From Halorubrum lacusprofundi ATCC 49239 (GTDB lineage Archaea > Halobacteriota > Halobacteria > Halobacteriales > Haloferacaceae): 64,000 bases of DNA. Shown here one piece after another: positions 1-64,000 of the stretch. The notes below the pieces were generated by a model. The model was not told the origin of the DNA and searched no databases. It worked only from the letters and a program-made list of their open reading frames with translations. The stretch's first letter is position 1. Each line of letters begins with the position of its first letter. Both the position numbers and the translations under genes were made by a program. The stretch lies in assembly GCF_000022205.1 (NCBI RefSeq), contig NC_012029.1, forward strand, positions 992,001 to 1,056,000, written 5' to 3'.

Positions 1-1237
1 AGGGGATCTTCGTGTCGCCGGCCGCGTCGAGCGGCCCCGCCGCTCCACCCGAGATCCCCTGGAAGACGACGGCGACGCAGGCCGCGTACACGAACGTGAT
101 CGCGATCGGCACCTCGGGGCTCTCCGGGCTCTCCGCGAACAGCGCCACGATGTCGCCTGCGAAGACGGCCGTCAGCGCCGCGAAGACCACGTACGTCGCC
201 ACGGAAAAGCGGATGATGTCGCGGGCGTACGCCTCCGCCTCTGCGGGGTCCTCGCCGCCGAGCTCCTGCCCGACCAGACTGGAGGAGGCGAGCCCGAAGC
301 CCCAGCCGGGGGCGTTCATGATCCCCCAGATACGCCGGGCGATGACGAACGCGGCGACGGTGTTCTCGCCGAACACGTCGAGGATGGCGAGCATTGGGAA
401 CTCCGCGGCCGTCCACACGAGGTTGCGCGCGCCGACCGGAACCCCGATCTCGACGAGGTCGTGGAGCATGTCCGGGTTCACGTACGAGCCGAACGGGTCG
501 ATCGCGATCGGGAACTCGCCCATTCCGGGGAGTCGCCCCCGCAGGAGCCCGACCGCGAACGCGGCGACGGCGAGCACGTTCGAGAGGACGGTACCGAGCG
601 CGGCGCCCTCGACGCCCCACCCCAGCCCGAAGATGAACGCGGCGCTGAGCACGATGTTCGCGATCGCGCCGCCGGCTCGAACCTGCATCGCGGTGTAGGC
701 GTCGTCGCAGCCGACCAGCACCCGGCTGCCGACGAGGTTGAGCGCGGCGAATGGAACGCCGAGCCCGACGATCCGGAGGTAGTCGGCGCCGAACGCGATC
801 GCGGCCTCGTTGCTGCTCAACACGTCGATGAAACGCGTCGGGAACGTCCAGAAGGTGACCGAGACGGGGATCGTGATCACGATAGCGAGGAGGACGCTCG
901 CCCGGACGGCGTCGCCCAGTTCCGCGTACGCCTCCGCGCCGAACCGCTGGGAGACTAAGGCGATGGTGCCGCCGGCGACGCCGCCGCCGAGCGCGAACGC
1001 GAGCCCCCAGTAGGGGCCGGCGAAGCCGACGCCGGCGACCGCGCTGGTGCCGACGGCGACGCCGACCATCGCCACGTCGACCGCGTTCTTCGACATCCGG
1101 GCGATCCCCGTGACGATCCGCGGCCACGCGAGGTCCGTCGTCCGGACCACGCGGTGACGGTCGATCAGCCCCGCCCTCGCGAGGGCGAAGCCGATGTATA
1201 AGATTAGCGCACGGAACGGGTTCGGGAGGCGGGCCAC
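1..1237 (-). CDS. MATE family efflux transporter, C-terminus cut by window edge
   Basis: Reading the minus strand from a GTG at 1237 gives an uninterrupted frame to base 2, about 412 residues. The N-terminal part reads ARLPNPFRALILYIGFALAR, followed by MSKNAVDVAMVGVAVGTSAV, GPYWGLAFALGGGVAGG and TIALVSQRFG. These are typical of the MATE (multi antimicrobial extrusion) multidrug/cation antiporters of the cytoplasmic membrane, which have 12 membrane helices and two internally similar halves. The second half (for example VPIAITFVYAACVAVVFQGI near the edge) is also visible. A GGAG lies about 10 nt upstream of the GTG. The substrate cannot be read from sequence. The end of the gene lies outside the window. 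Confidence 0.85.
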   Translation of the reverse strand, partial: MARLPNPFRALILYIGFALARAGLIDRHRVVRTTDLAWPRIVTGIARMSKNAVDVAMVGVAVGTSAVAGVGFAGPYWGLAFALGGGVAGGTIALVSQRFGAEAYAELGDAVRASVLLAIVITIPVSVTFWTFPTRFIDVLSSNEAAIAFGADYLRIVGLGVPFAALNLVGSRVLVGCDDAYTAMQVRAGGAIANIVLSAAFIFGLGWGVEGAALGTVLSNVLAVAAFAVGLLRGRLPGMGEFPIAIDPFGSYVNPDMLHDLVEIGVPVGARNLVWTAAEFPMLAILDVFGENTVAAFVIARRIWGIMNAPGWGFGLASSSLVGQELGGEDPAEAEAYARDIIRFSVATYVVFAALTAVFAGDIVALFAESPESPEVPIAITFVYAACVAVVFQGISGGAAGPLDAAGDTKIP

Positions 1238-1368
1238 TGCGGATACGCTCCTTTCTCTGTGGGTAGTAAAGGGATTTCGTCACGCGGCGGGCGTTTCCGG
1301 ATCGGGAACCTGAAACGCGGCGACGACGGCGAGATCGACCTCAGGTACCAGACCACAGGCGCCCGATC

Positions 1369-1800
1369 TCAGGCGCCCGAGACGAGGTACACCGACGCCA
1401 CGGCGAAAGCGATCCCCACCGCCTTCCGAGCGGTGAACGACTCGCCCAGAAAGACGAAGCCGATCACCGAGGAGAACACGAGGAACATCGCGAAGATGGG
1501 CGTCACGACGCTCACCGGACCGAGCGCGAGCGAGCGGTACAGCGCTAAGATTCCGATCCCGAGGAAGACGCCGGCCGCGAGCACGTGGACGATTTTCGGC
1601 GAAGTGAGATGGCCGACGAACCCCTGTCCGGTGTACGCGAGCACGCCCACGGCCATGCAGATGAGAAGCGAGTTAGAGATCACCACGGCGACGTCGCTCG
1701 GGACCGCATTCGGTCCCGTGGTCGCGACCCGCATCAGCGGCGAGACGAGCGCGTACGCGCCCATTGCGAGGAGCGCGTAGGGGAGATAGGTAGCGTCCAT
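1369..1800 (-). CDS. EamA/DMT-type small membrane transporter (single EamA repeat)
   Basis: 143 residues, almost all hydrophobic, with about four to five membrane segments. The C-terminal part ILALYRSLALGPVSVVTPIF and GFVFLGESFTARKAVGIAFA matches the EamA repeat of the drug/metabolite transporter superfamily. Classical members have two such repeats (about 300 residues); this protein has one, so it would act as a dimer like the small multidrug resistance proteins, or pair with another half. The substrate is unknown. It is preceded by the sensor kinase gene on the same strand but starts its own frame at ATG 1800, about 70 nt after the kinase stop. Confidence 0.8.
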   Translation of the reverse strand: MDATYLPYALLAMGAYALVSPLMRVATTGPNAVPSDVAVVISNSLLICMAVGVLAYTGQGFVGHLTSPKIVHVLAAGVFLGIGILALYRSLALGPVSVVTPIFAMFLVFSSVIGFVFLGESFTARKAVGIAFAVASVYLVSGA

Positions 1801-1872
1801 ACCGGCCGGTCGGCCGGGGCGAACTAGTGCCTACCGAACCGCGGCCACCGATCTACGTTTCACAGCGCGAAG

Positions 1873-3621
1873 CTACTGACCTGTGCCCGCCGAGTCCGTC
1901 GATTCCGCGGACTCGGCGTGCTCCGAGCCGGCCCCATTGATGGGTACCGCGTCGCCCGTGGGAACGGAGACCGTGACGATCGTCCCGTGGGGCTCCCGCT
2001 CCGCGAAGGAGACGCTCCCGCCTACCTGGTCGATCCCCCACTTCACGATCCACAGGCCGATTCCGCTGCCGTGCTCCAGCGGCGTCTCCGTGCCGTGCGC
2101 CAGGACCTCGTACTCCGCCGGGTCGATCCCCGGCCCGTCGTCGGCGACAGAGAGTTCGACCCAGCCGTTCTCGACGGCCGCCTCGAGCCACACGGACGGC
2201 GCGGCCGCGTCGTTGTGCTCGACCGCGTTCGAACAGAGGTTCGACGCAACGACCCGGAGGGTCGCCGGCACGCTTACATCCGGTAGATCGCCGTCGACCG
2301 ACACCCGTGCGTCGGGAGATTCTGCGCGGAGGTCCGCGACCGCCTCGTCGACCACCTCGGACAGCGGGACCGGCGGCTCCGGCTCCGAGACCGGGTCGAA
2401 CAGCTCGCTGGCGGTCCGGGTGCGCTCGCTGAGATCGAGGATACGCGAGGCGCTCTTCTTGACGATCGACAGCGCCCGTTCGTCGCTCGGGTTCGTCATC
2501 AGCTGATCGGCGTACCCGTGGATCAGGTTCGTCTCGGTCCGAACGTCGTGCCGGAACACCCTGTTGAGCACGTTCAGCCGCTGCTGCTGGCCGAGGTACT
2601 CGCCCACGTCGTGGAAGACGATAAGGCGGCCGACCGCTCGCCCGTGGTCGTCGCTCACGCCTCGCACCGTGATCTCGTAGGGCTGCCGACCGTTCCGCCC
2701 CACGATCGAGAGCGGGCCGATGTCGCCGCGATCGCCGTTGAGCGAGTCGTAGCGGGGGATGACCGTACTCGCCGCCTCTCCAACCGCCGTCCGCCGGTCG
2801 ACTTCGAACACGTCGGCAGCACTGCGGTTCAAGTCGAGTACGTGGCCCTCGGTACCGACGACGAACACGGGATCGTGAAGCTGCTCGAACACCAGCTGGC
2901 GCGCCCGCCGTCGCGGCGCGGGCGTGAGCGTGAGCAGGCGGAACCGCGAGAGCGCGAGGAGGTACGCGACCCCGGAGACGGCGAATGCGAGCGGCGTGGG
3001 ATCGAGTCCGGGAACCGGGATGGCGCCAGTAACGTGGAGGAGGCTGCTGACCCACGGTGCCGCCGTGCCCACGAGCAGCGCCGCGCTCTGTCCTCGGAAC
3101 GGGCGGGCGTCGTCACGGACGAGCTGGAGGATCGGGACCGATCCAATCAGCCCCAGAAGGTAGGTGTAGCCGGCGATGACGTAGTACCACGGCCCGGGGT
3201 CGACGCGGAGAAACGACCCGACTGCGGTGTCGGCGACCTCACGGTTGGCGACGATGAGTCCGGCCGGGTCACCCGTCGCGACCACGAGAACGGTTATCGC
3301 CGGCGCGACGCAGGCCGCCGCCACGACTCCGGGTCTCACGTACCGGTCCCGGCCCGTGTACTCCAGTGCGAACAACAGCCACCCTACCGGAACCAGCACC
3401 ACCCCGACCCACTGAATGTCGTACCAGAGCGCCTTCGCGGCCAGCGTCGACGCCTCCAACTCGAAGACGAGAAACGTCGTCCACCAGACCTGCCCGAGGA
3501 GCAGCAGCGCGAGCCACGTCGCACCCGCGTCCGGGCGCTCCCGCCACGCGAGGATCGCCGCGGAGGTGCCGGTCACGACCGCGGTGAGTAGCGCGACGGA
3601 GAGTGGACTCAGGCCGATCAC
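1873..3621 (-). CDS. Membrane sensor histidine kinase (7TM-PAS-HATPase)
   Basis: 582 residues. Residues 1-235 hold about seven membrane helices, as in the haloarchaeal histidine kinase N-terminal 7TM module. Residues 245-345 form a PAS domain (VFVVGTEGHVLDLNRSAADV). The phosphoacceptor motif FRHDVRTETNLIHGY places His358. The catalytic domain spans about 440-555, with an N box (VVASNLCSNAVEHND), G1 (SVADDGPGIDPAEY) and G2 (EHGSGIGLWIVKWGIDQVGG). It probably senses a membrane or redox cue and autophosphorylates in the cytoplasm. No cognate response regulator lies next to it, which is common in haloarchaea. Confidence 0.9.
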   Translation of the reverse strand: MIGLSPLSVALLTAVVTGTSAAILAWRERPDAGATWLALLLLGQVWWTTFLVFELEASTLAAKALWYDIQWVGVVLVPVGWLLFALEYTGRDRYVRPGVVAAACVAPAITVLVVATGDPAGLIVANREVADTAVGSFLRVDPGPWYYVIAGYTYLLGLIGSVPILQLVRDDARPFRGQSAALLVGTAAPWVSSLLHVTGAIPVPGLDPTPLAFAVSGVAYLLALSRFRLLTLTPAPRRRARQLVFEQLHDPVFVVGTEGHVLDLNRSAADVFEVDRRTAVGEAASTVIPRYDSLNGDRGDIGPLSIVGRNGRQPYEITVRGVSDDHGRAVGRLIVFHDVGEYLGQQQRLNVLNRVFRHDVRTETNLIHGYADQLMTNPSDERALSIVKKSASRILDLSERTRTASELFDPVSEPEPPVPLSEVVDEAVADLRAESPDARVSVDGDLPDVSVPATLRVVASNLCSNAVEHNDAAAPSVWLEAAVENGWVELSVADDGPGIDPAEYEVLAHGTETPLEHGSGIGLWIVKWGIDQVGGSVSFAEREPHGTIVTVSVPTGDAVPINGAGSEHAESAESTDSAGTGQ

Positions 3622-3707
3622 AGTTTATTCCAAAAGAAGGAGGTATAAATCATTTTGTTATCCTGATCCGACATCCCCGTTCGGCCGGGGGCCGAAGACG
3701 AGAGGGA

Positions 3708-4811
3708 TCAGCCGACCAGAGTCACCCCCGCTATCGCGACGCCGACGACGAGGTAGCTGCAGTCCGGGGCGATGCCGAGAACCGACGCGTCGTCGATCCG
3801 ACCCGCGAGCGCGGTGATGCAGACCGACGCGGCGATGCCGACGCCGAGCGCCCCGACGAGCGGCCACGCAAGCAGGCCGGCGACGGCCGCGGCCGTCACG
3901 ATGCCTGCCGCGAGCAGGTCCACCCCGTACAGCACCCACCGGGTCCGGGCGACGCCGAACACGACGGGAAGCGTCGCGACGCCGACCGCCGCGTCCGCCT
4001 CGACGTCCCGGACGTTCGGAAGCTCGGCGTCGACGAACGATCGCAAGAGGAAGTACGCGAAGACGACGGGAACGGTCGGCCCCGCCGACGACCCGGCGAA
4101 CGCGATTGGGAGGAACGTGAGGGCGGTCGCCCACCCCGCCGCGACGACGACCGAATTGACGACGAGCACGTCCTTCAGGCGCGGGACGTAGCTGCGCCCG
4201 CCGTCGGTGACCGTCGCGCCGACTCGGCCGGCGATCCGGTCGTCGGGGGTGATGCTCGCGAGGGCTGCACCGACGGCGCGGCCGAGGTCCGGTAGCCAGT
4301 CAGAGGCGTACACGACCCAGAACGCACCGGGGAGCAGGGTGAGCGCGAGCGCGAGCGGTCCGCCCGTCACCGCGACTGCGACAGCTAATCCGTAGGCAAG
4401 CGCGGCAGCGATCATCAGTTGGTCCCCGTAGCGACGGGCAACCAGCGCCCGATTCGGCGTCGACGCGGCGTCCGTGTCCGCGTCGGCGACGTGGTCGACG
4501 CTGTACACCGCGAAGGTGACGAGCGCGACGACCGCCGGAGCGACTGTCGGGGAGACGCCGAGGAGGACGGTCGCGATGAGCGTCTCGACGGCCGCGACGA
4601 GCGCCGTGAACGGCGACCCCCACGCGAAGGCGGTAGCAAGCCGCCGACCGTCGGCGCTCGGCCTGGTCGATGAATCGTTCGATGCGGCTGGGGAGTTGTT
4701 CGACGTGACCGAAGAGTCACTCGGTGATCTCGTGGACGCGGGCGGTTCCGAACGGTGCGGCGAGTCGGTACCGCCGGAGAGTTCCGACGGCGGATCTATC
4801 GTGTCTTGCAT
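3708..4811 (-). CDS. UbiA family prenyltransferase-like membrane protein
   Basis: 367 residues from ATG 4811; an upstream ATG would add 14 residues but the Ser/Thr/Pro-rich N-terminus makes either start possible. After a low-complexity leader (about 60 residues) there are eight to nine membrane helices. Two acidic motifs recall the UbiA superfamily: VDHVADADTDAASTPNRAL in the first half and NVRDVEADAAVGVATLPVVF in the second. The second is a good DxxxD motif with the usual GVxTLPVVFG tail. The first lacks the classical Asn-Asp start, so the prenyl acceptor (menaquinone, heme, glycerolipid or carotenoid) cannot be assigned. It is monocistronic and divergent from the VOC gene. Confidence 0.75.
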   Translation of the reverse strand: MQDTIDPPSELSGGTDSPHRSEPPASTRSPSDSSVTSNNSPAASNDSSTRPSADGRRLATAFAWGSPFTALVAAVETLIATVLLGVSPTVAPAVVALVTFAVYSVDHVADADTDAASTPNRALVARRYGDQLMIAAALAYGLAVAVAVTGGPLALALTLLPGAFWVVYASDWLPDLGRAVGAALASITPDDRIAGRVGATVTDGGRSYVPRLKDVLVVNSVVVAAGWATALTFLPIAFAGSSAGPTVPVVFAYFLLRSFVDAELPNVRDVEADAAVGVATLPVVFGVARTRWVLYGVDLLAAGIVTAAAVAGLLAWPLVGALGVGIAASVCITALAGRIDDASVLGIAPDCSYLVVGVAIAGVTLVG

Positions 4812-5005
4812 GGTTCGAGGCTGACGCCCCCGCCGACCGGCGACGCCCGCCATCTGTCACTCGTACTGCCGAATATATCTATTCGACCATGAGAAGCTAA
4901 ATAAAACACCGCTTCAGTTCGTTTTATTTTGCGGCAGGAGCGGACAATCGGATCGTCTGCGACCCCTTCAGTACGCTTTTGGGGCGAGCGACCGATGGAT
5001 CGCGT

Positions 5006-5773
5006 ATGGATGGAACCTTCGATCACGTGATGATTCGCGTCGAGGACTTAGAGGAAAGCCTCGACTGGTATCAGACCCACCTGAACTACGAGGAGAAGGG
5101 CCGCTGGGAGGCCGACACGTTCACCAACGTCTACCTCGGTCCCGAGGAGATGCACGAGGACGGGGCGACCCTGGAGCTCACCTACAACCACGGCGACAAC
5201 ACCTACGAGATCGGTGACGCGTGGGGCCACATCGCCGTGCGAGTCCCCGAGGACGCCCTGCAGGAGTCGTACGATCAGTTGATGGAGGAGGGCGTCGACG
5301 ACTATCGCGACCCCGAGTCGTGCGGGAACCGCTACGCGTTCGTGAAGGACCCCGACGGCCACGAGATCGAGATCGTCAAGCGCGACTACGGCGCGACGTG
5401 GAGTATCGACCACACGATGATCCGCGTCGAGGACGCTGACGAGGCGCTCGGCTACTGGACCCGCAAGTTCGAGTACGCCGAGGCGCGCGGCCGGTGGGAG
5501 GCCGACTCCTTCGCGAACTACTTCATGGCCCCCGAGGACGCCCCGAAGGAGGCGATGAAGCTAGAGATCACCTACAACTACGACGGCCGCGAGTACACGA
5601 TGGGCGACGGCTGGGGCCACCTCTGCGTCCGCGTCGACGACCTCGACGAGGCGTGGGATCAGCTGATGGTCCGCGAAGCCCTCGACTACCGCGATCCGGA
5701 GTCCTGTGACCACAACTACGCGTTCACGAAGGACCAGGACGGCCACGAGATCGAACTGCTCGTCCGCGAGTAG
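5006..5773 (+). CDS. Tandem VOC (glyoxalase-fold) protein
   Basis: 255 residues from ATG 5006; the frame is open upstream to 4979 but MDGTFDHVMIRVED is the natural VOC start. It contains two VOC modules in tandem, residues 1-125 and 135-255, that align with each other: FDHVMIRVEDLEESLDWYQ versus IDHTMIRVEDADEALGYWT, LELTYNHGDNTYEIGDAWGH versus LEITYNYDGREYTMGDGWGH, and KDPDGHEIEIVKR versus KDQDGHEIELLVRE. The metal ligands expected of glyoxalase I (His and Glu per module) are present. It may be a single-chain lactoylglutathione-lyase-type or dioxygenase-type enzyme; since haloarchaea use gamma-glutamylcysteine rather than glutathione, the substrate is uncertain. Confidence 0.85.
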   Translation: MDGTFDHVMIRVEDLEESLDWYQTHLNYEEKGRWEADTFTNVYLGPEEMHEDGATLELTYNHGDNTYEIGDAWGHIAVRVPEDALQESYDQLMEEGVDDYRDPESCGNRYAFVKDPDGHEIEIVKRDYGATWSIDHTMIRVEDADEALGYWTRKFEYAEARGRWEADSFANYFMAPEDAPKEAMKLEITYNYDGREYTMGDGWGHLCVRVDDLDEAWDQLMVREALDYRDPESCDHNYAFTKDQDGHEIELLVRE

Positions 5774-5804
5774 ACCGCGTCAGTTCGCCGTTTCCGGTCA
5801 TCGA

Positions 5805-6266
5805 TCACAGCTCCGCGACCACCTCTTTGCGCCCGGTGAGCGTCTCCGGGACGAGTCGGTAGAACGAAAAGCTGACATCTGCTGGTCGATCGCCGAAGAT
5901 ATCCACGAACGGGATCGTGACGCCTTCGAATCCCGCGAGCGCTTCCGTGGCGGTCTCGTCACCTGTTGTCGGTTCGAGAGTCCCCTGAGCGACGACACTG
6001 ACGTAGCCGCCGATCTCCTCGTCCCTATCGTACGTGACGAACGTCACGGATCTGCCGTCTAGTTCGCCTTTCCGCTTGGGCGGGAGATCGGCTATCCGGA
6101 AGTAGAACGCGGTCTGTACAGCGTTGTATCCGAACGAAACCGGGACGCTGTGTGGCGGCTCGTCGGACGGTGTCGACAGGGAAAGCACTCCGGTGCTGAC
6201 ACGATCTAAGAATGCGTCCCTCTCCGAATCGCTTAGCTGGATCTTTTCTCGAGCAGTCTCGACCAT
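5805..6266 (-). CDS. Pyridoxamine 5'-phosphate oxidase-fold flavin protein
   Basis: 153 residues from ATG 6266; an upstream TTG at 6293 is less likely. The sequence LSDSERDAFLDRVSTGVLSL, PHSVPVSFGYNAVQTAFYFR and SVTFVTYDRDEEIGGYVSVV is the split-barrel FMN-binding fold common in haloarchaeal PPOX-like proteins, which bind flavin (or F420 in related groups) and reduce small molecules. A TATA-like ATATATAGG lies about 45 nt upstream (6310-6318). Single gene, convergent with the VOC gene. Physiological substrate unknown. Confidence 0.8.
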   Translation of the reverse strand: MVETAREKIQLSDSERDAFLDRVSTGVLSLSTPSDEPPHSVPVSFGYNAVQTAFYFRIADLPPKRKGELDGRSVTFVTYDRDEEIGGYVSVVAQGTLEPTTGDETATEALAGFEGVTIPFVDIFGDRPADVSFSFYRLVPETLTGRKEVVAEL

Positions 6267-6652
6267 ACGCCCCTGTAGAGGGTCGAATACCAAAAGACAG
6301 AGGGTGGCCTATATATGTGGTCTCGGTGTTCGGCCGAACTCGCGCTCCGTTCAGTCGTCGACAGCGCTGAGATCGAGCGTATTCCGACACGGAGTCGTGT
6401 CAAATACGCGCCTTGTCTCTCGCACGCCTCCCAGCACTCTCGATCGTCAGTAGGCAGTTTCGGCTCCGTTGACGCCCTCGTCTTCAGATATCGCACAGCA
6501 TGACGCATCGGATCGCTGAAGCCTGCCGCTTGATCGATAGCGGGAGTGGGTATCGCGAATTGGTGACACGGTTGTTTATAAGCGATCGAGTGATGTTGCT
6601 GGCGGTTGTTTATATGTGATCGACGCTTCTGCGGTGAAGACCTCCAAAGCCC

Positions 6653-6749
6653 CAGCCGCGAGGGCGGCGCACGCTCGCTGCGCGCCTCACTCAGTTGCTA
6701 TCGCTCCCTCGTTGCGGTGCTTACATCGCCTGCGCCGCCCTCGCGGCTG
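6653..6749. repeat. Perfect 19-bp inverted repeat inside copy A
   Basis: The arm at 6653-6671 (CAGCCGCGAGGGCGGCGCA) is the exact reverse complement of 6731-6749, separated by 59 bases. As RNA or cruciform DNA this would be a very stable stem. It replaces the position occupied in copy B by a short CCGGCGC-GTA-GCGCCGG hairpin directly after the same CAAAGCCCCAG sequence. Confidence 0.85.
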
Positions 6750-6842
6750 CCCCTTTAAGTCCCGCCCGACCGCAACCGCACAGCCTCACGCCTCCCCAGC
6801 CTCGTCGCTCGCTGCGTCGCCGGCGTTGCGCGCCGGCTGCAT

Positions 6843-6861
6843 GAGGGACCTTCGGTCCCTC
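6843..6861. repeat. Stem-loop GAGGGACC-TTC-GGTCCCTC
   Basis: Perfect 8-bp stem with a 3-base loop inside copy A. It is followed at about 6885-6925 by a further imperfect stem (GGGCGCTCGGAGGCGC side). The density of stems in this block argues for function at the RNA or DNA structural level rather than coding. Confidence 0.8.
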
Positions 6862-7135
6862 TCTGCTCGCGACTCCCTCGCGCGGCGCTCCTCGCGCCCA
6901 AAGGGCGCTCGGAGGCGCGCGCCACCGCCTCGTTCATTTATAAGTGATCGTCGCCGTCACTCCCGCCCTTTTAAATACCGTATCGTCGCCATCGATCTGC
7001 AACACTCACTCCCGTACTCTCTCACCACTGTGCCTGTACTGACCGGAACCGAGGCAGAATGTGTCTCCTGGATAGAGTCTCAACGAGCCGAAGTTCCGGT
7101 TTTCCGACCCGATCGCCTCGGAACTCACCGGACTG

Positions 7136-9901
7136 TCACTCAGCCGGCTCCACGCCCGTCACCTCGAACCGGGCGCCCCCGTCGCGACCCTCCGTGACCC
7201 GGACCGACCAGCCGTGGGCCGTCGCCACCTGTTCGACGATCCGGAGGCCGAAGCCGGTCCCCTCTCGCGAGGTCGAGTAACCGGCGTCGAACACCTCGTC
7301 GCGGTTCGCTTCCGGGATCCCGGGCCCGTCGTCCTCGACGAAGAACCCGACCTCGTCGCTCGTCTCGGTCACGGACCCGTTTTCGCTGCCGTTTCTGTTC
7401 CCGCCGAGAGCGCCGACAGTGATCAACACGTCGTCGCCGCCGTGTTCGACCGCGTTCCGCACCAGATTCTCGACGAGCTGTCTGAAGCGGCTCTCGTCGG
7501 CCCGGAGCCACAGGTCCTCCTCGACGGCCAGCGTCGCATTCGCGGTCTCGACCGTCTCCCAGCAGGACTCGACGACGACCGAGAGCCGGACCGACTCCGT
7601 CTCGCTCACCCGCTCGCCCTCGCGAGCGAGCGTGAGCAGGTCGGCGATCAGCGTGTCCATCCGCTCGTGGGCGCGCGCGGCGGCGTCGAGGTTCTCACTG
7701 TCACACTCGTCGCGAGCCAGCTGTACCCGTCCCTGCGCCACGTTCAGCGGGTTCCGGAGGTCGTGAGAGACGACGCTGGCGAACTCCGCGAGCCGATCGT
7801 TCTGTCGCTCCAGTTCCGCGCTCCGATCGTGGAGACGGCTGGTCCGCGCAGCCGCGTTGAGCGCCGTCTCGGCTGCCGTCGCGAGGATCTGTGCGAGATG
7901 CTCGTCGGTCCCGTCGAACACGCCGGGCTCGGTCTCGCCGACAGAGATGGTTCCGTGCTCGCCGACGGGGAGGATCATCAGGCTCCGGAGCCCCGTTCCA
8001 GTGTCGAGCGCGCCCGCCGTCTCGATGTCGTCGTACATCCGGGGTTCGCCCGCCTCGAACGCCTCCCAGTTGAGACTCCCGCCGTCAGGGGTGAACACCT
8101 TCCGCACGGGCAATACCTCTTTGACCCCCTCCGAGACCGCGACGGGGACGAGCCCGCCGGCGTCCTCGTCAGACAGCCGAACGGTGACCACGGAGAACCC
8201 GAGCACCTCGACGACGCGCTCGGCGATCTCCTTCGGGGAGTCAGCCTGGATGAGACTTCGGGTCGCGTCGTGGAGCCGCTCTAAGCTGGTCTCGCGAGCA
8301 ACCCGGTCTAACGCGGCTTCGAGATGGTTCGCGAGGATCTCCGCGATGAGCACGTCAGTCTCGGTGAACGCGTGCGGCTCCGACGAGGAGATGACGAACA
8401 GCCCGTGGTCGCCGATCGGATGGAGCACGATGCTCTGGGCGGGCGTCTCCTCGTCGAGACGATCGTACGCCGACAGGTCGCCGACGGAGAGCGGCTCGTC
8501 GCCGCTGTACGCGTCCCACGCGAGGGCCGCGCGCGACCCGGGCGGGGAGTCCCGATCGTAGGAGGGCTGTTCGTCGAAGAACGACGGCACCGACTCGGCG
8601 AGCGCGGCGGGTTCGAGCGCATCGCCCGCCTCGTTCACCAGGTGGATCCCGCTCAGCCCCGCACCGACGATTTCGTCCGCGGCGTCGACGGCCAGCTGCG
8701 TCGTCTCCGCGACTGTTCGCGTGTAATTGAGGTCCCGCGTCCACTCGCGGAGCCGCGACAGCTTCTCCTCGCGCTGCTTCCGCTCGGAGATGTCGCGTGT
8801 GTTGATCACGAATCCGCTGACTCCGTGGTCGTCGAGGCGGTTACTCCCGACCGACTCCACCCACAGGTACCCTCCGTCCGCATCCGCGAGCCGGTATTCC
8901 ACCGTCGGGTTCGGCTCGTCGCCCGTGACCGACTGCGCGAACACCTCGACGACTCGCTCGCGGTCTTCCGGGTGGACGTACTCGAAGGCGTACTCACCGA
9001 CCAGGTCCGCCGGGTCGTGGCCGAGGATCCGCTCCACCGAGGGGCTCGCGTACTGGAACGTCCCGTTCGCGTCGAGCGCGGTGACGATGTCGCTGGAGCG
9101 CTCGACGAACGCGCGGTGTCGCTCGCGTTCTGTCACGTCCCGGATGATGCCGACGAACCGTCGCTCGCCGTCCTCCTCGAACTCCCCGAAAGATATCGAC
9201 AGGGGGATCTCACGGCCGTCCCAGTGCTTCCCGGGAAATTCGGCCGCCGACCAGTCTATCGAGCGCTTCTCGGTCGCGCAGTACCGCTCGACAGCCTCAC
9301 GGTGCGCCTCGCGCTTCCGCTCCGGCATCAGCGTTGCCAGCGGCTCGCCTTCGACCTCCGCGGGCGCGTAGCCGAACAGCCGCTCGACGGCCGGGTTCGC
9401 GAACCGAATTCGGCTGTCGCCGTCGATGGTGAGGATGGCGTCCATCGAGTGATCGGTGATCGCCCGCAGGTGGGCCTGTGTCCGGTCGGCCTCGCGCTCG
9501 ATCCGGCGCTTCTCGGCTGCGTCGACGATGCGGTTCGCCAGAATCTCGTACTGCTCGGTTCCGCCGCCCTTCTGGAGGTAGTCCGTCACGCCCGCGGAGA
9601 TGGCCTCGCTGGCGACCGACTCCGACCCCTTCCCGGTGTAGAGGATGAAGGGGAGATCCGGGTCGCGCTCCCGGACCGCCTCCAGGAACTCGATCCCGTT
9701 CGGTCCCGGCATGTCGTGGTCGGAGACGATACAGTCGACATTGGCGTCGAGGTCGAGATCGTCGAGGCGTTCGAGCCCTTCGGTGGCGTTTGAGACCGTC
9801 TCGACCGTGATTCGAGGATCCTCGCGTTCGAGGAACAACGCGGTGATATCCGCGAGATCCGGGTCGTCGTCGACGTGGAGCACGCGGATTCGGTCACCCA
9901 T
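7136..9901 (-). CDS. Cytoplasmic hybrid sensor kinase (REC-PAS-PAS-GAF-GAF-HisKA-HATPase)
   Basis: 921 residues with no membrane segments. Residues 1-120 are a receiver domain (HVDDDPDLADITALFLERED, phospho-Asp in CIVSDHDMPGPNG, Thr/Lys in FILYTGKGSE). Two PAS modules follow (about 145-260 and 265-375), ending in haloarchaeal linkers IIRDVTERERHRAF and RDISERKQREEKL. Then come two GAF-like modules (about 390-530 and 540-690), the latter of the bacterio-opsin activator type. The dimerisation helix SVVSHDLRNPLNVAQGRVQL carries the phospho-His. The HATPase region ends with FFVEDDGPGIPEANRDEVFD and GTGFGLRIVEQVATAHGW. The receiver at the N-terminus makes it a likely phosphorelay hub. Single gene; its input and partners are not visible. 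Confidence 0.9.
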   Translation of the reverse strand: MGDRIRVLHVDDDPDLADITALFLEREDPRITVETVSNATEGLERLDDLDLDANVDCIVSDHDMPGPNGIEFLEAVRERDPDLPFILYTGKGSESVASEAISAGVTDYLQKGGGTEQYEILANRIVDAAEKRRIEREADRTQAHLRAITDHSMDAILTIDGDSRIRFANPAVERLFGYAPAEVEGEPLATLMPERKREAHREAVERYCATEKRSIDWSAAEFPGKHWDGREIPLSISFGEFEEDGERRFVGIIRDVTERERHRAFVERSSDIVTALDANGTFQYASPSVERILGHDPADLVGEYAFEYVHPEDRERVVEVFAQSVTGDEPNPTVEYRLADADGGYLWVESVGSNRLDDHGVSGFVINTRDISERKQREEKLSRLREWTRDLNYTRTVAETTQLAVDAADEIVGAGLSGIHLVNEAGDALEPAALAESVPSFFDEQPSYDRDSPPGSRAALAWDAYSGDEPLSVGDLSAYDRLDEETPAQSIVLHPIGDHGLFVISSSEPHAFTETDVLIAEILANHLEAALDRVARETSLERLHDATRSLIQADSPKEIAERVVEVLGFSVVTVRLSDEDAGGLVPVAVSEGVKEVLPVRKVFTPDGGSLNWEAFEAGEPRMYDDIETAGALDTGTGLRSLMILPVGEHGTISVGETEPGVFDGTDEHLAQILATAAETALNAAARTSRLHDRSAELERQNDRLAEFASVVSHDLRNPLNVAQGRVQLARDECDSENLDAAARAHERMDTLIADLLTLAREGERVSETESVRLSVVVESCWETVETANATLAVEEDLWLRADESRFRQLVENLVRNAVEHGGDDVLITVGALGGNRNGSENGSVTETSDEVGFFVEDDGPGIPEANRDEVFDAGYSTSREGTGFGLRIVEQVATAHGWSVRVTEGRDGGARFEVTGVEPAE

Positions 9902-10034
9902 GGACTCGGGGTACTCGTGATGCCGGGATAACCGTTTGGACCGCTCGGGAGAGAACGTGACAGCAACAAAAAACGACGTGGCGCCGCGCGGTCGCGGCGG
10001 CGACCTACTTCTCCCCTCGCGGTCGAAAGACGGC

Positions 10035-10436
10035 CTACTCCCCGTCCGCCGGACGGAAGACGACGAGCGGCTCCCCGTCGGTCACGCGCTCCTCGACGCC
10101 GGGCGCGACCCGGTCACCGATCTCGACGGCGTCGGTCGCGGGATCAATCCCCCGCAGAACCCCCGTGAGCCGGACCGGTCCGAAGTCGGCGATGGCGTTC
10201 ACGTACGGGGTGTCGTCGGCGAACTGCGGGCCGGCGACGTGGACGACGCTGTACGTCTCGACGGTTCCGGTCTCGGCGAGGGCTTCCTCGGAGAGCGTCG
10301 CGGACCCGCATTCCGGGCACACCCGTCGCGGGGGGAGCGACCCGTGTCCGTCCGGACACACGAGGGCGTAGCCCTCGCCCTCCGCGAGGGCGTCGAGCCA
10401 CTCGTCGTAGGCCCCGTTGCTCGCGGGAGCGCTCAT
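10035..10436 (-). CDS. DUF35 OB-fold/zinc-ribbon protein, thiolase partner
   Basis: 133 residues. The N-terminal part has a rubredoxin-like zinc ribbon (LVCPDGHGSLPPRRVCPECG) and the remainder is an OB fold (VHVAGPQFADDTPYVNAIAD, GVEERVTDGEPLVVFRPADG). In archaea such proteins form complexes with SCP2-type thiolases and, where studied in methanogens, bridge acetoacetyl-CoA thiolase to HMG-CoA synthase so that the CoA thioester is channelled. The gene overlaps the upstream thiolase stop by 4 bases (ATGA), so translation is coupled and the two products probably form a complex. Confidence 0.88.
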   Translation of the reverse strand: MSAPASNGAYDEWLDALAEGEGYALVCPDGHGSLPPRRVCPECGSATLSEEALAETGTVETYSVVHVAGPQFADDTPYVNAIADFGPVRLTGVLRGIDPATDAVEIGDRVAPGVEERVTDGEPLVVFRPADGE

Positions 10437-11599
10437 TCCGCCACCTCCAGCACGTGGACGACCGCGCTGGCCACTGTCCCGCCGGCGTTGTGCGCGACGC
10501 CCACCTCGGCGTCGGCGACGTGGTCGCTGTTCGGGTGGTCACCTCGCAAGAGCCGAGTCAGCTCCGCGATCTGCGAACCGCCGGTCGCGCCGACCGGGTG
10601 GCCCTTCGCCTTCAGTCCGCCCGAGAGGTTCACGGGGAGGTCGCCGTCGGCGGTCGTGACCCCATTGCGGGCGGCCGAAATCCCCTCGCCGGGTTCGAAG
10701 AAGCCGAGCGACTCCAGCGCGAGCACCTCCGCGATGGTGAAGCAGTCGTGGACCTCCGCCACGTCGACGTCGTCGGGGCCGATCCCGGCGTCGGCGTAGG
10801 CCGCGTCGGCCGCGTCGTCGGCGGCGGGGGTGCGCGCGAGTTCCTCGCGGTCCGCGAGCGCCATCCGGTCGGTCCCCTGTCCGGTCCCCGTCACCGCGAC
10901 CGGGGCGTCCACGTCGTGCTCAGCCGCGTACTCCTCGGAGACGATCACGAGCGCGCTCGCGCCGTCGGTGATCGGGCAGGCGTCGTAGAGGTGGAGCGGC
11001 TCCGCGACAGGTGGGGCGTCCAACGCCTTCTCGACGGGCACTTCCTGGCGGTACTGAGCGTACTCGTTGGGGACCGCGTTCGCGTGGTTCTTCGAGGCGA
11101 TGTGGGCCAGATCCCGGCGGCTCCCGCCGTACGCGTCGAAGTAGGCGGTCGCCATCAGCGCGTACGCGCCGGGGAACGTCACTCCCGCTCGCACCTCGAA
11201 CAGGTCGTCGGCGGCGATAGCGAGCCCCTCGGTCACCTCGTCGGTTGGGAGGTTTGTCATGCGCTCCATCCCGCCGGCCAACACCACGTCGGCGTCGCCC
11301 GCGGCGACGGTCCGGACGGCCTCGCGCACCGCGACGCCGGCCGAGGCACACGCCTCCTCGTAGCGGGTCGAGGGGCAGTTCACGCCGGCCGCCTCGGCCA
11401 TCAGCGGCGCCTGATGGCCCTGGTGCTCGGCGAGTGAGCCCATGAAGTTCCCGTAGTTCAGTTCCTCTACGTCCTCGCGGGGAACCCCGGAATCTTCGAA
11501 CGCTCGTAGCGCGGCTGTCGCGAAGAGATCTCGGCCTGTCCGGTCCGGATGGCTCCCAAAGTGCGTAAGTCCGACCCCGGCGACGCGTACGTCAATCAT
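10433..11599 (-). CDS. SCP2-type thiolase (acetyl-CoA C-acyltransferase family)
   Basis: 388 residues, normal for the non-decarboxylating thiolases of archaea. Catalytic features are visible: the nucleophile Cys in RYEEACASAGVAVRE, the EVHDCFTIAEVLALESLG segment, the His of KGHPVGATGGSQIAE and the C-terminal VAHNAGGTVASAVVHV. It condenses or cleaves acyl-CoAs; with its DUF35 partner it could make acetoacetyl-CoA for the mevalonate route or act in fatty-acid or propionate-related breakdown. No HMG-CoA synthase lies alongside, so the pathway remains open. The gene is first in a two-gene operon. Confidence 0.9.
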   Translation of the reverse strand: MIDVRVAGVGLTHFGSHPDRTGRDLFATAALRAFEDSGVPREDVEELNYGNFMGSLAEHQGHQAPLMAEAAGVNCPSTRYEEACASAGVAVREAVRTVAAGDADVVLAGGMERMTNLPTDEVTEGLAIAADDLFEVRAGVTFPGAYALMATAYFDAYGGSRRDLAHIASKNHANAVPNEYAQYRQEVPVEKALDAPPVAEPLHLYDACPITDGASALVIVSEEYAAEHDVDAPVAVTGTGQGTDRMALADREELARTPAADDAADAAYADAGIGPDDVDVAEVHDCFTIAEVLALESLGFFEPGEGISAARNGVTTADGDLPVNLSGGLKAKGHPVGATGGSQIAELTRLLRGDHPNSDHVADAEVGVAHNAGGTVASAVVHVLEVAE

Positions 11600-11674
11600 A
11601 CACGAACAATAGTCGGGATCCGGTTTATCGGTGCCGGAAGCGGCGGAGAACTGTCAGTACCGAAGGATCCGAGA

Positions 11675-12427
11675 TTACCCGATGTAGCGCAGGTCGTCGT
11701 CCGGCACCGCCGGCCCGTCCTGCATCTCTTGGATCTTACCGACGACCTCCTCCATCTCCTCGGCGCGGTCCTCCAGGCTCTCGTAGTCGATGGAGAAGTC
11801 GAGGTGGTCCGCGAGCACTTCGAGCACCGCCCGAGCGCTCTTCGGATCGACGAGGTAGCCGCTCGTCTCACCCATCAGGCAGGCGGCGTCGAACCCGCGT
11901 CGACCGCCGAGCCCGAGCACGAGCCCGGAGACACCGACGATACCGCCGGCGGGCTCGTCTGGCCGGAACTCGACGCCGACGTCCTCCAGTCCCTCGATGA
12001 GGTCGCCGTCGGAGACCGCACCGAGCACGGTGTACTCCTCGACGAGCTCGCCGGTCGGCACGCCGCCGAGTGCGAACGCCCGGGTCGCGCCGAACTCCTC
12101 GGCGATGTCGAGGAACGTTGTGGTGAGTTTGTAGTGACCCGCGTTCGAGCCGGCCTGGTGATCGCCGGTCAACACGAGCAGGTCGGCGCCGTCGGTCTCG
12201 ACCGCGTGGAACTCCGCGCAGGTCAGCTCGGCGACGCCGTCGCCGTCGATGCTCACCTGCGGCGGGAACTCGGTGGAGTACACGCGGCGGACTAACTCAC
12301 CGTCGAACTCCTCTAATAAGTGTTCGGCCGCGAGCTTCCCCACATGGCCGACGCCCGGCAGTCCCTCGATGAGCACCGGGTCGTCGAGCTCCGGCGTGGC
12401 GACCTCGTCGATCTCGATGTCGTCCAT
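11675..12427 (-). CDS. PAC2 family protein (proteasome assembly chaperone-like)
   Basis: 250 residues. The start IEIDEVATPELDDPVLIEGL and PGVGHVGKLAAEHLLEEF plus the LVLTGDHQAGSNAGHYKL and GLVLGLGGRRGFDAACLMGE segments match the archaeal PAC2 family, related to eukaryotic proteasome-assembly chaperone 2. A coiled-coil-like acidic tail (YESLEDRAEEMEEVVGKIQE) is typical. Its exact role in archaea is not settled. It is the last gene of the rpl44e-rps27e-eif2a-nop10 cluster, an arrangement conserved widely in archaea. Confidence 0.9.
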   Translation of the reverse strand: MDDIEIDEVATPELDDPVLIEGLPGVGHVGKLAAEHLLEEFDGELVRRVYSTEFPPQVSIDGDGVAELTCAEFHAVETDGADLLVLTGDHQAGSNAGHYKLTTTFLDIAEEFGATRAFALGGVPTGELVEEYTVLGAVSDGDLIEGLEDVGVEFRPDEPAGGIVGVSGLVLGLGGRRGFDAACLMGETSGYLVDPKSARAVLEVLADHLDFSIDYESLEDRAEEMEEVVGKIQEMQDGPAVPDDDLRYIG

Positions 12428-12508
12428 ACCGGGTCCGTCCGGGCGGCGCTCACAAGAGGGTGGCTATTCCGGCGTCACGGGCGGGGATCTGCGCCGCCGA
12501 GGGTGACG

Positions 12509-12691
12509 CTACTCCGACGCCCGTCGCCGCACCCGGCGTCGGTACTCTCCGTAGGGGTCCTCGGGGCTGAACGGCGCCGGGGCGCTGTTCTCGGTCGGGC
12601 CGTCACACTCCGGGCAGCGGTCGCCGAGTGCGTACACCGGCCGGTCGTGGGTGGTCTCCCAGTTCGCGCAGACGCGGATGTCGGATTTCAC
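12509..12691 (-). CDS. nop10: H/ACA RNP protein Nop10
   Basis: 60 residues with the Nop10 signature: MKSDIRVCANWETTHDRPVY followed by CPECDGPTENSAPAPFSPED and a basic C-terminal helix PYGEYRRRVRRR. Nop10 joins Cbf5, L7Ae and Gar1 in the H/ACA particle that converts uridine to pseudouridine in rRNA. Archaeal Nop10 usually has two CxxC zinc pairs; here the first pair is reduced to one Cys (CANW), so zinc binding may be altered or lost. It lies between eif2a and the PAC2 gene. Confidence 0.95.
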   Translation of the reverse strand: MKSDIRVCANWETTHDRPVYALGDRCPECDGPTENSAPAPFSPEDPYGEYRRRVRRRASE

Positions 12692-12733
12692 GGGTTTCGA
12701 AGGTGGAGGGTGTAGAAAGCGGACCGCGAACGA

Positions 12734-13534
12734 CTACTCGTCGTCCTCGTGGCGGTCGCGGTGGAACCCACCGGAGCCGCCGGCGGCCTCGATGGCCTCG
12801 CGGGCGCGCGCCGCGGCGGCTTCGAGCTGGTCTTCCGCCGTCTTGTAGTTGGGCGCGCGGACCTTGATGCGGTACTCGGGCGAGCCGACGTAGCCGACCT
12901 CGAGGTCGACGCCGTCGGGGACCTCGCCGTTGCCCTCGGCCGCTTCGAGGGCTGCTTTCACATCGTCGACGCCGTTGGGGGCCGTGGACTCCAGATCGAC
13001 GTAGCCGGTCACGTCGACGTACGGGACCGAGACATTGTCGCGAGCGGCCGTGACGATCGCGTCGAGGGCGTCGTCGTCAATGTCGATCTCTTCGAGCGCC
13101 TCCTCGCCGCTGATCGCGGCCGCCTCGAAGGCGTCGTATAGGGAGTCGAACTCGACAAGCAGCGCGTTGGCGACCGCGGTGTAGCGGTCGTCGTCGACAT
13201 CCTCGCCGAGCGCGATCAGCATCCAGTTGTCGGCCTTTTGCGAGTTCTTCCAGTCCTGGATCTTGTCCTTACGCTGGTGTTCGTTGACGTCTTTGATCGA
13301 GAGATCGATCTGGTTCGCCGACTCGTCGACGTCGAGCACCTTCGCGACGACCGTCTGTCCCTCGCGGACGTGGTCGCGGACGTTCTTGATCCAGCCGGAG
13401 GCGACCTCGCTGATGTGACAGAGGCCGCGCTTGTCCTCGTACTCGTCGAGGTCGACGAAGACGCCGAAGTCGGCGATCTCGTCGACGTCGCCGACCACTA
13501 ACTCGCCGGGTTCGGGCCAGCCGCTGTACTTCAT
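12734..13534 (-). CDS. eif2a: Translation initiation factor aIF2 subunit alpha
   Basis: 266 residues, full length. The N-terminal S1 domain ([40 protein letters not shown]) is followed by the helical domain and a C-terminal alpha/beta domain ([20 protein letters not shown]). The alpha subunit contributes to initiator tRNA binding in the heterotrimeric aIF2. The gene follows rps27e by 18 bases and precedes nop10, the conserved archaeal order. Confidence 0.95.
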
Positions 13535-13552
13535 ACGGGGGTGGTGAGGCGG

Positions 13553-13726
13553 TTACCGCGCCTCAACGGTTTCGACGATTTCGCCGTGGAACTCGGCCTC
13601 CCCGCCGGTCGGGGTCGCGAGCGTCGTGCCGCAGACCGCACACGACACCACGGAGGAGGCTTTGCCGAAGACGACCTGTTCGTTCTCGCAGTCGCCGCAG
13701 GCGACGCGGTGGAAGCTTCCTGCCAT
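13553..13726 (-). CDS. rps27e: Small-subunit ribosomal protein eS27 (S27e)
   Basis: 57 residues: MAGSFHRVACGDCENEQVVF then GKASSVVSCAVCGTTLATPT. Four cysteines (10, 13, 29, 32) form the zinc ribbon of S27e. The start ATG is 2 bases after the rpl44e stop, and aIF2-alpha follows, matching the conserved archaeal order rpl44e-rps27e-eif2a. Length and motifs fit the family well. Confidence 0.95.
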   Translation of the reverse strand: MAGSFHRVACGDCENEQVVFGKASSVVSCAVCGTTLATPTGGEAEFHGEIVETVEAR

Positions 13727-13728
13727 GC

Positions 13729-14010
13729 TTACTCCTGGAACGTGAGCCGGCCGGCGCGCCAGCCCTTGCGCATGTGGGCCTTGCCGCAGTCGCCGCAGCG
13801 GTACTTCAGGTGGGTCTTCTTGGTCGGCTTGTCGCCACCAGGCACCTTCGAGTACCCGCCGGCGTTGCCGATCGTCGCGAGCGCGCGGCGTCGCTGGCGC
13901 GCGTCGCGTTTCATTCCGGTCGCCCGACCCGATCGAACCTTCTCCACTTCGTGCTCCTGGTGGGAGTCACAGTTGGGACAGTACGTGTTGAAACGACGTG
14001 GCATTTCCAT
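13729..14010 (-). CDS. rpl44e: Large-subunit ribosomal protein eL42 (L44e)
   Basis: 93 residues starting [20 protein letters not shown]. Two zinc pairs are visible (CPNC near the start and CGDC near residue 72), and the basic middle [20 protein letters not shown] and [20 protein letters not shown] are diagnostic for L44e, which sits near the ribosomal E site. First gene of the operon continuing with rps27e, eif2a, nop10 and the PAC2 gene. The minus-strand promoter lies in the short gap before the cyclase stop at 14094. Confidence 0.95.
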
Positions 14011-14093
14011 GGATATCGACCTTGAGTCGCGATTCGTCGCCGACGCTTAAAACGGGTTTGGTCTGTCTCGCGCGCGGCGGCACGCCACCTCTG

Positions 14094-14768
14094 TCACCCC
14101 TCCCACTCCGCGACCGCTCGCACCGGCGACCCGTCTGCCCCCCGGAGGCGGAGCGGGAAGGCGTACAGCCGGAATCCCGCGGGGAGCCCGTCGAGCCCGC
14201 ACAGGTTCTCCACGATCGGCAGCGAATCGCTTAAAAGGGCGTCGTGAGCGGGGGTGCCCTCGGGCTCGGTCTCGCGGGAGGGACCGGTCGTCTTCGCTGA
14301 CCCGGGCGGCGTCGGATCCGGGCCGAACGTGTCGAGCCCGACACCAACACCGAGCTTCTGGCACCGCCGCGCGGCCCCCGCGGTCAGGTACGGGTGGTCG
14401 CGGTACCGATCGGTCCCCCAGTGGGCCGCCCAGCCGGTTCGGAAGACGAGGAGGTCGACCGCGGGGTCGAGGACGTTCGGTTCGGGAAGCTCTTCGGCCG
14501 TGATTGCCTCTCGCGGCTCCAGCGGCCGAAGATCGACGAGGCGCGCGTCGAACGCGAACTCGCCCACCGCTCGCTCGTCGATCGACTCCCCCTCGGGGAG
14601 CGTGTGCCGCGGCGCGTCCACGTGGGTCCCGGCGTGAGTCCCGGTCCGGAGTTCGCTCGTCGCGTAACCGTCCTCCTCGTGGGTCGCGTCGGGCGCGAGC
14701 GTCACGTCGGGGTCGCCGGGGTACGTCGGCATCCCCGTCTCGATCGGCCGCGAGAGATCGCGGAACAC
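14094..14768 (-). CDS. Cyclase/kynurenine formamidase-like metal hydrolase
   Basis: 224 residues of the cyclase superfamily. The start FRDLSRPIETGMPTYPGDPD and the metal-site motif GTHAGTHVDAPRHTLPEGES (HxGTHxDxPxH) are clear. Family members hydrolyse N-formylkynurenine, isatin or similar amides using zinc or manganese, and some are uncharacterised. No tryptophan-catabolic gene lies next to it. It is followed on the same strand by ribosomal genes 83 bases downstream and preceded by the methylmalonyl-CoA epimerase stop 60 bases upstream. Confidence 0.85.
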   Translation of the reverse strand: MFRDLSRPIETGMPTYPGDPDVTLAPDATHEEDGYATSELRTGTHAGTHVDAPRHTLPEGESIDERAVGEFAFDARLVDLRPLEPREAITAEELPEPNVLDPAVDLLVFRTGWAAHWGTDRYRDHPYLTAGAARRCQKLGVGVGLDTFGPDPTPPGSAKTTGPSRETEPEGTPAHDALLSDSLPIVENLCGLDGLPAGFRLYAFPLRLRGADGSPVRAVAEWEG

Positions 14769-14828
14769 GGTCGGCGGTCGGCTCGCCGTGCGGTTAAATC
14801 GGTCGCCGTCTCCGGATGTAGGCCTCCT

Positions 14829-15215
14829 TCAGTGTTCGACGAACTCCACGAGCACACCGCCCGTCGAGCGCGGGTGGAGGAACGCGACCTCGTGGCCCCA
14901 CGCCCCGGGACGCGGCTCCTCGTCGACGAGGTCGATCCCGAGATCGCGGGCGCGGTCGAGCGCGGCCGCGATGTCGTCGGTCGCGAGCGCGACGTGGTGG
15001 ATTCCCGGTCCCTCGCGGTCGAGATAGCCGGCGATCGCGCCGCCCGCGGTCGGTTCGAGCAGTTCGAAATAGCCGCCGTCGTCGAGTTCGAGGAAGACGA
15101 CCGACATCCCGTCGAACGTCTCCTCGTGGGCGACCGGCGCGTCGAGCAGGCCGTCGAACAGGTCGGCGAGGTCGGCGGCGTCGCGCGTCGCGACGCCGAC
15201 GTGGTCAAATCGCAT
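14829..15215 (-). CDS. mce: Methylmalonyl-CoA epimerase
   Basis: 128 residues from ATG 15215 (MRFDHVGVATRDAADLADLF); the frame is open further upstream but the VOC fold begins here. Features: LLDAPVAHEETFDGMSVVFL, GIHHVALATDDIAAALDRAR, and a C-terminal FLHPRSTGGVLVEFVEH, which is diagnostic for the epimerase. It interconverts (2R)- and (2S)-methylmalonyl-CoA so that the mutase can act. The mutase large chain is encoded 1.3 kb away at 16559-18235, supporting a shared propionyl-CoA or methylaspartate-cycle role. Confidence 0.92.
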   Translation of the reverse strand: MRFDHVGVATRDAADLADLFDGLLDAPVAHEETFDGMSVVFLELDDGGYFELLEPTAGGAIAGYLDREGPGIHHVALATDDIAAALDRARDLGIDLVDEEPRPGAWGHEVAFLHPRSTGGVLVEFVEH

Positions 15216-15301
15216 ACGCTCCGGATCGAGCGCCGCCAACTTATAAGGACCGAGCGGGGGATCGGCTCCGTCCAGATTCCCGCCGCGATCCAAAGATTTG
15301 G

Positions 15302-16141
15302 ATGCCAGCCGCGACAATTAGGCAAACGATTCCACCCGTGAGCGACTCAGAAACCGACGGGGCGACAGAGCAGATGACGTCGCGGAGCGTCCTCGACTCG
15401 TTACTCGAGAGCGGGCTCCACGAGATGAACCGAGAGCGTTCCGGGCTGCTACTCTCGGGGGTGTCGGCGGGGCTCGACATCGGGTTCGGCCCACTGATGA
15501 TGGCGGTGGTGTTGACGCTCTCGCCCGGGGGTTTCGGCGATCTCACGACCGAGCTGCTGTTGGCGAGCGTCTACTCCATCGGCTTCATGTTCGTCATCCT
15601 CGGCCGCTCGGAGCTGTTCACCGAACACACGACGCTGGCCGTGATCCCGGTCCTCGACCGGCAGGCGTCGTTCAAACAGTTGGGTCGGCTCTGGGGACTG
15701 GTGTACGTCGGGAACCTCGTCGGCGGGCTGCTCTTCACCCTGCTCGTGATCCTGTTGATGCCGGAGCTCGGCGTCGTCGACCCCCAGTCCTTCGAGACGA
15801 TCGCCCTGAAGCTCGTCGACCACGACCTCCCGTGGCTGTTCGTCGGCGGCGTCTTCGCCGGGTGGCTGATGGGGCTGCTGGCGTGGCTTGTGACGGCGGC
15901 CCAGGATACGACCGCCCGGATCCTCCTCGTGTTGATCGTCACCGGGACGATCGGGCTCCTGCACCTCCCGCACTCGATCGCGGGCAACGTCGAGGTGCTG
16001 TTCGGGCTGCTCGTCTCGCCCGCGATCACGCTGACGGACTACGCCGGCTTCCTCGTGCTGGCGACGCTCGGCAACGCCTTTGGTGGCGCGGTGTTCGTCG
16101 CGCTGCTGAAGTACGGCCACGTCGTCCGCGGCGCGGAGTGA
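15302..16141 (+). CDS. Formate/nitrite transporter (FNT) family channel
   Basis: 279 residues from ATG 15302, or 267 from GTG 15338 (SDSETDGATEQ), which is an equally plausible start. Six membrane helices with FNT features: HEMNRERSGLLLSGVSAGLD, the conserved GRSELFTEHTTLAVIPVLDR segment, YVGNLVGGLLFTLL and GNAFGGAVFVALLKYGHV. FNT channels move formate, nitrite, hydrosulfide or short acids as pentamers in the membrane. The substrate here is not determinable. It sits between methylmalonyl-CoA epimerase and mutase genes but on the opposite strand. Confidence 0.88.
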   Translation: MPAATIRQTIPPVSDSETDGATEQMTSRSVLDSLLESGLHEMNRERSGLLLSGVSAGLDIGFGPLMMAVVLTLSPGGFGDLTTELLLASVYSIGFMFVILGRSELFTEHTTLAVIPVLDRQASFKQLGRLWGLVYVGNLVGGLLFTLLVILLMPELGVVDPQSFETIALKLVDHDLPWLFVGGVFAGWLMGLLAWLVTAAQDTTARILLVLIVTGTIGLLHLPHSIAGNVEVLFGLLVSPAITLTDYAGFLVLATLGNAFGGAVFVALLKYGHVVRGAE

Positions 16142-16233
16142 GCACGACGACGCGGCCGGGAACACGAGCGGTCGGTACGGCGACGGCCGACTGTCGTCGA
16201 TAGTTAAGTCCCCGCCCGACGAATCGGGCCGGT

Positions 16234-16548
16234 ATGGAGCTCTCCAACACCGAGTCGATCGCCGGGAAGGAAGTGGTCGAGACGCTTGGCCTCGTCCGCG
16301 GGAACACGGTCCGCGCTCGCAACGTCGGCCGCGACATCACCCAAGGTCTCCGAAACCTCGCTGGCGGCGAGCTGAAAGGGTATACCGAGCTGATGACCGA
16401 CGCCCGCGATCAGGCGCAGGACCGCATGATCGAGGAGGCGGAGGCGCTCGGCGCCGACGGCGTGATCAACGTCCGGTTCACGACCTCCTCGATCGCCGAC
16501 AGCGGCGCGGAGATCCTCGCGTACGGGACCGCGGTGCGGCTGCGGTAG
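16234..16548 (+). CDS. YbjQ family heavy-metal-binding-domain protein
   Basis: 104 residues. MELSNTESIAGKEVVETLGL, VRARNVGRDITQGLRNLAGG, YTELMTDARDQAQDRMIEEA and GADGVINVRFTTSSIADSGA fit the YbjQ/UPF0145 family, small beta-rich proteins that form pentamers. The name heavy-metal-binding domain is historical and the function is unproven. Ends 10 bases before the convergent mutase stop codon. Confidence 0.9.
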   Translation: MELSNTESIAGKEVVETLGLVRGNTVRARNVGRDITQGLRNLAGGELKGYTELMTDARDQAQDRMIEEAEALGADGVINVRFTTSSIADSGAEILAYGTAVRLR

Positions 16549-16558
16549 GCCCGCCGCC

Positions 16559-18235
16559 TCACCGCCCCGGCTTGTACTCCCCGTACTCCTCGCGGAGCAC
16601 GTCCGAGACCTCTTGGACCGTCCCGTACGACTTCACGGCGTCGATGATGTGGGGAATCACGTTTTCGGACCCCTGCGCGGCCTCGCGCAGCGACGCGAGG
16701 GCGTCGTCGACCGCGTCGCTGTCGCGGTCGGCTTTCACCGCTTCGAGGCGCTCGCGCTGATTCTGCTCCTGTTCGGGGTCGACCTCTTCGAGGTCCATCT
16801 CCGGCTCCTCGTCCACTTCGAATTTGTTGACGCCGACGATGACGCGTTCGCCGTCCTCGATCTCACGCTGGCGCTCGAAGGCGACATCTTGGATCTGCCG
16901 CTGGACCCACTGGCTCTTGACGGCCTCCAGCATGCCACCGCGGCGATCGACCTCCTCCAGTATCTCGAAGGCGTCCTCCTCGATCCCGTCGGTGAGGTTC
17001 TCGACGTAGTACGAGCCAGCGAGCGGGTCGATCGTGTCGGCGGCGCCCGACTCGTGGGCGAGGATCTGCTGGGTGCGGAGCGCGGTGCGGACCGACTGCT
17101 CGGTCGGGAGCGCGAGCGCCTCGTCTTTCCCGTTGGTGTGGAGGCTCTGGGTCCCGCCGAGTACCGCCGCGAGTGCTTGATACGACACCCGGACGACGTT
17201 GTTCTCGATCTGCTGGGCAGTGAGCGTCGAGCCGCCGGTCTGGGTGTGGAACTTGAGCTGTTTCGATTTCGGGTTCTGCGCGTCGAACCGCTCCTCCATG
17301 ATTGTGGCCCACATCCGGCGGGCGGCGCGGAACTTCGCGGCCTCCTCGAAGATGTTGTTGTGGGCGTTAAAGAAGAAGGAGAGCTGAGGGGCGAACTCGT
17401 CGACGTCGAGCCCGGCGTCGATCGCGGCCTGCACGTACTCGATCCCGTCGCCGAGGGTGAACGCGACCTCTTGGGCCGCCGTCGACCCCGCCTCGCGGAT
17501 GTGGTACCCCGAGATGGAGATGGTGTTGAAGCTGGGGATCTCGCCGGCGCAAAACTCGAAGATGTCCGTGATGAGCCGCATCGAGGGCTCGGGCGGGTAG
17601 ATGTAGAGGTTTCGCGCGATGTACTCTTTCATGATGTCGTTTTGGATCGTCCCCCGGAGCTGCTCTCTTGGGACGCCCTGCTTGTCGCCCATCGCAATGT
17701 ACATCGCGAGGAGGACGGCGGCGGGGGCGTTGATCGTCATCGACGTGGACACCTCGTCGAGCGGGATCCCGTCGAAGACGGTCTCGAAGTCGTCTAAGGT
17801 GTCGATAGCGACGCCCGAACGCCCCACCTCGCCCTCGGCCATCGCCGCGTCGGAGTCGTACCCCATCTGGGTCGGGAGGTCGAACGCCATCGAGAGCCCG
17901 GAGGAGCCCTGATCGATGAGGTAGTTGAAGCGCTCGTTCGTCTCCGCGGCGGTACCCATCCCCGCGTACTGGCGCATCGTCCAGAGGCGTCCGCGGTGCA
18001 TGGTCGAGTAGACGCCGCGCGTGTACGGCTCCTCACCCGGGTTCCCCAGATCCTCACGGTAGTCGTGGTCCGGGATATCAGCCGGGGTGTACAACGGGTC
18101 GACCTCCTGCCCCCCCGTGTCGGTGGTGAACGACTCCTTGCGCTCTCCGAACCGGTCGACCGTCTCGCCGTAGGTGCCCGACTCCCACGACTCCTTGGCG
18201 TCCCGGATCGCGTCCAGTTCCTCAGGATCGTACAT
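16559..18235 (-). CDS. Methylmalonyl-CoA mutase, large catalytic chain
   Basis: 558 residues from ATG 18235 ([20 protein letters not shown]). It is the TIM-barrel catalytic half without the C-terminal cobalamin-binding domain, as is usual for archaea where that domain is a separate small protein. Motifs: [56 protein letters not shown] and [20 protein letters not shown]. It rearranges (2R)-methylmalonyl-CoA to succinyl-CoA. No small-subunit gene or MeaB-type chaperone is in the window, so they must be elsewhere. Closely related isobutyryl- or ethylmalonyl-CoA mutases cannot be fully excluded, but the nearby epimerase favours methylmalonyl-CoA. Confidence 0.92.
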
Positions 18236-18368
18236 TAGTAAACGGGTCGCGCGAGCGGGACTTAACACTTTTCGGCGGCGGCGTTCGTGAGCCCGCTCCG
18301 AACCCACTTTCGAACGCGTCGCCCCGCCAGACGGTCGGTTTCAAGTGTTATCCGGTCGAACCCGCGAC

Positions 18369-19034
18369 ATGGACATCCTCTCCGACTCGGCCGAGCGCTT
18401 CCTCGCCGCGACGGCGCCAGAGCACACCGCGACGCAGGTGGAGATGGCGGCGCTCGCGGACGACTGGGGCTTCCCCATCAGTGGGCCGGAGGCGGGCGCA
18501 GTCCTCCGGCTGCTCGCCCGTTTGACCGACGCCGAGCGCGTTTTCGAGTTCGGTTCCGGCTTCGGCTACTCAGCGACGTGGTTCCTGCGGGGCGGCGCCG
18601 ACGCCGTGATCTGCGCCGAGTTCGACGAGGAGGAGGCGAAACGCGGGGTTCAGTTCGCCGCCGACGGGGGGTACGCCGACAGCGTCACCTTCGAGGTCGG
18701 CGACGCGATGGAGACGATCGAGCGCTACGACGGCCCTTTCGATGTCGTGCTCATCGATCACTTAAAAGGCCGATACGCCGACGCCTACCGCGCCGTCCTC
18801 CCGAAGGTTCGGACCGGCGGGGTGATCGTCGCCGACAACATCACCAGAGGCCCGATCGACTTCGGCGACCTCGTCGCGCATTTCGAAGACGGCGCGCCGC
18901 TTCCAGATCCCGAAGTCGACGGAGAGACCCGAGGAATCGGTGAGTACGTTGGGACGGTTCGCTCCGACGAGGCCGTCGAGACCGCGATCCTCCCGGTCGG
19001 CTCCGGAATCGCGGTGTCGACGAAGGTGGAGTGA
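18369..19034 (+). CDS. SAM-dependent O-methyltransferase (COMT/TrmR-like)
   Basis: 221 residues from ATG 18369. SAM-binding motif FEFGSGFGYSATWFL, then GADAVICAEFDEEEAKRGVQ, DVVLIDHLKGRYADAYRAVL and GGVIVADNITRGPID, typical of the class I methyltransferase_3 family that includes catechol O-methyltransferases and the tRNA methyltransferase TrmR. The DxDH pattern in VVLIDHLKG is an acidic metal-site feature of this group. The acceptor is unknown. Confidence 0.85.
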   Translation: MDILSDSAERFLAATAPEHTATQVEMAALADDWGFPISGPEAGAVLRLLARLTDAERVFEFGSGFGYSATWFLRGGADAVICAEFDEEEAKRGVQFAADGGYADSVTFEVGDAMETIERYDGPFDVVLIDHLKGRYADAYRAVLPKVRTGGVIVADNITRGPIDFGDLVAHFEDGAPLPDPEVDGETRGIGEYVGTVRSDEAVETAILPVGSGIAVSTKVE

Positions 19035-19083
19035 GTCGACCACCCGCCCCTGATAGCTACCTCGGCAGATCGCCGCGTCTCGA

Positions 19084-19737
19084 TCAGTTTTCGGTTGCCT
19101 CTCCGACCAGAGGGAGCAACAGCGACGCCAGCGCTGCGGTCCTCCGAGCGGACACCGGTGCGTCGGGACGGTCGTCGCCGATGTACACCGTCTCGAACCC
19201 CGCTTCCCGTGCGGGCGCGATATCCTCCTCGAAGGTGTCGCCCACGTAGAGGTACGACTCCGCCGGGAGCCGCTCCTTGGCCGTCTCGAAGATCTGCGGG
19301 TTCGGCTTCCGGACACCCACTTCGTTCGAGATGACGACGGCGTCCGCAAGGTCGTCGAGGCCGTGTTCCTCGAGTTTCCGGCGTTGCATGTACCCGTCAC
19401 CGTTCGTGAGAACGCCGAACTGATGCCGCTTCGCTAGCGATTCCACGAGCCGTCGCACCGCGGGGTCGAGACGGGTCGCTCCGACTTCTCGATCGACGAA
19501 CTCCGCCGCGAGCGTCTCCGGGTCTGCGTCGAGAGAATACCTCTCGCAGACAGCCGAAAACGCCCGCTCAAAGGGATCTGATTTGATCTGCGTGATCCCC
19601 TCAAGCACGCGATCCGAGTACGTTTCGACCATCTCATCGGTCGGGTCGACCGGAACCGTCCGCGTAAAGCGCTCTTGGAAGGGGACCTCGTAGTCGAGGA
19701 GCGTCCCGTCAAGGTCAAAGTATACCGTCGTCGCCAT
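19084..19737 (-). CDS. HAD superfamily hydrolase
   Basis: 217 residues from ATG 19737. Motif I FDLDGTLLDYE supplies the nucleophile Asp8 and acid Asp10. Motif II is in FGVLTNGDGYMQRRKLEEHG, motif III is the Lys in NEVGVRKPNPQIFETAKERL and motif IV is in YLYVGDTFEEDIAPAREAGF. It belongs to the group with phosphoglycolate phosphatase and haloacid dehalogenase (cap in the first half). The phosphate substrate is not predictable. It is divergent from the phosphoesterase gene, with a shared promoter gap of about 115 bases. Confidence 0.88.
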   Translation of the reverse strand: MATTVYFDLDGTLLDYEVPFQERFTRTVPVDPTDEMVETYSDRVLEGITQIKSDPFERAFSAVCERYSLDADPETLAAEFVDREVGATRLDPAVRRLVESLAKRHQFGVLTNGDGYMQRRKLEEHGLDDLADAVVISNEVGVRKPNPQIFETAKERLPAESYLYVGDTFEEDIAPAREAGFETVYIGDDRPDAPVSARRTAALASLLLPLVGEATEN

Positions 19738-19852
19738 AGATACTGCCGCACCACGGTCGAGCAAGTAGATTCCGAATCGAACGCCGGCACGGCTCCTCGG
19801 TGGCGACCCGTCGTCCGAACCTATTCTGGTGTCGACCCCGAATCTCGACCCG

Positions 19853-20524
19853 ATGAAGGTGGGGCTCATCTCGGACATCCACGCAAACCTGCCGGCGCTC
19901 GAAACCGTCCTCGACGACATGCCGACAGTCGACCGGATCGTCTGCGCCGGCGACGTGATCGGGTACAACCCGTGGCCGGCCGAGTGCGTCGAGCGCGTGC
20001 GCGAGGTCGCGGCCATGACCGTCCGCGGGAACCACGATCGCACCGTCGAGACGCCCGAGAAGTACCGGGCCAACCGGATGGCTGAGGCCGGCCTCGAACA
20101 CGCGAAGGAGTCGCTGTCCGACGACCAGCGCGCGTGGCTCGACAGCCTCCCGCGCGCCGAGACGTTCACGGGCGACCGGTACCTCCTCGTTCACTCGCAC
20201 CCCGCGGCCGAGCGCGAGGACGCCTACGTCTACCCCGAGGAGTTCCCGACTCTCGATCGCCACATGGGAGACTACGATGGGATCGTGCTCGGCCACACCC
20301 ACGTGCAGGGAAAGCGATCGGTTGCAGGCGGAGTCGTAGTCAACCCGGGGAGCGTCGGTCAGCCGCGCGACGGCGACCCGGATGCGGGGTACGCCGTCCT
20401 CGACACCCAGACCGACGAGGTCGATCTCCATCGAGTTGCGTACGACATCGATCGGGTGAGCGAGGCGGTCGCCGACGCCGGTCTTCCCGAGCGAACGGCC
20501 GCGCGGCTTTATAAAGGCGAGTGA
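19853..20524 (+). CDS. Metallophosphoesterase (MJ0936/YfcE-like)
   Basis: 223 residues from ATG 19853. Calcineurin-type metal motifs appear in order: LISDIHANLPALE, VCAGDVIGYNPWPAE, VRGNHDRT, LLVHSHP and VLGHTHVQGK, followed by VVNPGSVGQPRDGDPDAGYA, which is typical of the MJ0936/YfcE group. These enzymes hydrolyse phosphodiesters with two metal ions. The substrate is unknown. Stop is 37 bases before the convergent membrane protein gene ends. Confidence 0.9.
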   Translation: MKVGLISDIHANLPALETVLDDMPTVDRIVCAGDVIGYNPWPAECVERVREVAAMTVRGNHDRTVETPEKYRANRMAEAGLEHAKESLSDDQRAWLDSLPRAETFTGDRYLLVHSHPAAEREDAYVYPEEFPTLDRHMGDYDGIVLGHTHVQGKRSVAGGVVVNPGSVGQPRDGDPDAGYAVLDTQTDEVDLHRVAYDIDRVSEAVADAGLPERTAARLYKGE

Positions 20525-20560
20525 GAGACGAGAAACGGAACACACCAGCGACCGACCGTG

Positions 20561-20884
20561 TCACGGCCAGACGCCCGTCACGAACAGGACGTTCCGTACC
20601 GCGGTCGCGATCGACAGGACGCCGACGCCAGCGCACATCAGCGTCGCGACGAGTCGGCGGGTCCCGCCCGCGACCGCGACGGGCACCCCGATGACGGCCA
20701 TCCCGGCGGCCTTGGTGAGCACCATTCCGGGGACGAGTCCGAACGCCGCGATGAACGCGGCACCGACCGGCGACCCCTCGACGTACCGCCCGCCCGAAAT
20801 GGCGACGTACGTCGAGGCGATGTCGGCGGCGGCGCCGACGAGGAGGAGTACGACGGCGACGGCGAGTCGCGAGGGCACTGCCAC
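20561..20884 (-). CDS. Small membrane protein of unknown function
   Basis: About 107 residues from a GTG at 20884 or 20878. Three to four hydrophobic helices are seen (LAVAVVLLLVGAAADIASTY, GAAFIAAFGLVPGMVLTKAA, LMCAGVGVLSIATAVRNVLF). The TTATTAGG box at about 20901-20908 lies 22-28 bases upstream, supporting a leaderless start here rather than the longer frame that opens at 21001. The pattern resembles haloarchaeal DUF5658-type proteins, but I am not certain of the family. Confidence 0.6.
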   Translation of the reverse strand: MAVPSRLAVAVVLLLVGAAADIASTYVAISGGRYVEGSPVGAAFIAAFGLVPGMVLTKAAGMAVIGVPVAVAGGTRRLVATLMCAGVGVLSIATAVRNVLFVTGVWP

Positions 20885-21043
20885 AGCGCACGCGACGATT
20901 CCTAATAAGCTTCCGGGGCGCGCGGAATCAAGAGGTGTGAACCGGGCACGCGAGAGAGATTGCGTACGCAACAGGTACCGGGCTGGCCGCGGCGCGCGCA
21001 CAGCACAACTTCATTTAAACCGCCGCGACGAGTACACCGGGTA

Positions 21044-22120
21044 ATGAGTTCGTCCGACGACGAGTACGATATCGCGGTGGTCGGCGGCGGGCCGGCCGGC
21101 CTGACGACTGCCCTATACGGGGCGCGACTGGGCCACGAAACGGTGCTGATCGACCGCGGCGGCGGCCGCGCGGCGATGATGGCCGACACGCACAACGTGA
21201 TCGGCGTCACCGAGGAGACCTCCGGCAACGAGTTCCTCGCGACCGGCCGCGAGCAGGTGCAGTCGTACGGCGGCACGTTCGAGCGCGGCTTCGTCACCGA
21301 CGTCGACCGCACCGACGACGACCGATTCCGGCTCTCGACGACCGGCGCCGAGATTCTCTCCGATCGCGTCGTGCTCGCCACCGGCTTCTCCGACAAGCGG
21401 CCGGATCCGCCGCTCCCGCGGACGGGCAAGGGGCTCCACTACTGTCTCCACTGTGATGCGTACATGTTCGTCGACGAGCCGGTGTACGTGATGGGCCACG
21501 GCGAGGCGGCCGCCCACGTCGCGATGATCATGCTGAACGTGACCGACGACGTGGATATCCTGACCCGGGGCGCGGAGCCGACGTGGAGCGACGAGACCGC
21601 CGCACAGCTCGACGCACACCCGGTCGAGGTCGTCAGCGAGGACGTGACGGGCGTGGAGAACGACCCCGACTCCGGCTGGCTGGAGGCGCTGGAGTTCGAA
21701 GACGGCACCCGCCGCGAGTACCGCGGCGGCTTCGCGATGTACGGCTCCGACTACAACACCGCGCTCGCCGAGGGGCTCGGCTGCGATCTGACCGAGGGCG
21801 GCGAGATCGACGTCGACGACCACGGCCGTACCAGCGAGAACGGCGTGTTCGCGGTCGGCGACATCACCCCCGGCCACAACCAGGTACCCGTCGCCATGGG
21901 GCAGGGCGCGAAAGCCGGCCTCGCGATCCACAAGGATATCCGCGAGTTCCCGCGCTCGCAGGAGACGATCGAGGCGGACGGCCCCGTCGACGCCGACGAG
22001 GTGCCCGCCATCTCGCCAGCGCTCATGGCGACCGCGGTCGCCCACGAGGGCCACGCGGGTGGAGCGCGGGTGAAAGGCGTCGAGGCCAAAGAGGAGACGC
22101 CCGCGGCTGACGACGACTGA
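21044..22120 (+). CDS. Thioredoxin reductase-like FAD/NAD(P) oxidoreductase
   Basis: 358 residues from ATG 21044, preceded by TTCATTTAAACC about 25 bases upstream (leaderless). N-terminal FAD site YDIAVVGGGPAGLTTALYGA (Gly-rich loop at 14-19), redox-active Cys134-Leu-His-Cys137 in HYCLHCDAYMF, second nucleotide site VYVMGHGEAAAHVAMI and FAD site NGVFAVGDITPGHNQVPVA. The arrangement is that of low-molecular-weight thioredoxin reductases, with CLHC in place of the bacterial CATC and an atypical second glycine motif, so both the partner and NADPH preference are uncertain. Confidence 0.85.
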   Translation: MSSSDDEYDIAVVGGGPAGLTTALYGARLGHETVLIDRGGGRAAMMADTHNVIGVTEETSGNEFLATGREQVQSYGGTFERGFVTDVDRTDDDRFRLSTTGAEILSDRVVLATGFSDKRPDPPLPRTGKGLHYCLHCDAYMFVDEPVYVMGHGEAAAHVAMIMLNVTDDVDILTRGAEPTWSDETAAQLDAHPVEVVSEDVTGVENDPDSGWLEALEFEDGTRREYRGGFAMYGSDYNTALAEGLGCDLTEGGEIDVDDHGRTSENGVFAVGDITPGHNQVPVAMGQGAKAGLAIHKDIREFPRSQETIEADGPVDADEVPAISPALMATAVAHEGHAGGARVKGVEAKEETPAADDD

Positions 22121-22231
22121 GGCGGCTCAGCCGCACGGGTCCGCAGTCTCCGATCCCCCGAAACGGACCCACAGCCCGCTCAAGAGGCAGCGACACCGAC
22201 CTTTTTTGATCCGCCGTCACCGACCGTCTGT

Positions 22232-23005
22232 ATGGGAACCATCAACGCGGACTTCTCCGGTGAGACGGCCGTGGTCACGGGAGCATCGAGCGGTATCGGC
22301 CGCGCGGTCGCAAACGGATTCGGCGACGCGGGAGCGACAGTGATCAACGCCGACGTCCGGGCGGCGCCGAAAGACCTCGACGCCGAGGCTCCCACCCACG
22401 AGGCCATCGAGGACCGTGGCGGAACCGCCGTGTTCGTTGAGACCGACGTTTCCGACCCGACGCAGATCGAGTCGGTGATCGAGGCGGCCGGCGAGTTCGG
22501 TGGAGTCGACGTGATGGTGAACAACGCGGGCGTCCACCGCAGCGCCGAGTTCCTCGACGTCACCCCGGAGGACTTCGATTTCGTCCACGGCGTCAACCTC
22601 AAGGGCGCGTTCTTCGGCACCCAACTGGCGGCCCAGGACATGATCGATCGCGGCGTCGAGGGAACGATCGTGAACACGTCGTCGACGACAGCCGAACGCG
22701 CAGAGTGGAACCACTCTCACTACGCGGCGACGAAGGGCGGCATACAGATGCTCACCCGAAGTGCGGCGCTCGAACTCGACAGGCACGGGATCAGGGTGAA
22801 CGCGGTCGCTCCGGGACCGATCGCCACCGAAATCCGGGAGGGCTGGTCCGAAGAGGCGCGTGATACTGTCGGAGAATCCGGAGACCTCCCGTCCCGAGCC
22901 GGCACTCCTGCGGACCTGCGTGACGCGTACCTCTACCTCGCCTCGGAGGGCGCGAGCTACGTGACCGGCGAGACGGTGTGGGTCGACGGCGGATCGAGTC
23001 TGTAG
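22232..23005 (+). CDS. Short-chain dehydrogenase/reductase (SDR)
   Basis: 257 residues. Cofactor loop TGASSGIGRAVANGFG (16-23), VMVNNAGVHRSAEFLDVT, catalytic Ser in VNTSSTTAERAEW and Tyr/Lys in HYAATKGGIQMLTRSAALEL, and C-terminal YLASEGASYVTGETVWVDGG. A classical SDR, acting on a carbonyl or hydroxyl substrate with NAD(P). The substrate cannot be assigned. Single gene upstream of the disturbed patch at 23-26 kb. Confidence 0.92.
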   Translation: MGTINADFSGETAVVTGASSGIGRAVANGFGDAGATVINADVRAAPKDLDAEAPTHEAIEDRGGTAVFVETDVSDPTQIESVIEAAGEFGGVDVMVNNAGVHRSAEFLDVTPEDFDFVHGVNLKGAFFGTQLAAQDMIDRGVEGTIVNTSSTTAERAEWNHSHYAATKGGIQMLTRSAALELDRHGIRVNAVAPGPIATEIREGWSEEARDTVGESGDLPSRAGTPADLRDAYLYLASEGASYVTGETVWVDGGSSL

Positions 23006-23218
23006 GCCGCGATCACGCGGTGACCGAGGGGAGGCATCTAACGGCTGACGAGAATCTCGCACGCCGTCTCCTCCAGCTCCAATCCGTTCGAGCCGTTCTA
23101 CTCAGATGATAGACAGAGCAGTCAATACTGATTTGAAATACACGGCAACAACCGGCACAATCGGCGTGTGTTGACTACTGCGGAAAGCCATTTCTGTTGT
23201 GGCCGCTAAGCTGTGCAG

Positions 23219-23707
23219 ATGGTTTCCAAGGAAATCGACAACGTGGACAAAGGCATACTGTATCTTCTCTAGCAGAACGCCCGGCGTAACACGACCGAAG
23301 ACATGGCTGGAAAAGTCGGTGTTTCGTCCAGTACGGTCGCGAATCGAATCAACGATCTTGAGAAGCGTGGCGTCATTCTCAGTAATCACCCAATCATAAA
23401 CTACAGTGAAACGGGGTTAGGTCATCACCTCCTCGTCACCGCGACAGTTCCCCTCCGGGACCGAGAGAAGATGATGGACGGCATCATGGAGGTATCCGGC
23501 ATCGTAAGCATTCGTGAGCTATTGACGAACAAGGAGAACCTGTCACTGGAAGTAGTGGGCCGCACGTCGGAAGACATTGAGGAGACCCTCGAATCGCTGG
23601 ACTCGCTCGGCGTCGATATTGAGCGGATGAGGATGATGAAACAGGAACGAACCAACCCGTACAACCACTTCGGGGAAGAGTTTGCGAACGAGGAGGACAC
23701 TGGATAA
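23219..23707 (+). pseudogene. Lrp/AsnC-type transcription regulator interrupted by an amber codon
   Basis: From ATG 23219 the frame reads MVSKEIDNVDKGILYLL, then TAG at 23270-23272, then QNARRNTTEDMAGKVGVSSS and TVANRINDLEKRGVILSNHP. The whole 162-codon frame is that of an Lrp/AsnC regulator: DNA-binding HTH, then an effector domain ending near ESLDSLGVDIERMRMMKQER. Codon 18 sits in the first helix of the HTH, just before a CAG, so a CAG-to-TAG change or a neighbouring Gln codon loss is likely. An ATG at 23303 could restart a shortened protein without the first helix, but no Shine-Dalgarno is obvious. The region also neighbours an IS, consistent with decay. Pyrrolysine use is not known for typical haloarchaea. 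Confidence 0.75.
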
Positions 23708-23742
23708 TTTCCAGTCTCTCTTAACTCCCTCTGGAAATTATC
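23703..23742 (+). terminator. Stem-loop after the Lrp-type gene
   Basis: GATAATTTCCAG (23703-23714) and CTGGAAATTATC (23731-23742) form a perfect 12-bp stem with a 16-base loop. The stem starts at the stop codon of the Lrp-type frame. It lies about 85 bases left of the proposed IS end. It may be a terminator or a regulatory palindrome; no T tract follows. Confidence 0.6.
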
Positions 23743-23852
23743 AATATGCCGATGACTCCATGAAGGGCGAGCTATTATCGGTACTTCCCAAGCAGCGTAA
23801 TCAGCTGAATTGAATCGCTAAATTAACCACAAGAAAGTGTCTGGATCTGGAT

Positions 23853-25025
23853 GTGTTCACCATACCTGATCCAGACGAGTACCTTTCGGCGTCGGATGTC
23901 AAAGACGTAGCGGAAGAGGTCATTACGCCACTCCCGTTGCCGGGTGTCGAGGGGAGCCCCCTCGACCCCGGCGACATCTGGCTCGTCGTCATCCTAGCCT
24001 GCACTAACCAGAACTCGATTTGGGACACCTGCAACGATACCGAGGGAACGCCGTGTGACGACACTGTCTTGAGGTGGCTCCACACACTCAACCGTCAGTG
24101 GCTTGAGGTCGTTGCCAACCTTCTGCTCGCACGGCTCGCCATGACGATTTTCGACCCTGACCGGTCGAGAACCGTCTCCATCGACTTCATCGACAATCCC
24201 TACCACGGCGAGCACCATGCTGAGAAAGGCGAACTCTGTTCGATGGCTCCTAAGGACGGGACTACGACCTGCCACCGCTACTGCACGGCGTACGTCGTCT
24301 CGAACGGGAAGCCGGTGACGCTGGCGATGACTTACGTCCGCAGTGACGAAGATGAGGCTGACGCGGTCGAGCGCGTGCTCGCCCGCGTCGAAAACTATCC
24401 CTTCGAGATCGATCTCTTGCTTGCCGACAGCGGATTCTACAACGAGCGCGTCATCCGCCGCGCTCGTGATATCGCCCCAACGGTCGTTCACGTGCCCAAG
24501 AAGGGCGAGCGCATGAAGGACAAACTCGAAACTCACAAGTCGTACATGACGACCTATCGCATGTACAAGGACAGCGAGCGGGAACTGCGCTTCCCGCTCG
24601 CGGTCGCTGTCTCCTACCAGAACGGAGATCGAGGCAAGCACGGCGAGGTCGTTCGTGGCTACGTGGCGTGTGGCGTTACTGATCGCTCAGCGAAGCAGGT
24701 CGAACACCGCTACAGGAAGCGTTCAGGCATCGAAACGACCTATCGCTTACTTCGGCAAGCACGCGGGATCACGACGACGCGTGATCCCGTCGTGCGGTTT
24801 GCCATCATGTTGGTCGCGGCATTGCTGGAGAACCTGTGGCTGGTGCTACGGTGGGCGGTCGTCGCCCGCCCACGGCGGGGCGGGCGCGACCTGCCCGAGG
24901 AGTTCACGTTCAAGACGTTCTGTGACTGGATTCGTCATGAGCTGGAAGAGGAGTTACGCCGCCGGTGGAAGATCAAAGCGAACGGGGTTGGAGTGCCAGC
25001 ATCACAGGCAACGGCCGCGGGCTGA
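23853..25025 (+). CDS. Transposase, ISH3-like DDE family
   Basis: 390 residues, full length. DDE catalytic residues can be placed: the first Asp in VSIDFIDNPYHGEHH (111 or 114), the second in DLLLADSGFYNERV (192) and Glu294 in the Y-R-E signature EHRYRKRSGIETTYRLLRQA. The length (about 389 residues) and motifs match haloarchaeal ISH3 members of the IS4/IS1634-like superfamily. It cuts and joins DNA to move the element. The gene is intact, so the element may be able to move. Confidence 0.85.
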   Translation: MFTIPDPDEYLSASDVKDVAEEVITPLPLPGVEGSPLDPGDIWLVVILACTNQNSIWDTCNDTEGTPCDDTVLRWLHTLNRQWLEVVANLLLARLAMTIFDPDRSRTVSIDFIDNPYHGEHHAEKGELCSMAPKDGTTTCHRYCTAYVVSNGKPVTLAMTYVRSDEDEADAVERVLARVENYPFEIDLLLADSGFYNERVIRRARDIAPTVVHVPKKGERMKDKLETHKSYMTTYRMYKDSERELRFPLAVAVSYQNGDRGKHGEVVRGYVACGVTDRSAKQVEHRYRKRSGIETTYRLLRQARGITTTRDPVVRFAIMLVAALLENLWLVLRWAVVARPRRGGRDLPEEFTFKTFCDWIRHELEEELRRRWKIKANGVGVPASQATAAG

Positions 25026-25044
25026 CCGGGGTCAGCCCACGGCC
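25013..25044 (+). terminator. Stem-loop at transposase stop
   Basis: GGGCTGACC (25019-25027) and GGTCAGCCC (25030-25038) form a 9-bp stem with a 2-base loop around the TGA stop, extended loosely by outer GGCC and GGCC. It probably ends transposase mRNA or blocks read-in from flanking promoters. Confidence 0.65.
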
Positions 25045-25251
25045 TGTCAGTTGGCGGTGAGCGACAGCTTTCGGCAGATACCGTCGAAATCCGGGTAACA
25101 TCGTCTGTCCAAAGCGGTGAATTGGAACTTCCTCGATCTACTTCGTGGGAGCAGCCGAGACTGACCGTCAAATTATACAGAAAGTGACTATTTTGTGGCG
25201 TTCAGGCAGCACCCTCTCGACTCGTTCGGGAAGTAACGATTATAGCGGTCA

Positions 25252-25563
25252 ATGATCCAAGCGCAGACCTCAACATCACACGTCAATGACGTTATTTATC
25301 AAGTAGTTAACAAAATAGCTGAAGTAGAAGACGTTGACCCGCTCGAACTTACGGAGAATCAAGGAGAAAGCCTCGCGCTTCAGCGCGGAGAGGATGTCAA
25401 TCCTCCGCTCTTCGACGTAATCGACTCCGATGCCTTGGAGCAGATCTTCACCACTGCGCCGACCGCTGATCGAATGGAAGTCCAAGTGACCTTCTCCTAC
25501 AACGGGTACGACGTTACTGTCCGCGACGACGGCTGCGTGTCTGTCGAGGAGTGCGAAGAGTAG
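25252..25563 (+). CDS. HalOD1 output-domain protein with a 16-residue insertion
   Basis: 103 residues. It matches the haloarchaeal HalOD1 output domain seen alone and in regulators: VVNKIAEVEDVDPLELT, then PPLFDVIDSDALEQIF and VTFSYNGYDVTVRDDGCVSV. Between ELT and PPLFDVID there are 16 extra residues (35-50, ENQGESLALQRGEDVN) absent from the paralogue at 35405, where TDPKELGPLYEAIDPDSL runs straight through. The insert is encoded by DNA resembling an IS200/IS605 right end (see separate entry). Function of HalOD1 is unknown. Confidence 0.82.
   Translation: MIQAQTSTSHVNDVIYQVVNKIAEVEDVDPLELTENQGESLALQRGEDVNPPLFDVIDSDALEQIFTTAPTADRMEVQVTFSYNGYDVTVRDDGCVSVEECEE
25367..25400 (+). repeat. IS200/IS605-like terminal hairpin embedded in the HalOD1 gene
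   Basis: The segment contains AAAGCCTCGCGCTTCAGCGC then GGAGAGGATGTCAA. An imperfect stem CCTCGCGC / GCGCGGAG (25371-25378 and 25383-25390) with a TTCA loop precedes GAGGATGTCA. In haloarchaea and other prokaryotes, right ends of IS200/IS605 and TnpB elements often read AAGCC(C)CG-stem-GGAGGATGTCA. This match is from memory of that pattern. It is in frame with the host gene, 48 bases of insertion in total (25354-25401). Confidence 0.6.
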
Positions 25564-25898
25564 CTCAGGCGGTAGCCGCTTCGCCACGAGGTGATCACTT
25601 CCCGGAAGCTGTGTTGGAATCCTATCCTTCCGACATGATACAGGGTGGAACAGCCGTTGACTGACGACTGCGTAGTGACTATCCGAAATAACACGGGGAT
25701 TGATAACGTTTGGCGTGCATAGTTCTCGTGAGAGAGCGTCGCTCATTCCGCCATCACACTCGCCCCATTGACAACCACTACACTACCGATCCCCACACGC
25801 TTACGTCGGTCACGAATCCCTGACATTGACTCTGACAGAGTGCACCTTGGATTCTCGGAATAGAAGTCCAGCCACCCACATTCGAATGAAATGAGATC
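25564..25898. other. Intergenic gap, no gene seen
   Basis: Between the HalOD1 gene and the UPF0058 gene. No coding frame with family similarity is present. A short perfect palindrome ACTCTG-A-CAGAGT lies at 25829-25841, about 58 bases upstream of the UPF0058 start, and could be a regulator site. GC is lower than in core genes. Confidence 0.5.
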
Positions 25899-26138
25899 AT
25901 GCGCAAGAAAGAACTCGTTCAGACTCACGCCCTGCTTCTCGAAGCCACACAATATTTGATCGAAAACGAAAACATGCCAGCCGAGATGATTTCTACGTAT
26001 TACGCACTTGATGTGCGTCCGTCAAGTATCCACAAGTCGAAACAGAACCACTACGAAGCGATCACAGTTCTCGGCAACTCAATCGAACGGTGGATCGAAC
26101 AGACACACACTAAGAACGTAGATCATCCAGTGAACTGA
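25899..26138 (+). CDS. UPF0058 family protein
   Basis: 79 residues: MRKKELVQTHALLLEATQYL then DVRPSSIHKSKQNHYEAITV and LGNSIERWI. This is the haloarchaeal/euryarchaeal UPF0058 family, small helical proteins often beside regulators or mobile genes, with unknown function. The RPSSIHKSK core is the best-conserved part. Lower GC than neighbours suggests transfer with the surrounding patch. Confidence 0.85.
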   Translation: MRKKELVQTHALLLEATQYLIENENMPAEMISTYYALDVRPSSIHKSKQNHYEAITVLGNSIERWIEQTHTKNVDHPVN

Positions 26139-26314
26139 ACGCAATCGGTAACATATGTTACCACTTTCGAGCCGGCGGGGTTTTGTCAGTCGGGGTGTTC
26201 GTTCGGAAGTATTTTCCAGTGGTTTTCAGATCAGGACCAATTTACGACCAAGGACTTCGATCCTTTGCACAGTATTTTGGTAAAAGGCGTTCTGAAGCGT
26301 GTGAGGACCTTATA

Positions 26315-26326
26315 CGCCGGCCGGGA
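26315..26326 (-). repeat. Short tRNA-Gly 3'-end fragment
   Basis: CGCCGGCCGGGA, identical to the acceptor and T-arm end of the tRNA-Gly gene at 26479-26490. It is short enough to be chance but lies 60 bases from a longer copy. Confidence 0.45.
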
Positions 26327-26385
26327 CCCTCGCGAGTGAACAGCGTGAGTGAGCGAGGGTACGGGCGGCGTCCGACCGAAGGGAG

Positions 26386-26408
26386 TGCGCCGGCCGGGAT
26401 TGTGAACC
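26386..26408 (-). repeat. Partial copy of the tRNA-Gly 3' end (att-like)
   Basis: TGCGCCGGCCGGGAT (26386-26400) is identical to the last 15 bases of the tRNA gene at 26477-26491, and TGTGAACC follows where the tRNA has TTGAACCC. It lies 91 bases downstream of the tRNA in the same orientation. Such duplicated 3' ends are left when elements integrate into tRNA genes. Confidence 0.7.
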
Positions 26409-26476
26409 ACGGTCGCTCGCTACGCTCGCTCTCTGATTTAAATCCCTCGGCGATTTCTCTCACTTCGTTCGAGAAA

Positions 26477-26547
26477 TGCGCCGGCCGGGATTTGAACCCG
26501 GGCCATGAGCTTGGAAGGCTCAGGTCCTACCACTAGACCACCGGCGC
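26477..26547 (-). tRNA. tRNA-Gly (TCC)
   Basis: 71 nt, no intron. Acceptor GCGCCGG pairs with CCGGCGC, followed by discriminator A. D arm TGGTCTAGTGGTAGGACCT, anticodon loop CTTCCAA with TCC, T arm CCCGGGTTCAAATCCCGG. CCA is not encoded. Confidence 0.95.
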
Positions 26548-26783
26548 GCGTAGATGCGTCCGTTGCTGAACGCATCTACACGTAGGCCGAACAGTTTTGA
26601 TAAACGTTCCGTGTTCTCGACGACAAAGCGGATCGTCGGCGACGACGATCGTCCACACCCCTACTTAAAAAGCCACAATATCGCGGGCCGTTCCCGTTTA
26701 CTTAGAACCATTTTCAGAGGGTTAGAAGCGTTCTGGGTTCATATGTAGGTACCAACCCAACGTACATCCGTAAGGTGACGACA

Positions 26784-27308
26784 ATGTCATACCAATCGAG
26801 CAATCCACTGGTCGGCGAGGTCGAGTTTGCACTGGACGGTCCATGGGCGGCGTACTGGATCGCCTTCCTACGTGTCGTCACCGGATGGTGGTTCTTCCAC
26901 TCCGGAATTACGAAGATCATCGAGAGCGGGTTCTCGTACAGCTACGGGGCGATGTACATGCAGGGCATGTCGGACACCGCTCTCGGCGGCATCCCGGTCT
27001 GGATGGGGAACAACCTCGCGTGGCTCATCGAGCCGGGCGTTCCCCTCTTCGAGACGCTGATCGGGCTCGCGCTGATCGCGGGCGCGTTCACCCGGCTGGC
27101 CGCCTTCGGTGGGGTCATCTTCATGACCCTGTTCTGGGTCGGCAACGCCGGGTTCGGCCACGGACTCGTCAACAGCGACTTCATGGGCCTGCTGTTGTTC
27201 GTGACGATGATCGTGCTCGCGGCCGGCCGGTACTACGGTCTCGACGCGATCATCGAGAAGCTCGACGTGGTCGAACAGCACCCGAAACTCCGCTACCTGC
27301 TCGGTTAA
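26784..27308 (+). CDS. DoxX family membrane protein
   Basis: 174 residues from ATG 26784, with GTAAGGTGA upstream as a possible ribosome site. Four membrane helices: WAAYWIAFLRVVTGWWFFHS, WLIEPGVPLFETLIGLALIA, LAAFGGVIFMTLFWVGN and DFMGLLLFVTMIVLAAGRYY. These match the DoxX/DoxD family, related to the small subunit of thiosulfate:quinone oxidoreductase. In haloarchaea the partner and electron donor are not established. It is followed after 13 bases by another small membrane gene, likely the same transcript. Confidence 0.85.
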   Translation: MSYQSSNPLVGEVEFALDGPWAAYWIAFLRVVTGWWFFHSGITKIIESGFSYSYGAMYMQGMSDTALGGIPVWMGNNLAWLIEPGVPLFETLIGLALIAGAFTRLAAFGGVIFMTLFWVGNAGFGHGLVNSDFMGLLLFVTMIVLAAGRYYGLDAIIEKLDVVEQHPKLRYLLG

Positions 27309-27321
27309 GAGGTGACATCCA

Positions 27322-27606
27322 ATGACTGACATTATCGACAAGGCGGCGATGGCGTTGAGCGCGGGACTGATGCTGCTCGGAATCGTCGGGATGGGGATCC
27401 TCGAGGTCCTCGTCGGCGCGCCGTACGGTCCGGTTCCGCTTACGAACGAGGCGGGCGACGTGATCGCGACCCCGCTGTTCTCGGCGCAGCTCCGCACGGG
27501 GGTCGTGCTGGCCGGCATCGCGGTACTCGGGCTGTACGCGGCCTACAAGATCGTGACGCCGCTGGCCGAGGACGCACAGACCGGTCACGAGACGATCGCC
27601 GACTGA
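27322..27606 (+). CDS. Two-helix membrane protein, partner of DoxX
   Basis: 94 residues with helices KAAMALSAGLMLLGIVGMGI and TGVVLAGIAVLGLYAAYKIV separated by a short loop with conserved-looking LVGAPYGPVPLTNEAGDVI. No family is recognised with confidence. The 13-base gap from the DoxX stop and GAGGTGA ribosome site indicate coexpression. It may be a small subunit of a DoxX-type quinone-linked complex, by context only. Confidence 0.75.
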   Translation: MTDIIDKAAMALSAGLMLLGIVGMGILEVLVGAPYGPVPLTNEAGDVIATPLFSAQLRTGVVLAGIAVLGLYAAYKIVTPLAEDAQTGHETIAD

Positions 27607-27644
27607 GACGGCGCGTGACCCGATCGCCACGGTAGACGGCGCGA

Positions 27645-30104
27645 CTACTCTTCTGCGTTCCCGTCGTCCACGTCCGCCTCGCGAGCGACGCCGCCGTCGG
27701 CGCTCACTGACGAGGTCCCGTCCGTCTCCGCTGCCTCGAACGTGAACGCGGAATCGTCCGGTGCTGGCCCCGACGCCGGTTCAGGCTCGGGCTGGGCCCC
27801 TCTGGTGTCGCTCTCCGAGCGGTCACCGACCGTCACGCTGTCTGCACCGCTCCCGCGTTCCGCCTCCGCGTCGGCGACCTCGAACGCGTCGGTCATACCG
27901 CGAAGATCGCGTGCTCGCTCCGTCAAGTCGTGCGCCTGCTCGGAGACCTCCCGCAGCGTCACGGCCTGCTCCTCTGCGGTCGACGCGACGGTCGTCGCCT
28001 CCGCGGTCGTCTGCTGGCTCACGCCGGCCAGATCGTCGACGGCGCCGGTGACCTCGCTGACTGACGACGCCTGCGCGTCCATCGCGCCGGAGATCTCTTG
28101 GACCCCGTCGTCGGCGTCGGTCACGCGCTCGGCGACCGCCTCAAGCGCGTTCTCGGCCTCCTCGACGGTGTCGACCCCGTCGTCGACCCCCTCGCGGATC
28201 GCGGCCATCTCGGCGACGCTGTCGTCGGTGCGCTCGCGCAGCCCGTCGATCAGCGTTTCGACCTCCGCGGCCGACGCCTGCGTCTCCTCCGCGAGCGACT
28301 TCACCTCCTCGGCGACGACGGCGAAGCCGGAACCGGCCTCGCCGGCGCGTGCGGCCTCGATGGAGGCGTTCAACGCGAGCAGATTCGTCTGATCGGCGAT
28401 CTCCGAAATCGTCTCGACGATCTCGTCGACTTCCTCCATCTCGGCTTCAAGTCGCTCGACGGTCTTTGCGGCCGACTCCGATCGCTCCTCGATCGCGTGC
28501 AGTTCGTCGACCGCGTCGCCGGTCGCCTCGCGACCCCGTTCGGTGAGGTCGCTCGCCTGCTGTGAGGTGGTCGCCACCTCGTCCGCGGAGGCGGCCACCT
28601 CTTCGACGGTCGCGGACATGTCCTCCATCTCGCCGGCGACATCGGCGAGCTGACGGCTCTGGCGCTCGGCGCCCGCCGAGATCTCGTCGACCGCGTCGCT
28701 CGTCTCACGGCCCGCCTCGGCGACTTCGTCGGTACCGTCCGTCACCGCCTCGCTTTTCTCGGTCACCTCGCCCGCGAACGCGTCCACCTCGGCGATCGTC
28801 GCCTCCAGTTCGTCCATGGCGTCGTTGAACCCGTCCGCGATCTCGCGGAGCGCCTCGGGATCGTCGGGCTGAGCGTCGAGCCGGGCGGTGAGGTCGCCGT
28901 CGGCGCACTCCTCCATCGTCGCTCCGAAGGCCGCGGCGCGCTCCTCCAGCGTCCGCGCGAACGCCTCGCTCTCCGCTTTCGCCGCCTCCGCGCGCTCCCG
29001 CTGGGCCTCAGCCGACTCGATCTCCTCGCGCAGCGAGTCACGCATCGTCGAGAACGAGCCGTAGAGGTCGCCGAACTCGTCTCGCCGACTCGTTTCCAGG
29101 TCCACGTCGAGATCGCCGGCCTCTAGCTCGCGCGCTCGGTTCCCGAGGCGATTCAGCTCGACGACGGTCCCTCGGCCGAGTGTTGCGCCGAGCAGCCCGA
29201 GCCCGACCACTGCGACCCCGACGATCAAAAGGAGGTTCCGGCCGATCATCCCGGAGAGCGCGTACGCCTCAGAGAGTGGGACGTGGACGGCGACCGACCA
29301 GTCTTCGGACGGCACCGGCGCGTACGCGACGAAGTAGTTGACCCCGTCGACGAAGCCGAACGTCGCCGACGCGACCGAGCCGACCGAATTCTCCTCGGCG
29401 AACAGGGCAGACCGGATACCGCCGTTGTACCGCTCACCGGCGACGCCCTCGCGGTCGCCGGCGGCGATCGTCCCGTCCGCCTGCACGATCGTCGTGAACG
29501 CGCTCGCGGTCGGCTGCCGGAGGTCCGCGACGACCGGCGCGAGAGCGACTTCCATGACGAGGTAATCGCGCATCGGCGTCATGGCGACGTAGGCGATCCG
29601 CTGCTGGCCGTCGACCTCGTACGTCGACGTGGTGGAGACTTGGTCGCCGTACAGCAGGTTATCGTCGAACCACTCCTGACCCGTGACGGCGGCGCCGGCG
29701 TCGGAACCGTCTTGGCTCGACGCGAGTACGATGCCTTCCTTGCGGTCGACGTGGTGAAGGGCGACCACCTCCTCGGCCGTCCGGGAGTAGTGGGAACGTA
29801 GGTACCGGCTCGTCACGTCTGCGTCGCGGGAGAACGCCTCGTTGTCCGCGATGTCGCTCGCCTTCGAGCGCCGGGCGCTCGTCCACCCGTCGATCTCGGT
29901 GGCGCTCAACTCCGCGACGGCGGTGTAATCCTCCTGTGCGGTGGCTTCGAGCTGATCGGTCGTCTCCGCGTAGGTGACCGCGCCCACCGCGCCGATGGCG
30001 GCGATGACCACTAGCACGACGAGCGCGAACTTCGCGAGATAGCTGCGAGTGACCACGTCGGGACTTATCCGACGCAGAAGACGATCCAAACGTGAAGAAC
30101 TCAT
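27645..30104 (-). CDS. Methyl-accepting chemotaxis/halobacterial transducer (Htr)
   Basis: 819 residues. An N-terminal helix ([20 protein letters not shown]) and a second one near residue 290 ([20 protein letters not shown]) flank an extracellular Cache-like sensor domain (about 45-280). HAMP follows ([20 protein letters not shown]), then a second HAMP-like repeat, then the cytoplasmic signalling hairpin with [20 protein letters not shown] and [20 protein letters not shown], and an acidic tail. It signals to CheA/CheW to bias the archaellum. The ligand is unknown, and no che genes are in the window. Confidence 0.92.
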
Positions 30105-30164
30105 TACATCGACGCGGTCGTCACGATCTCTTTAATCCACCTACGTCGATATCGGTAGTGATAA

Positions 30165-30815
30165 TTAGGCGTCCGAGGCGGTGACGGTTGCATAGCAGTT
30201 CCCGCTGGAAATATCGACATCGACGACGCTGAGGGCGCTTTCGCCGAGGTCGATCTCGAACTCAGCGGGCGAGTAGATGTGATAGTACCGCGGGACCGTT
30301 TCGCCGCCGGGGAGGGTCCAGTCGACCGTCGTGTCGAACCCCTCTTCTCGGTCGAACCGGTCGTGAGCCGTACTCCATGCGCTCACCAGCGCAGTCCCGC
30401 CGGGCGCGAGGACTCGCGCGAGTTCGTCGAGGCTCCGGACCCGAGCCTCGCGCGACGGGAGGTGGTGGAGGGTCGCGACGTACACGGCGACCCCGACCGC
30501 ATCGGTCGCGATCGGGAGGGTCGCGGCGTCGCCGTGGACGAACGACGCGGTCCCGTCGTACCCCCGTTCGCGGGCACGAGCGACCGCCTCACGGAGGAGC
30601 TCGCGGCTGAGGTCGACGCCGACGACCGCGTCCGCGCGCTCGGCGAGCAGTTCCGTGTGCCGCCCGTTGCCGCAGCCGATGTCGAGCCCGCGCGTCGCGG
30701 TGCGCCCGTCGAGGAACGACTCGACCTCCGGCCACGCGTACTCCCTCGTCTTCGAGAAGTGCGCGGCGATCCGGTCGTACGTCGACTGGGGGTCGCCGGC
30801 GGACTGGGGATCCAT
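30165..30815 (-). CDS. Trm9-like SAM-dependent methyltransferase
   Basis: 216 residues. YDRIAAHFSKTREYAWPEVE and SFLDGRTATRGLDIGCGNGR (SAM motif I), GVDLSRELLREAVARA (motif II), YVATLHHLPSREARVRSLDE and LARVLAPGGTALVSAWS match the Trm9/ALKBH8 methyltransferase group, which methylates carboxymethyluridine at the wobble position of tRNA. C-terminal VPRYYHIYSPAEFEIDLG also fits. The tRNA role in haloarchaea is not proven. Confidence 0.85.
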   Translation of the reverse strand: MDPQSAGDPQSTYDRIAAHFSKTREYAWPEVESFLDGRTATRGLDIGCGNGRHTELLAERADAVVGVDLSRELLREAVARARERGYDGTASFVHGDAATLPIATDAVGVAVYVATLHHLPSREARVRSLDELARVLAPGGTALVSAWSTAHDRFDREEGFDTTVDWTLPGGETVPRYYHIYSPAEFEIDLGESALSVVDVDISSGNCYATVTASDA

Positions 30816-30873
30816 ACCGGGCAGTCGTTCCAGACCGATTTAGGTTCGGTGGCCCGCGTCGGGTGAGAGTGAT

Positions 30874-30895
30874 GGCGATTGAAGCCTCAATCGCC
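30874..30895 (-). terminator. Stem-loop downstream of the pilus F gene
   Basis: GGCGATTGA (30874-30882), loop AGCC, TCAATCGCC (30887-30895), a perfect 9-bp stem. It lies 11 bases beyond the stop of the membrane gene at 30906 and 59 bases upstream of the Trm9-like start. It probably ends the two-gene pilus transcript. Confidence 0.6.
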
Positions 30896-30905
30896 CGGAG
30901 GCGAC

Positions 30906-33053
30906 TCACACCAAGTCGATGACGAGGAACGTGGCGAGCGTCAACAACAGCAGGGCGACGACGTGTTTCACGCCGTCTCTGACCGAGCCCTCGCCGAGCT
31001 GTCCGGCGACGAGTCCGGAACAGACCGCCTGTATCGCGGCGGCGTGGAAGAACAGCTGCTCGTAGGCGGTCGTGTTGATGTCCCCAAGCCCGTCCGTGAT
31101 CCCTCCGGGACCGCTCGGCGCGCCCGGAAGGTCGCTCGCACTAGTGCCGGCGCCGGCACCGGGGATCGCCGCCTCCTCGATCGCGGGGATGAACGACACC
31201 GACAGCGAGGCGATGATTCCGAGGAACACGAGGAAGGAGATGTAGATCACGATGAGGTACGTGAGCATTACCTGTCGGCGCTCCCGACGGAGCGACCACG
31301 TCGCGCGCGACTCGTCGGCCGCGATTCGGAGCACGGGGCCGACATCGCCGCTGGCACGCATCGCGTTCGTGATGAGCGCGACCGCCCGCGAGGTCATCGG
31401 CGATCGGACTCGTCGCTCTAGCCGCCGGAGAGCGGTGCCCACGTCGGCGCCCCAGTCGATGTCGCGCCGGGTGCGCTGCAGGTCGTCGGTCAGGGCCTCC
31501 AGGTTCGAGTCCGCGACGCGCCGGACGCTCCCGACCACGGACGTGCCCGCCTCGTTGACGCTGGCGAGGCGGTCGAGAAAGTCTGGAACCGCCGACTCGA
31601 TCCGGCGGACTCGGCGCTTGTGGGCCTCGTAGACGACGGCGTAGCTCGCGAGCACGACCACGGTCGCGGCGACGATCGGGGTCTCGACCTGTGCGACCAT
31701 CTCGGTCGGCGGTCCGAGGGTGATCGGGAAGGCGGTCACGAGCAGGACGACGACCGCGAGCGGAACGGACAGGAGAAACACCGTTCGCGGCGCGCCGAGC
31801 ACGCTCTCGACCGGCGACGCAGCCCACCGCCGCAGCGTTCGGATCCGATCGTACGCTCGGAGGCGCTCGCGGCTCGCCGCCCAGCGGTCCGCCGACGGCG
31901 ACCCGCCCGCCACGCCGCCGTCGGGCTGGGGATTCCCGTCCGCCTGCGCGCTTGCGGTGTCGCTCATCCCTGATTCGTCTTCGATCGCCTCTGAGAGGTC
32001 AACAGTCTCGGTGCCGCCGATTCCCTGCGTGACGCTGTCGACGTAGACCACGAACCCGAACGTCGCCAGCGGTACCCCGAGGTAGACCACGACGCGCAAC
32101 AGGGGGAGCGTGTCCTCCAACACGAGCCCGATCACGACGAGAATGGTGATGAAAAACAGCGGTCCCGCTACCAGCGCGGTGACGTACGCCTCCGCGAACG
32201 TCGACAGGAGTTCGAGGTACTGTTGCTGTTTCGACTCGGCCTCCTCCTGATACAGCTCGTACTGGTCGCTGAGGAACGTCGAGATGGGTTGGCCGGTGCC
32301 GAGCACGGACGCGAGGTTCTCCGCGAAGTCGGCCAGATCGTCGCTCGGGGTGCGCCGGGAGGTGCGCTGGAGCGCGGTCAGCGCGTCGGTACCGAAGGCG
32401 TTCATGTCGCGGACGGCGACCGACAGCTCCGTCGCCGCCTCGCCGTACACCGCCTCGTTCTCCGCGAGCGTGTCCATGACGCGTGGGAACGGCATCCCCG
32501 ACCGCGAGAGCGCGTACATGAACGCGACCGTCCGGGGCAGGGTGGCGTCGATCTCCGCTCCCCGAGCGTGAGCGCGTTGGTCGAGCAGCTCCCACCGCCC
32601 GTAGTACATCCCGACCGCGAGCGCGGCGCCGAGGGTCGCCGACGCCAGCGTCAACAGGAGGAAGAGTTTGGGGAGCCCGAGCTCCGTGAGCCGGGTCACG
32701 CCGGCGACGAACCCGAGCGACGCGGGGAGCGTCCCACGGAGGGCCGCCTCGCTCACGTCGAGCACCGAGAGGAGCCCGGCCGCGGCGTACACGCCGATGA
32801 CGCTGCCGGCGACGCCGAGGACGCCCGCGTACAGGAGCGTCTTGGCGGCGTACGTCCGGTGGGTGCCCGCGACGTGAGCGGCGCGCATCAGGTCGCGCTG
32901 GCGCTGGCGCCGCGGCCCGTCCTCGCCGACGTAGTCGCCGAAGAGCGACAGCGCGACGCGGGTCACGACCAGGTCGGCACCGTCGTCGACCGCGGGCAGC
33001 AGCAGCGCCAGACAGCACCCGAACGCGGCGAGCAGGGGGAGGTACGCGATCAT
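30906..33053 (-). CDS. Type II/IV secretion F-type membrane protein (PilC/FlaJ-like)
   Basis: 715 residues with two FlaJ/T2SSF modules: EIDATLPRTVAFMYALSRSG and GTDALTALQRTSRRTPSDDL in the first, AVPDFLDRLASVNEAGTSVV and GTALRRLERRVRSPMTSRAV in the second. Multiple membrane helices flank each module. It is the inner-membrane platform for a type IV pilus-like machine. Its ATG overlaps the stop of the ATPase gene (ATGA), so the two are translationally coupled. No pilin or prepilin peptidase gene is in the window. Confidence 0.88.
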   Translation of the reverse strand: MIAYLPLLAAFGCCLALLLPAVDDGADLVVTRVALSLFGDYVGEDGPRRQRQRDLMRAAHVAGTHRTYAAKTLLYAGVLGVAGSVIGVYAAAGLLSVLDVSEAALRGTLPASLGFVAGVTRLTELGLPKLFLLLTLASATLGAALAVGMYYGRWELLDQRAHARGAEIDATLPRTVAFMYALSRSGMPFPRVMDTLAENEAVYGEAATELSVAVRDMNAFGTDALTALQRTSRRTPSDDLADFAENLASVLGTGQPISTFLSDQYELYQEEAESKQQQYLELLSTFAEAYVTALVAGPLFFITILVVIGLVLEDTLPLLRVVVYLGVPLATFGFVVYVDSVTQGIGGTETVDLSEAIEDESGMSDTASAQADGNPQPDGGVAGGSPSADRWAASRERLRAYDRIRTLRRWAASPVESVLGAPRTVFLLSVPLAVVVLLVTAFPITLGPPTEMVAQVETPIVAATVVVLASYAVVYEAHKRRVRRIESAVPDFLDRLASVNEAGTSVVGSVRRVADSNLEALTDDLQRTRRDIDWGADVGTALRRLERRVRSPMTSRAVALITNAMRASGDVGPVLRIAADESRATWSLRRERRQVMLTYLIVIYISFLVFLGIIASLSVSFIPAIEEAAIPGAGAGTSASDLPGAPSGPGGITDGLGDINTTAYEQLFFHAAAIQAVCSGLVAGQLGEGSVRDGVKHVVALLLLTLATFLVIDLV

Positions 33054-34708
33054 CAGTCGGCGGCGTCACCGACCGGTCCCGAGGGTTTGGCCGCGCCGTC
33101 GCTCCGTTCTTCGAGCCGGTCCATCACGCGTTCAGGATCGGCGTAGTACTCGTTGACGAGGGCGGTGAACGCCCGGTAGTCGGTGACGCCGAGCCCGCGG
33201 AGCAGTTCGAGGAAGCGCTCGCGGCGCCGGACCTCGCGAAGTAGCTCCGACCGGGACCAGCCGCGCTCGTCGGCGATCTCCTCCATGAGCGACGAGTCGT
33301 TCCGGCTGAACTCGTCGGTCTCCGCGTCCCACTCGAACGCCGAGGAGTAGTCGAGCTCCCCGGTGCGCTGGTCGATTCCGCCTATCTCGCCGATCGTCTT
33401 CGCGCGCCGGACGCGCTGGTCGCCCGACCGGGTCAGCGTCTGGATCGACAGCATGTCGAGCGACTGGACCATCGCGCGCGGGACGTTGATCGGCTCGTTC
33501 TCCAACCGGTTGATGACCGTCTCGATCGAGTCGGCGTGCATCGTTGAGAAGGTGGTGTGGCCCGTGTTCATCGCCTGAAACAGGGTGATGGCTTCCGCCC
33601 CACGGACCTCCCCGACCACGATGTACTCGGGGCGGTGGCGCAGCGCGGACCGGAGCAGATCGTACATGTCGATGTCGGCGCCCTCGTAGCGACGCTCGCG
33701 GGTGATCGAGGAGAGCCAGTTGTCGTGGTACAGAGAGAGCTCGCGGGTGTCCTCGATGGTGAGGATCTTCGCGCGCGGCGGGACGAACATCGACACCGCG
33801 TTCATCGAGGTGGTCTTCCCGGAGGCGGTGCCGCCCGCGAAGATGAGGCTCTTGTTGTGCTCGATACAGAGCCAGAAGTACGCCATCTGCTCGATCGAGA
33901 ACGTGCCGTACTCCACCAGATCGATCGGCGTGAGCGGGTCCTCGGCGTACTGGCGGATCGTGAACGCGGAGCCACGCGGGGTCACCTCTTCGCCGAGCGC
34001 GAGTTCCGCGCGCGACCCGTCCGGCAGCGTCGTCTCCACCATGGGGTCCCCGACGGAGATGTGGCGCCCAGATTGTTGAGCGAGGCGGATCACGTAGTTG
34101 TCGAGCGCCGACTTCCCGAACGAGACGTTGGTCTCGATGTCGGTGTAGTCGTCGTGGTACACGAAGATCGGGAGGTCGTAACCGTCACACGAGATGTCCT
34201 CGATGTGGCGGTCGTTGAGGAAGGGGTCGACCTTCCCGTAGCCGCGGAAGTCGCGGTAGAGGTAGTACGCGAGCGCGTGAAACGTATCCATCCCGATGTC
34301 GACGCCGTACCCCTCTAACAGCCCCTCAAGCTCGGTTCTGAGCGTTTCCTCGTCGGTCCGTCCGGTACCCTCGCGATACAGCAGCGGGTCCCGGATGTCG
34401 TCGACCACGCGGTCGAGGAGGTCGCGCTCGAACCGGTCCAGCTCCGGCTCAACCGCGTAGTACCGGTGTTCGCTTTCCGCGTCGTGGTAGGTGATCACGA
34501 CGTACGCGTACGGGGCGTTCACCCAGTACCGGTCGACCTCGCTTTCGCCGTCGGGGATCGCGAAGTCGGCGAGCGGGCCGTCATCGCCCGGTCTGAAGGC
34601 CCGAACGTCGATGTCGGACCCCCGTAGCACCTCCCACGTCCGCGAGAGCCGCCGCCGGAGGGCCTCGATCCGATCCCCGGCGTCGTCCTCGCGTGCGTCA
34701 CTCGCCAT
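33053..34708 (-). CDS. Type II/IV secretion ATPase (PilB/GspE-like)
   Basis: 551 residues from ATG 34708. Walker A LIFAGGTASGKTTSMNAVSM, Asp box and IEDTRELSLYHDNWLSSITR, Walker B EYIVVGEVRGAEAITLFQAM and the His box TGHTTFSTMHADSIETVINR are all intact. Upstream is an N-terminal domain typical of haloarchaeal PilB proteins (YGKVDPFLNDRHIEDISCDG). It powers pilin assembly through the F protein encoded next. Confidence 0.92.
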   Translation of the reverse strand: MASDAREDDAGDRIEALRRRLSRTWEVLRGSDIDVRAFRPGDDGPLADFAIPDGESEVDRYWVNAPYAYVVITYHDAESEHRYYAVEPELDRFERDLLDRVVDDIRDPLLYREGTGRTDEETLRTELEGLLEGYGVDIGMDTFHALAYYLYRDFRGYGKVDPFLNDRHIEDISCDGYDLPIFVYHDDYTDIETNVSFGKSALDNYVIRLAQQSGRHISVGDPMVETTLPDGSRAELALGEEVTPRGSAFTIRQYAEDPLTPIDLVEYGTFSIEQMAYFWLCIEHNKSLIFAGGTASGKTTSMNAVSMFVPPRAKILTIEDTRELSLYHDNWLSSITRERRYEGADIDMYDLLRSALRHRPEYIVVGEVRGAEAITLFQAMNTGHTTFSTMHADSIETVINRLENEPINVPRAMVQSLDMLSIQTLTRSGDQRVRRAKTIGEIGGIDQRTGELDYSSAFEWDAETDEFSRNDSSLMEEIADERGWSRSELLREVRRRERFLELLRGLGVTDYRAFTALVNEYYADPERVMDRLEERSDGAAKPSGPVGDAAD

Positions 34709-34836
34709 CGTCGTTACGGGGCCGTATGCAGCGTGGTGGTTTAAATGCCACCGAGCGATTATCAGCGACGAGTCGCCCACAGCAGGGATCCGCCCGTTAC
34801 GTTCATACGGGACGACCGCAAAGTACCGAGTACGAA

Positions 34837-35298
34837 ATGCGGCGTGACTACTTCGAACTGACCGTCGAAGGCGTCGACGACGACACCCACCGGCCGGTGA
34901 CCCCACTGGTCCGTATCGACTTCCACGGACCGGACGGGCTCCTCCGCGACCGGCTCTCGGGGACCGACGGTACCCTCCTCGCCGCCGACGACGTCGACGT
35001 GGCGTTCCGGCTCCGCGAGCCGCTCTCAACCGCGGACGACTCGGAGGGCGTGGTCGGCGTGACGAACCGCTACACCGGGGACTTCATCCTCGAACTCAAC
35101 GAGACGGCCACGGACGTGCTTCCCTTCATCCACGCCGCGCGCGATTCGGCGGGCGACGAGGACGCCCGCTACCGGGTCGAGATCGACGTCGACGGCGAGC
35201 GGCTCGTCACCTACGACAAACACACCTTCCTCGTGTACGACCACGAGGGGAACCTCCTGCGCAACGAGAGCCTGATCCCGTCAGGCGTCGAGCTCTGA
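34837..35298 (+). CDS. Conserved haloarchaeal protein of unknown function (DUF5793-like)
   Basis: 153 residues from ATG 34837, divergent from the pilus operon. It begins MRRDYFELTVEGVDDDTHRP and continues with LVRIDFHGPDGLLRDRLSG, FILELNETATDVLPFIHAAR and ALVTYDKHTFLVYDHEGNLL-like text; no catalytic motif is visible. My recollection is that proteins of this type are named DUF5793, which I cannot confirm. Soluble and acidic. Confidence 0.7.
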   Translation: MRRDYFELTVEGVDDDTHRPVTPLVRIDFHGPDGLLRDRLSGTDGTLLAADDVDVAFRLREPLSTADDSEGVVGVTNRYTGDFILELNETATDVLPFIHAARDSAGDEDARYRVEIDVDGERLVTYDKHTFLVYDHEGNLLRNESLIPSGVEL

Positions 35299-35404
35299 CT
35301 GGCCGTCGGGCGTCGAGCGCTGACGACCCTTCAGAGATAGGGACGGAGAATAAGGCCACTTATCCGCTCTGTTCTACCGGGCAGCAGTCAAATTACGAGA
35401 TCTC

Positions 35405-35731
35405 ATGACCCAACGAGACAACCGCCGACAAGAAGCTGAAGATCTGCGCTCCAATATTGCATCAAAATCGTACACGTCGAAGTTCGCCGATGAATCTGAT
35501 ACTCCTCCCTCCATCTGTGTAGTTGAGACGGTTGCGGAAGCTCTCGGAACGGATCCGAAGGAGTTGGGGCCACTCTACGAAGCGATCGATCCTGATTCGC
35601 TTGATCTGCTCTTTGAATCGCCAGACAAATTCAAACAAGGCTGTATAACGTTTCGATTCGAGGGGTGTCACGTCACTGTTGACGCAGATGGCTGGGTAGC
35701 CGTTTCGCTCCGAACAAACGACGGAGAGTGA
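35405..35731 (+). CDS. HalOD1 output-domain protein
   Basis: 108 residues. SICVVETVAEALGTDPKELG, PLYEAIDPDSLDLLFESP and ITFRFEGCHVTVDADGWVAV fit HalOD1 without any insertion. It serves as an in-window control for the interrupted copy at 25252. Lower GC than core genes. It lies 25 bases from the stop of a convergent Bat-type regulator; function unknown. Confidence 0.85.
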   Translation: MTQRDNRRQEAEDLRSNIASKSYTSKFADESDTPPSICVVETVAEALGTDPKELGPLYEAIDPDSLDLLFESPDKFKQGCITFRFEGCHVTVDADGWVAVSLRTNDGE

Positions 35732-35756
35732 CTCGTGACTGGTCCCGTGATCGCCG

Positions 35757-36485
35757 TCACGTCTCTCTGGTCAGGTGCGTCTTGGCGGCGTTTCCAAACA
35801 GGAATGCGAGGATCTTGCGCTCGGCTGCAAAGACGTGTTCTGAGAAGGTAGCCGATGTGATCCCGAGTTCGTCGGCAACGTCTTGTCCCGTACAGTCGCG
35901 TGGCCATTCGTAATATCCCATCCCAAACGCGGTCTGCAGAACTTCTTGCTGTCTATTAGTCAGATCGTTGAGGATCGACTGCTGGAGCGTAGAGGGAGTC
36001 AACATGGATGTGTGCGTGTCTTTCGTCCGTTTCGCTATCAGTTCGAAATCGGAATACTCCTCAAGGAACTGTCCGGTAACTGCTGGCGGATCATTCCGCG
36101 GCGGGATCTCGGCGACGATACGCCCACGACCGTCGACGCCTTCGACGGTTTTCGGGAGGGCTCCGAGTTCAGCGAGCCGATACGCCGGACAGTTTCCAGA
36201 CACGATGAATTCGAACAGACCGCCGTCATCGTATTCGCTGAGGAGTGAGGTTTCGACGGTGTCATACGTGTCTACGTGACTCGTGATTCGAGCGGGAGGC
36301 GCGCCTAGCACGTTGAAGAATTCCGCGTATTTCCCTTCCGGACGAGGGATGATCTTTGCGAGTTCGACCCGACACTGTTCTTCCTCGGACACGCCGACGA
36401 ACGGATACGCTGGGTTCTGAACAGTGAGTTCGATCTCAACCACGGGACCGGTCTGGTTGTCGCTCTGATCTTCTGAAGGGCCCAT
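35757..36485 (-). CDS. Bat-type helix-turn-helix transcription regulator
   Basis: 242 residues from ATG 36485; an upstream TTG is unlikely because a TATA-like box (CATAAAAGTTT at about 36510-36522) lies 25-35 bases upstream. The C-terminal HTH_10 domain LTNRQQEVLQTAFGMGYYEW, CTGQDVADELGITSATFSEH and AERKILAFLFGNA is the bacterio-opsin activator type. The N-terminal about 150 residues form a sensor-like domain of the kind found in haloarchaeal Bat and DmsR relatives. Targets unknown. Confidence 0.88.
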   Translation of the reverse strand: MGPSEDQSDNQTGPVVEIELTVQNPAYPFVGVSEEEQCRVELAKIIPRPEGKYAEFFNVLGAPPARITSHVDTYDTVETSLLSEYDDGGLFEFIVSGNCPAYRLAELGALPKTVEGVDGRGRIVAEIPPRNDPPAVTGQFLEEYSDFELIAKRTKDTHTSMLTPSTLQQSILNDLTNRQQEVLQTAFGMGYYEWPRDCTGQDVADELGITSATFSEHVFAAERKILAFLFGNAAKTHLTRET

Positions 36486-36905
36486 TACATACAATACCCG
36501 CTGACGATGCTAAACTTTTATGTGAACAGTTACTTAAATTTCATTTCCGGGGTTTGGCCACTTCGTCTGTATGGGGACAGCCGTCCCCGACGGCGGGAGT
36601 ACGTGACGCAGATTGGTTGATCAGCCATTTATAAGTGGATGTGTGGTGTTGTTGGCGGCTATTTATACGCCGTCGATGACGCGGTGACTACCCCCAAAGC
36701 CCCAGTTACCGGCGCGTAGCGCCGGCGACGCCGCCACAGTCCGTTTATAAGTGGCCGACGCTGCGCTCGCGATTATTTATATACCGAATCGCCGCTGACA
36801 AACTGCAACATCCACTCTCGTAATCGATCAAGAGGCAGTCGTCAACGAACGGTTGTATCAGTTGAAAGCCTGTCTGAGGTGTCGGAGTTCGACGAAGCTC
36901 TCGTG
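36486..36905. other. Intergenic gap with regulator promoter and repeat copy B
   Basis: The left 60 bases hold the promoter of the Bat-type gene. Bases 36628-36820 are repeat copy B. No gene is supported in the rest; the frames through the repeat are arginine-rich and short. Confidence 0.6.
36628..36820 (+). repeat. Dispersed intergenic repeat, copy B (short form)
   Basis: Homologous to the ends of 6575-7014 (same order: TTTATAAG, GTTGTTGGCGG, TTTATA, CCAAAGCCCCAG, then TTTATAAGTG and CTGCAACA). Its middle is only a 7-bp hairpin, CCGGCGC-GTA-GCGCCGG at about 36709-36726, where copy A has about 280 bases of longer inverted repeats. Three TTTATA-type boxes are spaced through it. Confidence 0.7.
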
Positions 36906-37742
36906 CTACAAACTCACGTTGTCGGCGACGAGCCGTACCGACTCCCCGGGTCGGAGGTCGAACGCGCCGTCGCCGCGCCCGTCGTTCACGTCGCACTCGA
37001 CGTAGCCGTGACTCCCGACGGTGACGAGCCGATCGCCCGAATCGACCGCGCCGAACGTCTCGGCGACCGGGGTGAGCTCCCCGTTGATCCGGACCCAGTC
37101 GCGGCCGCGGATCAGCTCGCCCGGGACGTTCGTGACGACGTTGCCGAACCGGTCGATCGCGAGCACCTCACCATCGACAGCGACCGGGTCGCCCGCGTCG
37201 TCGCGTTCGACACTCGGGTCTGGAAGGACGAGGTCGACCGGATCCGTCGCCGGTGAGAGGTCGTCCATGGCGGCGAGCGTCTCCGAGACCGCCTCGGGCG
37301 TGGCTTTCGCGGGGTTGTCGTCGAGCGCCGTCCGGATCCGGGCCGCGGTCGGCGCGAACACGTCGCGGCCGTGGAACGTCTCGCTCGCGGGCTCTCCTAC
37401 GTCGACGACGAACGCTTCGATATTCTCATCCTGCTCTTTCTCCCTCGCGAGCGCTCGGGCCGGTGGCATCGCGAGTCCGTTGTCGGGGGCGACGAGCACG
37501 TGCGAGCCGGCGCGGACGACGAGTGCGTCTCGGTCGGTGCCGACGCCGGGATCGATCACCGCACAGTGGACGGCCGGCGGGAACTCCGGGAGCACGAAGC
37601 GGAGCCAGAAGGCGGCCGCTCGGGGGTCACCGCGGGGCAGATCGTGGGCGACATCGATCAGTTCGGCGTCGGTGTGGCGGCGAATTACTCCCTTCATCGC
37701 GGCGGGGTACGGCGAGCCGAAGTCGGAGGCGAGCGTGATCAT
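36906..37742 (-). CDS. SAM hydroxide adenosyltransferase (DUF62)
   Basis: 278 residues. MITLASDFGSPYPAAMKGVI, VAHDLPRGDPRAAAFWLRFV and FPPAVHCAVIDPGVGTDRDA belong to the family that attacks SAM with hydroxide to give adenosine and methionine, related to fluorinases. The catalytic Asp at DFGS and DNG in VAPDNGLAMPPARA are present. Archaeal members control or recycle SAM, the exact reason being unknown. Follows the nadM gene after a 177-bp gap containing a short tandem repeat. Confidence 0.92.
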   Translation of the reverse strand: MITLASDFGSPYPAAMKGVIRRHTDAELIDVAHDLPRGDPRAAAFWLRFVLPEFPPAVHCAVIDPGVGTDRDALVVRAGSHVLVAPDNGLAMPPARALAREKEQDENIEAFVVDVGEPASETFHGRDVFAPTAARIRTALDDNPAKATPEAVSETLAAMDDLSPATDPVDLVLPDPSVERDDAGDPVAVDGEVLAIDRFGNVVTNVPGELIRGRDWVRINGELTPVAETFGAVDSGDRLVTVGSHGYVECDVNDGRGDGAFDLRPGESVRLVADNVSL

Positions 37743-37808
37743 GAGCGATCAGCGGTCCGGCTAGCTCTTAAAAGGCTGGTTGGGCGGGTAGCAGTTGATA
37801 GCGAGGAC

Positions 37809-37899
37809 GGAAGCGAGGATGGCAGCGAGGTGGCAGCGAGGTGGCAGCGAGGATGGCAGCGAGGTGGCAGCGAGGATGGCAGCGAGGTGGCAGCGAGGA
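37809..37899. repeat. 11/12-bp tandem repeat, about seven to eight units
   Basis: Units of GGCAGCGAGGT and GGCAGCGAGGAT alternate across 37819-37900, with a degenerate first unit at 37809 (GGAAGCGAGGAT). It lies between nadM and the SAM hydrolase, both transcribed leftward. No open gene is supported here. Likely variable by slippage. Confidence 0.85.
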
Positions 37900-37919
37900 T
37901 AGAAACGCGAGATCGCCAG

Positions 37920-38450
37920 CTACGCGTCGGAGGGCGCGGTACCGTTCGCGTCGGTCTCCGCGATCCGGCGGATGCGCTCGACGCCGTCGATCTCCTCGAT
38001 CACGTCGACGACGGTCTCGGGAACCAGCGCCTGCCAGTCGCGGCCGTGGATCATGCGCTCGCGCAGCTCCGCTCCCTCCAACACGTCGCGACGGAACATC
38101 GGGGAGCCGCGAGCCTCGACGCCGGCTTCCTCGAACAGCCGGACGACGAGCGGGTTGTTCGAGTACGCGATATCGAACCGCGGAGTCATGCTCTGGACGT
38201 GGCTCACCCACACGGAGTTGCGGTCGAGATCCTCGATGGGGACGACGTAGGTGGTGACATCGAGTTTCTCGACGGCCTTCGTTACCATCATGACGCGCTC
38301 TCCGGCCGTGAACGGGTTCCGGGTGGTGTGGGAGTCGCCGGCCGAACCGATCCCCAACACGAGCTCGTCAACCTCGGCCGCAATCTCCTCGACCATATGT
38401 CGGTGACCGTTATGAAACGGCTGATACCGCCCGATATAGAACCCGCGCAT
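37920..38450 (-). CDS. nadM: Nicotinamide-nucleotide adenylyltransferase
   Basis: 176 residues. MRGFYIGRYQPFHNGHRHMV holds the GxxxPxHxGH nucleotidyltransferase signature; AGDSHTTRNPFTAGERVMMV and DVLEGAELRERMIHGRDW are the C-terminal parts. The archaeal NadM joins NMN and ATP to NAD in the cytoplasm. Length is normal. It is read with the tandem repeat and SAM hydrolase downstream. Confidence 0.95.
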   Translation of the reverse strand: MRGFYIGRYQPFHNGHRHMVEEIAAEVDELVLGIGSAGDSHTTRNPFTAGERVMMVTKAVEKLDVTTYVVPIEDLDRNSVWVSHVQSMTPRFDIAYSNNPLVVRLFEEAGVEARGSPMFRRDVLEGAELRERMIHGRDWQALVPETVVDVIEEIDGVERIRRIAETDANGTAPSDA

Positions 38451-38621
38451 GGATCCACGTAGCGGGAGCCTCGTTTATAAACCTCGTGGGAATCGTCAAT
38501 TAGGGATATCAGAGCCTATGAACCGTGTCAAGCTGGTTTTTTGAATTCTACACGATTCGTCCGCGGGGAGAAAGTATATCAGTAGCCGACCCGTCGTTTT
38601 TCCTAGCGAAAATCGATTTCT

Positions 38622-40919
38622 ATGAGCAACGAAAAGGACGCGAACGACCCGCCGACCGAGGACCCCGAGGAGCCGGACGAGTCCGGCGTCGGGACCCCGG
38701 ATCCGACGGGGAACGGCGAGGACGCCCGCGACGACGGCGCCCGCGCGCCGGCGGACGACGGCGTCGACGAGCCCGACGATACCGGCGACCCGGCCTCCGA
38801 TGAGGAGGCGGTCGCCGACGATCCCACCGACCCCGACAATTCTGACGAAGTCTGGGACGACGGCATCGTCGTCGACGACGGACCCGGGCCGGACGACGCC
38901 GGGGCGGGCCGCGAGGAAGCGACCGGCGCCACCTCCGAGGGTGTCACCGAAGCAAACGAGGGGGGCGACATCGACGAGCTCGGCAGCTCAGTCGAGGTCG
39001 AAGGCGCCGATATTGACGAAGATCCCGACGAGGACGACCTGCTTGGCGGACTCAAGATCGATACGACTGCCGAGCTTGAGATCCCCGACCGACTCGTCGA
39101 CCAAGTCATCGGACAGGAGCACGCCCGCGACGTGATCATCAAGGCGGCCAAACAGCGCCGCCACGTGATGATGATCGGTTCGCCCGGGACCGGGAAGTCG
39201 ATGCTCGCGAAGGCGATGTCCGAGCTGCTCCCGAAAGAGGAGCTCCAGGACGTGCTGGTCTACCACAACCCGGACGACGGTAACAAACCGAAGGTCCGGA
39301 CGGTGCCCGCCGGCAAGGGCGACCAGATCGTCGACGCGCACCGCGAAGAGGCGCGCAAGCGCAACCAGATGCGGTCGCTGTTGATGTGGATCATCATCGC
39401 CGTCGTGTTGGGCTACGCGCTCATCATCGTCGGCCAGATCCTCGTCGGCATCATCGCCGCCGGGGTCGTCTACCTCGTCTTCCGCTACCTGAACCGCGGG
39501 TCGGACGCGATGATCCCGAACCTGCTGGTGAACAACGGCGACACGAAGACTGCGCCGTTCCGCGACGCGACCGGCGCGCACGCCGGCGCGCTGCTCGGCG
39601 ACGTCCGGCACGACCCGTTCCAGTCCGGTGGGATGGAGACGCCCAGCCACGACCGCGTCGAGGCGGGCGCCATCCACAAGGCGAACAAGGGCGTGCTGTT
39701 CATCGACGAGATCAACACGCTCGACATCCGGAGCCAGCAGCACCTCATGACGGCGATCCAGGAGGGCGAATTCTCGATCACGGGCCAGTCCGAGCGCTCC
39801 TCGGGTGCGATGGTCCAGACCGAGCCCGTCCCGACCGACTTCGTCATGATCGCGGCCGGGAACCTCGACGCGATGGAGAACATGCACCCGGCGCTGCGGA
39901 GCCGTATCAAGGGGTACGGTTACGAGGTGTACATGGAGGACACCATCGAGGACACCCCAGAGATGCGTCGGAAGTACGTTCGCTTCATCGCTCAGGAGGT
40001 CGCGAAGGACGGTCGCCTGCCGGAGTTCTCGGCCGACGCTATCGAGGAGGTCATCCTCGAAGCCAAGCGTCGCTCCGGCCGGAAGGGCCACCTCACCCTC
40101 CTGTTCCGGAACCTCGGCGGACTCGTCCGCGTCGCCGGCGACATTGCCCGCGGCGAGGACGCAGAGCTGACCACCCGCGAGCACGTGCTGCAGGCGAAGG
40201 GACGCTCGCGCTCCATCGAACAGCAGCTCGCGGACGACTTCATCGAGCGCCGGAAGGACTACGAGCTGCAGGTCTCCGACGGCTACGTCGTCGGCCGTGT
40301 CAACGGCCTCGCCGTGATGGGCGAGGACTCCGGGATCATGCTCCCGGTGATGGCCGAGGTCGCGCCCTCGCAGGGGCCCGGCGAGGTCATCGCCACGGGT
40401 CAGCTGAAGGAGATGGCCCAAGAGTCGGTGTCGAACGTCTCCGCCATCATCAAGAAGTTCTCCGACGAGAACATCTCGGAGATGGACATTCACATCCAGT
40501 TCGTGCAGGCGGGTCAGCAGGGCGTCGACGGCGACTCCGCGTCCATCACGGTCGCGACCGCCGTCATCTCTGCGCTGGAGAACGTGGGCGTCGACCAGAG
40601 CCTCGCGATGACGGGATCGCTGTCGGTGCGGGGCGACGTGCTCCCCGTCGGCGGCGTCACCCACAAGATCGAGGCGGCCGCGAAGGCCGGCTGCACCCGA
40701 GTCATCATCCCGCAGGCGAACGAGCAGGACGTGATGATCGAAGACGAGTACAAAGACATGATCGAGGTCATTCCGGTCTCGCACATCAGCGAGGTCCTCG
40801 ACATCGCCCTGGAGGGCGAAGCCGAGAAGGACTCGCTCGTCTCCCGGCTCAAGTCGATCACCGGCTCGGCGCTGAAGGAGGGAGGCGTCTCCGGTCCCTC
40901 CAGCCCGAGCCCGCAGTAA
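38622..40919 (+). CDS. lonB: Membrane-bound ATP-dependent protease LonB
   Basis: 765 residues. A very acidic, disordered leader occupies about 1-140. The AAA+ domain has Walker A MMIGSPGTGKSMLAKAMS (186-193) and Walker B KGVLFIDEINTLDIRSQQ. Two membrane helices near 250-290 (SLLMWIIIAVVLGYALIIVG, ILVGIIAAGVVYLVFRYLNR) anchor it in the cytoplasmic membrane, as in archaeal LonB. The Ser-Lys protease has Ser in GVDGDSASITVATAV and Lys in GVTHKIEAAAKAGC. It degrades misfolded and regulatory proteins (for example phytoene synthase in Haloferax). Confidence 0.95.
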   Translation: MSNEKDANDPPTEDPEEPDESGVGTPDPTGNGEDARDDGARAPADDGVDEPDDTGDPASDEEAVADDPTDPDNSDEVWDDGIVVDDGPGPDDAGAGREEATGATSEGVTEANEGGDIDELGSSVEVEGADIDEDPDEDDLLGGLKIDTTAELEIPDRLVDQVIGQEHARDVIIKAAKQRRHVMMIGSPGTGKSMLAKAMSELLPKEELQDVLVYHNPDDGNKPKVRTVPAGKGDQIVDAHREEARKRNQMRSLLMWIIIAVVLGYALIIVGQILVGIIAAGVVYLVFRYLNRGSDAMIPNLLVNNGDTKTAPFRDATGAHAGALLGDVRHDPFQSGGMETPSHDRVEAGAIHKANKGVLFIDEINTLDIRSQQHLMTAIQEGEFSITGQSERSSGAMVQTEPVPTDFVMIAAGNLDAMENMHPALRSRIKGYGYEVYMEDTIEDTPEMRRKYVRFIAQEVAKDGRLPEFSADAIEEVILEAKRRSGRKGHLTLLFRNLGGLVRVAGDIARGEDAELTTREHVLQAKGRSRSIEQQLADDFIERRKDYELQVSDGYVVGRVNGLAVMGEDSGIMLPVMAEVAPSQGPGEVIATGQLKEMAQESVSNVSAIIKKFSDENISEMDIHIQFVQAGQQGVDGDSASITVATAVISALENVGVDQSLAMTGSLSVRGDVLPVGGVTHKIEAAAKAGCTRVIIPQANEQDVMIEDEYKDMIEVIPVSHISEVLDIALEGEAEKDSLVSRLKSITGSALKEGGVSGPSSPSPQ

Positions 40920-40969
40920 GGCCGCCCGCCCCCACCCCTTTTTTAATCCGCCGGAGCCAACGTCGCACG

Positions 40970-41752
40970 ATGAGCGGGAAACCGACCGTCGGCGAGTACA
41001 TGACCCGCGATGTCGAGACCGTGAGTCCCGACGAGACGGTGAAGGCAGTTGCGCAGCGGATGGCCGAAAGCAACGGCCACAACGGATTCCCTGTCACGCA
41101 GGGCCGGACGGTCGAGGGATTCGTCTCGGCGGCCGATCTCCTGCTTGCCGACGACGAGGCCCCCGTCTTCACCGTGATGTCCAATGATCTCATCGTGGCG
41201 CACCCGGACATGAAGGTGACTGACGCCGCGCGCGTTATCCTCCGATCCGGGATCCAGCGGCTCCCGGTCGTCGACGACGCCGACAACCTCGTGGGAATCA
41301 TTTCGAACACGGACGTGGTCCGCTCGCAGATCGAGCGCGCCACGCCGAGCAAGGTGGGGAAGCTGATGCGCACGCTCGAACAGATCCACGGCGTCAAGCT
41401 TCGGGAGGAGCGCCGCGAGGTTCGGCTCACCGACCTCACACCCACGCAGGCCCGCGTCTACGCCGACGAGCTAGAGGGCCGGAAGTACGAGCTAAAGCGC
41501 GGGTTGGCGGAGCCGCTCGTCGTCATCGACAACGGCGGCACACTCCACCTCGCCGACGGCCATCACCGCGTGATGGCGGCCCACGAGGCGGGGATCGAAG
41601 AGATGGACGCGTACGTGATCATCACCGATCCCCCGGTCGAACTTGGGATGGCCAAAACCGCCAAGAAGGAGGGACTCGACGACATCACCGACATCGAAAT
41701 CGTCGACTACGCGCGCCATCCCCTCGTCGAGACCACGAAGCGGTTGCAGTGA
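40970..41752 (+). CDS. CBS-pair protein with ParB/Srx-like C-terminal domain
   Basis: 260 residues. Two CBS repeats: VGEYMTRDVETVSPDETVKA, then VMSNDLIVAHPDMKVTDAAR and QRLPVVDDADNLVGIISNTD. The C-terminal domain has LTPTQARVYADELEGRKYEL and TLHLADGHHRVMAAHEAGIE, the ParB/sulfiredoxin-like motif ADGHHR that binds nucleotide. Thermococcus SerK, an ADP-dependent free serine kinase, has this fold, so a small-molecule kinase role is possible. The gene follows lonB. Confidence 0.8.
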   Translation: MSGKPTVGEYMTRDVETVSPDETVKAVAQRMAESNGHNGFPVTQGRTVEGFVSAADLLLADDEAPVFTVMSNDLIVAHPDMKVTDAARVILRSGIQRLPVVDDADNLVGIISNTDVVRSQIERATPSKVGKLMRTLEQIHGVKLREERREVRLTDLTPTQARVYADELEGRKYELKRGLAEPLVVIDNGGTLHLADGHHRVMAAHEAGIEEMDAYVIITDPPVELGMAKTAKKEGLDDITDIEIVDYARHPLVETTKRLQ

Positions 41753-41819
41753 CTCCTTCGTTAGCTTCCGTCCCCACACCGACGACAGATTTTTGAGAGC
41801 TCGCAGCGAAGTGATGGGT

Positions 41820-42074
41820 ATGAGATCACGCATCAAGAGCGCGATGTCTCGAGCGAAGTACGCCGCGATCGGCGCCGCGATTGGCGCTGCCGTCGGCGGA
41901 CTGTTCAGTCGAAACGCGGCGAGCACCGGCGGTGCGCTCGGTGGGCTCGCGGGCGCGACGCTCGCCGACGTGCGAAGCAACCCCGACGGCGTCTTCGCAG
42001 AGTTCCGATCCGGATCGGACGACGTGGGTGAGTCCGAGGACGCGGGCGCGACGATCGAACTGGCCGACGAATAA
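41820..42074 (+). CDS. Small glycine-zipper protein
   Basis: 84 residues from ATG 41820, or 86 from ATG 41814. A glycine/alanine helix (YAAIGAAIGAAVGGLFSRNA, GGALGGLAGATLADVRSNPD) suggests a membrane-inserting or packing segment; the tail is acidic (ESEDAGATIELADE). No family is recognised. Some small haloarchaeal membrane proteins have this form. Confidence 0.6.
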   Translation: MRSRIKSAMSRAKYAAIGAAIGAAVGGLFSRNAASTGGALGGLAGATLADVRSNPDGVFAEFRSGSDDVGESEDAGATIELADE

Positions 42075-42161
42075 TCGCGACGCGGTTCCGTTTTTTGTGA
42101 GTCCGTCTTTCCGCCACCGTTTCGGGAACGCCTATACGACCGGAAGCAATACCCACGGGTA

Positions 42162-43025
42162 ATGACCGACACCGACGACAACGCTGGCTGGTTCGCCGGC
42201 GACGAGTCGGCGCTCCGCGCTCGGATCGTCGACGGCGAGGCCGACGAGCCGCGCGACTGGCCCGGTCTCGCGGTCGAGTCCGGATTCGCCGACTCGCGTG
42301 ACGACTACTATGACCGCCTCCACGAGACGTCCGTGGCGGCGACTCGCGAGGCGGTCCGCGAGCGCGAGCGCGCCGACGACCAGCAGCTCGTTCACGCGGT
42401 GCGGGCGATGGACGACTGCGAGCGTACCGCCAACGAACTGGCCGAGCGCGCCGCCGAGTGGGCCGGGAGCCTCTTTGACGACGCCGAGCCGGGGATCGAG
42501 GGCGCCCGTGCGGTGGCGGACCGCGAGCCGACCGGCGAGCTAGAGCGGCGCGCCGTCTCGCTCGCGGCGCGGGTCGTCGACCTCGCCGCTGAGCGCGACG
42601 CGCTCGCCGAGACGATCGACCGGATCGCGCCGGCGGTGGCGCCGAACCTCGCCGAGATGGCCGGGGCCGAGCTCGCGGCGCGGCTGATCGCGCTCGCGGG
42701 CGGGCTTGAGCCGCTCGCGAAGAAGCCCTCTGGAACCCTGCAGGTGCTCGGGGCGGAGGACGCGCTGTTTGCGCACCTTTCAGGACGCGCTCCCTCGCCG
42801 AAACACGGAATCATCTACACCCACGAGTACGTTCGGAACACGCGACCCGAGGACCGGGGATCGGCTTCGCGGGCACTCGCGGGCAAGCTGACGCTCGCGG
42901 CCCGGGTGGACCACTACTCCGGGGAACGTCGCGAGACGCTCCACGAGGAGCTCCGCGAGCGGATGGCGACGATCCGGGCGCGTGCGAAGGACGAGAGCGA
43001 CGCCGCCGCGGAGGGTGACGCATGA
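42162..43025 (+). CDS. nop5: C/D box RNP core protein Nop5 (Nop56/58 family)
   Basis: 287 residues. A coiled N-terminal half (LVHAVRAMDDCERTANELAE) is followed by the Nop domain: RIAPAVAPNLAEMAGAELAA, GTLQVLGAEDALFAHLSGRA, SPKHGIIYTHEYVRNT and AGKLTLAARVDHYSGERRE. Nop5 scaffolds the C/D guide RNA complex that directs 2'-O-methylation by fibrillarin. Its stop overlaps the fibrillarin ATG (ATGA), so they form one translational unit. Confidence 0.95.
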   Translation: MTDTDDNAGWFAGDESALRARIVDGEADEPRDWPGLAVESGFADSRDDYYDRLHETSVAATREAVRERERADDQQLVHAVRAMDDCERTANELAERAAEWAGSLFDDAEPGIEGARAVADREPTGELERRAVSLAARVVDLAAERDALAETIDRIAPAVAPNLAEMAGAELAARLIALAGGLEPLAKKPSGTLQVLGAEDALFAHLSGRAPSPKHGIIYTHEYVRNTRPEDRGSASRALAGKLTLAARVDHYSGERRETLHEELRERMATIRARAKDESDAAAEGDA

Positions 43026-43660
43026 GCGAGCCCAATCTCCCTGCGGGCGTCGAGCGCCGCGAGATCGGCGGAGAGACGCGGCTGGCGACTCGCGGTCCGC
43101 CGGTGTACGGCGAGCCGACCGCGGACGGCTGGCGCGCGTGGGATCCCGGCCGCTCGAAGCTCGGCGGAATGTTCGAACTCGGGTTCGAGACGGGGTTGTC
43201 CGGCGGCGAGACGGTGTTGTACCTCGGCGCGGCCAGCGGAACGACCGTCAGCCACGTCGCGGACTTCGCGGGGCCGACGTACGCGGTGGAGTTCGCGCCG
43301 CGGCCGGCGCGGGACCTCGTTGAGGCGGCTGAGCCCCGCGATAGGCTGTTCCCGCTTTTAAAGGACGCACGGACGCCGAAACGCTACGCGCACGTCGTCG
43401 AGAGCGACGTGGACGCGATCGTGCAGGACGTGGCGACGCGCGGGCAAGCGGAGGTCGCCGTACGCAACGCGCGGTTCCTCGCGGACGACGGGCGGCTGCT
43501 GCTCGCGATCAAGGCGCGCAGCGAGGACGTGACGGTGGAGCCGGAGACGGTGTTCGAGGGCGCGCTCGACCGGCTTCGGGAGACCTACGAGATTCTGGAG
43601 ACGCAACGGCTCGACCGGTTCCACGAGGACCACCTCGGCGTCGTGGCGACGCCGAAGTGA
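43022..43660 (+). CDS. flpA: Fibrillarin-like rRNA/tRNA 2'-O-methyltransferase
   Basis: 212 residues. GWRAWDPGRSKLGGMFELGF, VLYLGAASGTTVSHVADFAG (SAM motif), YAVEFAPRPARDLVEAAEPR and LLAIKARSEDVTVEPETVFE are fibrillarin signatures. It transfers methyl groups guided by C/D RNAs in complex with Nop5 and L7Ae. Translationally coupled to nop5. Confidence 0.96.
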   Translation: MSEPNLPAGVERREIGGETRLATRGPPVYGEPTADGWRAWDPGRSKLGGMFELGFETGLSGGETVLYLGAASGTTVSHVADFAGPTYAVEFAPRPARDLVEAAEPRDRLFPLLKDARTPKRYAHVVESDVDAIVQDVATRGQAEVAVRNARFLADDGRLLLAIKARSEDVTVEPETVFEGALDRLRETYEILETQRLDRFHEDHLGVVATPK

Positions 43661-43711
43661 GTAGGGCAGCGACGACCCGTGAGGACGGCCGTCGCCCGAA
43701 GCGACTCAAAC

Positions 43712-44020
43712 TCACCACGTCGGCGGCGAGAAGCCGGCGTCTTCCAAGATCGGTTTCCAACGCTTCTGGACGGAGAGCCTAGAGACGTCCATCGCGTCGG
43801 CGACGGCGGACTGCGACCGCTCTTGGCCGCGGATCAGCGCGGCGGCGTAGAGGCTTCCGGCCGCGGCGACGCGCTTCCCGCGTTCGTCGTCGGGAGCACG
43901 TGACAAGAAGAGATCCGTCGCCGTCGACAGCGTCTCCTCGTCGAGGTCGAGCGTCGCGCACGCGTCGTCGAGCCGGTCGATCCACGCGGCGTTGTCGACG
44001 CGATCACTCGCTCGGTACAT
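43712..44020 (-). CDS. Single cyclin-fold TFB-like protein
   Basis: 102 residues from ATG 44020, with a TTTTTAAACC box about 22-33 bases upstream supporting a leaderless start. MYRASDRVDNAAWIDRLDDA, ATDLFLSRAPDDERGKRVAA, AGSLYAAALIRGQERSQSAV and ADAMDVSRLSVQKRWKPILE match one cyclin-like repeat of archaeal transcription factor B. It lacks the zinc ribbon, B-finger and second repeat. It could modulate transcription or be a degenerated TFB. Convergent with fibrillarin. Confidence 0.78.
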   Translation of the reverse strand: MYRASDRVDNAAWIDRLDDACATLDLDEETLSTATDLFLSRAPDDERGKRVAAAGSLYAAALIRGQERSQSAVADAMDVSRLSVQKRWKPILEDAGFSPPTW

Positions 44021-44131
44021 GTCCCGCAGTTGGGCACACCGGTTTAAAAAGGTCGCGCGGAAGAGTGGGTAGGATCGGCCGCGGCACCCCCGGTCGTCGC
44101 CCTCAAGTCTGCGCCGCCCGTAGGACCGATA

Positions 44132-44833
44132 ATGTCGACGCACGCGTGGACCGAATCGCGGGTTCGCGACCTCCACGACGACTTAGTGTCGCTGTACGAG
44201 CCGGTGGACCGCGTCGCCGAGCACGGGGCCGACCCGACCGCCGAGCCCGGCGAGGGAGTCCGACAGCTCGTGACGACGATCCTGTCGCAGAACGTCGCCG
44301 ACGCGAACACGAGTCGAGCCACGACGGCGCTGTTCGATCGGTACGACGATTTCGCGGCGATCGAAGCGGCCGACCACGAGGAGCTGAAGGAGACGATCCG
44401 CGTGGCGGGGCTCGCCGACCAGAAGGCTGCCCGGATCCAACGCGCGTTGGCCGCGATCCGCGAGGAGACGGGCGGGGCGTACTCGCTGGCGTTCCTCGAC
44501 GCGATGGCGACCGACGACGCGAAAGAGTGGCTGATGGAGATCAAAGGCGTGGGCCCGAAAACCGCGAGCGTCGTGTTGAACTTCCACTTCGGGAAGCCGA
44601 CGATGGCGGTCGACACCCACGTCGAGCGCGTCTCGAAGCGGTTCGGGCTGGTCCCCGAGTCGGCGTCGAATCAGGCGGCGCACGACGCGCTCGACAAGCT
44701 GGTGCCCGACGAGCTGATCTACCCGCTTCACGTCCTCTTGATCCGGCACGGCCGAGAGCGCTGTTCGGCCCGCGGCGCCGACTGCGACAACCCCGTGTGC
44801 GAGCGCTACTGCGACTGCGAGTTCTGCGCGTAA
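44132..44833 (+). CDS. nth: Endonuclease III (DNA glycosylase/AP lyase)
   Basis: 233 residues. Helix-hairpin-helix with catalytic Lys: EIKGVGPKTASVVLNFHFGK, and Asp in PTMAVDTHVERVSKRFGLVP. It removes oxidised pyrimidines in base-excision repair. The C-terminal cysteines are C211-x6-C218-x4-C223-x3-C227-x-C229-x2-C232, more than four and not spaced as the usual C-x6-C-x2-C-x5-C iron-sulfur site, so cluster geometry may differ. Confidence 0.92.
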   Translation: MSTHAWTESRVRDLHDDLVSLYEPVDRVAEHGADPTAEPGEGVRQLVTTILSQNVADANTSRATTALFDRYDDFAAIEAADHEELKETIRVAGLADQKAARIQRALAAIREETGGAYSLAFLDAMATDDAKEWLMEIKGVGPKTASVVLNFHFGKPTMAVDTHVERVSKRFGLVPESASNQAAHDALDKLVPDELIYPLHVLLIRHGRERCSARGADCDNPVCERYCDCEFCA

Positions 44834-44876
44834 GCACGAGCCCCTATAGTCGTTCGGCCGATACGGGCGGACAATC

Positions 44877-45449
44877 ATGTACGCGCTGATCGGCGAGACC
44901 CTGAGCGGCGTCCGGTGGGTCGACCGGCTCGCCGCCGAGTTCGTCGCCGCGATCCGAACGCCGTTCCTGACCGAGATGATGACATCGATGACCGGCCTCG
45001 GCTCGGTCACGGCCGGCGTCGTGTTCGTCGGTCTGTTCTACCTCGCCGGCTGGCGCGAGGAGTTCGTCAAGAGCGTCGTCGCGCTCTCGCTTCTCGGAAT
45101 CGTCGTCTGGGGGCTGATGACGCTCGTCGAGCGCCCGTTCCCGCCGAACCCGGTCTGTCTGACTGAGGGTGACGCCGGGACCACAAGTTCGTTCCCGTCC
45201 GGGCACTCGGCCGCCGTGACGGCGTACGCGGGAATCGCGTGGCACTCCGACGAGCTCCCCTTCGCGGTCGCTGCCGGCTTCGCCGGGCTGATCTCCTTCT
45301 CGCGGATCTACCTCGGCACCCACTACCTCTCAGACACCATCTTCGGGATCGGACTCGGAATCGCCGCAGTGCTGTTCGCTGAGTGGTTCCTTGGCCGGGT
45401 CAGCGAGGAGGCGATCATCGATCGGCTGCCGTTCGATGCCGACATCTGA
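44877..45449 (+). CDS. PAP2 family membrane phosphatase
   Basis: 190 residues, about five to six membrane helices. SFPSGHSAAVTAYAGIAWHS and FSRIYLGTHYLSDTIFGIGL are the second and third phosphatase motifs with the catalytic His residues. The first motif is weaker (LVERPFPPNP, no Lys at the usual distance). It may hydrolyse lipid phosphates or pyrophosphates in the membrane. Start ATG 44877, 43 bases after nth. Confidence 0.88.
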   Translation: MYALIGETLSGVRWVDRLAAEFVAAIRTPFLTEMMTSMTGLGSVTAGVVFVGLFYLAGWREEFVKSVVALSLLGIVVWGLMTLVERPFPPNPVCLTEGDAGTTSSFPSGHSAAVTAYAGIAWHSDELPFAVAAGFAGLISFSRIYLGTHYLSDTIFGIGLGIAAVLFAEWFLGRVSEEAIIDRLPFDADI

Positions 45450-45522
45450 GGATCGCTGGCAGGTGCGGTCACCGGATCGGTAACGACAACTATTTTTGGG
45501 CCACTCGGGTACCATAGGTCGC

Positions 45523-45607
45523 GCGCGGGTTGCCGAGCCAGGCCAAAGGCGTAGCGCTTAGGACGCTATGGTGTAGACCTCCGCAGGTTCGAATCCTGTC
45601 CCGCGCA
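45523..45607 (+). tRNA. tRNA-Leu (TAG)
   Basis: 85 nt with a long variable arm. Acceptor GCGCGGG pairs with CCCGCGC, discriminator A; anticodon loop CTTAGGA with TAG. T arm CGCAGGTTCGAATCCTGT is normal. CCA is not encoded. Confidence 0.95.
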
Positions 45608-45636
45608 TACTGCCTCGAACGAACGTGAGAGGCATG

Positions 45637-45655
45637 TATGCGCGCAGGATTCGAA
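45637..45655 (-). repeat. Inverted partial copy of tRNA-Leu 3' end
   Basis: TATGCGCGCAGGATTCGAA is the reverse complement of the tRNA tail TTCGAATCCTG...CGCGCATA with three bases missing (TCC). It lies 30 bases after the tRNA and before a direct copy. Confidence 0.75.
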
Positions 45656-45684
45656 GCAGGGAACGGAGCGAAGCGGAGTGACTG

Positions 45685-45709
45685 AGGTTCGAATCCTGTC
45701 CCGCGCATA
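45685..45709 (+). repeat. Direct 25-bp copy of tRNA-Leu 3' end
   Basis: Identical to 45585-45609 (T arm and acceptor), exactly 100 bases downstream. A likely attachment-site remnant from integration into the tRNA gene. Confidence 0.85.
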
Positions 45710-45874
45710 TATCTCCTCGCGAGTCACCGTCGCCGGCCAGCGAGTGCGACCACCGCGACCCCAGCAACAATCACCGCTAACGAGATTCCCGCACAAACAC
45801 CACCGCTATCGGGGAACCCCGACAGAGTTGGCCGTGGAAGACCTGATTAAGGCGATACGGGCAGATGGGCGGGT

Positions 45875-47023
45875 ATGGACACCGAATTCGCGTACTGGGT
45901 GCCGAACGTCAGCGGCGGGCTGGTCGTCTCCGACTGGGAGACGGAGACGGACTGGACGTACGACTACAACCTCGACCTCGCCCGCACGGCGGAGTCGGTC
46001 GGGTTCGACTACGCGCTGGCACAGGCGCGCTTCTTCGGCAGCTACGGGGCGGACAAACAGCTAGAGGCGCTGTCGATCGCCAACGCGCTCGCCGCACAGA
46101 CCGACGAGCTACACGTGATCGGCGCGGTCCACCCCGGGCTGTGGGAGCCCGGCCCGCTGGCGAACTTCATCGCCACGTCCGACCGCATCAGCAACGGACG
46201 GTTCTCGATCAACATCGTCTCCGGCTGGTTTAAAGGGGAGTTCACCGGATTCGGCCAGCCGTGGCTCGAACACGACGAGCGGTACGCCCGCTCGTCGGAG
46301 TTCATCGAGGTGCTGAAAGCGCTGTGGACTGAGGAGCGCGCGACCTACGACGGCCGGTTCTACACGATCGGGAAGGACATCGAGGGGTTCGAGGGCGCGC
46401 CGCTGGAGCCCAAACCGGTGCAGGATCCGTACCCACAGGTGTTCCAAGGCGGGAACTCGCAGGCGGCTCGGGAGATGGCCGCGAAACACTCGGATGTGCT
46501 CTTCATCAACGGCGGGAGCCTCCAAGAGATCCGCGCCGTCATCGACGACGTCGAGGAGTACGCCGAGGAGTTCGGCACGGAGCCGCCGCGGTTCGCCGCG
46601 AACGCGTTCGTCATCCAGCGCGACACCGAGTCGGAGGCCAAGGAGGTCCTGGAGGGGATCATCGAGAACGCCACCGACGAGGCGGTCGACGCGTTCAAAG
46701 ACCAGGTGAAGGAGGCCGGCCAGTCGTCGGGCGAGGGCGAGGGGATGTGGGCCGACTCCGACTTCGAGGACCTCGTGCAATACAACGACGGCTTCAAGAC
46801 CGGACTCATCGGGACCGACGACCAGATCGTCGAGCGGATCCGGAAGCTGGATGCGATCGGCGTCGACATCGTCCTCGCGGGCTTCCTCGACTTCGAGGCG
46901 GAGCTCGAACGCTTCGGTGAGACGATCATCCCGGCGATCGACGAGGCCGACTCCCTCGACCCCGACGAGGTCGACGCGGTCGACGAGATCGAGGAAGTCG
47001 GCGGCGCGAAGGTGGCCCGATAG
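45875..47023 (+). CDS. SfnG-like FMNH2-dependent monooxygenase (LLM family)
   Basis: 382 residues. The start DTEFAYWVPNVSGGLVVSDW, DYNLDLARTAESVGFDYALA and VIGAVHPGLWEPGPLANFIA, NGRFSINIVSGWFKGEFTGF and YPQVFQGGNSQAAREMAAKH resemble bacterial dimethylsulfone monooxygenase SfnG, which cleaves a C-S bond with FMNH2 and O2. The tail is longer and acidic. The FMN reductase that follows directly supplies reduced flavin. Substrate in this organism (sulfone, sulfonate or other) is inferred only. Confidence 0.85.
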   Translation: MDTEFAYWVPNVSGGLVVSDWETETDWTYDYNLDLARTAESVGFDYALAQARFFGSYGADKQLEALSIANALAAQTDELHVIGAVHPGLWEPGPLANFIATSDRISNGRFSINIVSGWFKGEFTGFGQPWLEHDERYARSSEFIEVLKALWTEERATYDGRFYTIGKDIEGFEGAPLEPKPVQDPYPQVFQGGNSQAAREMAAKHSDVLFINGGSLQEIRAVIDDVEEYAEEFGTEPPRFAANAFVIQRDTESEAKEVLEGIIENATDEAVDAFKDQVKEAGQSSGEGEGMWADSDFEDLVQYNDGFKTGLIGTDDQIVERIRKLDAIGVDIVLAGFLDFEAELERFGETIIPAIDEADSLDPDEVDAVDEIEEVGGAKVAR

Positions 47024-47620
47024 ATGACGGACCGGACGCTCCTCGGGATCGTCGGCAGCGTCTCCGCCGACTCCCGGACGCGGACCGCGGTCGAGGTCGC
47101 GCTGGACGCGGCGGCCGACCGGCACGACGTCGAGACGGAGGTGCTCCACCTCGCCGACTACGACCTCGCGACCGCTGACGGTCGCGGCATCGACAACTAC
47201 GAGGGCGACACCGCCGAGGCGCTCGAACTGGTCGTCGAGGCGGACGCCTATGTCGTCGGCACGCCGGTGTACCGCGGCTCGTACTCGGGCGCGCTCAAGA
47301 ACCTCCTCGACATGGTTCCGCGAGGCCAGTGGCAGGGCGACGTCGCTCCCTTCGAGAACGCGGCGGTCGGGCTCGTCGCGACCGGCGCGACGGACCACCA
47401 CTTCCTCGCGGTCGATCAGGAACTCCGTCCAGTGTTCGCGTTCTTCGGCGCGCACACGGTCGGGGGCGCGACGTACGCGAGCGGAGACGACTTCGAAGAT
47501 GGCGAACTCGTCGACGAGGAGATCCGCGAGCGTCTCGCGACGCTCGGCGAAGCAACCGTCGAACTGTCGGCGGCGATCGACAATTCGGAGGCGCTCGGGT
47601 CGCTGGGTCCAGCGATTTAA
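47024..47620 (+). CDS. NAD(P)H-dependent FMN reductase (SsuE/MsuE-like)
   Basis: 198 residues. LLGIVGSVSADSRTRTAVEV, AYVVGTPVYRGSYSGALKNL and LDMVPRGQWQGDVAPFENAA match NADPH-dependent FMN reductases, with flavodoxin-like fold. The ATG begins immediately after the monooxygenase TAG (TAGATG), so the two are coupled and probably form a two-component monooxygenase. Confidence 0.9.
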   Translation: MTDRTLLGIVGSVSADSRTRTAVEVALDAAADRHDVETEVLHLADYDLATADGRGIDNYEGDTAEALELVVEADAYVVGTPVYRGSYSGALKNLLDMVPRGQWQGDVAPFENAAVGLVATGATDHHFLAVDQELRPVFAFFGAHTVGGATYASGDDFEDGELVDEEIRERLATLGEATVELSAAIDNSEALGSLGPAI

Positions 47621-47767
47621 ACACACATCGAGTCGCTGGCGCAACTGAGCGTCGTCTGGGCTGTTGTCCCAGCCTCGATTCGGGCTGGCCGAAAACGGAT
47701 TCCGTATACACTGTCATGGATTGCTGGTTGCACCAATCATATGTGGGCGTATTGTGTCGATTGGGCT

Positions 47768-49129
47768 ATGGCTGGACCGCCGATCCACGACTTGCACTTC
47801 GCAGAGGAGCCAAGCGTCGACCAAGTCCCCGGTCCGAACTCGCGGCGCCTCCTCGATAGACAGGAGGCGATCGACAGCAGCGCGGTCGCGTACCCGAACG
47901 ACATCCCGCTCGCGTTCGAGGAGGGGAGCGGTGCGACCCTGAAAGACGCGGACGGCAACGTGTTCCTCGACTTCTTCGCCGGTATCGGCGTGTACAACGT
48001 CGGCCACGCGAACCCCTACGTCAACAAGGGCGTCCACGCGCAGATCGACAAGCTCACCCACACCGTCGACTTCCCGACGGAACCGCGCCTCGATCTCATC
48101 GACAAGCTCGACGAGATCGCTCCCGGAAGCCTCGCCGGCAACAGCCGCTTCGTCTTCGGCGGTCCCACCGGCAGCGACGCGGTCGAGGCGTCGATCAAGC
48201 TCGCGAAGTACAACACGGGGGGTAACGGGCTGCTCGCGTTCCGGAACTCCTACCACGGGGCGACGACGGGCGCGATGAGTATCACGTCGAACAAGAAGTT
48301 CAAGAAGCCGTACGCGCCGCTGTTGCCCGACGTGGTGCACGCGCCGTTCCCGTACCCGTTCCGAGAGGATCGCAGCCCCGAGGAGTCGGTCGATCGCGCG
48401 CTGGAGGAGGTCCGGGCGATCGTCGAGGAGCCGTACGGCGGCCTCACGGACCCGGCCGGCATCTTCGTCGAGCCGATACAGGGCGAGGGCGGCGTCGTCG
48501 TTCCGCCGGAGGGGTTCCTCTCGGGGCTGCGTGAGATCGCCGACGAGAACGACCTCCCGCTGGTGTTCGACGAGATTCAGGTCGGGATGGGACGCACCGG
48601 CGAGTGGTGGGCGTCCGAACACTACGACGTGACGCCGGACGTGATGACGACCGCGAAGGCGCTCGGCGGCAACGGCCAGCCGCTGTCGGGAACGATGTAC
48701 CACGAGGACCTCGACACGTGGGGGCCCGGAGACCACGCGGGCACCTACCGGGGACACGTCCCCGCGATGGTCGGCGGGCTGCGCGCGATCGAGTACATCC
48801 AGTCGCACGATCTGCTCGACCACGCGACGGAGGTCGGCGCGTGGATCCGCGACCGCCTCCGCGACGCGGGCGAGGGCGATCCGGGACTCGGCCAGGTCCG
48901 CGGGAAGGGACTCTTCGTCGGCGCCGAGTTCGTCGACGCGAACGGCGACCCTGACGACGACCGCGTCGAGGCGATCCAGCAGTACTGCTACGAGCACGGC
49001 GTCCTCGTCTGGACGGCGGGCCAGTACGGCAACGTCGTGCGGCTGCTGCCGCCGCTCGTCCTGACGCAGCGGCAGGCGGAGGTCGGGACCGAGATCATCG
49101 CGGACGCGATCGCGGCGACCGCCGAGTAG
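47768..49129 (+). CDS. Class III PLP-dependent aminotransferase
   Basis: 453 residues from ATG 47768. GSGATLKDADGNVFLDFFAG, GPTGSDAVEASIKLAKYNTG, FVEPIQGEGGVVVPPEGFLS, LVFDEIQVGMGRTGEWWASE and the PLP Lys in DVMTTAKALGGNGQPLSGTM are diagnostic for omega-amino transaminases (GABA, diaminobutyrate, ornithine). It lies 147 bases after the FMN reductase, with its own promoter possible (a TATACAC at about 47705). It could belong with the ectoine-like island but is not adjacent. Confidence 0.88.
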   Translation: MAGPPIHDLHFAEEPSVDQVPGPNSRRLLDRQEAIDSSAVAYPNDIPLAFEEGSGATLKDADGNVFLDFFAGIGVYNVGHANPYVNKGVHAQIDKLTHTVDFPTEPRLDLIDKLDEIAPGSLAGNSRFVFGGPTGSDAVEASIKLAKYNTGGNGLLAFRNSYHGATTGAMSITSNKKFKKPYAPLLPDVVHAPFPYPFREDRSPEESVDRALEEVRAIVEEPYGGLTDPAGIFVEPIQGEGGVVVPPEGFLSGLREIADENDLPLVFDEIQVGMGRTGEWWASEHYDVTPDVMTTAKALGGNGQPLSGTMYHEDLDTWGPGDHAGTYRGHVPAMVGGLRAIEYIQSHDLLDHATEVGAWIRDRLRDAGEGDPGLGQVRGKGLFVGAEFVDANGDPDDDRVEAIQQYCYEHGVLVWTAGQYGNVVRLLPPLVLTQRQAEVGTEIIADAIAATAE

Positions 49130-49328
49130 CGGCGTGCGGCGCTGTTGAACCCTCCGTATCTGAGATCTCTGTTTCGCTCGCGGTCAGTGTAGATGAGTCG
49201 TGTGCCGATGTAGACTACGATTTTCCTGACGTCTGTCAAGAATGCCGTGCGAGATACAGAGGGTGAATTCAGCAACCAACTCTTCGATTGCCTATCTTGT
49301 CCTTGCATCTTTAGACGGGGAGCAGGTG

Positions 49329-51119
49329 TTACGAGGAGTTCCCCTGGATCACCTCGTACGGGCGCATCATTTCCTGATCCTCGTGTTCGAGGATGTGACA
49401 GTGCCAGACATACCGTCCGGAGAATTCGCCGAACCGGCTGATGATTCGGACGGTTTCTCCGCCATAAACGTTGACCGTGTCCTTGTTACCGCGCTCTGTC
49501 GGTTCTGGCGGTTCTGTGCCGTCGGGGCCACGTCCGATTACCTGGAAGTCGACTAGGTGAAGGTGGATTGGGTGAGAGTCCGGTGTGTTGTTCGTAATCT
49601 CCCAGACTTCCGTCGTCCCTATCTGGGGTTTGGTCAACACAGGATCGTTCCAATGTTCGCCACCCGCACGACCTCCCTCCTCGCCGAGGAGGTGGGTATC
49701 CAGCCCGTTGAGTGTCGTCGTCTCCAAACTCATCTGCCGTGTTGTCTTCGTCGCCTCTTCGCGGAAGGTCTCTGGCCCGGGCAATTTGAGTGTCGTCGGA
49801 TCCACGACCGGTGTCTCCGGATCCGTGTCAGCCACCCTGAACTGCGCCAACTCAGGGAGTCCGCCACCATCGTTGTTATCTGCATCTGGACTCACGAACG
49901 GGAAGCCCGCATCGTTTTTTACGGTGAGCGTATCGCCGGCGTACTCTGAGAAGTCGACGATGACGTCCGCCCGTTCGGCCGGCCCGAGAAGCAGGGAGGT
50001 GGTATCCTGTCCCGATCCGATCGGCACGACGTCTTGAAGGAAGCCGAGGTCGGTTCCGATCTGGTAGATGGTCGGCACCTCGCCGTCGTTTTCGTTCTCC
50101 AGACTGATATCGAAGAACCGTCCGTTCGACCCGTTGAGGAGCCTAAACCGGTACTGTCGCGGTTGGACCACGAATGTGGGCCAAGCCTTGCCATTGACAA
50201 CCGAAACGTCACCGGCGAACTCGGGCGCGAACTCGGCCGGATATTTGTATCGACCGTTCTCGTGGAACATGCGGTCCTGAAAGAGGAGAGGGATCTCCTG
50301 ATCGCCGCTCGGGAGTCCGAGGCGACGGTCTGACCGGCCCCGAATCAGGTAGAAGCCGGCGAGGCCGGCATAGACGTTGAGCCGCGTAATCCCGAGGGCG
50401 TGGTCGTGGTACCATAGCGTCGCGGGCGACTGCCGGTTAGGGTAATCGTAGACGGCCTTTTGGAACTGCGGACCTTCTATCCCTCCCGGTGATTGCCACT
50501 GTTCGGGCAGGCCATCGCTCGCGGACTCGACGTGCACGCCGTGGGCATGAGTCACCGTCCTGACTTCCGGGAATGCGAAGGTTCCGCCGAACGCTTCGAA
50601 CTGGCTTACCCAGTCTGGATATCGGTCCTCGTAGTCTTCGGGTTTCGTCCCGTGAACAGCCGTGTCCACACTATCGGTGAGGAGATGCGTTTCGGGGAGT
50701 GGATCGTTTGAGAACTCGACTTTCAAACGCTGGTTCTGAGTGGCTTCGATCGTCTTCCCCGGATACTTCCCTTCGTCGTCGTTCGGGCCCTTGTACCCCC
50801 AGATCGGCGTGTCTGGTATGTCGGGGTGGTGCTCGTGCGTCCCCGGTGCCATCTCGATGTGGTAGTAGGGTGCACCCTTTCGACTGCCGGTGGACTCCAT
50901 GACCGCTGGCTTCGCATTTCCGATCTGGATCTCCTGCCAGCCGGCATTGAGGATTGAATCCGGTGACGTAAGTTCTTCCACTTGAGCAGTCACCGAGGTC
51001 GCCGAGAGCGGAATGACTGACGCGGCTCCGAGGCCTCCACCAGTCTTCAATACCGATCGTCGACTCAGTCGTTTACGATTCTCCGTGTCGTGATCTGTTG
51101 TCTCGTTATTCGAAGTCAT
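49329..51119 (-). CDS. Secreted multicopper oxidase (CotA/laccase-like)
   Basis: 596 residues from ATG 51119; the frame runs upstream but this start fits the Tat signal KRLSRRSVLKTGGG (twin Arg at 20-21) and cleavage after SATSVTAQ. Copper sites in order: RTVTHAHGVHVESASDGLPE, ATLWYHDHALGITR, PDSHPIHLHLVDFQ and VWHCHILEHEDQEMMRPYE. Sequence is closest in style to CotA and bilirubin oxidases rather than copper-resistance CopA; Haloferax LccA is a known homologue type. It oxidises phenols or metals with O2 outside the cell. Confidence 0.92.
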   Translation of the reverse strand: MTSNNETTDHDTENRKRLSRRSVLKTGGGLGAASVIPLSATSVTAQVEELTSPDSILNAGWQEIQIGNAKPAVMESTGSRKGAPYYHIEMAPGTHEHHPDIPDTPIWGYKGPNDDEGKYPGKTIEATQNQRLKVEFSNDPLPETHLLTDSVDTAVHGTKPEDYEDRYPDWVSQFEAFGGTFAFPEVRTVTHAHGVHVESASDGLPEQWQSPGGIEGPQFQKAVYDYPNRQSPATLWYHDHALGITRLNVYAGLAGFYLIRGRSDRRLGLPSGDQEIPLLFQDRMFHENGRYKYPAEFAPEFAGDVSVVNGKAWPTFVVQPRQYRFRLLNGSNGRFFDISLENENDGEVPTIYQIGTDLGFLQDVVPIGSGQDTTSLLLGPAERADVIVDFSEYAGDTLTVKNDAGFPFVSPDADNNDGGGLPELAQFRVADTDPETPVVDPTTLKLPGPETFREEATKTTRQMSLETTTLNGLDTHLLGEEGGRAGGEHWNDPVLTKPQIGTTEVWEITNNTPDSHPIHLHLVDFQVIGRGPDGTEPPEPTERGNKDTVNVYGGETVRIISRFGEFSGRYVWHCHILEHEDQEMMRPYEVIQGNSS

Positions 51120-51544
51120 CGAATCGCCGGAAGTGAGTTGTCCCGACAGAGTTGCATCATTTACCAACGAAATTGTTATACAGACATTATTGGATGTCGA
51201 GAATTTGGTAAATGGGTCCATCTAATCTCACCCGGGTAGGCCCCTTTAGCGTTGAGTCACAGGCCATCTCGCTGACTCTACTCCGGAGAATCGTGTGAGA
51301 AGATTACGACAGTCTCAGATCGAGTTCTCTTGTGCATAATATGCGCGTTGTATCTTGCACAGCTAACGGAACATCTCCGTGAATTGGTAGAACCTCCGGT
51401 GGTCAATAAGAACCTCCGGTGGTCAATAAGAACTTCCGGTGGTCAATACGTAACCGTCGGCGACTGGCTGTTTCATGCTGCAGGATGTCTGAAAGAGAGG
51501 AGTTCAACAGCGCCCGGCGTGCCGGATTCGACAGAGAGCGAGCC
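51120..51544. other. Non-coding gap upstream of the multicopper oxidase
   Basis: 425 bases between the oxidase start and the aldehyde oxidoreductase stop. It contains the Tat gene promoter area and the triple 20-bp repeat at 51391-51450. No protein gene is supported; short frames here have no family features. Confidence 0.6.
51391..51450. repeat. Three tandem 20-bp repeats
   Basis: AACCTCCGGTGGTCAATAAG occurs at 51391, again at 51411, and as AACTTCCGGTGGTCAATACG at 51431. They lie 272-331 bases upstream of the multicopper oxidase start. Binding sites for a regulator or a variable tandem tract are both possible; it is not a CRISPR. Confidence 0.88.
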
Positions 51545-53212
51545 CTACGCCGGCAGCGCCGATTCGGGCACCGTACCGTCGTCGTTCCACCCGCGAAGCT
51601 CGTAGTACGAGTCGATGGCGTCGTCGAGCCCGGGCAGTTCGTCCTCGTACGGGAGCCGGTCGTCGTCGCCGTCGATCCCGCGCCGGTTGTTGAAGTGACG
51701 CTCTAGCGTCACCGTCCGGGCGCCCGCCGCGAGCAGCTCCTCGAAGTCGGCGTCGAAGAGCAGTTCGTAGCGCTCGGGCGTCATGAAGTCCCGCGAGAAC
51801 TTGCAGACGACGCCGCTGTCGTTGAGCGCCATCAGGTTCTCGCGTTCCACGAGGCGATCGGCCTTCCCCTCGAACCCGGCGGGCTCCATGGCCTCCGCTT
51901 CCTCGACGAGCGGGTATTCCACCGAGTAGAACGTCGCGTACATGTGGTCGGCGCCGCGGTTCGCGACCGCGTACGAGAGCGCTTGGCCGTGGAGGAGTCG
52001 CCCCTCGTGGGCCGCGAAGTCCATGTTCTTCACCGACCAGTTCCCCACGCCGAGGTCCTCGTGGATCCGACCGATCCCCTCCGCGAGCGTATCGCCCACG
52101 CCGTCGCGCTGGGCGATCTTGTCGACGAGATCCCAGATGAGTTCGCGGTTGCCGAACTCGTCTTCGGCGGCGAGGTACGCCGCGATCGTGTTGCCCGCGG
52201 AGATCGCGTCCAGCCCGTACTCGTCGCACAGGCGGTTCGACTCCATCACGTCGACGATGTCGTCGACCCCCGAATTCGAGCCGAACGCCATCGCCACCTC
52301 GAACTCGGGGCCCTCGGTCTCGACGCCGCGCGCCTCGTCCCGGGTCGGGAGCTTGCAGGCGAACGCACACGCCGAGCAGGTTCCCTTCTTGTACTTCTTC
52401 TCCGCGACGGCGGCGCCGTTGATCCCCTCGACGCCCGCGAAGGAGCGCTCGGAGAAGTAGTACGACGGCAACCCGTCCATCTCGTTTGCGAGGTCCATCA
52501 CCGCCACCGTCCCCTGCTCTTTCATGATGTGGTCCTCGGTGGCGGCCTCGCGGTGGATCTCGTTGGCGGTCGCCGAAATCTCGAGCCCGGGTGCCGAGTC
52601 ACCGCCGAACGTGACGGCCTTGACGTTCTTCGCTCCGAGGACGGCGCCCAGCCCGCCGCGACCGAACGCGCGCTCCTCGGTCGTCATGATCGACGCGAAT
52701 CGGACTTCGTTCTCGCCCGCCGGCCCGATCACCGCTGTCCGGTCGCTGGAGATGTCGCGTTCGTCCTCCAAATAGCCGGTCGTCTCCGAGACGGTCGCTC
52801 CCGCGAGGTCCGGTACGGCTTCGAACTCGACACCGTCGTCGCGCACGTGGACGATGACCAAGTCGTCGCTTGCACCCGCAAGCTCGATCGCTCCGTACCC
52901 CGTCGCCGCGAGGTGGCGCGACACGAAGCCGCCGGCGTTCGATGACAGGAGCCCGTCCGTCAGCGGCGAGAGCGCGGTGCAGTTCGTCCGCCCTGTAAAA
53001 CTCATCTGGGACGCCTGCATCGGTCCGGTGGTGAACACGGCGCGGTTCTCGGGGCCGAGCGGATCCGCATCGAACGGGACTCGCTCGTGCGCGAGCCGCG
53101 TCGCCACGCCCCGTCCGCCGATGTATCGCTCCTGAACCTCCGTGATATCGGTCTCTACCGTCGTCCGCTCCCCGACGTCGATCGACAGCAGCGGTCCGGT
53201 ACTGTGTAGCAT
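51545..53212 (-). CDS. Tungsten aldehyde:ferredoxin oxidoreductase family
   Basis: 555 residues from ATG 53212; a GGTTTTTTGTACC TATA region lies 25-34 bases upstream (leaderless). LLSIDVGERTTVETDITEVQ, YIGGRGVATRLAHERVPFD, FGRGGLGAVLGAKNVKAVT (pterin site) and Cys279, Cys282, Cys286 in GTCSACAFACKLPTR for 4Fe-4S, with a later Cys in SGVVCKFSRD, are the AOR pattern. AORs oxidise aldehydes to acids with ferredoxin. No tungstate transporter or pterin gene is adjacent. It is divergent from the DoeA-like gene. Confidence 0.9.
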   Translation of the reverse strand: MLHSTGPLLSIDVGERTTVETDITEVQERYIGGRGVATRLAHERVPFDADPLGPENRAVFTTGPMQASQMSFTGRTNCTALSPLTDGLLSSNAGGFVSRHLAATGYGAIELAGASDDLVIVHVRDDGVEFEAVPDLAGATVSETTGYLEDERDISSDRTAVIGPAGENEVRFASIMTTEERAFGRGGLGAVLGAKNVKAVTFGGDSAPGLEISATANEIHREAATEDHIMKEQGTVAVMDLANEMDGLPSYYFSERSFAGVEGINGAAVAEKKYKKGTCSACAFACKLPTRDEARGVETEGPEFEVAMAFGSNSGVDDIVDVMESNRLCDEYGLDAISAGNTIAAYLAAEDEFGNRELIWDLVDKIAQRDGVGDTLAEGIGRIHEDLGVGNWSVKNMDFAAHEGRLLHGQALSYAVANRGADHMYATFYSVEYPLVEEAEAMEPAGFEGKADRLVERENLMALNDSGVVCKFSRDFMTPERYELLFDADFEELLAAGARTVTLERHFNNRRGIDGDDDRLPYEDELPGLDDAIDSYYELRGWNDDGTVPESALPA

Positions 53213-53360
53213 GTCCGGTGATCCGTGGAGGCGGTACAAAAAACCGAGCCAACCCGCCCGAATTGAGGGTTTCAAGCCCTGGTAATGCGTTCTACGCCGT
53301 ATCATTTGTTCCAGAGCGGAGCGCTACCGTGTGAATTTGGCGAATCCGAGGAGCATATCG

Positions 53361-53399
53361 TACACAATATCTGTGGTCAATGTACACGGTGAATTTATA
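53361..53399 (+). promoter_or_regulatory. doeA-like promoter with degenerate TACAC-N7-GTGTA site
   Basis: TACAC (53361-53365), N7 (AATATCT), GTGGT (53373-53377) is 8 of 10 on the palindrome TACAC-N7-GTGTA. A second TACAC is at 53383-53387 and a TTTATA TATA box at 53394-53399, 38 bases before the ATG. The site lies upstream of the TATA box, where an activator would bind. Confidence 0.6.
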
Positions 53400-53436
53400 C
53401 TGGTGGTAGATAATTTCTCCGTAGACGCCTGTTATC

Positions 53437-54618
53437 ATGCCACGAGAACACATCTTCGACGAGGCCGAGTACGAGCGGCGGGTGGCTCGGACGAAAGAGC
53501 GGTTGCGCGAGCAGAACCTCGACGCGATCGTGGTCGCCGATCCGGCGAACATGAACTACCTGACCGGCTACGACGGCTGGTCTTTCTACGTCCATCAGGC
53601 GGTCGTGGTCACGCCCGATCGCGACGAGCCGATATGGATCGGTCGCGACATGGACGGCGACGGCGCGCGGGCGACGACGCACCTCTCCGACGACAGCATC
53701 CGCGCGTACAGCGACGACCACGTTCACTCACCGCACGACCTCCACCCGATGGACTACGTCGCCGGCGTTCTCGAAGAGTTAGATGTCGCGGACGGCCGGA
53801 TCGGATTGGAGATGGACGCCGCCTACTTCACCGCGAAGTCGTACATGCGACTCCAGCAGAACCTCCCGGACGCCGAGTTCGAGGACGCGACGCTGCTCGT
53901 CGGCTGGATCCGTGTCAAGAAGTCGGACCAAGAGCTGGAGTACATGGAGCAGGCCGCGCGGATCTCCGAGAACGCGATGCGTGCCGGCCTCGACGCCATT
54001 GAGGAAGGAGTCCCGGAGTACGAGGTCGCCGCTGCGATCTACGAGCAGTTGATCGAGGGGACAGAGGAGTACGGCGGCGACTACCCCGCGATCGTCCCGC
54101 TAATGCCGTCGGGCGATCACACCGGGACGCCACACCTCACGTGGACGGATCGACCGTTCGAGGAGGGCGACCCGGTCATCATCGAACTCTCCGGCTGTCG
54201 GCACCGCTACCACTCGCCGCTGGCCCGAACGACCTTCGTCGGCGACCCGCCGGCCGAGCTGCAGGAGACCGCGGACATCGTCGTCGAGGGGTTGGAGGCG
54301 GCGCTCGACGCCGCGGAGCCCGGCGTCAAATGCGAGAGCGTCGAGAAGGCGTGGCGGACCACCATCGAGCAGTACGGGCTCGAAAAGGAGGATCGCATCG
54401 GGTACTCGATGGGGCTCGGCTACCCGCCGGACTGGGGCGAGCACACCGCGAGCATCCGGCCGGGCGACGAGACCGTCCTCGAAGAGGACATGACGTTCCA
54501 CATGATCCCGGGCATCTGGACCGACGAAATCGGCATGGAGATCAGCGAGACGTTCCACGTCACGTCTACCGGGGCGGAGACGCTGGCCGAGTTCCCTCGC
54601 GAGCTGTTCACGGCCTGA
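53437..54618 (+). CDS. doeA: Ectoine hydrolase-like M24 protein (DoeA/EutD family)
   Basis: 393 residues, creatinase/pita-bread fold. The text NYLTGYDGWSFYVHQ, GGDYPAIVPLMPSGDHTGTP, HLTWTDRPFEEGDPVIIELS and MGLGYPPDWGEHT strongly recalls DoeA/EutD, which open the ectoine ring to acetyl-diaminobutyrates. The five metal ligands of M24 peptidases are mostly gone: Glu250 for the first Asp, Pro261 for the second, Tyr323 for His, Ile357 for the fourth and only Glu368 remains, which fits the metal-free EutD. It stands at the head of a group with deacylases, transaminase and BCCT transporter. Not proven biochemically; another aminopeptidase-like role remains possible. Confidence 0.8.
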   Translation: MPREHIFDEAEYERRVARTKERLREQNLDAIVVADPANMNYLTGYDGWSFYVHQAVVVTPDRDEPIWIGRDMDGDGARATTHLSDDSIRAYSDDHVHSPHDLHPMDYVAGVLEELDVADGRIGLEMDAAYFTAKSYMRLQQNLPDAEFEDATLLVGWIRVKKSDQELEYMEQAARISENAMRAGLDAIEEGVPEYEVAAAIYEQLIEGTEEYGGDYPAIVPLMPSGDHTGTPHLTWTDRPFEEGDPVIIELSGCRHRYHSPLARTTFVGDPPAELQETADIVVEGLEAALDAAEPGVKCESVEKAWRTTIEQYGLEKEDRIGYSMGLGYPPDWGEHTASIRPGDETVLEEDMTFHMIPGIWTDEIGMEISETFHVTSTGAETLAEFPRELFTA

Positions 54619-54642
54619 GCGGGGTTCCGACGGTTACCGCCG

Positions 54643-55620
54643 TCACTCGGGCGTGACGACCGCGTTTTCTAACTCGTCACCCGCGTCGAGCGCCGCGACG
54701 TTGGTCGCGACGATGTCGGCCAGCCGGTCCCAGTGTTTGGGGGTATGGCCGCCCGTGTGCGGGGTGATGAGGCAGTTTTCTACGTCCCAGAGCACGTGGT
54801 CCGACGGGAGCGGCTCGGGGTCGGTCACGTCGAGCGCGGCCCCGCGGATGCCCTCGGTCTGGAGAGCCGAGACGAGGGCGTCGGTGTCGACGAGCCCGCC
54901 GCGAGCCGCGTTCACGACGACCGCGTTCGGCGGGAGCGTCGCCAACTCGGCCTCGCCGACCATCCCGCGAGTCAGATCGGTAAGCGGACACGCGAGCACG
55001 ACGTAGTCGCTCCGGGCGAACGCGTCGTGGACGTCGCCGTCGTCGAAGCTCAGCACTTCGTCGGTGGGGCCGCCCTTCTCAGGGGTGTACCGGATCCCGA
55101 TCGTCGCTACCTCGAACCCCGCGAGCCGTTGGACGACCGCCTGTCCGATCGATCCGAGCCCCACGACGGTGACCGTGCTGTCGGTGAACTCGTGCGACTG
55201 GAAATGTCGCCATTCGCTGTTCGACTTCCGACGCCATCCCTCGTGGAGATTGCGTGCGAACACGAGCATGTTGGCGATCGACTGCTCGGCGATGCCCGGA
55301 GCGTGGATACCGCCCGCGTTCGTCACGGTGACGCCGTGGTCCCGCAGCGCGTCGGTCGGGACATGGTCAGTGCCGGCGAAGGTGCACGCGAACAACTCCA
55401 GTCGGTCGGCGCGATCGAGGAGGTCGGCGTCGAGCGTGATCCCGGTCACCACGCGGGCCTTCGGTACGAGTTCGCGCTCCTCGGCGGGCGTCCGAGCGAG
55501 CGCGACCGTCTGGTCCGGGAGTCGCTCGCGGAGCGCGTCCGCGTACGACGCCATCGACAGGCCTTCCGTTCCCTCCCGCAGCACGACGATATCGGGATCA
55601 GCGGTCTGGTGTGAGCTCAT
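54643..55620 (-). CDS. D-2-hydroxyacid dehydrogenase family
   Basis: 325 residues from ATG 55620. NAD-binding motif VTVVGLGSIGQAVVQRLAGF, NAARGGLVDTDALVSALQTE and the catalytic ENCLITPHTGGHTPKHW are standard. Arg and Glu of the active site are present (NAARGGL, DVTDPEPLPSDHV). It reduces or oxidises a 2-hydroxy or 2-keto acid. It is divergent from the first M20 gene across the palindromic operator at 55695-55713, so it is probably co-regulated with the island, its precise step being unknown. Confidence 0.9.
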   Translation of the reverse strand: MSSHQTADPDIVVLREGTEGLSMASYADALRERLPDQTVALARTPAEERELVPKARVVTGITLDADLLDRADRLELFACTFAGTDHVPTDALRDHGVTVTNAGGIHAPGIAEQSIANMLVFARNLHEGWRRKSNSEWRHFQSHEFTDSTVTVVGLGSIGQAVVQRLAGFEVATIGIRYTPEKGGPTDEVLSFDDGDVHDAFARSDYVVLACPLTDLTRGMVGEAELATLPPNAVVVNAARGGLVDTDALVSALQTEGIRGAALDVTDPEPLPSDHVLWDVENCLITPHTGGHTPKHWDRLADIVATNVAALDAGDELENAVVTPE

Positions 55621-55683
55621 GAGCTGTGGGCGCGTCGAGACGACGCGTTGGCGGATCATTATGAGGCCCTCTCTTAGCCTTTT

Positions 55684-55720
55684 GTGTATCTCGCGTACAC
55701 GACAATCGTGTACCATTAAG
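55684..55720. promoter_or_regulatory. Operator: perfect palindrome in divergent promoter
   Basis: GTACACGA (55695-55702), CAA, TCGTGTAC (55706-55713) is a perfect 8+3+8 palindrome containing TACAC-N7-GTGTA. A GTGTA half-site is also at 55684-55688. An ATTAAG box at 55715-55720 is about 26-31 bases before the M20 start. The site sits between two divergent genes and would serve one dimeric repressor or activator. Confidence 0.75.
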
Positions 55721-55745
55721 GCAGTCGAGCGAGAGGGTGTCTCGC

Positions 55746-57068
55746 ATGAACGAACCGATCCGGGATCGGCTCGCCAGCGTTCGCAGACGATTCCACCGTC
55801 ATCCGGAGCCAGCGTGGCGTGAGTTCCTCACGACGGCGACCCTCGTCGATGAGATTCGGTCGATCGGCGTCGACGAGCTCGCGATCGGGCCGGACGCGTA
55901 CGACCCGGGCGACCGCATGGCAATTCCCGACGGAGACCTGGATCCGTGGATCGAGCGCGCCCGGGACCGCGGGGCGGACGACGCGCTGCTCGACCGCATG
56001 ACTGGCGGGAACACCGGGGCCGTCGCCGTGCTCGACCGCGGCGAGGGGCCCGCGATCGGGCTTCGCGTCGACATCGACGGGCTGTTCATCGAAGAGTCAA
56101 CCGACCCCGACCACGACCCCGTCGACGAGGGATTTCGCTCCGAGATCGAGGGGACGATGCACGCCTGCGGCCACGACGTTCACATGACGTGGGGGCTCGC
56201 GGTACTCGAAGCGATCGCCGACAGCGACTTCGCCGGGCGCTTGGTCGTGTTCTTCCAGCCGGCCGAGGAGACCGGCGGCGGCGGTCATCCGATGGCCGAG
56301 AGCGCGTACGCGGACGATCTCGACTACCTATTGGCAGTTCACGTCGGACTCGATCACCCGATCGGCGAGGTGGTGGCGGGGATCGAGAAGCCGCTAGCGA
56401 TGGCGCACCTAGACGCGACGATCGAGGGGACCTCGGCACACGCGGGGAAGGCACCGAACGAGGGCGACAACGCGATGCAGGCGATGGGAACGGCGATCGT
56501 GAACGCCTACGGGATCTCTCGACACGCTGAGGGTATGACACGGGTGAACGTCGGCCGGGCCGAGGCCGGCACCGCGAGCAACGTCATCGCCGAGCGCGCA
56601 CAGATGGAGGCCGAGGCACGCGGCGAGACGACCGCGCTGATGGAGTTCATGAAGAGCCGGTTCGAGCGCACCGTGCGCGGCGCCGCGACGATGCACGGCT
56701 GTCGCGCGAGCGTCGACGTGGTGAGCGAGTCGCCGCGCGCGGACAGCGACCCGGAGCTACAGGCGCTGGTGACCGAGGTCGCCGAGGGCGTCGACGGGAT
56801 CGACACCGTACTCCCGGCGGCGGACTTCGGCGCGAGCGAGGACGCGACGTTCCTCATGAAACGGGTCCAGGAAGAGGGCGGGCTGGCGACGTACCTCATC
56901 GTCGGCACCGACCACCCGACGAGTCACCACACCCCGACGTTCGACGTGGACGAGCGGAGCATCCGGCACGGCGTGGACGTGCTCGTCGGCGCGATCCGCG
57001 ACCTCGAACAGCGACATCCCGTCCCGCAAGTCGAGGACGAGGCGGCGATCCGGTCTGAACAGGACTGA
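55746..57068 (+). CDS. M20 family amidohydrolase (AbgA-like), copy 1
   Basis: 440 residues from ATG 55746 (a GTG 9 bases upstream is possible). Metal ligands: HACGHDVHMTWG, PAEETGGGGHPMAES, and C-terminal GTDHPTSHHTPTFDVDE; the lid domain has GTSAHAGKAPNEGDNAMQAM. M20 enzymes hydrolyse N-acyl amino acids; AbgA acts on p-aminobenzoyl-glutamate. Here a role on N-acetyl-diaminobutyrate is likely by context. A paralogue is at 61365-62645. Confidence 0.88.
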   Translation: MNEPIRDRLASVRRRFHRHPEPAWREFLTTATLVDEIRSIGVDELAIGPDAYDPGDRMAIPDGDLDPWIERARDRGADDALLDRMTGGNTGAVAVLDRGEGPAIGLRVDIDGLFIEESTDPDHDPVDEGFRSEIEGTMHACGHDVHMTWGLAVLEAIADSDFAGRLVVFFQPAEETGGGGHPMAESAYADDLDYLLAVHVGLDHPIGEVVAGIEKPLAMAHLDATIEGTSAHAGKAPNEGDNAMQAMGTAIVNAYGISRHAEGMTRVNVGRAEAGTASNVIAERAQMEAEARGETTALMEFMKSRFERTVRGAATMHGCRASVDVVSESPRADSDPELQALVTEVAEGVDGIDTVLPAADFGASEDATFLMKRVQEEGGLATYLIVGTDHPTSHHTPTFDVDERSIRHGVDVLVGAIRDLEQRHPVPQVEDEAAIRSEQD

Positions 57069-57084
57069 CCCTCGACGGACCGCC

Positions 57085-58446
57085 TCAGGTGGCCGTCGCG
57101 CTCGCGCTCACGGCGTCGATCGCGTCGAGGAAGATTCCCGTGCCGAGCGCGATCTCGCGTTCGGTCGCGTCGAGCGGGGGAAGGAGACGTATCGTCTTCG
57201 TCCCGCAGCCGAGCGTCAGGAGTCCGCGGTCGAGGGACGCCTCGACGACGGCGGCGCGACGCTCGGCCGTGTCGAACTCCACCGCGAGCATCAGCCCCTT
57301 GCCGCGCACGTCCACGACGGTGTCGGGCGCGTCGTCGCGGAGGAGCTCTCTCGCCTGCCGGCCACGCCGGGTCGCGTTGGCCAGCAGGTCGTGTTCCTGA
57401 ATCGCCTCCAACGTGAGCGCGCCCATCATCGAGCCGAGGACGTCGCCGCCGCCGAACGTCGAGCCGAGGCGGTTCTTCTCCGACGGGAACACCTCCGACC
57501 GGGAGATCGTCGCGCCGACGCGCAGCGCCTTCGCGCTCGCGATCACGTCCGGCTCGATGGCGTAGTGGTCCGACGCCCACATCTCGCCCGTGCGGCCGAC
57601 TCCGGACTGGATCTCGTCGACGACGAGCGGGATGTCGTACTCGTCGGTGACGGCCGCGACCTCGTTCATGAACGCCTCGCTCGGGAAGCGGTAGCCGCCG
57701 ACGCCCTGGATCGGTTCGAGCGTCAGAAAGGCGATCTCCGCGGGGTCGACGTGGCCGCCCTCGGGCGCGAGCATATTCCGAAGCCGCGAGCCGCCGCCCG
57801 CGAAGAAGCCGCAGTCGCAGCTCGCGGCGTCGCAGCCGCGGTCCGCACAGAACGGCACCGTCTCGATGCCGCTGATCTGGGGGTACTGGCGCGTGTACAC
57901 GTCCTTCGACTTCGTCAACGAGAGGGTCCCGAGCGTTCGGCCGTGGAAGCTCCCGGTGAACGCCACGCCGTACTTCGCGGGGGCGCGGTAATCGTGCGTG
58001 ATCTTCATCGCGTTCTCCATCGCCTCAGCGCCGGAGTTCGAGAGGAAGACCGTGTCCATCCCGTACTGACTGGAGATGTCGGTCAACGTCTCCATGAGGT
58101 GGCTCGATCCGGGGAAGTCGGCGTCCTCGGGCGTCGGTCCCGACCCGAAGTACATGTCTTGCCCGGCGATCTTCAGCGGCTCGACGAGGTCGAACTCCCG
58201 CAGTTTCGAGAGCACCTTCTCGTTGTTGTAGCCGAGCGGGGCCGCGCCGATGTGGCAGGTAAAATCGAGGAGGACGTTGCCGTCGACATCGGTGACGAAC
58301 GGCCCGTCGGCCTCGCGGGTCACGTCCCAGACGAATTCGTGTGAGTACTCGCTGGGCGCGGAGTGTGACTGGTGGAATTCGACCCAACGCTGCGCGTTCG
58401 GGCCCGGAATCGCGTCCGCGATGGGTTCCGCCGTGTCCCTATTCAT
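57085..58446 (-). CDS. Class III aminotransferase (diaminobutyrate/GABA type)
   Basis: 453 residues. PFVTDVDGNVLLDFTCHIGA, FLSNSGAEAMENAMKITHDY, FTGSFHGRTLGTLSLTKSKD, LEPIQGVGGYRFPSEAFMNE, LVVDEIQSGVGRTGEMWASD and PLP Lys in IASAKALRVGATISR. A Cys-rich insert (CADRGCDAASCDCG) is unusual and could bind metal. Its start codon overlaps the operator at 58445-58463. It is convergent with M20 copy 1. Function as a DABA or GABA transaminase is inferred. Confidence 0.88.
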   Translation of the reverse strand: MNRDTAEPIADAIPGPNAQRWVEFHQSHSAPSEYSHEFVWDVTREADGPFVTDVDGNVLLDFTCHIGAAPLGYNNEKVLSKLREFDLVEPLKIAGQDMYFGSGPTPEDADFPGSSHLMETLTDISSQYGMDTVFLSNSGAEAMENAMKITHDYRAPAKYGVAFTGSFHGRTLGTLSLTKSKDVYTRQYPQISGIETVPFCADRGCDAASCDCGFFAGGGSRLRNMLAPEGGHVDPAEIAFLTLEPIQGVGGYRFPSEAFMNEVAAVTDEYDIPLVVDEIQSGVGRTGEMWASDHYAIEPDVIASAKALRVGATISRSEVFPSEKNRLGSTFGGGDVLGSMMGALTLEAIQEHDLLANATRRGRQARELLRDDAPDTVVDVRGKGLMLAVEFDTAERRAAVVEASLDRGLLTLGCGTKTIRLLPPLDATEREIALGTGIFLDAIDAVSASATAT

Positions 58447-58488
58447 ACACAGTTTATGTGTATAGCATACATTAAAACTTATTATAAA
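58445..58488 (-). promoter_or_regulatory. Promoter with perfect palindrome at the transaminase start
   Basis: ATACACA-GTTTA-TGTGTAT (58445-58463) contains TACAC-N7-GTGTA. It overlaps the ATG at 58444-58446. A TTTATAAT TATA box (minus strand, 58481-58488) lies about 38 bases upstream, placing transcription start inside the palindrome. Binding there would block transcription. Confidence 0.78.
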
Positions 58489-58515
58489 TACAGTACGAGC
58501 CAGCCGTGACGGCCG

Positions 58516-60213
58516 TTAGTCGTCGTCTGACCCGGCAGATTCAACCGAACTGGACGGGGAGTCTGCGTCCTTCCCCGATCCCCACAGCACGGTTTCGTTC
58601 TGGAAGAGCACCTGATCGTAGTTCTCCCCGAAGTCCTTGATCAGCGACAGCATCGCGAGGAAGCAGACGAAGGCGAACGGCGTCCCGGTGATGATCGCCG
58701 CCTGTTGGAGCGTGTTCGCGCTGCCGCTACCGCCGAGGATCATCAGGATCGCTGCGGTCAACCCGAGGACGACGCCCCAGAAGATGCGGTTGATGTTCGA
58801 CGGTTTGGCCTTTCCGCCGGTGGTCATCATCGAGACGGCCAGCGTCGAGGAGTCCGCCGACGTGACGAAGAACGTCGTCACGAGGATCATGAACGCGTAG
58901 ATCAGTACGGACCCGATCGGGATCGTCATCGATGCCCCCCCGAGATTCAGCGTGAAGTTCAGTGCCTCGAAGAGGATGAATCCGGACACCTCCGGGCCCG
59001 CGTTGCCGGCGATCACCGCGCTGAAGTCGGCGATACCGTTGTGCTGTGCCCAGACCGCGGTGCCGCCGACGAACGTGAACCACGGGATTGTGGCGCCGGA
59101 GGTCGCGACGATCCCCGTGAACGCGACCTCGCGGACGGTCCGTCCCTTGGATATCCGGGCGATAAACAGCCCCGCGAACGGGGACCACGAGAGCGCCCAC
59201 GCCCAGTAGAACACCGTCCACGCGTTTATCCAGCCGGTCGCACTCCCGTCGCCCGCACCCATCGGCCCGGCACCGGTAAAGAGGCTCATCGAGACGAAAT
59301 CGGCGACCATCCCGCCGAACGCCTGCGTGCCGAGCAGCACGAGGAACAGCGTCGGGCCCACGATGAACGTCGCGAACATGAGCACGACGAACAGGATCAT
59401 GTTGAAGTTCGAGAGCCGACGGATCCCCTTGTCGACCCCGAGTACCATCGAGGTCGTAAACAGCAGGGTCATCATGGTGACGACGAGCAGAATGCCCAGA
59501 TCGCCCATGTTGATCCCCCACTGGTAGTCGAGGCCGGTGACGAACTGGCTCCCGATAAAGCCGAGCGACGTGGCGACGCCGCCGATCGTCGCGAAGACGG
59601 CGAGGATGTCGACGACCTTCGCGGCCGGACCGTCGAGGTTGTCGGCGCCGAGGATCGGCGTGAGCGCCGAAGAGACGCGCAGCGGGACGTTGTCGTAGTT
59701 GTACGCGAAGTAGCCGATCGCGATGCCCATAATGGTGAACACCGCGAGCTGTGGCAGCGCCCAGTGGAACAGCGTCTGCTGGACGGCAATCGTCATCGCC
59801 TCGGCCGTTCCCCCCTCGATGTTACTGAAGAGCGGTGAGGGGTTGTTGTAGTAGAACAGCGCCTCGGTCGGCCCCCAGAACACGACGCCGGCCGCGAACC
59901 CCGCGGAGTACAGCATCGCGAAAAAGGAGAGAAAACTGTACTCGGGGGGCTCGTCACCGAACTTGATTCCGCCCCACGGACCCACGATCAGAAAGAGCAG
60001 GAACAGCACGATCAGGAACACGATCAACATCATCGCCCAGTTGAACGCGCCGAGCAGTTGGTTGTTCAGCGACGAAATACCGTTTTCGACGGCCGACGGG
60101 CTGATGAAGAACGCGGCGATCACACCCACCGTCAACAGGGCGCCGAACGCGAACACGATCGGATCGATCTCTTCGCGGAACTCGTCGATCATGCTCGATC
60201 CGGGGTCGCTCAT
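58516..60213 (-). CDS. BCCT family transporter (betaine/carnitine/choline/ectoine type)
   Basis: 565 residues with 12 membrane helices. Conserved text: FFAMLYSAGFAAGVVFWGPT, ALFYYNNPSPLF, LSWSPFAGLFIARISKGRTV (WSP motif) and FFVTSADSSTLAVSMMTTGG (DSS). Ends in an acidic tail. BCCT carriers import betaine, ectoine and other quaternary or zwitterionic solutes with Na+ or H+. Its position next to the transaminase and deacylase genes suggests it supplies the island's substrate. Confidence 0.92.
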   Translation of the reverse strand: MSDPGSSMIDEFREEIDPIVFAFGALLTVGVIAAFFISPSAVENGISSLNNQLLGAFNWAMMLIVFLIVLFLLFLIVGPWGGIKFGDEPPEYSFLSFFAMLYSAGFAAGVVFWGPTEALFYYNNPSPLFSNIEGGTAEAMTIAVQQTLFHWALPQLAVFTIMGIAIGYFAYNYDNVPLRVSSALTPILGADNLDGPAAKVVDILAVFATIGGVATSLGFIGSQFVTGLDYQWGINMGDLGILLVVTMMTLLFTTSMVLGVDKGIRRLSNFNMILFVVLMFATFIVGPTLFLVLLGTQAFGGMVADFVSMSLFTGAGPMGAGDGSATGWINAWTVFYWAWALSWSPFAGLFIARISKGRTVREVAFTGIVATSGATIPWFTFVGGTAVWAQHNGIADFSAVIAGNAGPEVSGFILFEALNFTLNLGGASMTIPIGSVLIYAFMILVTTFFVTSADSSTLAVSMMTTGGKAKPSNINRIFWGVVLGLTAAILMILGGSGSANTLQQAAIITGTPFAFVCFLAMLSLIKDFGENYDQVLFQNETVLWGSGKDADSPSSSVESAGSDDD

Positions 60214-60601
60214 CAGGCACCCCCGCGACGGCGACGACTACTTGGCTCACCTTGCCTCCGTCGATCAAGTACCATGCCACTTGATGACATGGGCAGTGGA
60301 TCGAGAGTGTACACAATAAGTGTTTCTCAAGATACGAATCTCTATTCGAATTATGTAGGTTGTCTATCTGTTCAACATATCTGACCCATATCGCAGATCG
60401 GGCTATTCTAGTAGATATATCGCTGATATATTGAACAGTTAAAAATAAAGTTCCAATAGAAACCCAAACATCGACTCAAACCGAGCTAAACTCAAACGAT
60501 ATCGAATCGACGCCGGATCAGCACTACGACAACGAATCGATCGCCGGGCAGCGGTGCGTCATCGATATCCGTTATCGCAAAGAGACAGGCCGCCGCGCCG
60601 G
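60214..60601. other. AT-rich gap upstream of BCCT gene
   Basis: 388 bases with no gene. GTGTACAC and a weak TACAC-N5-GTGTT are at 60307-60324, 97 bases upstream of the BCCT start. A 13-bp inverted repeat (CTGTTCAACATAT at 60368-60380 and ATATATTGAACAG at 60426-60438, one mismatch) with TATATATC-type sequence lies in the middle. Local GC is far below the window average. Confidence 0.65.
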
Positions 60602-61249
60602 TCAGTTTGTTAGTTCTTCGAGCGTGCGCTCGTGAGAGGTGGCGCTTTCGGTCAACTTCTCGGCGAATTCGTCGACGCGGTCTTTGATCTCCTCGCCGGC
60701 GTCTTCCGGCGAGAACGACTCTGACATTGTCAGCAGGCGGACGAACGCACGAAGCTCCTCGTCGGTGAGCTCCGCGAATTCGCCGTTTTCGAGCTTTGCG
60801 ACCACCTCGTCGACGTCGATCTGGCCGACCGGCTCGACGTTGAACTCCACGTTGACCATGCGGTAGTTCGACCCGGCGAGCTGCTGTTCCGCCTTTCCGA
60901 CGCCCTCCGAAAGCATGTCCTTAAACGGGGTGTGGTATCCCATCGTGCCGAGGTGGAGAAACGCGAGCATGTCGGTGATTCCCTGCGTGTACGCCTCGCG
61001 GTCCTCGTCGTTCGGATCGAACACCGTTTTCCGGTCGCGTTCCTCTAGACACTCGAAAAGGATGCTGAAATCGAGGATCGCGTTCCTGACGCGCCGTCGG
61101 ATCCGGTTTCGCTTCTGTTTCCGCGAATGATCCGTGTAATCCGTCTTGCGCCCGAGCAGAAAGTCACGGTCGGAGGGCGTGAGGATCCCGCGAGGCCGGT
61201 CCGACTCGGCAGCCGCCTCCAGCGACTCCGGCACGTCGTTCTGGCTCAT
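60602..61249 (-). CDS. Conserved haloarchaeal protein of unknown function
   Basis: 215 residues from ATG 61249; the frame opens further upstream but this start follows haloarchaeal practice (SQNDVPESLEAAAESD). RGILTPSDRDFLLGRKTDYT then RKQKRNRIRRRVRNAILDFS and ILFECLEERDRKTVF match a group of haloarchaeal proteins I know only as uncharacterised. A coiled helical tail follows (LTDEELRAFVRLLTMSESFS). Soluble, acidic. It may be regulatory; unassigned. Confidence 0.72.
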   Translation of the reverse strand: MSQNDVPESLEAAAESDRPRGILTPSDRDFLLGRKTDYTDHSRKQKRNRIRRRVRNAILDFSILFECLEERDRKTVFDPNDEDREAYTQGITDMLAFLHLGTMGYHTPFKDMLSEGVGKAEQQLAGSNYRMVNVEFNVEPVGQIDVDEVVAKLENGEFAELTDEELRAFVRLLTMSESFSPEDAGEEIKDRVDEFAEKLTESATSHERTLEELTN

Positions 61250-61364
61250 GGCCGATATACCGGGTGCCACCGGATTAACAGTACTGATCCGGCGAACGGT
61301 CTCCGGCCGAGCCGTCCGAATCTCCCCGGGCTGCGGTCTGTTGCGGCCGTCGGGCTGCGTCCCA

Positions 61365-62645
61365 CTACGGTCGACGCCGCGAGAGTTCGACGAACGTTTC
61401 TGACAGAATATTGACACCGATCGCGAGACTCTCTTCATCGATGTCAAAGGTCGGGGTGTGGTGGCTCGTCGGATGGTCCGTCCCGACGAGGACGTACGAC
61501 GCGAGCCCGCCGGCGTCCTGTACCTGCTGCATCAGGTAGGTTCCGTCTTCGCTCACGCCGAACTCTTCGGACGGGATCACATGTTCGACGCCGTCGACGC
61601 CCCACGCCACGTTTCCGACGACCTCTTGAAGCGCCGGGTGGCTGTCGACACACGGCGATTCGCTGATCACGTGCGGCGTGACGTCACAGTCGTGGAGCTC
61701 GGCGGCGGCGTACAGTATCCGTTCGAGCTCGGTGCGTGCGTACGTCATCAGCGCGGTCGTCTCACCACGGACCTCGGCGTCGATCGTCACCTCCTCGGCG
61801 ATGACGTTGCTCGCGGAGCCGCCTTCGATCCGGCCGACGTTCACCCGTGTCGCTCCGTCGCGGTGGCGGGCTATTCCGTACGCGTTCTGGATCGCGACCG
61901 CGGCGGCCTGCATGGCGTTCGCCCCCTCGTTCGGCGCCTTTCCCGCGTGTGCGCTCGCGCCCTCGAACGTGGCCGTCAGGTGTGCCATCGCCAGCGGGCT
62001 CTCCACGCCGGCGACGATCTCACCTGTTGGGTGATCGAGGCCGACGTGGAGCGCAAACAGGTAATCGACGCCGTCGAGGTGGCCGCTCTCGGCCATCGCC
62101 TTGCCGCCCCCGGAAATCTCCTCTGCCGGCTGGAAGAGCACCTTGAGCGTTCCCTCGAACGCGCTCTGTTTGACCGCCTCTAGCGTCCCGAGTGCGATCG
62201 CGAGGTGCGCGTCGTGGCCGCAGGCGTGCATGTACCCGTCGTGTTCCGAGCGGAACCCCTCCGCCTCCGGCCGGTGGTCGCGTTCCTCCGATTCGTGAAT
62301 CGAGATCGCGTCGAGATCGACGCGCAGCCCGATACACGGCCCCTCGCCCTGTGAGAGCGTCGCGACGACGCCCGTGTGGCCACCCGCAGTGCGTTCGAGG
62401 AGGTCGTCGCTGACCCCGGCCCGACGAGCGCGGTCGAGCCACGGCTGGATCTCGTCGTCGTCGGGGACGGCCATCCGCGCATCGGTCGCGAGCGCCTCGC
62501 GACCGACGGCAATCTCGTCGACGCCGATTCGCTCCAGCTCCTCGACGACGCGGGCGGTCGTCTGAAACTCGCGCCACCCCGGCTCCGGGTGGCGGTGGAA
62601 CGTCCGCCGGAGGTCGCTCAGTCTGGCTCGCGCGTCGTGGGACAT
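61365..62645 (-). CDS. M20 family amidohydrolase (AbgA-like), copy 2
   Basis: 426 residues. It is closely similar to the protein at 55746-57068: RRTFHRHPEPGWREFQTTAR, YMHACGHDAHLAIAL, FQPAEEISGGGKAMAESG, ALHVGLDHPTGEIVAGVESP, EGASAHAGKAPNEGANAMQA and GTDHPTSHHTPTFDIDEESL. Metal ligands are all present. Duplication with divergence suggests two acyl substrates (for example the alpha- and gamma-acetyl isomers that EutD releases), but this is an inference. Confidence 0.88.
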   Translation of the reverse strand: MSHDARARLSDLRRTFHRHPEPGWREFQTTARVVEELERIGVDEIAVGREALATDARMAVPDDDEIQPWLDRARRAGVSDDLLERTAGGHTGVVATLSQGEGPCIGLRVDLDAISIHESEERDHRPEAEGFRSEHDGYMHACGHDAHLAIALGTLEAVKQSAFEGTLKVLFQPAEEISGGGKAMAESGHLDGVDYLFALHVGLDHPTGEIVAGVESPLAMAHLTATFEGASAHAGKAPNEGANAMQAAAVAIQNAYGIARHRDGATRVNVGRIEGGSASNVIAEEVTIDAEVRGETTALMTYARTELERILYAAAELHDCDVTPHVISESPCVDSHPALQEVVGNVAWGVDGVEHVIPSEEFGVSEDGTYLMQQVQDAGGLASYVLVGTDHPTSHHTPTFDIDEESLAIGVNILSETFVELSRRRP

Positions 62646-62787
62646 CTGTCAGAAGGGGAAGCAGTCAGGGCACTTAATCATGGTCGATGGCTCAACCGTC
62701 TGAGAGCTGACGGCCCAGTTCGTACCGTCGGGGAGCTCGAATACAGGCGACGTCGACGTGGTCGTCCGCCGATCGGATTGGGTCTCG

Positions 62788-63810
62788 CTACTCCTCGTCT
62801 GCGGCCGACACCTGCACCACCTGCTTGCCGATGTTGTCGCCGGAGAAGAGCCCGAGGAAGGCGTCGGGGGCGTTCTCCAACCCCTCCACGATCGTCTCGC
62901 GGTGTTCGAGTTCCCCGCTCGCGACCCAGCGCCCGAGTCGCTCGCTCGCCTCGCCGAACCGGGTCGCGAAGTCGCCGACGAGCAGCCCTTGCACCCGCGC
63001 TCGCACCGGGATCAGCGCCGGGAGCTTCCGCGGCCCGGTCGGGACCTCCTCGTCGTTGTAGTGGGCGATCTGCCCGCAGACCGCGACCCGCGCGTCGAGA
63101 TTCAGCTGCGTGAACACGGCGTCGGTGATCGGGCCGCCGACGTTGTCGAAGTACACGTCCACACCGTCGGGCGCGGCTTCATCGAGCGCGGCGCGGTAGT
63201 CGTCGGTCGTCTTGTAGTTGATCGCGGCGTCGAAGCCGAGATCGTCGGTGAGCCACGCCGTCTTCTCGTCGCTGCCGGCGAAGCCGACCACGCGACAGCC
63301 GTTGCGCTTGGCGATCTGGCCGACGACGGACCCGACCGCGCCCGCAGCGCCGGAGACGACGACCGTGTCGCCGGGCGTGGGCTCGCCGACTTCCAATAGC
63401 CCGAAGTACGCGGTCCGTCCGGGCATGCCGAGGACGCCGAGGTACGCCTCCGGGTCGGCGACCGTCGGATCGACCGGTGCGACCGCGTCGGCGTCGAGGG
63501 TCGAGTAATCGGCCCACCGCCCCTCGCCGGTCACGAGGTCGCCCGCGTCGTAGGCGTCGCTCTCGCTCTCGATCACTTTGCCGACGATCCCCCCTTTGAG
63601 CGCGTCGCCAACGTCCCACGGCTCGGCGTACGACTCGGCGTCGCGCATCCGACCGCGCATGTACGGGTCGACCGAGAGGAATCGGGTGCGAACGAGGAGT
63701 TCGCCGGGGGCAGGGGAGGGTACGTCCGTCTCGTGCAGTTCGAAGCAGTCCATGTCGGGCTCGCCTTCGGGTCGCTCGGCGAGAAGCCACTCGCGGTTGG
63801 TGTTCGTCAC
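62788..63810 (-). CDS. NADP-dependent oxidoreductase (MDR, zinc-independent)
   Basis: 340 residues. RFLSVDPYMRGRMRDAESYA, GMPGRTAYFGLLEVGEPTPG, DTVVVSGAAGAVGSVVGQIA and YFDNVGGPITDAVFTQLNLD are the medium-chain reductase pattern of CurA and leukotriene B4 dehydrogenase-like enal reductases, which lack zinc and reduce conjugated carbonyls with NADPH. Single gene, 142 bases upstream of M20 copy 2 stop side; it is likely not part of the island. Confidence 0.9.
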   Translation of the reverse strand: MTNTNREWLLAERPEGEPDMDCFELHETDVPSPAPGELLVRTRFLSVDPYMRGRMRDAESYAEPWDVGDALKGGIVGKVIESESDAYDAGDLVTGEGRWADYSTLDADAVAPVDPTVADPEAYLGVLGMPGRTAYFGLLEVGEPTPGDTVVVSGAAGAVGSVVGQIAKRNGCRVVGFAGSDEKTAWLTDDLGFDAAINYKTTDDYRAALDEAAPDGVDVYFDNVGGPITDAVFTQLNLDARVAVCGQIAHYNDEEVPTGPRKLPALIPVRARVQGLLVGDFATRFGEASERLGRWVASGELEHRETIVEGLENAPDAFLGLFSGDNIGKQVVQVSAADEE

Positions 63811-63889
63811 GGTTGATGTTGGGGCATGAGAGTCAATAGGGTTTGGACGCCAGCAGCCGTCGTGGGGTTCGGAAGCGGTCGCCGTCGGC

Positions 63890-64000
63890 TCAGTCCTCGC
63901 CCAGCGGGAACGCCAACCGGGCGTCCCTCCGCTCGACCTCGGTCCCGAACGCCTCAGACCGCTCTACGAGGGTGTCGCGCACCCACTCGGCGATATTGTC
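63890..64000 (-). CDS. C-terminal fragment of a protein, rest outside window
   Basis: The minus frame from the window edge gives DNIAEWVRDTLVERSEAFGT and EVERRDARLAFPLGED before TGA at 63890-63892. 36 residues, no family assigned. It is the end of a gene that starts beyond 64000. Confidence 0.55.
   Translation of the reverse strand, partial: DNIAEWVRDTLVERSEAFGTEVERRDARLAFPLGED

Follow-up and report, generated by a model that had tools for sequence, protein, structure and literature searches.

Copies A and B, two intergenic modules in the window (a stretch of 64,000 nucleotides, bases 992001–1056000 of Halorubrum lacusprofundi chromosome 1), belong to what we judge to be a real and abundant repeat family of mobile type, for which any function would be secondary. 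On the basis of sequence, the full copies probably represent a composite MITE or small-mobile-repeat family with an embedded minisatellite (probability of about 0.7), and we regard the family as a whole, with similar confidence, as Halorubrum-specific, non-autonomous, intergenic and mobile repeats. Our confidence in the origin of the copies that lack inverted repeats is lower than that for the full copies. Among the roles that the original prediction proposed for copy A, that of a non-autonomous mobile element is well supported by inverted-repeat ends, by outer ends like those of IS5-type MITEs, by presence/absence polymorphism and by in-place inversion. The repeat family is apparently undescribed, with its core sequence not found in the literature searched.

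Modular structure of copies A and B and their ends

The modules of the family occur in a fixed order: an inner inverted repeat, one to five UNITs, the hairpin HP1, MID, the hairpin HP3, TATR and a second inverted repeat. Two classes of copy can be distinguished: full copies, to which A and B belong, carry the inverted repeats, whereas the more numerous copies of the other class lack them and consist of UNIT-HP1-MID-HP3; a minimal form at 2356390 consists of two inverted repeats and TATR only (121 bp). UNITs form tandem arrays with a period of 54 or 57 bp, each UNIT containing a TATA-like box and the 12-mer core CCAAAGCCCCAG, and UNIT spacing in H. sodomense (L147) is 51 bp. In the sampled genome stretches, the UNIT and MID profiles gave 110 and 61 matches, respectively, and the TATR profile gave 36.

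Copy A extends from approximately 6457 to 7092 and copy B from approximately 36589 to 36826. The intervals originally predicted, 6575–7014 and 36628–36820, lie inside these elements, but they fell short of the inverted repeats (~6533 and ~7025) and outer ends of copy A as well as of the start of copy B. At no more than ~640 bp, copy A is too short for a transposase, as is typical of MITEs, and the most widely spaced paired inverted repeats in the family have ~490 bp between them.

Copy A begins with an outer left end (6457–6532, plus strand; TTCGGCTCCGTTGACGCCC at its start, with the motif at chromosome position 998460), a degenerate "L-type" IS5-family MITE end by an eight-sequence profile of chromosomal ends whose matches are to intact MITE ends on plasmids (E ~1e-17), followed by the left inner inverted repeat (6533–6560, plus; GATCGATAGCGGGAGTGGGTATCGCG), defined by a genome pattern and by an alignment of 35 ends. 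The interior, all given on the plus strand, then comprises TATA-like box 1 (TTTATAA, 6575–6581); a UNIT (6600–6655, by profile) with box 2 (6609–6614) and the core (6644–6655); HP1 (6653–6749), whose arms at 6653–6674 and 6728–6749 were recognized by self-match, fold and covariation; the MID linker (6750–6811, by profile and motif positions), which runs from CCCCTTTAAGTCCC to CCTCACGCCTCCCCAGCCTCG; two small nested palindromes (6819–6861; 6819–6837 and 6843–6861) apparent from sequence reading and folding; HP3 (6873–6928), found by listing of copies to have a symmetric TC/TC internal mismatch that is tandem GA/GA on the minus strand; and TATR (6937–6977, by profile and position) with box 3 (6937–6943) and box 4 (TTTAAATA, 6970–6977). 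On the minus strand, the right inner inverted repeat (6992–7025; GATCTGCAACACTCACTCCCG; genome pattern at 998998–999019, and alignment) is followed by an outer right end (7026–7092), a degenerate "R-type" IS5-family MITE end by a profile with matches to MITE ends on plasmids (E 1e-9 to 1e-8).

Copy B is simpler. Its left inner inverted repeat (36589–36615, plus; pattern at 1028589–1028610) precedes two TATA-like boxes at 36628 and 36662 and the core at 36694–36705 (together 36628–36705, plus; homology, profiles and positions), and a short hairpin read from the sequence, CCGGCGCGTAGCGCCGG (36709–36725, plus), replaces HP1-MID-HP3, for which the profiles gave no match in this copy. TATR (36744–36781, plus; profiles and positions), with boxes at 36744 and 36776, and the right inner inverted repeat (36803–36826, minus; CTGCAACATCCACTCTCGTAATC; pattern at 1028804–1028825) complete it. 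The left ends of A and B match at 73% (E 8.5e-6), and module profiles showed both left and right modules to be common to the two copies. The TTTATA boxes at these positions, the core in each copy, the homology at both ends and a structured middle of copy A, where HP1 is accompanied by further palindromes, had all been correctly read in the original prediction. Elsewhere in the window, a lone HP1 fragment with the other modules missing is present at 26400–26435, and a tandem repeat of ~9 copies of 11–12 bp (AGCGAGGATGGC/AGCGAGGTGGC) at 37800–37900. At four loci (L011, L032, L199 and L236), HP1 is reversed inside elements that are otherwise in normal orientation.

The inner inverted repeat pattern occurs 27 times in the genome, compared with 2 occurrences of a control, and 26 of the 27 are on the main chromosome. 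In the 35 aligned ends, similarity continues outward beyond this repeat and terminates in a motif resembling GGCTCTGTTGAAATCC, which on other replicons bounds both an insertion sequence with an IS5-family transposase and MITEs of 343–489 bp. Comparison of chromosomal outer-end profiles with the MITE ends gave matches of correct position and orientation (E ~1e-17 on the left, ~1e-9 on the right). The outer ends, degenerate and found in a minority of copies, are therefore terminal inverted repeats related to those of a known transposon, of IS5 type, whereas no transposon partner was found for the inner inverted repeats. A target-site duplication was looked for at copy A and none was evident; a plasmid MITE (in L112) is flanked by an 8-bp GTTTCGTG duplication. 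The IS5-family insertion sequence at L109 (G000:C3:284500-286600) has counterparts of 99.8–99.9% identity in halophilic archaeon DL31 and Halobacterium sp. DL1, and this near-identity suggests recent exchange. Another IS5-type MITE end motif (GGCGCTGTTGAACTCC) lies in the window at 51499–51516 (minus), near a 20-bp tandem repeat present three times (51389–51448).

Hairpins with a conserved internal mismatch also recall palindromic elements of the PATE or REP type moved by the TnpA of IS200/IS605, and a TnpB gene is located inside one element (G000:C2:2602507-2604060; L068, L278), with TnpA/TnpB genes near two more. Full copies, however, have terminal inverted repeats, which PATEs do not, and a scan of 36 TnpA/TnpB loci with HP1, MID and HP3 profiles found matches only in neighboring or interrupted elements, not at transposon ends, so that we consider such an origin extremely improbable. 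The TnpB gene at 2602507–2604060 sits between TIRL and UNIT modules and was apparently inserted into the element.

Genomic distribution and gene context

In place of the two copies originally predicted, the sampled stretches of H. lacusprofundi chromosome 1 contain ~80 intergenic copies, including A and B, a total that is a lower bound because the profiles were run over stretches around copies and not over the whole genome. Iterated copy A profiles yielded 88 module clusters in these stretches, ~80 of which contain UNIT or MID. The same-genome count that the original prediction had proposed gave ~45 further places matched by copy A (best E 2e-86) and 66 exact occurrences of the core, every one on chromosome 1; the 15-mer CCAAAGCCCCAGYCG occurs 61 times, compared with 0 for its reversed control, so that recurrence is far in excess of chance. 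The genome comprises 3,692,576 bp in three contigs, and replicons of 2,735,295, 525,943 and 431,338 bp have been described for strain ACAM 34 (PMC5018182). The core motif was searched for and is absent on both other replicons, and for 74 clustered sites placed uniformly the chance of this outcome is ~2e-10. The lower G+C content of the non-main replicons (PMC5018182) may contribute to the confinement to chromosome 1.

The refuting case set out in the original prediction, in which just two copies would exist without conservation in relatives, did not hold: relatives of the element were present in all 34 same-genus genomes first searched. In a wider sample, 10 of 23 genera gave matches, which were weak beyond Halorubrum, and the number of strict cores per genome ranged from 6 to 162 (eight genomes). 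In a pattern scan of named genomes, nearly all of the at least 80 matches listed were to Halorubrum species, the exceptions among them being two archaeal MAGs and one Hellea MAG. The module had no match in phage records, no exact match in IMG/VR and only eight partial matches in a plasmid collection, and a virus or plasmid origin was rejected on these grounds. The chromosomal structure site also envisaged originally was not upheld in a polar form: orientation runs along the chromosome were random in two genomes (p = 0.12 and 0.98), and a chromosome-polarity motif was rejected.

Gaps that contain the element in H. lacusprofundi (n = 73) were convergent in 30 cases, tandem in 35 and divergent in 8, compared with 22, 130 and 66, respectively, for other gaps (n = 218); the corresponding numbers in other Halorubrum genomes were 40, 29 and 9 for element gaps (n = 78) and 22, 183 and 92 for non-element gaps (n = 297). 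Convergent gaps were thus enriched (p = 4e-9 for 30/73 versus 22/218 and 1e-19 for 40/78 versus 22/297) and divergent gaps depleted, although single assignments may be wrong given that genes were called with a simple codon-usage caller. A function as promoter of neighboring genes appears unlikely for most copies. No BRE was found at the TATA-like boxes, nor at control promoters.

Such strong enrichment would be expected of a bidirectional terminator or insulator retained between convergent genes, as would the retention of orientation at orthologous sites (53 of 53 pairs), and in Haloferax volcanii 503 of 1,543 termination sites have a hairpin upstream, one structure tested there having terminated, albeit with lower efficiency than a T stretch (PMC7237163). 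Many copies are nevertheless located in tandem gaps, convergent genes manage without the element at many empty sites, modules including HP1 are gained and lost, and no T stretch follows the hairpins of copy A. Promoter avoidance alone would yield equal convergent enrichment. We consider retention as a terminator or insulator rather unlikely.

Site polymorphism, inversion and hairpin evolution

A glyoxalase gene and a PAS/GAF histidine kinase gene converge on copy A, which separates their 3' ends. In two relatives (G012 and G031) an element of matching orientation occupies this site, and in three (G003, G015 and G006) an inverted one; the tree includes 11 relatives with no element there, one of which (G024) has another gene in its place, and in G062 only 27 bp separate the gene matches. 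Filled, empty and inverted states are scattered over the flank tree. At the copy B site, modules were found in G003, G005 and G015 and in none of 17 others. For both A and B, orthologous sites thus occur with and without the element, which supports mobility of the MITE type. The clearest evidence for in-place inversion is the comparison of G012 with G003 at the copy A site, in which the flanks are collinear (78% over 161 bp on the left, 89% over 119 bp on the right), the interior matches in reverse (78% over 429 bp) and the breakpoints coincide with the inner inverted repeats. Each of the two sites also has an extra gene in H. lacusprofundi, pyridoxamine-oxidase-like at 5805–6293 near copy A and a BAT/HTH_10 regulator at 35757–36494 near copy B, and in many relatives the neighbors of these genes are directly adjacent.

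Among copies without inverted repeats, orientation agreed in all 53 orthologous pairs compared; these had been gathered by presence of the core, so that shared presence is expected but shared orientation is not forced. This constancy also fits old vertical inheritance or function. The modules themselves turn over: UNIT number was unequal in 41 of 68 same-orientation pairs, HP1 (its loop) was inverted in 5 of 51, and in 13 of the 53 pairs lacking inverted repeats one partner has no HP1. The most recent example involves H. distributum (L206) and Halorubrum sp. Atlit-26R (L217), whose flanks are ~98% identical but in which a different unit is triplicated in each, with HP1 deleted from the latter except for a single stem arm. 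HP1 likeness was 0.75 for orthologous pairs and 0.76 for random pairs, which does not prove gene conversion because nearby intergenic DNA is also near saturation; loss of the orthology signal was therefore set aside as such a proof.

Pairing within HP1 is maintained despite sequence change. Among 176 copies, 11.8 of 13 arm positions pair within a copy, compared with 9.2 between copies, and several stem positions show three or four Watson-Crick pair types, each in quantity. The 1570 stem cells (10 positions in 157 copies) comprised 1494 Watson-Crick pairs, 13 G:U, 32 A:C and 31 others. When all copies were counted, the excess of A:C, corresponding to G:U on the minus strand, reached significance (p = 0.007), but it did not when each distinct stem was counted once (p = 0.13), and we therefore claim no strand for the stems. 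In HP3, 123 of 142 copies retain the TC/TC mismatch, which reads as a tandem G.A motif on the minus strand, even as the stem covaries, and the minus strand is predicted to be more stable in 130 of the 142. Covariation together with a kept mismatch suggests that a DNA structure is maintained, through either selection or arm-to-arm correction; the retained mismatch argues that more than such correction is at work, and some structure-specific selection, unexplained by mobility alone, is suggested.

These features bear on the original suggestion of a small-RNA locus with tandem promoters, considered here in a form in which TATA-like boxes would drive a structured RNA through HP1-MID-HP3 on either strand. 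The boxes do lie at fixed places, the stems are strongly conserved, and the conserved HP3 motif lies in a hairpin predicted to fold more stably on the minus strand. G:U pairs are nearly absent, however, and the strand-reversed wobble signal is lost on unique stems; modules are lost, inverted or renumbered at orthologous sites, divergent gaps are avoided and a search of Rfam gave no known RNA family. A family of small-RNA genes is accordingly very unlikely as judged from these patterns. It is also rather doubtful that the module goes beyond passive mobility, as a DNA structural element found across the genus and confined to the chromosome. Its sites and orientation would then be inherited even as UNIT number and hairpins turn over, and some host or transposon protein would keep it by recognizing the minus-strand hairpin and the tandem G.A mismatch conserved there.

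Proposed origin and comparison with known repeats

Under the composite-MITE reading, full copies would consist of a hairpin-minisatellite module between inner inverted repeats of ~27 bp, together with decayed IS5-family MITE ends. An IS5-family transposase that recognizes GGCTCTGTTGAAATCC ends may once have moved them in trans, recombination between the inner repeats would account for inversion, and slippage would expand or contract the UNIT arrays. The hairpins are probably kept mainly as DNA structures, and copies would persist between gene 3' ends, where insertion is likely to do little harm and where hairpins may incidentally help to part convergent transcripts. Several points argue against this reading: no target-site duplication is demonstrable for the element, its outer IS5-type ends are decayed and recognizable only in a minority of copies, and no mobilizer was identified for the larger class without inverted repeats. 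The constant orientation of that class at orthologous sites and the kept HP3 mismatch, both described above, also count against it.

Large, and hosted by an archaeal genus that is widely studied, the family provides natural experiments in inversion at short inverted repeats, growth of 54/57-bp arrays and maintenance of pairing in palindromes despite sequence change. It also calls for caution, in that intergenic DNA of haloarchaea may owe its TATA-like boxes and stable folds to repeats and not to RNA genes.

Several known repeats share parts of this design. The intergenic repeats of halovirus HF2, a virus of Halorubrum, are 58 and 29 bp long and also contain AT boxes, but they are proven promoters, two of them at the 5' ends of long transcripts (PMC8707807); the UNIT sequence had no match in phage records. 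Bacterial REP and REPIN sequences are likewise many-copy extragenic palindromes (PMC3733652, PMC3116915), but REPs are 20–40 bp with GTAG or CGTC tags (PMC3733652), whereas the Halorubrum unit is hundreds of base pairs long with inverted-repeat ends. Haloarchaeal PATEs are also palindromes present in many copies and without a transposase gene, but they lack terminal inverted repeats and have ends in common with IS605-type transposons (PMC3119063), and the Halorubrum element differs from them in both respects.

Closer in design, as judged by analogy, are the MITEs and small mobile repeats (SMRs) of Haloquadratum walsbyi, which are short and transposase-free with inverted-repeat ends, the SMRs being missing from a large plasmid (PMC3119063). 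Together with "SwitchRepeats," they are haloarchaeal transposase-free repeats that occur in either orientation at one position (PMC3119063). SMR-A elements measure ~110 bp and target other mobile elements, and no tandem TATA units or paired hairpins are reported for any of these repeats (PMC3119063). SMRs are further characterized by the lack of a target duplication and by ends without relation to known transposons, whereas the Halorubrum outer ends match an IS5-type MITE. The closest counterpart in design is BrickBuilt, a MITE of the bacterium Porphyromonas gingivalis (PMC4596501). BrickBuilt differs in having 23-nt units and 19 copies, in that its abstract features no counterpart of the HP1/HP3 hairpin pair, and in that its promoter activity was measured, whereas the promoter-like boxes of the Halorubrum element are read from sequence; it resembles that element in being intergenic and multi-copy, in its narrow host range and promoter-like parts, and in carrying a minisatellite inside an inverted-repeat MITE.
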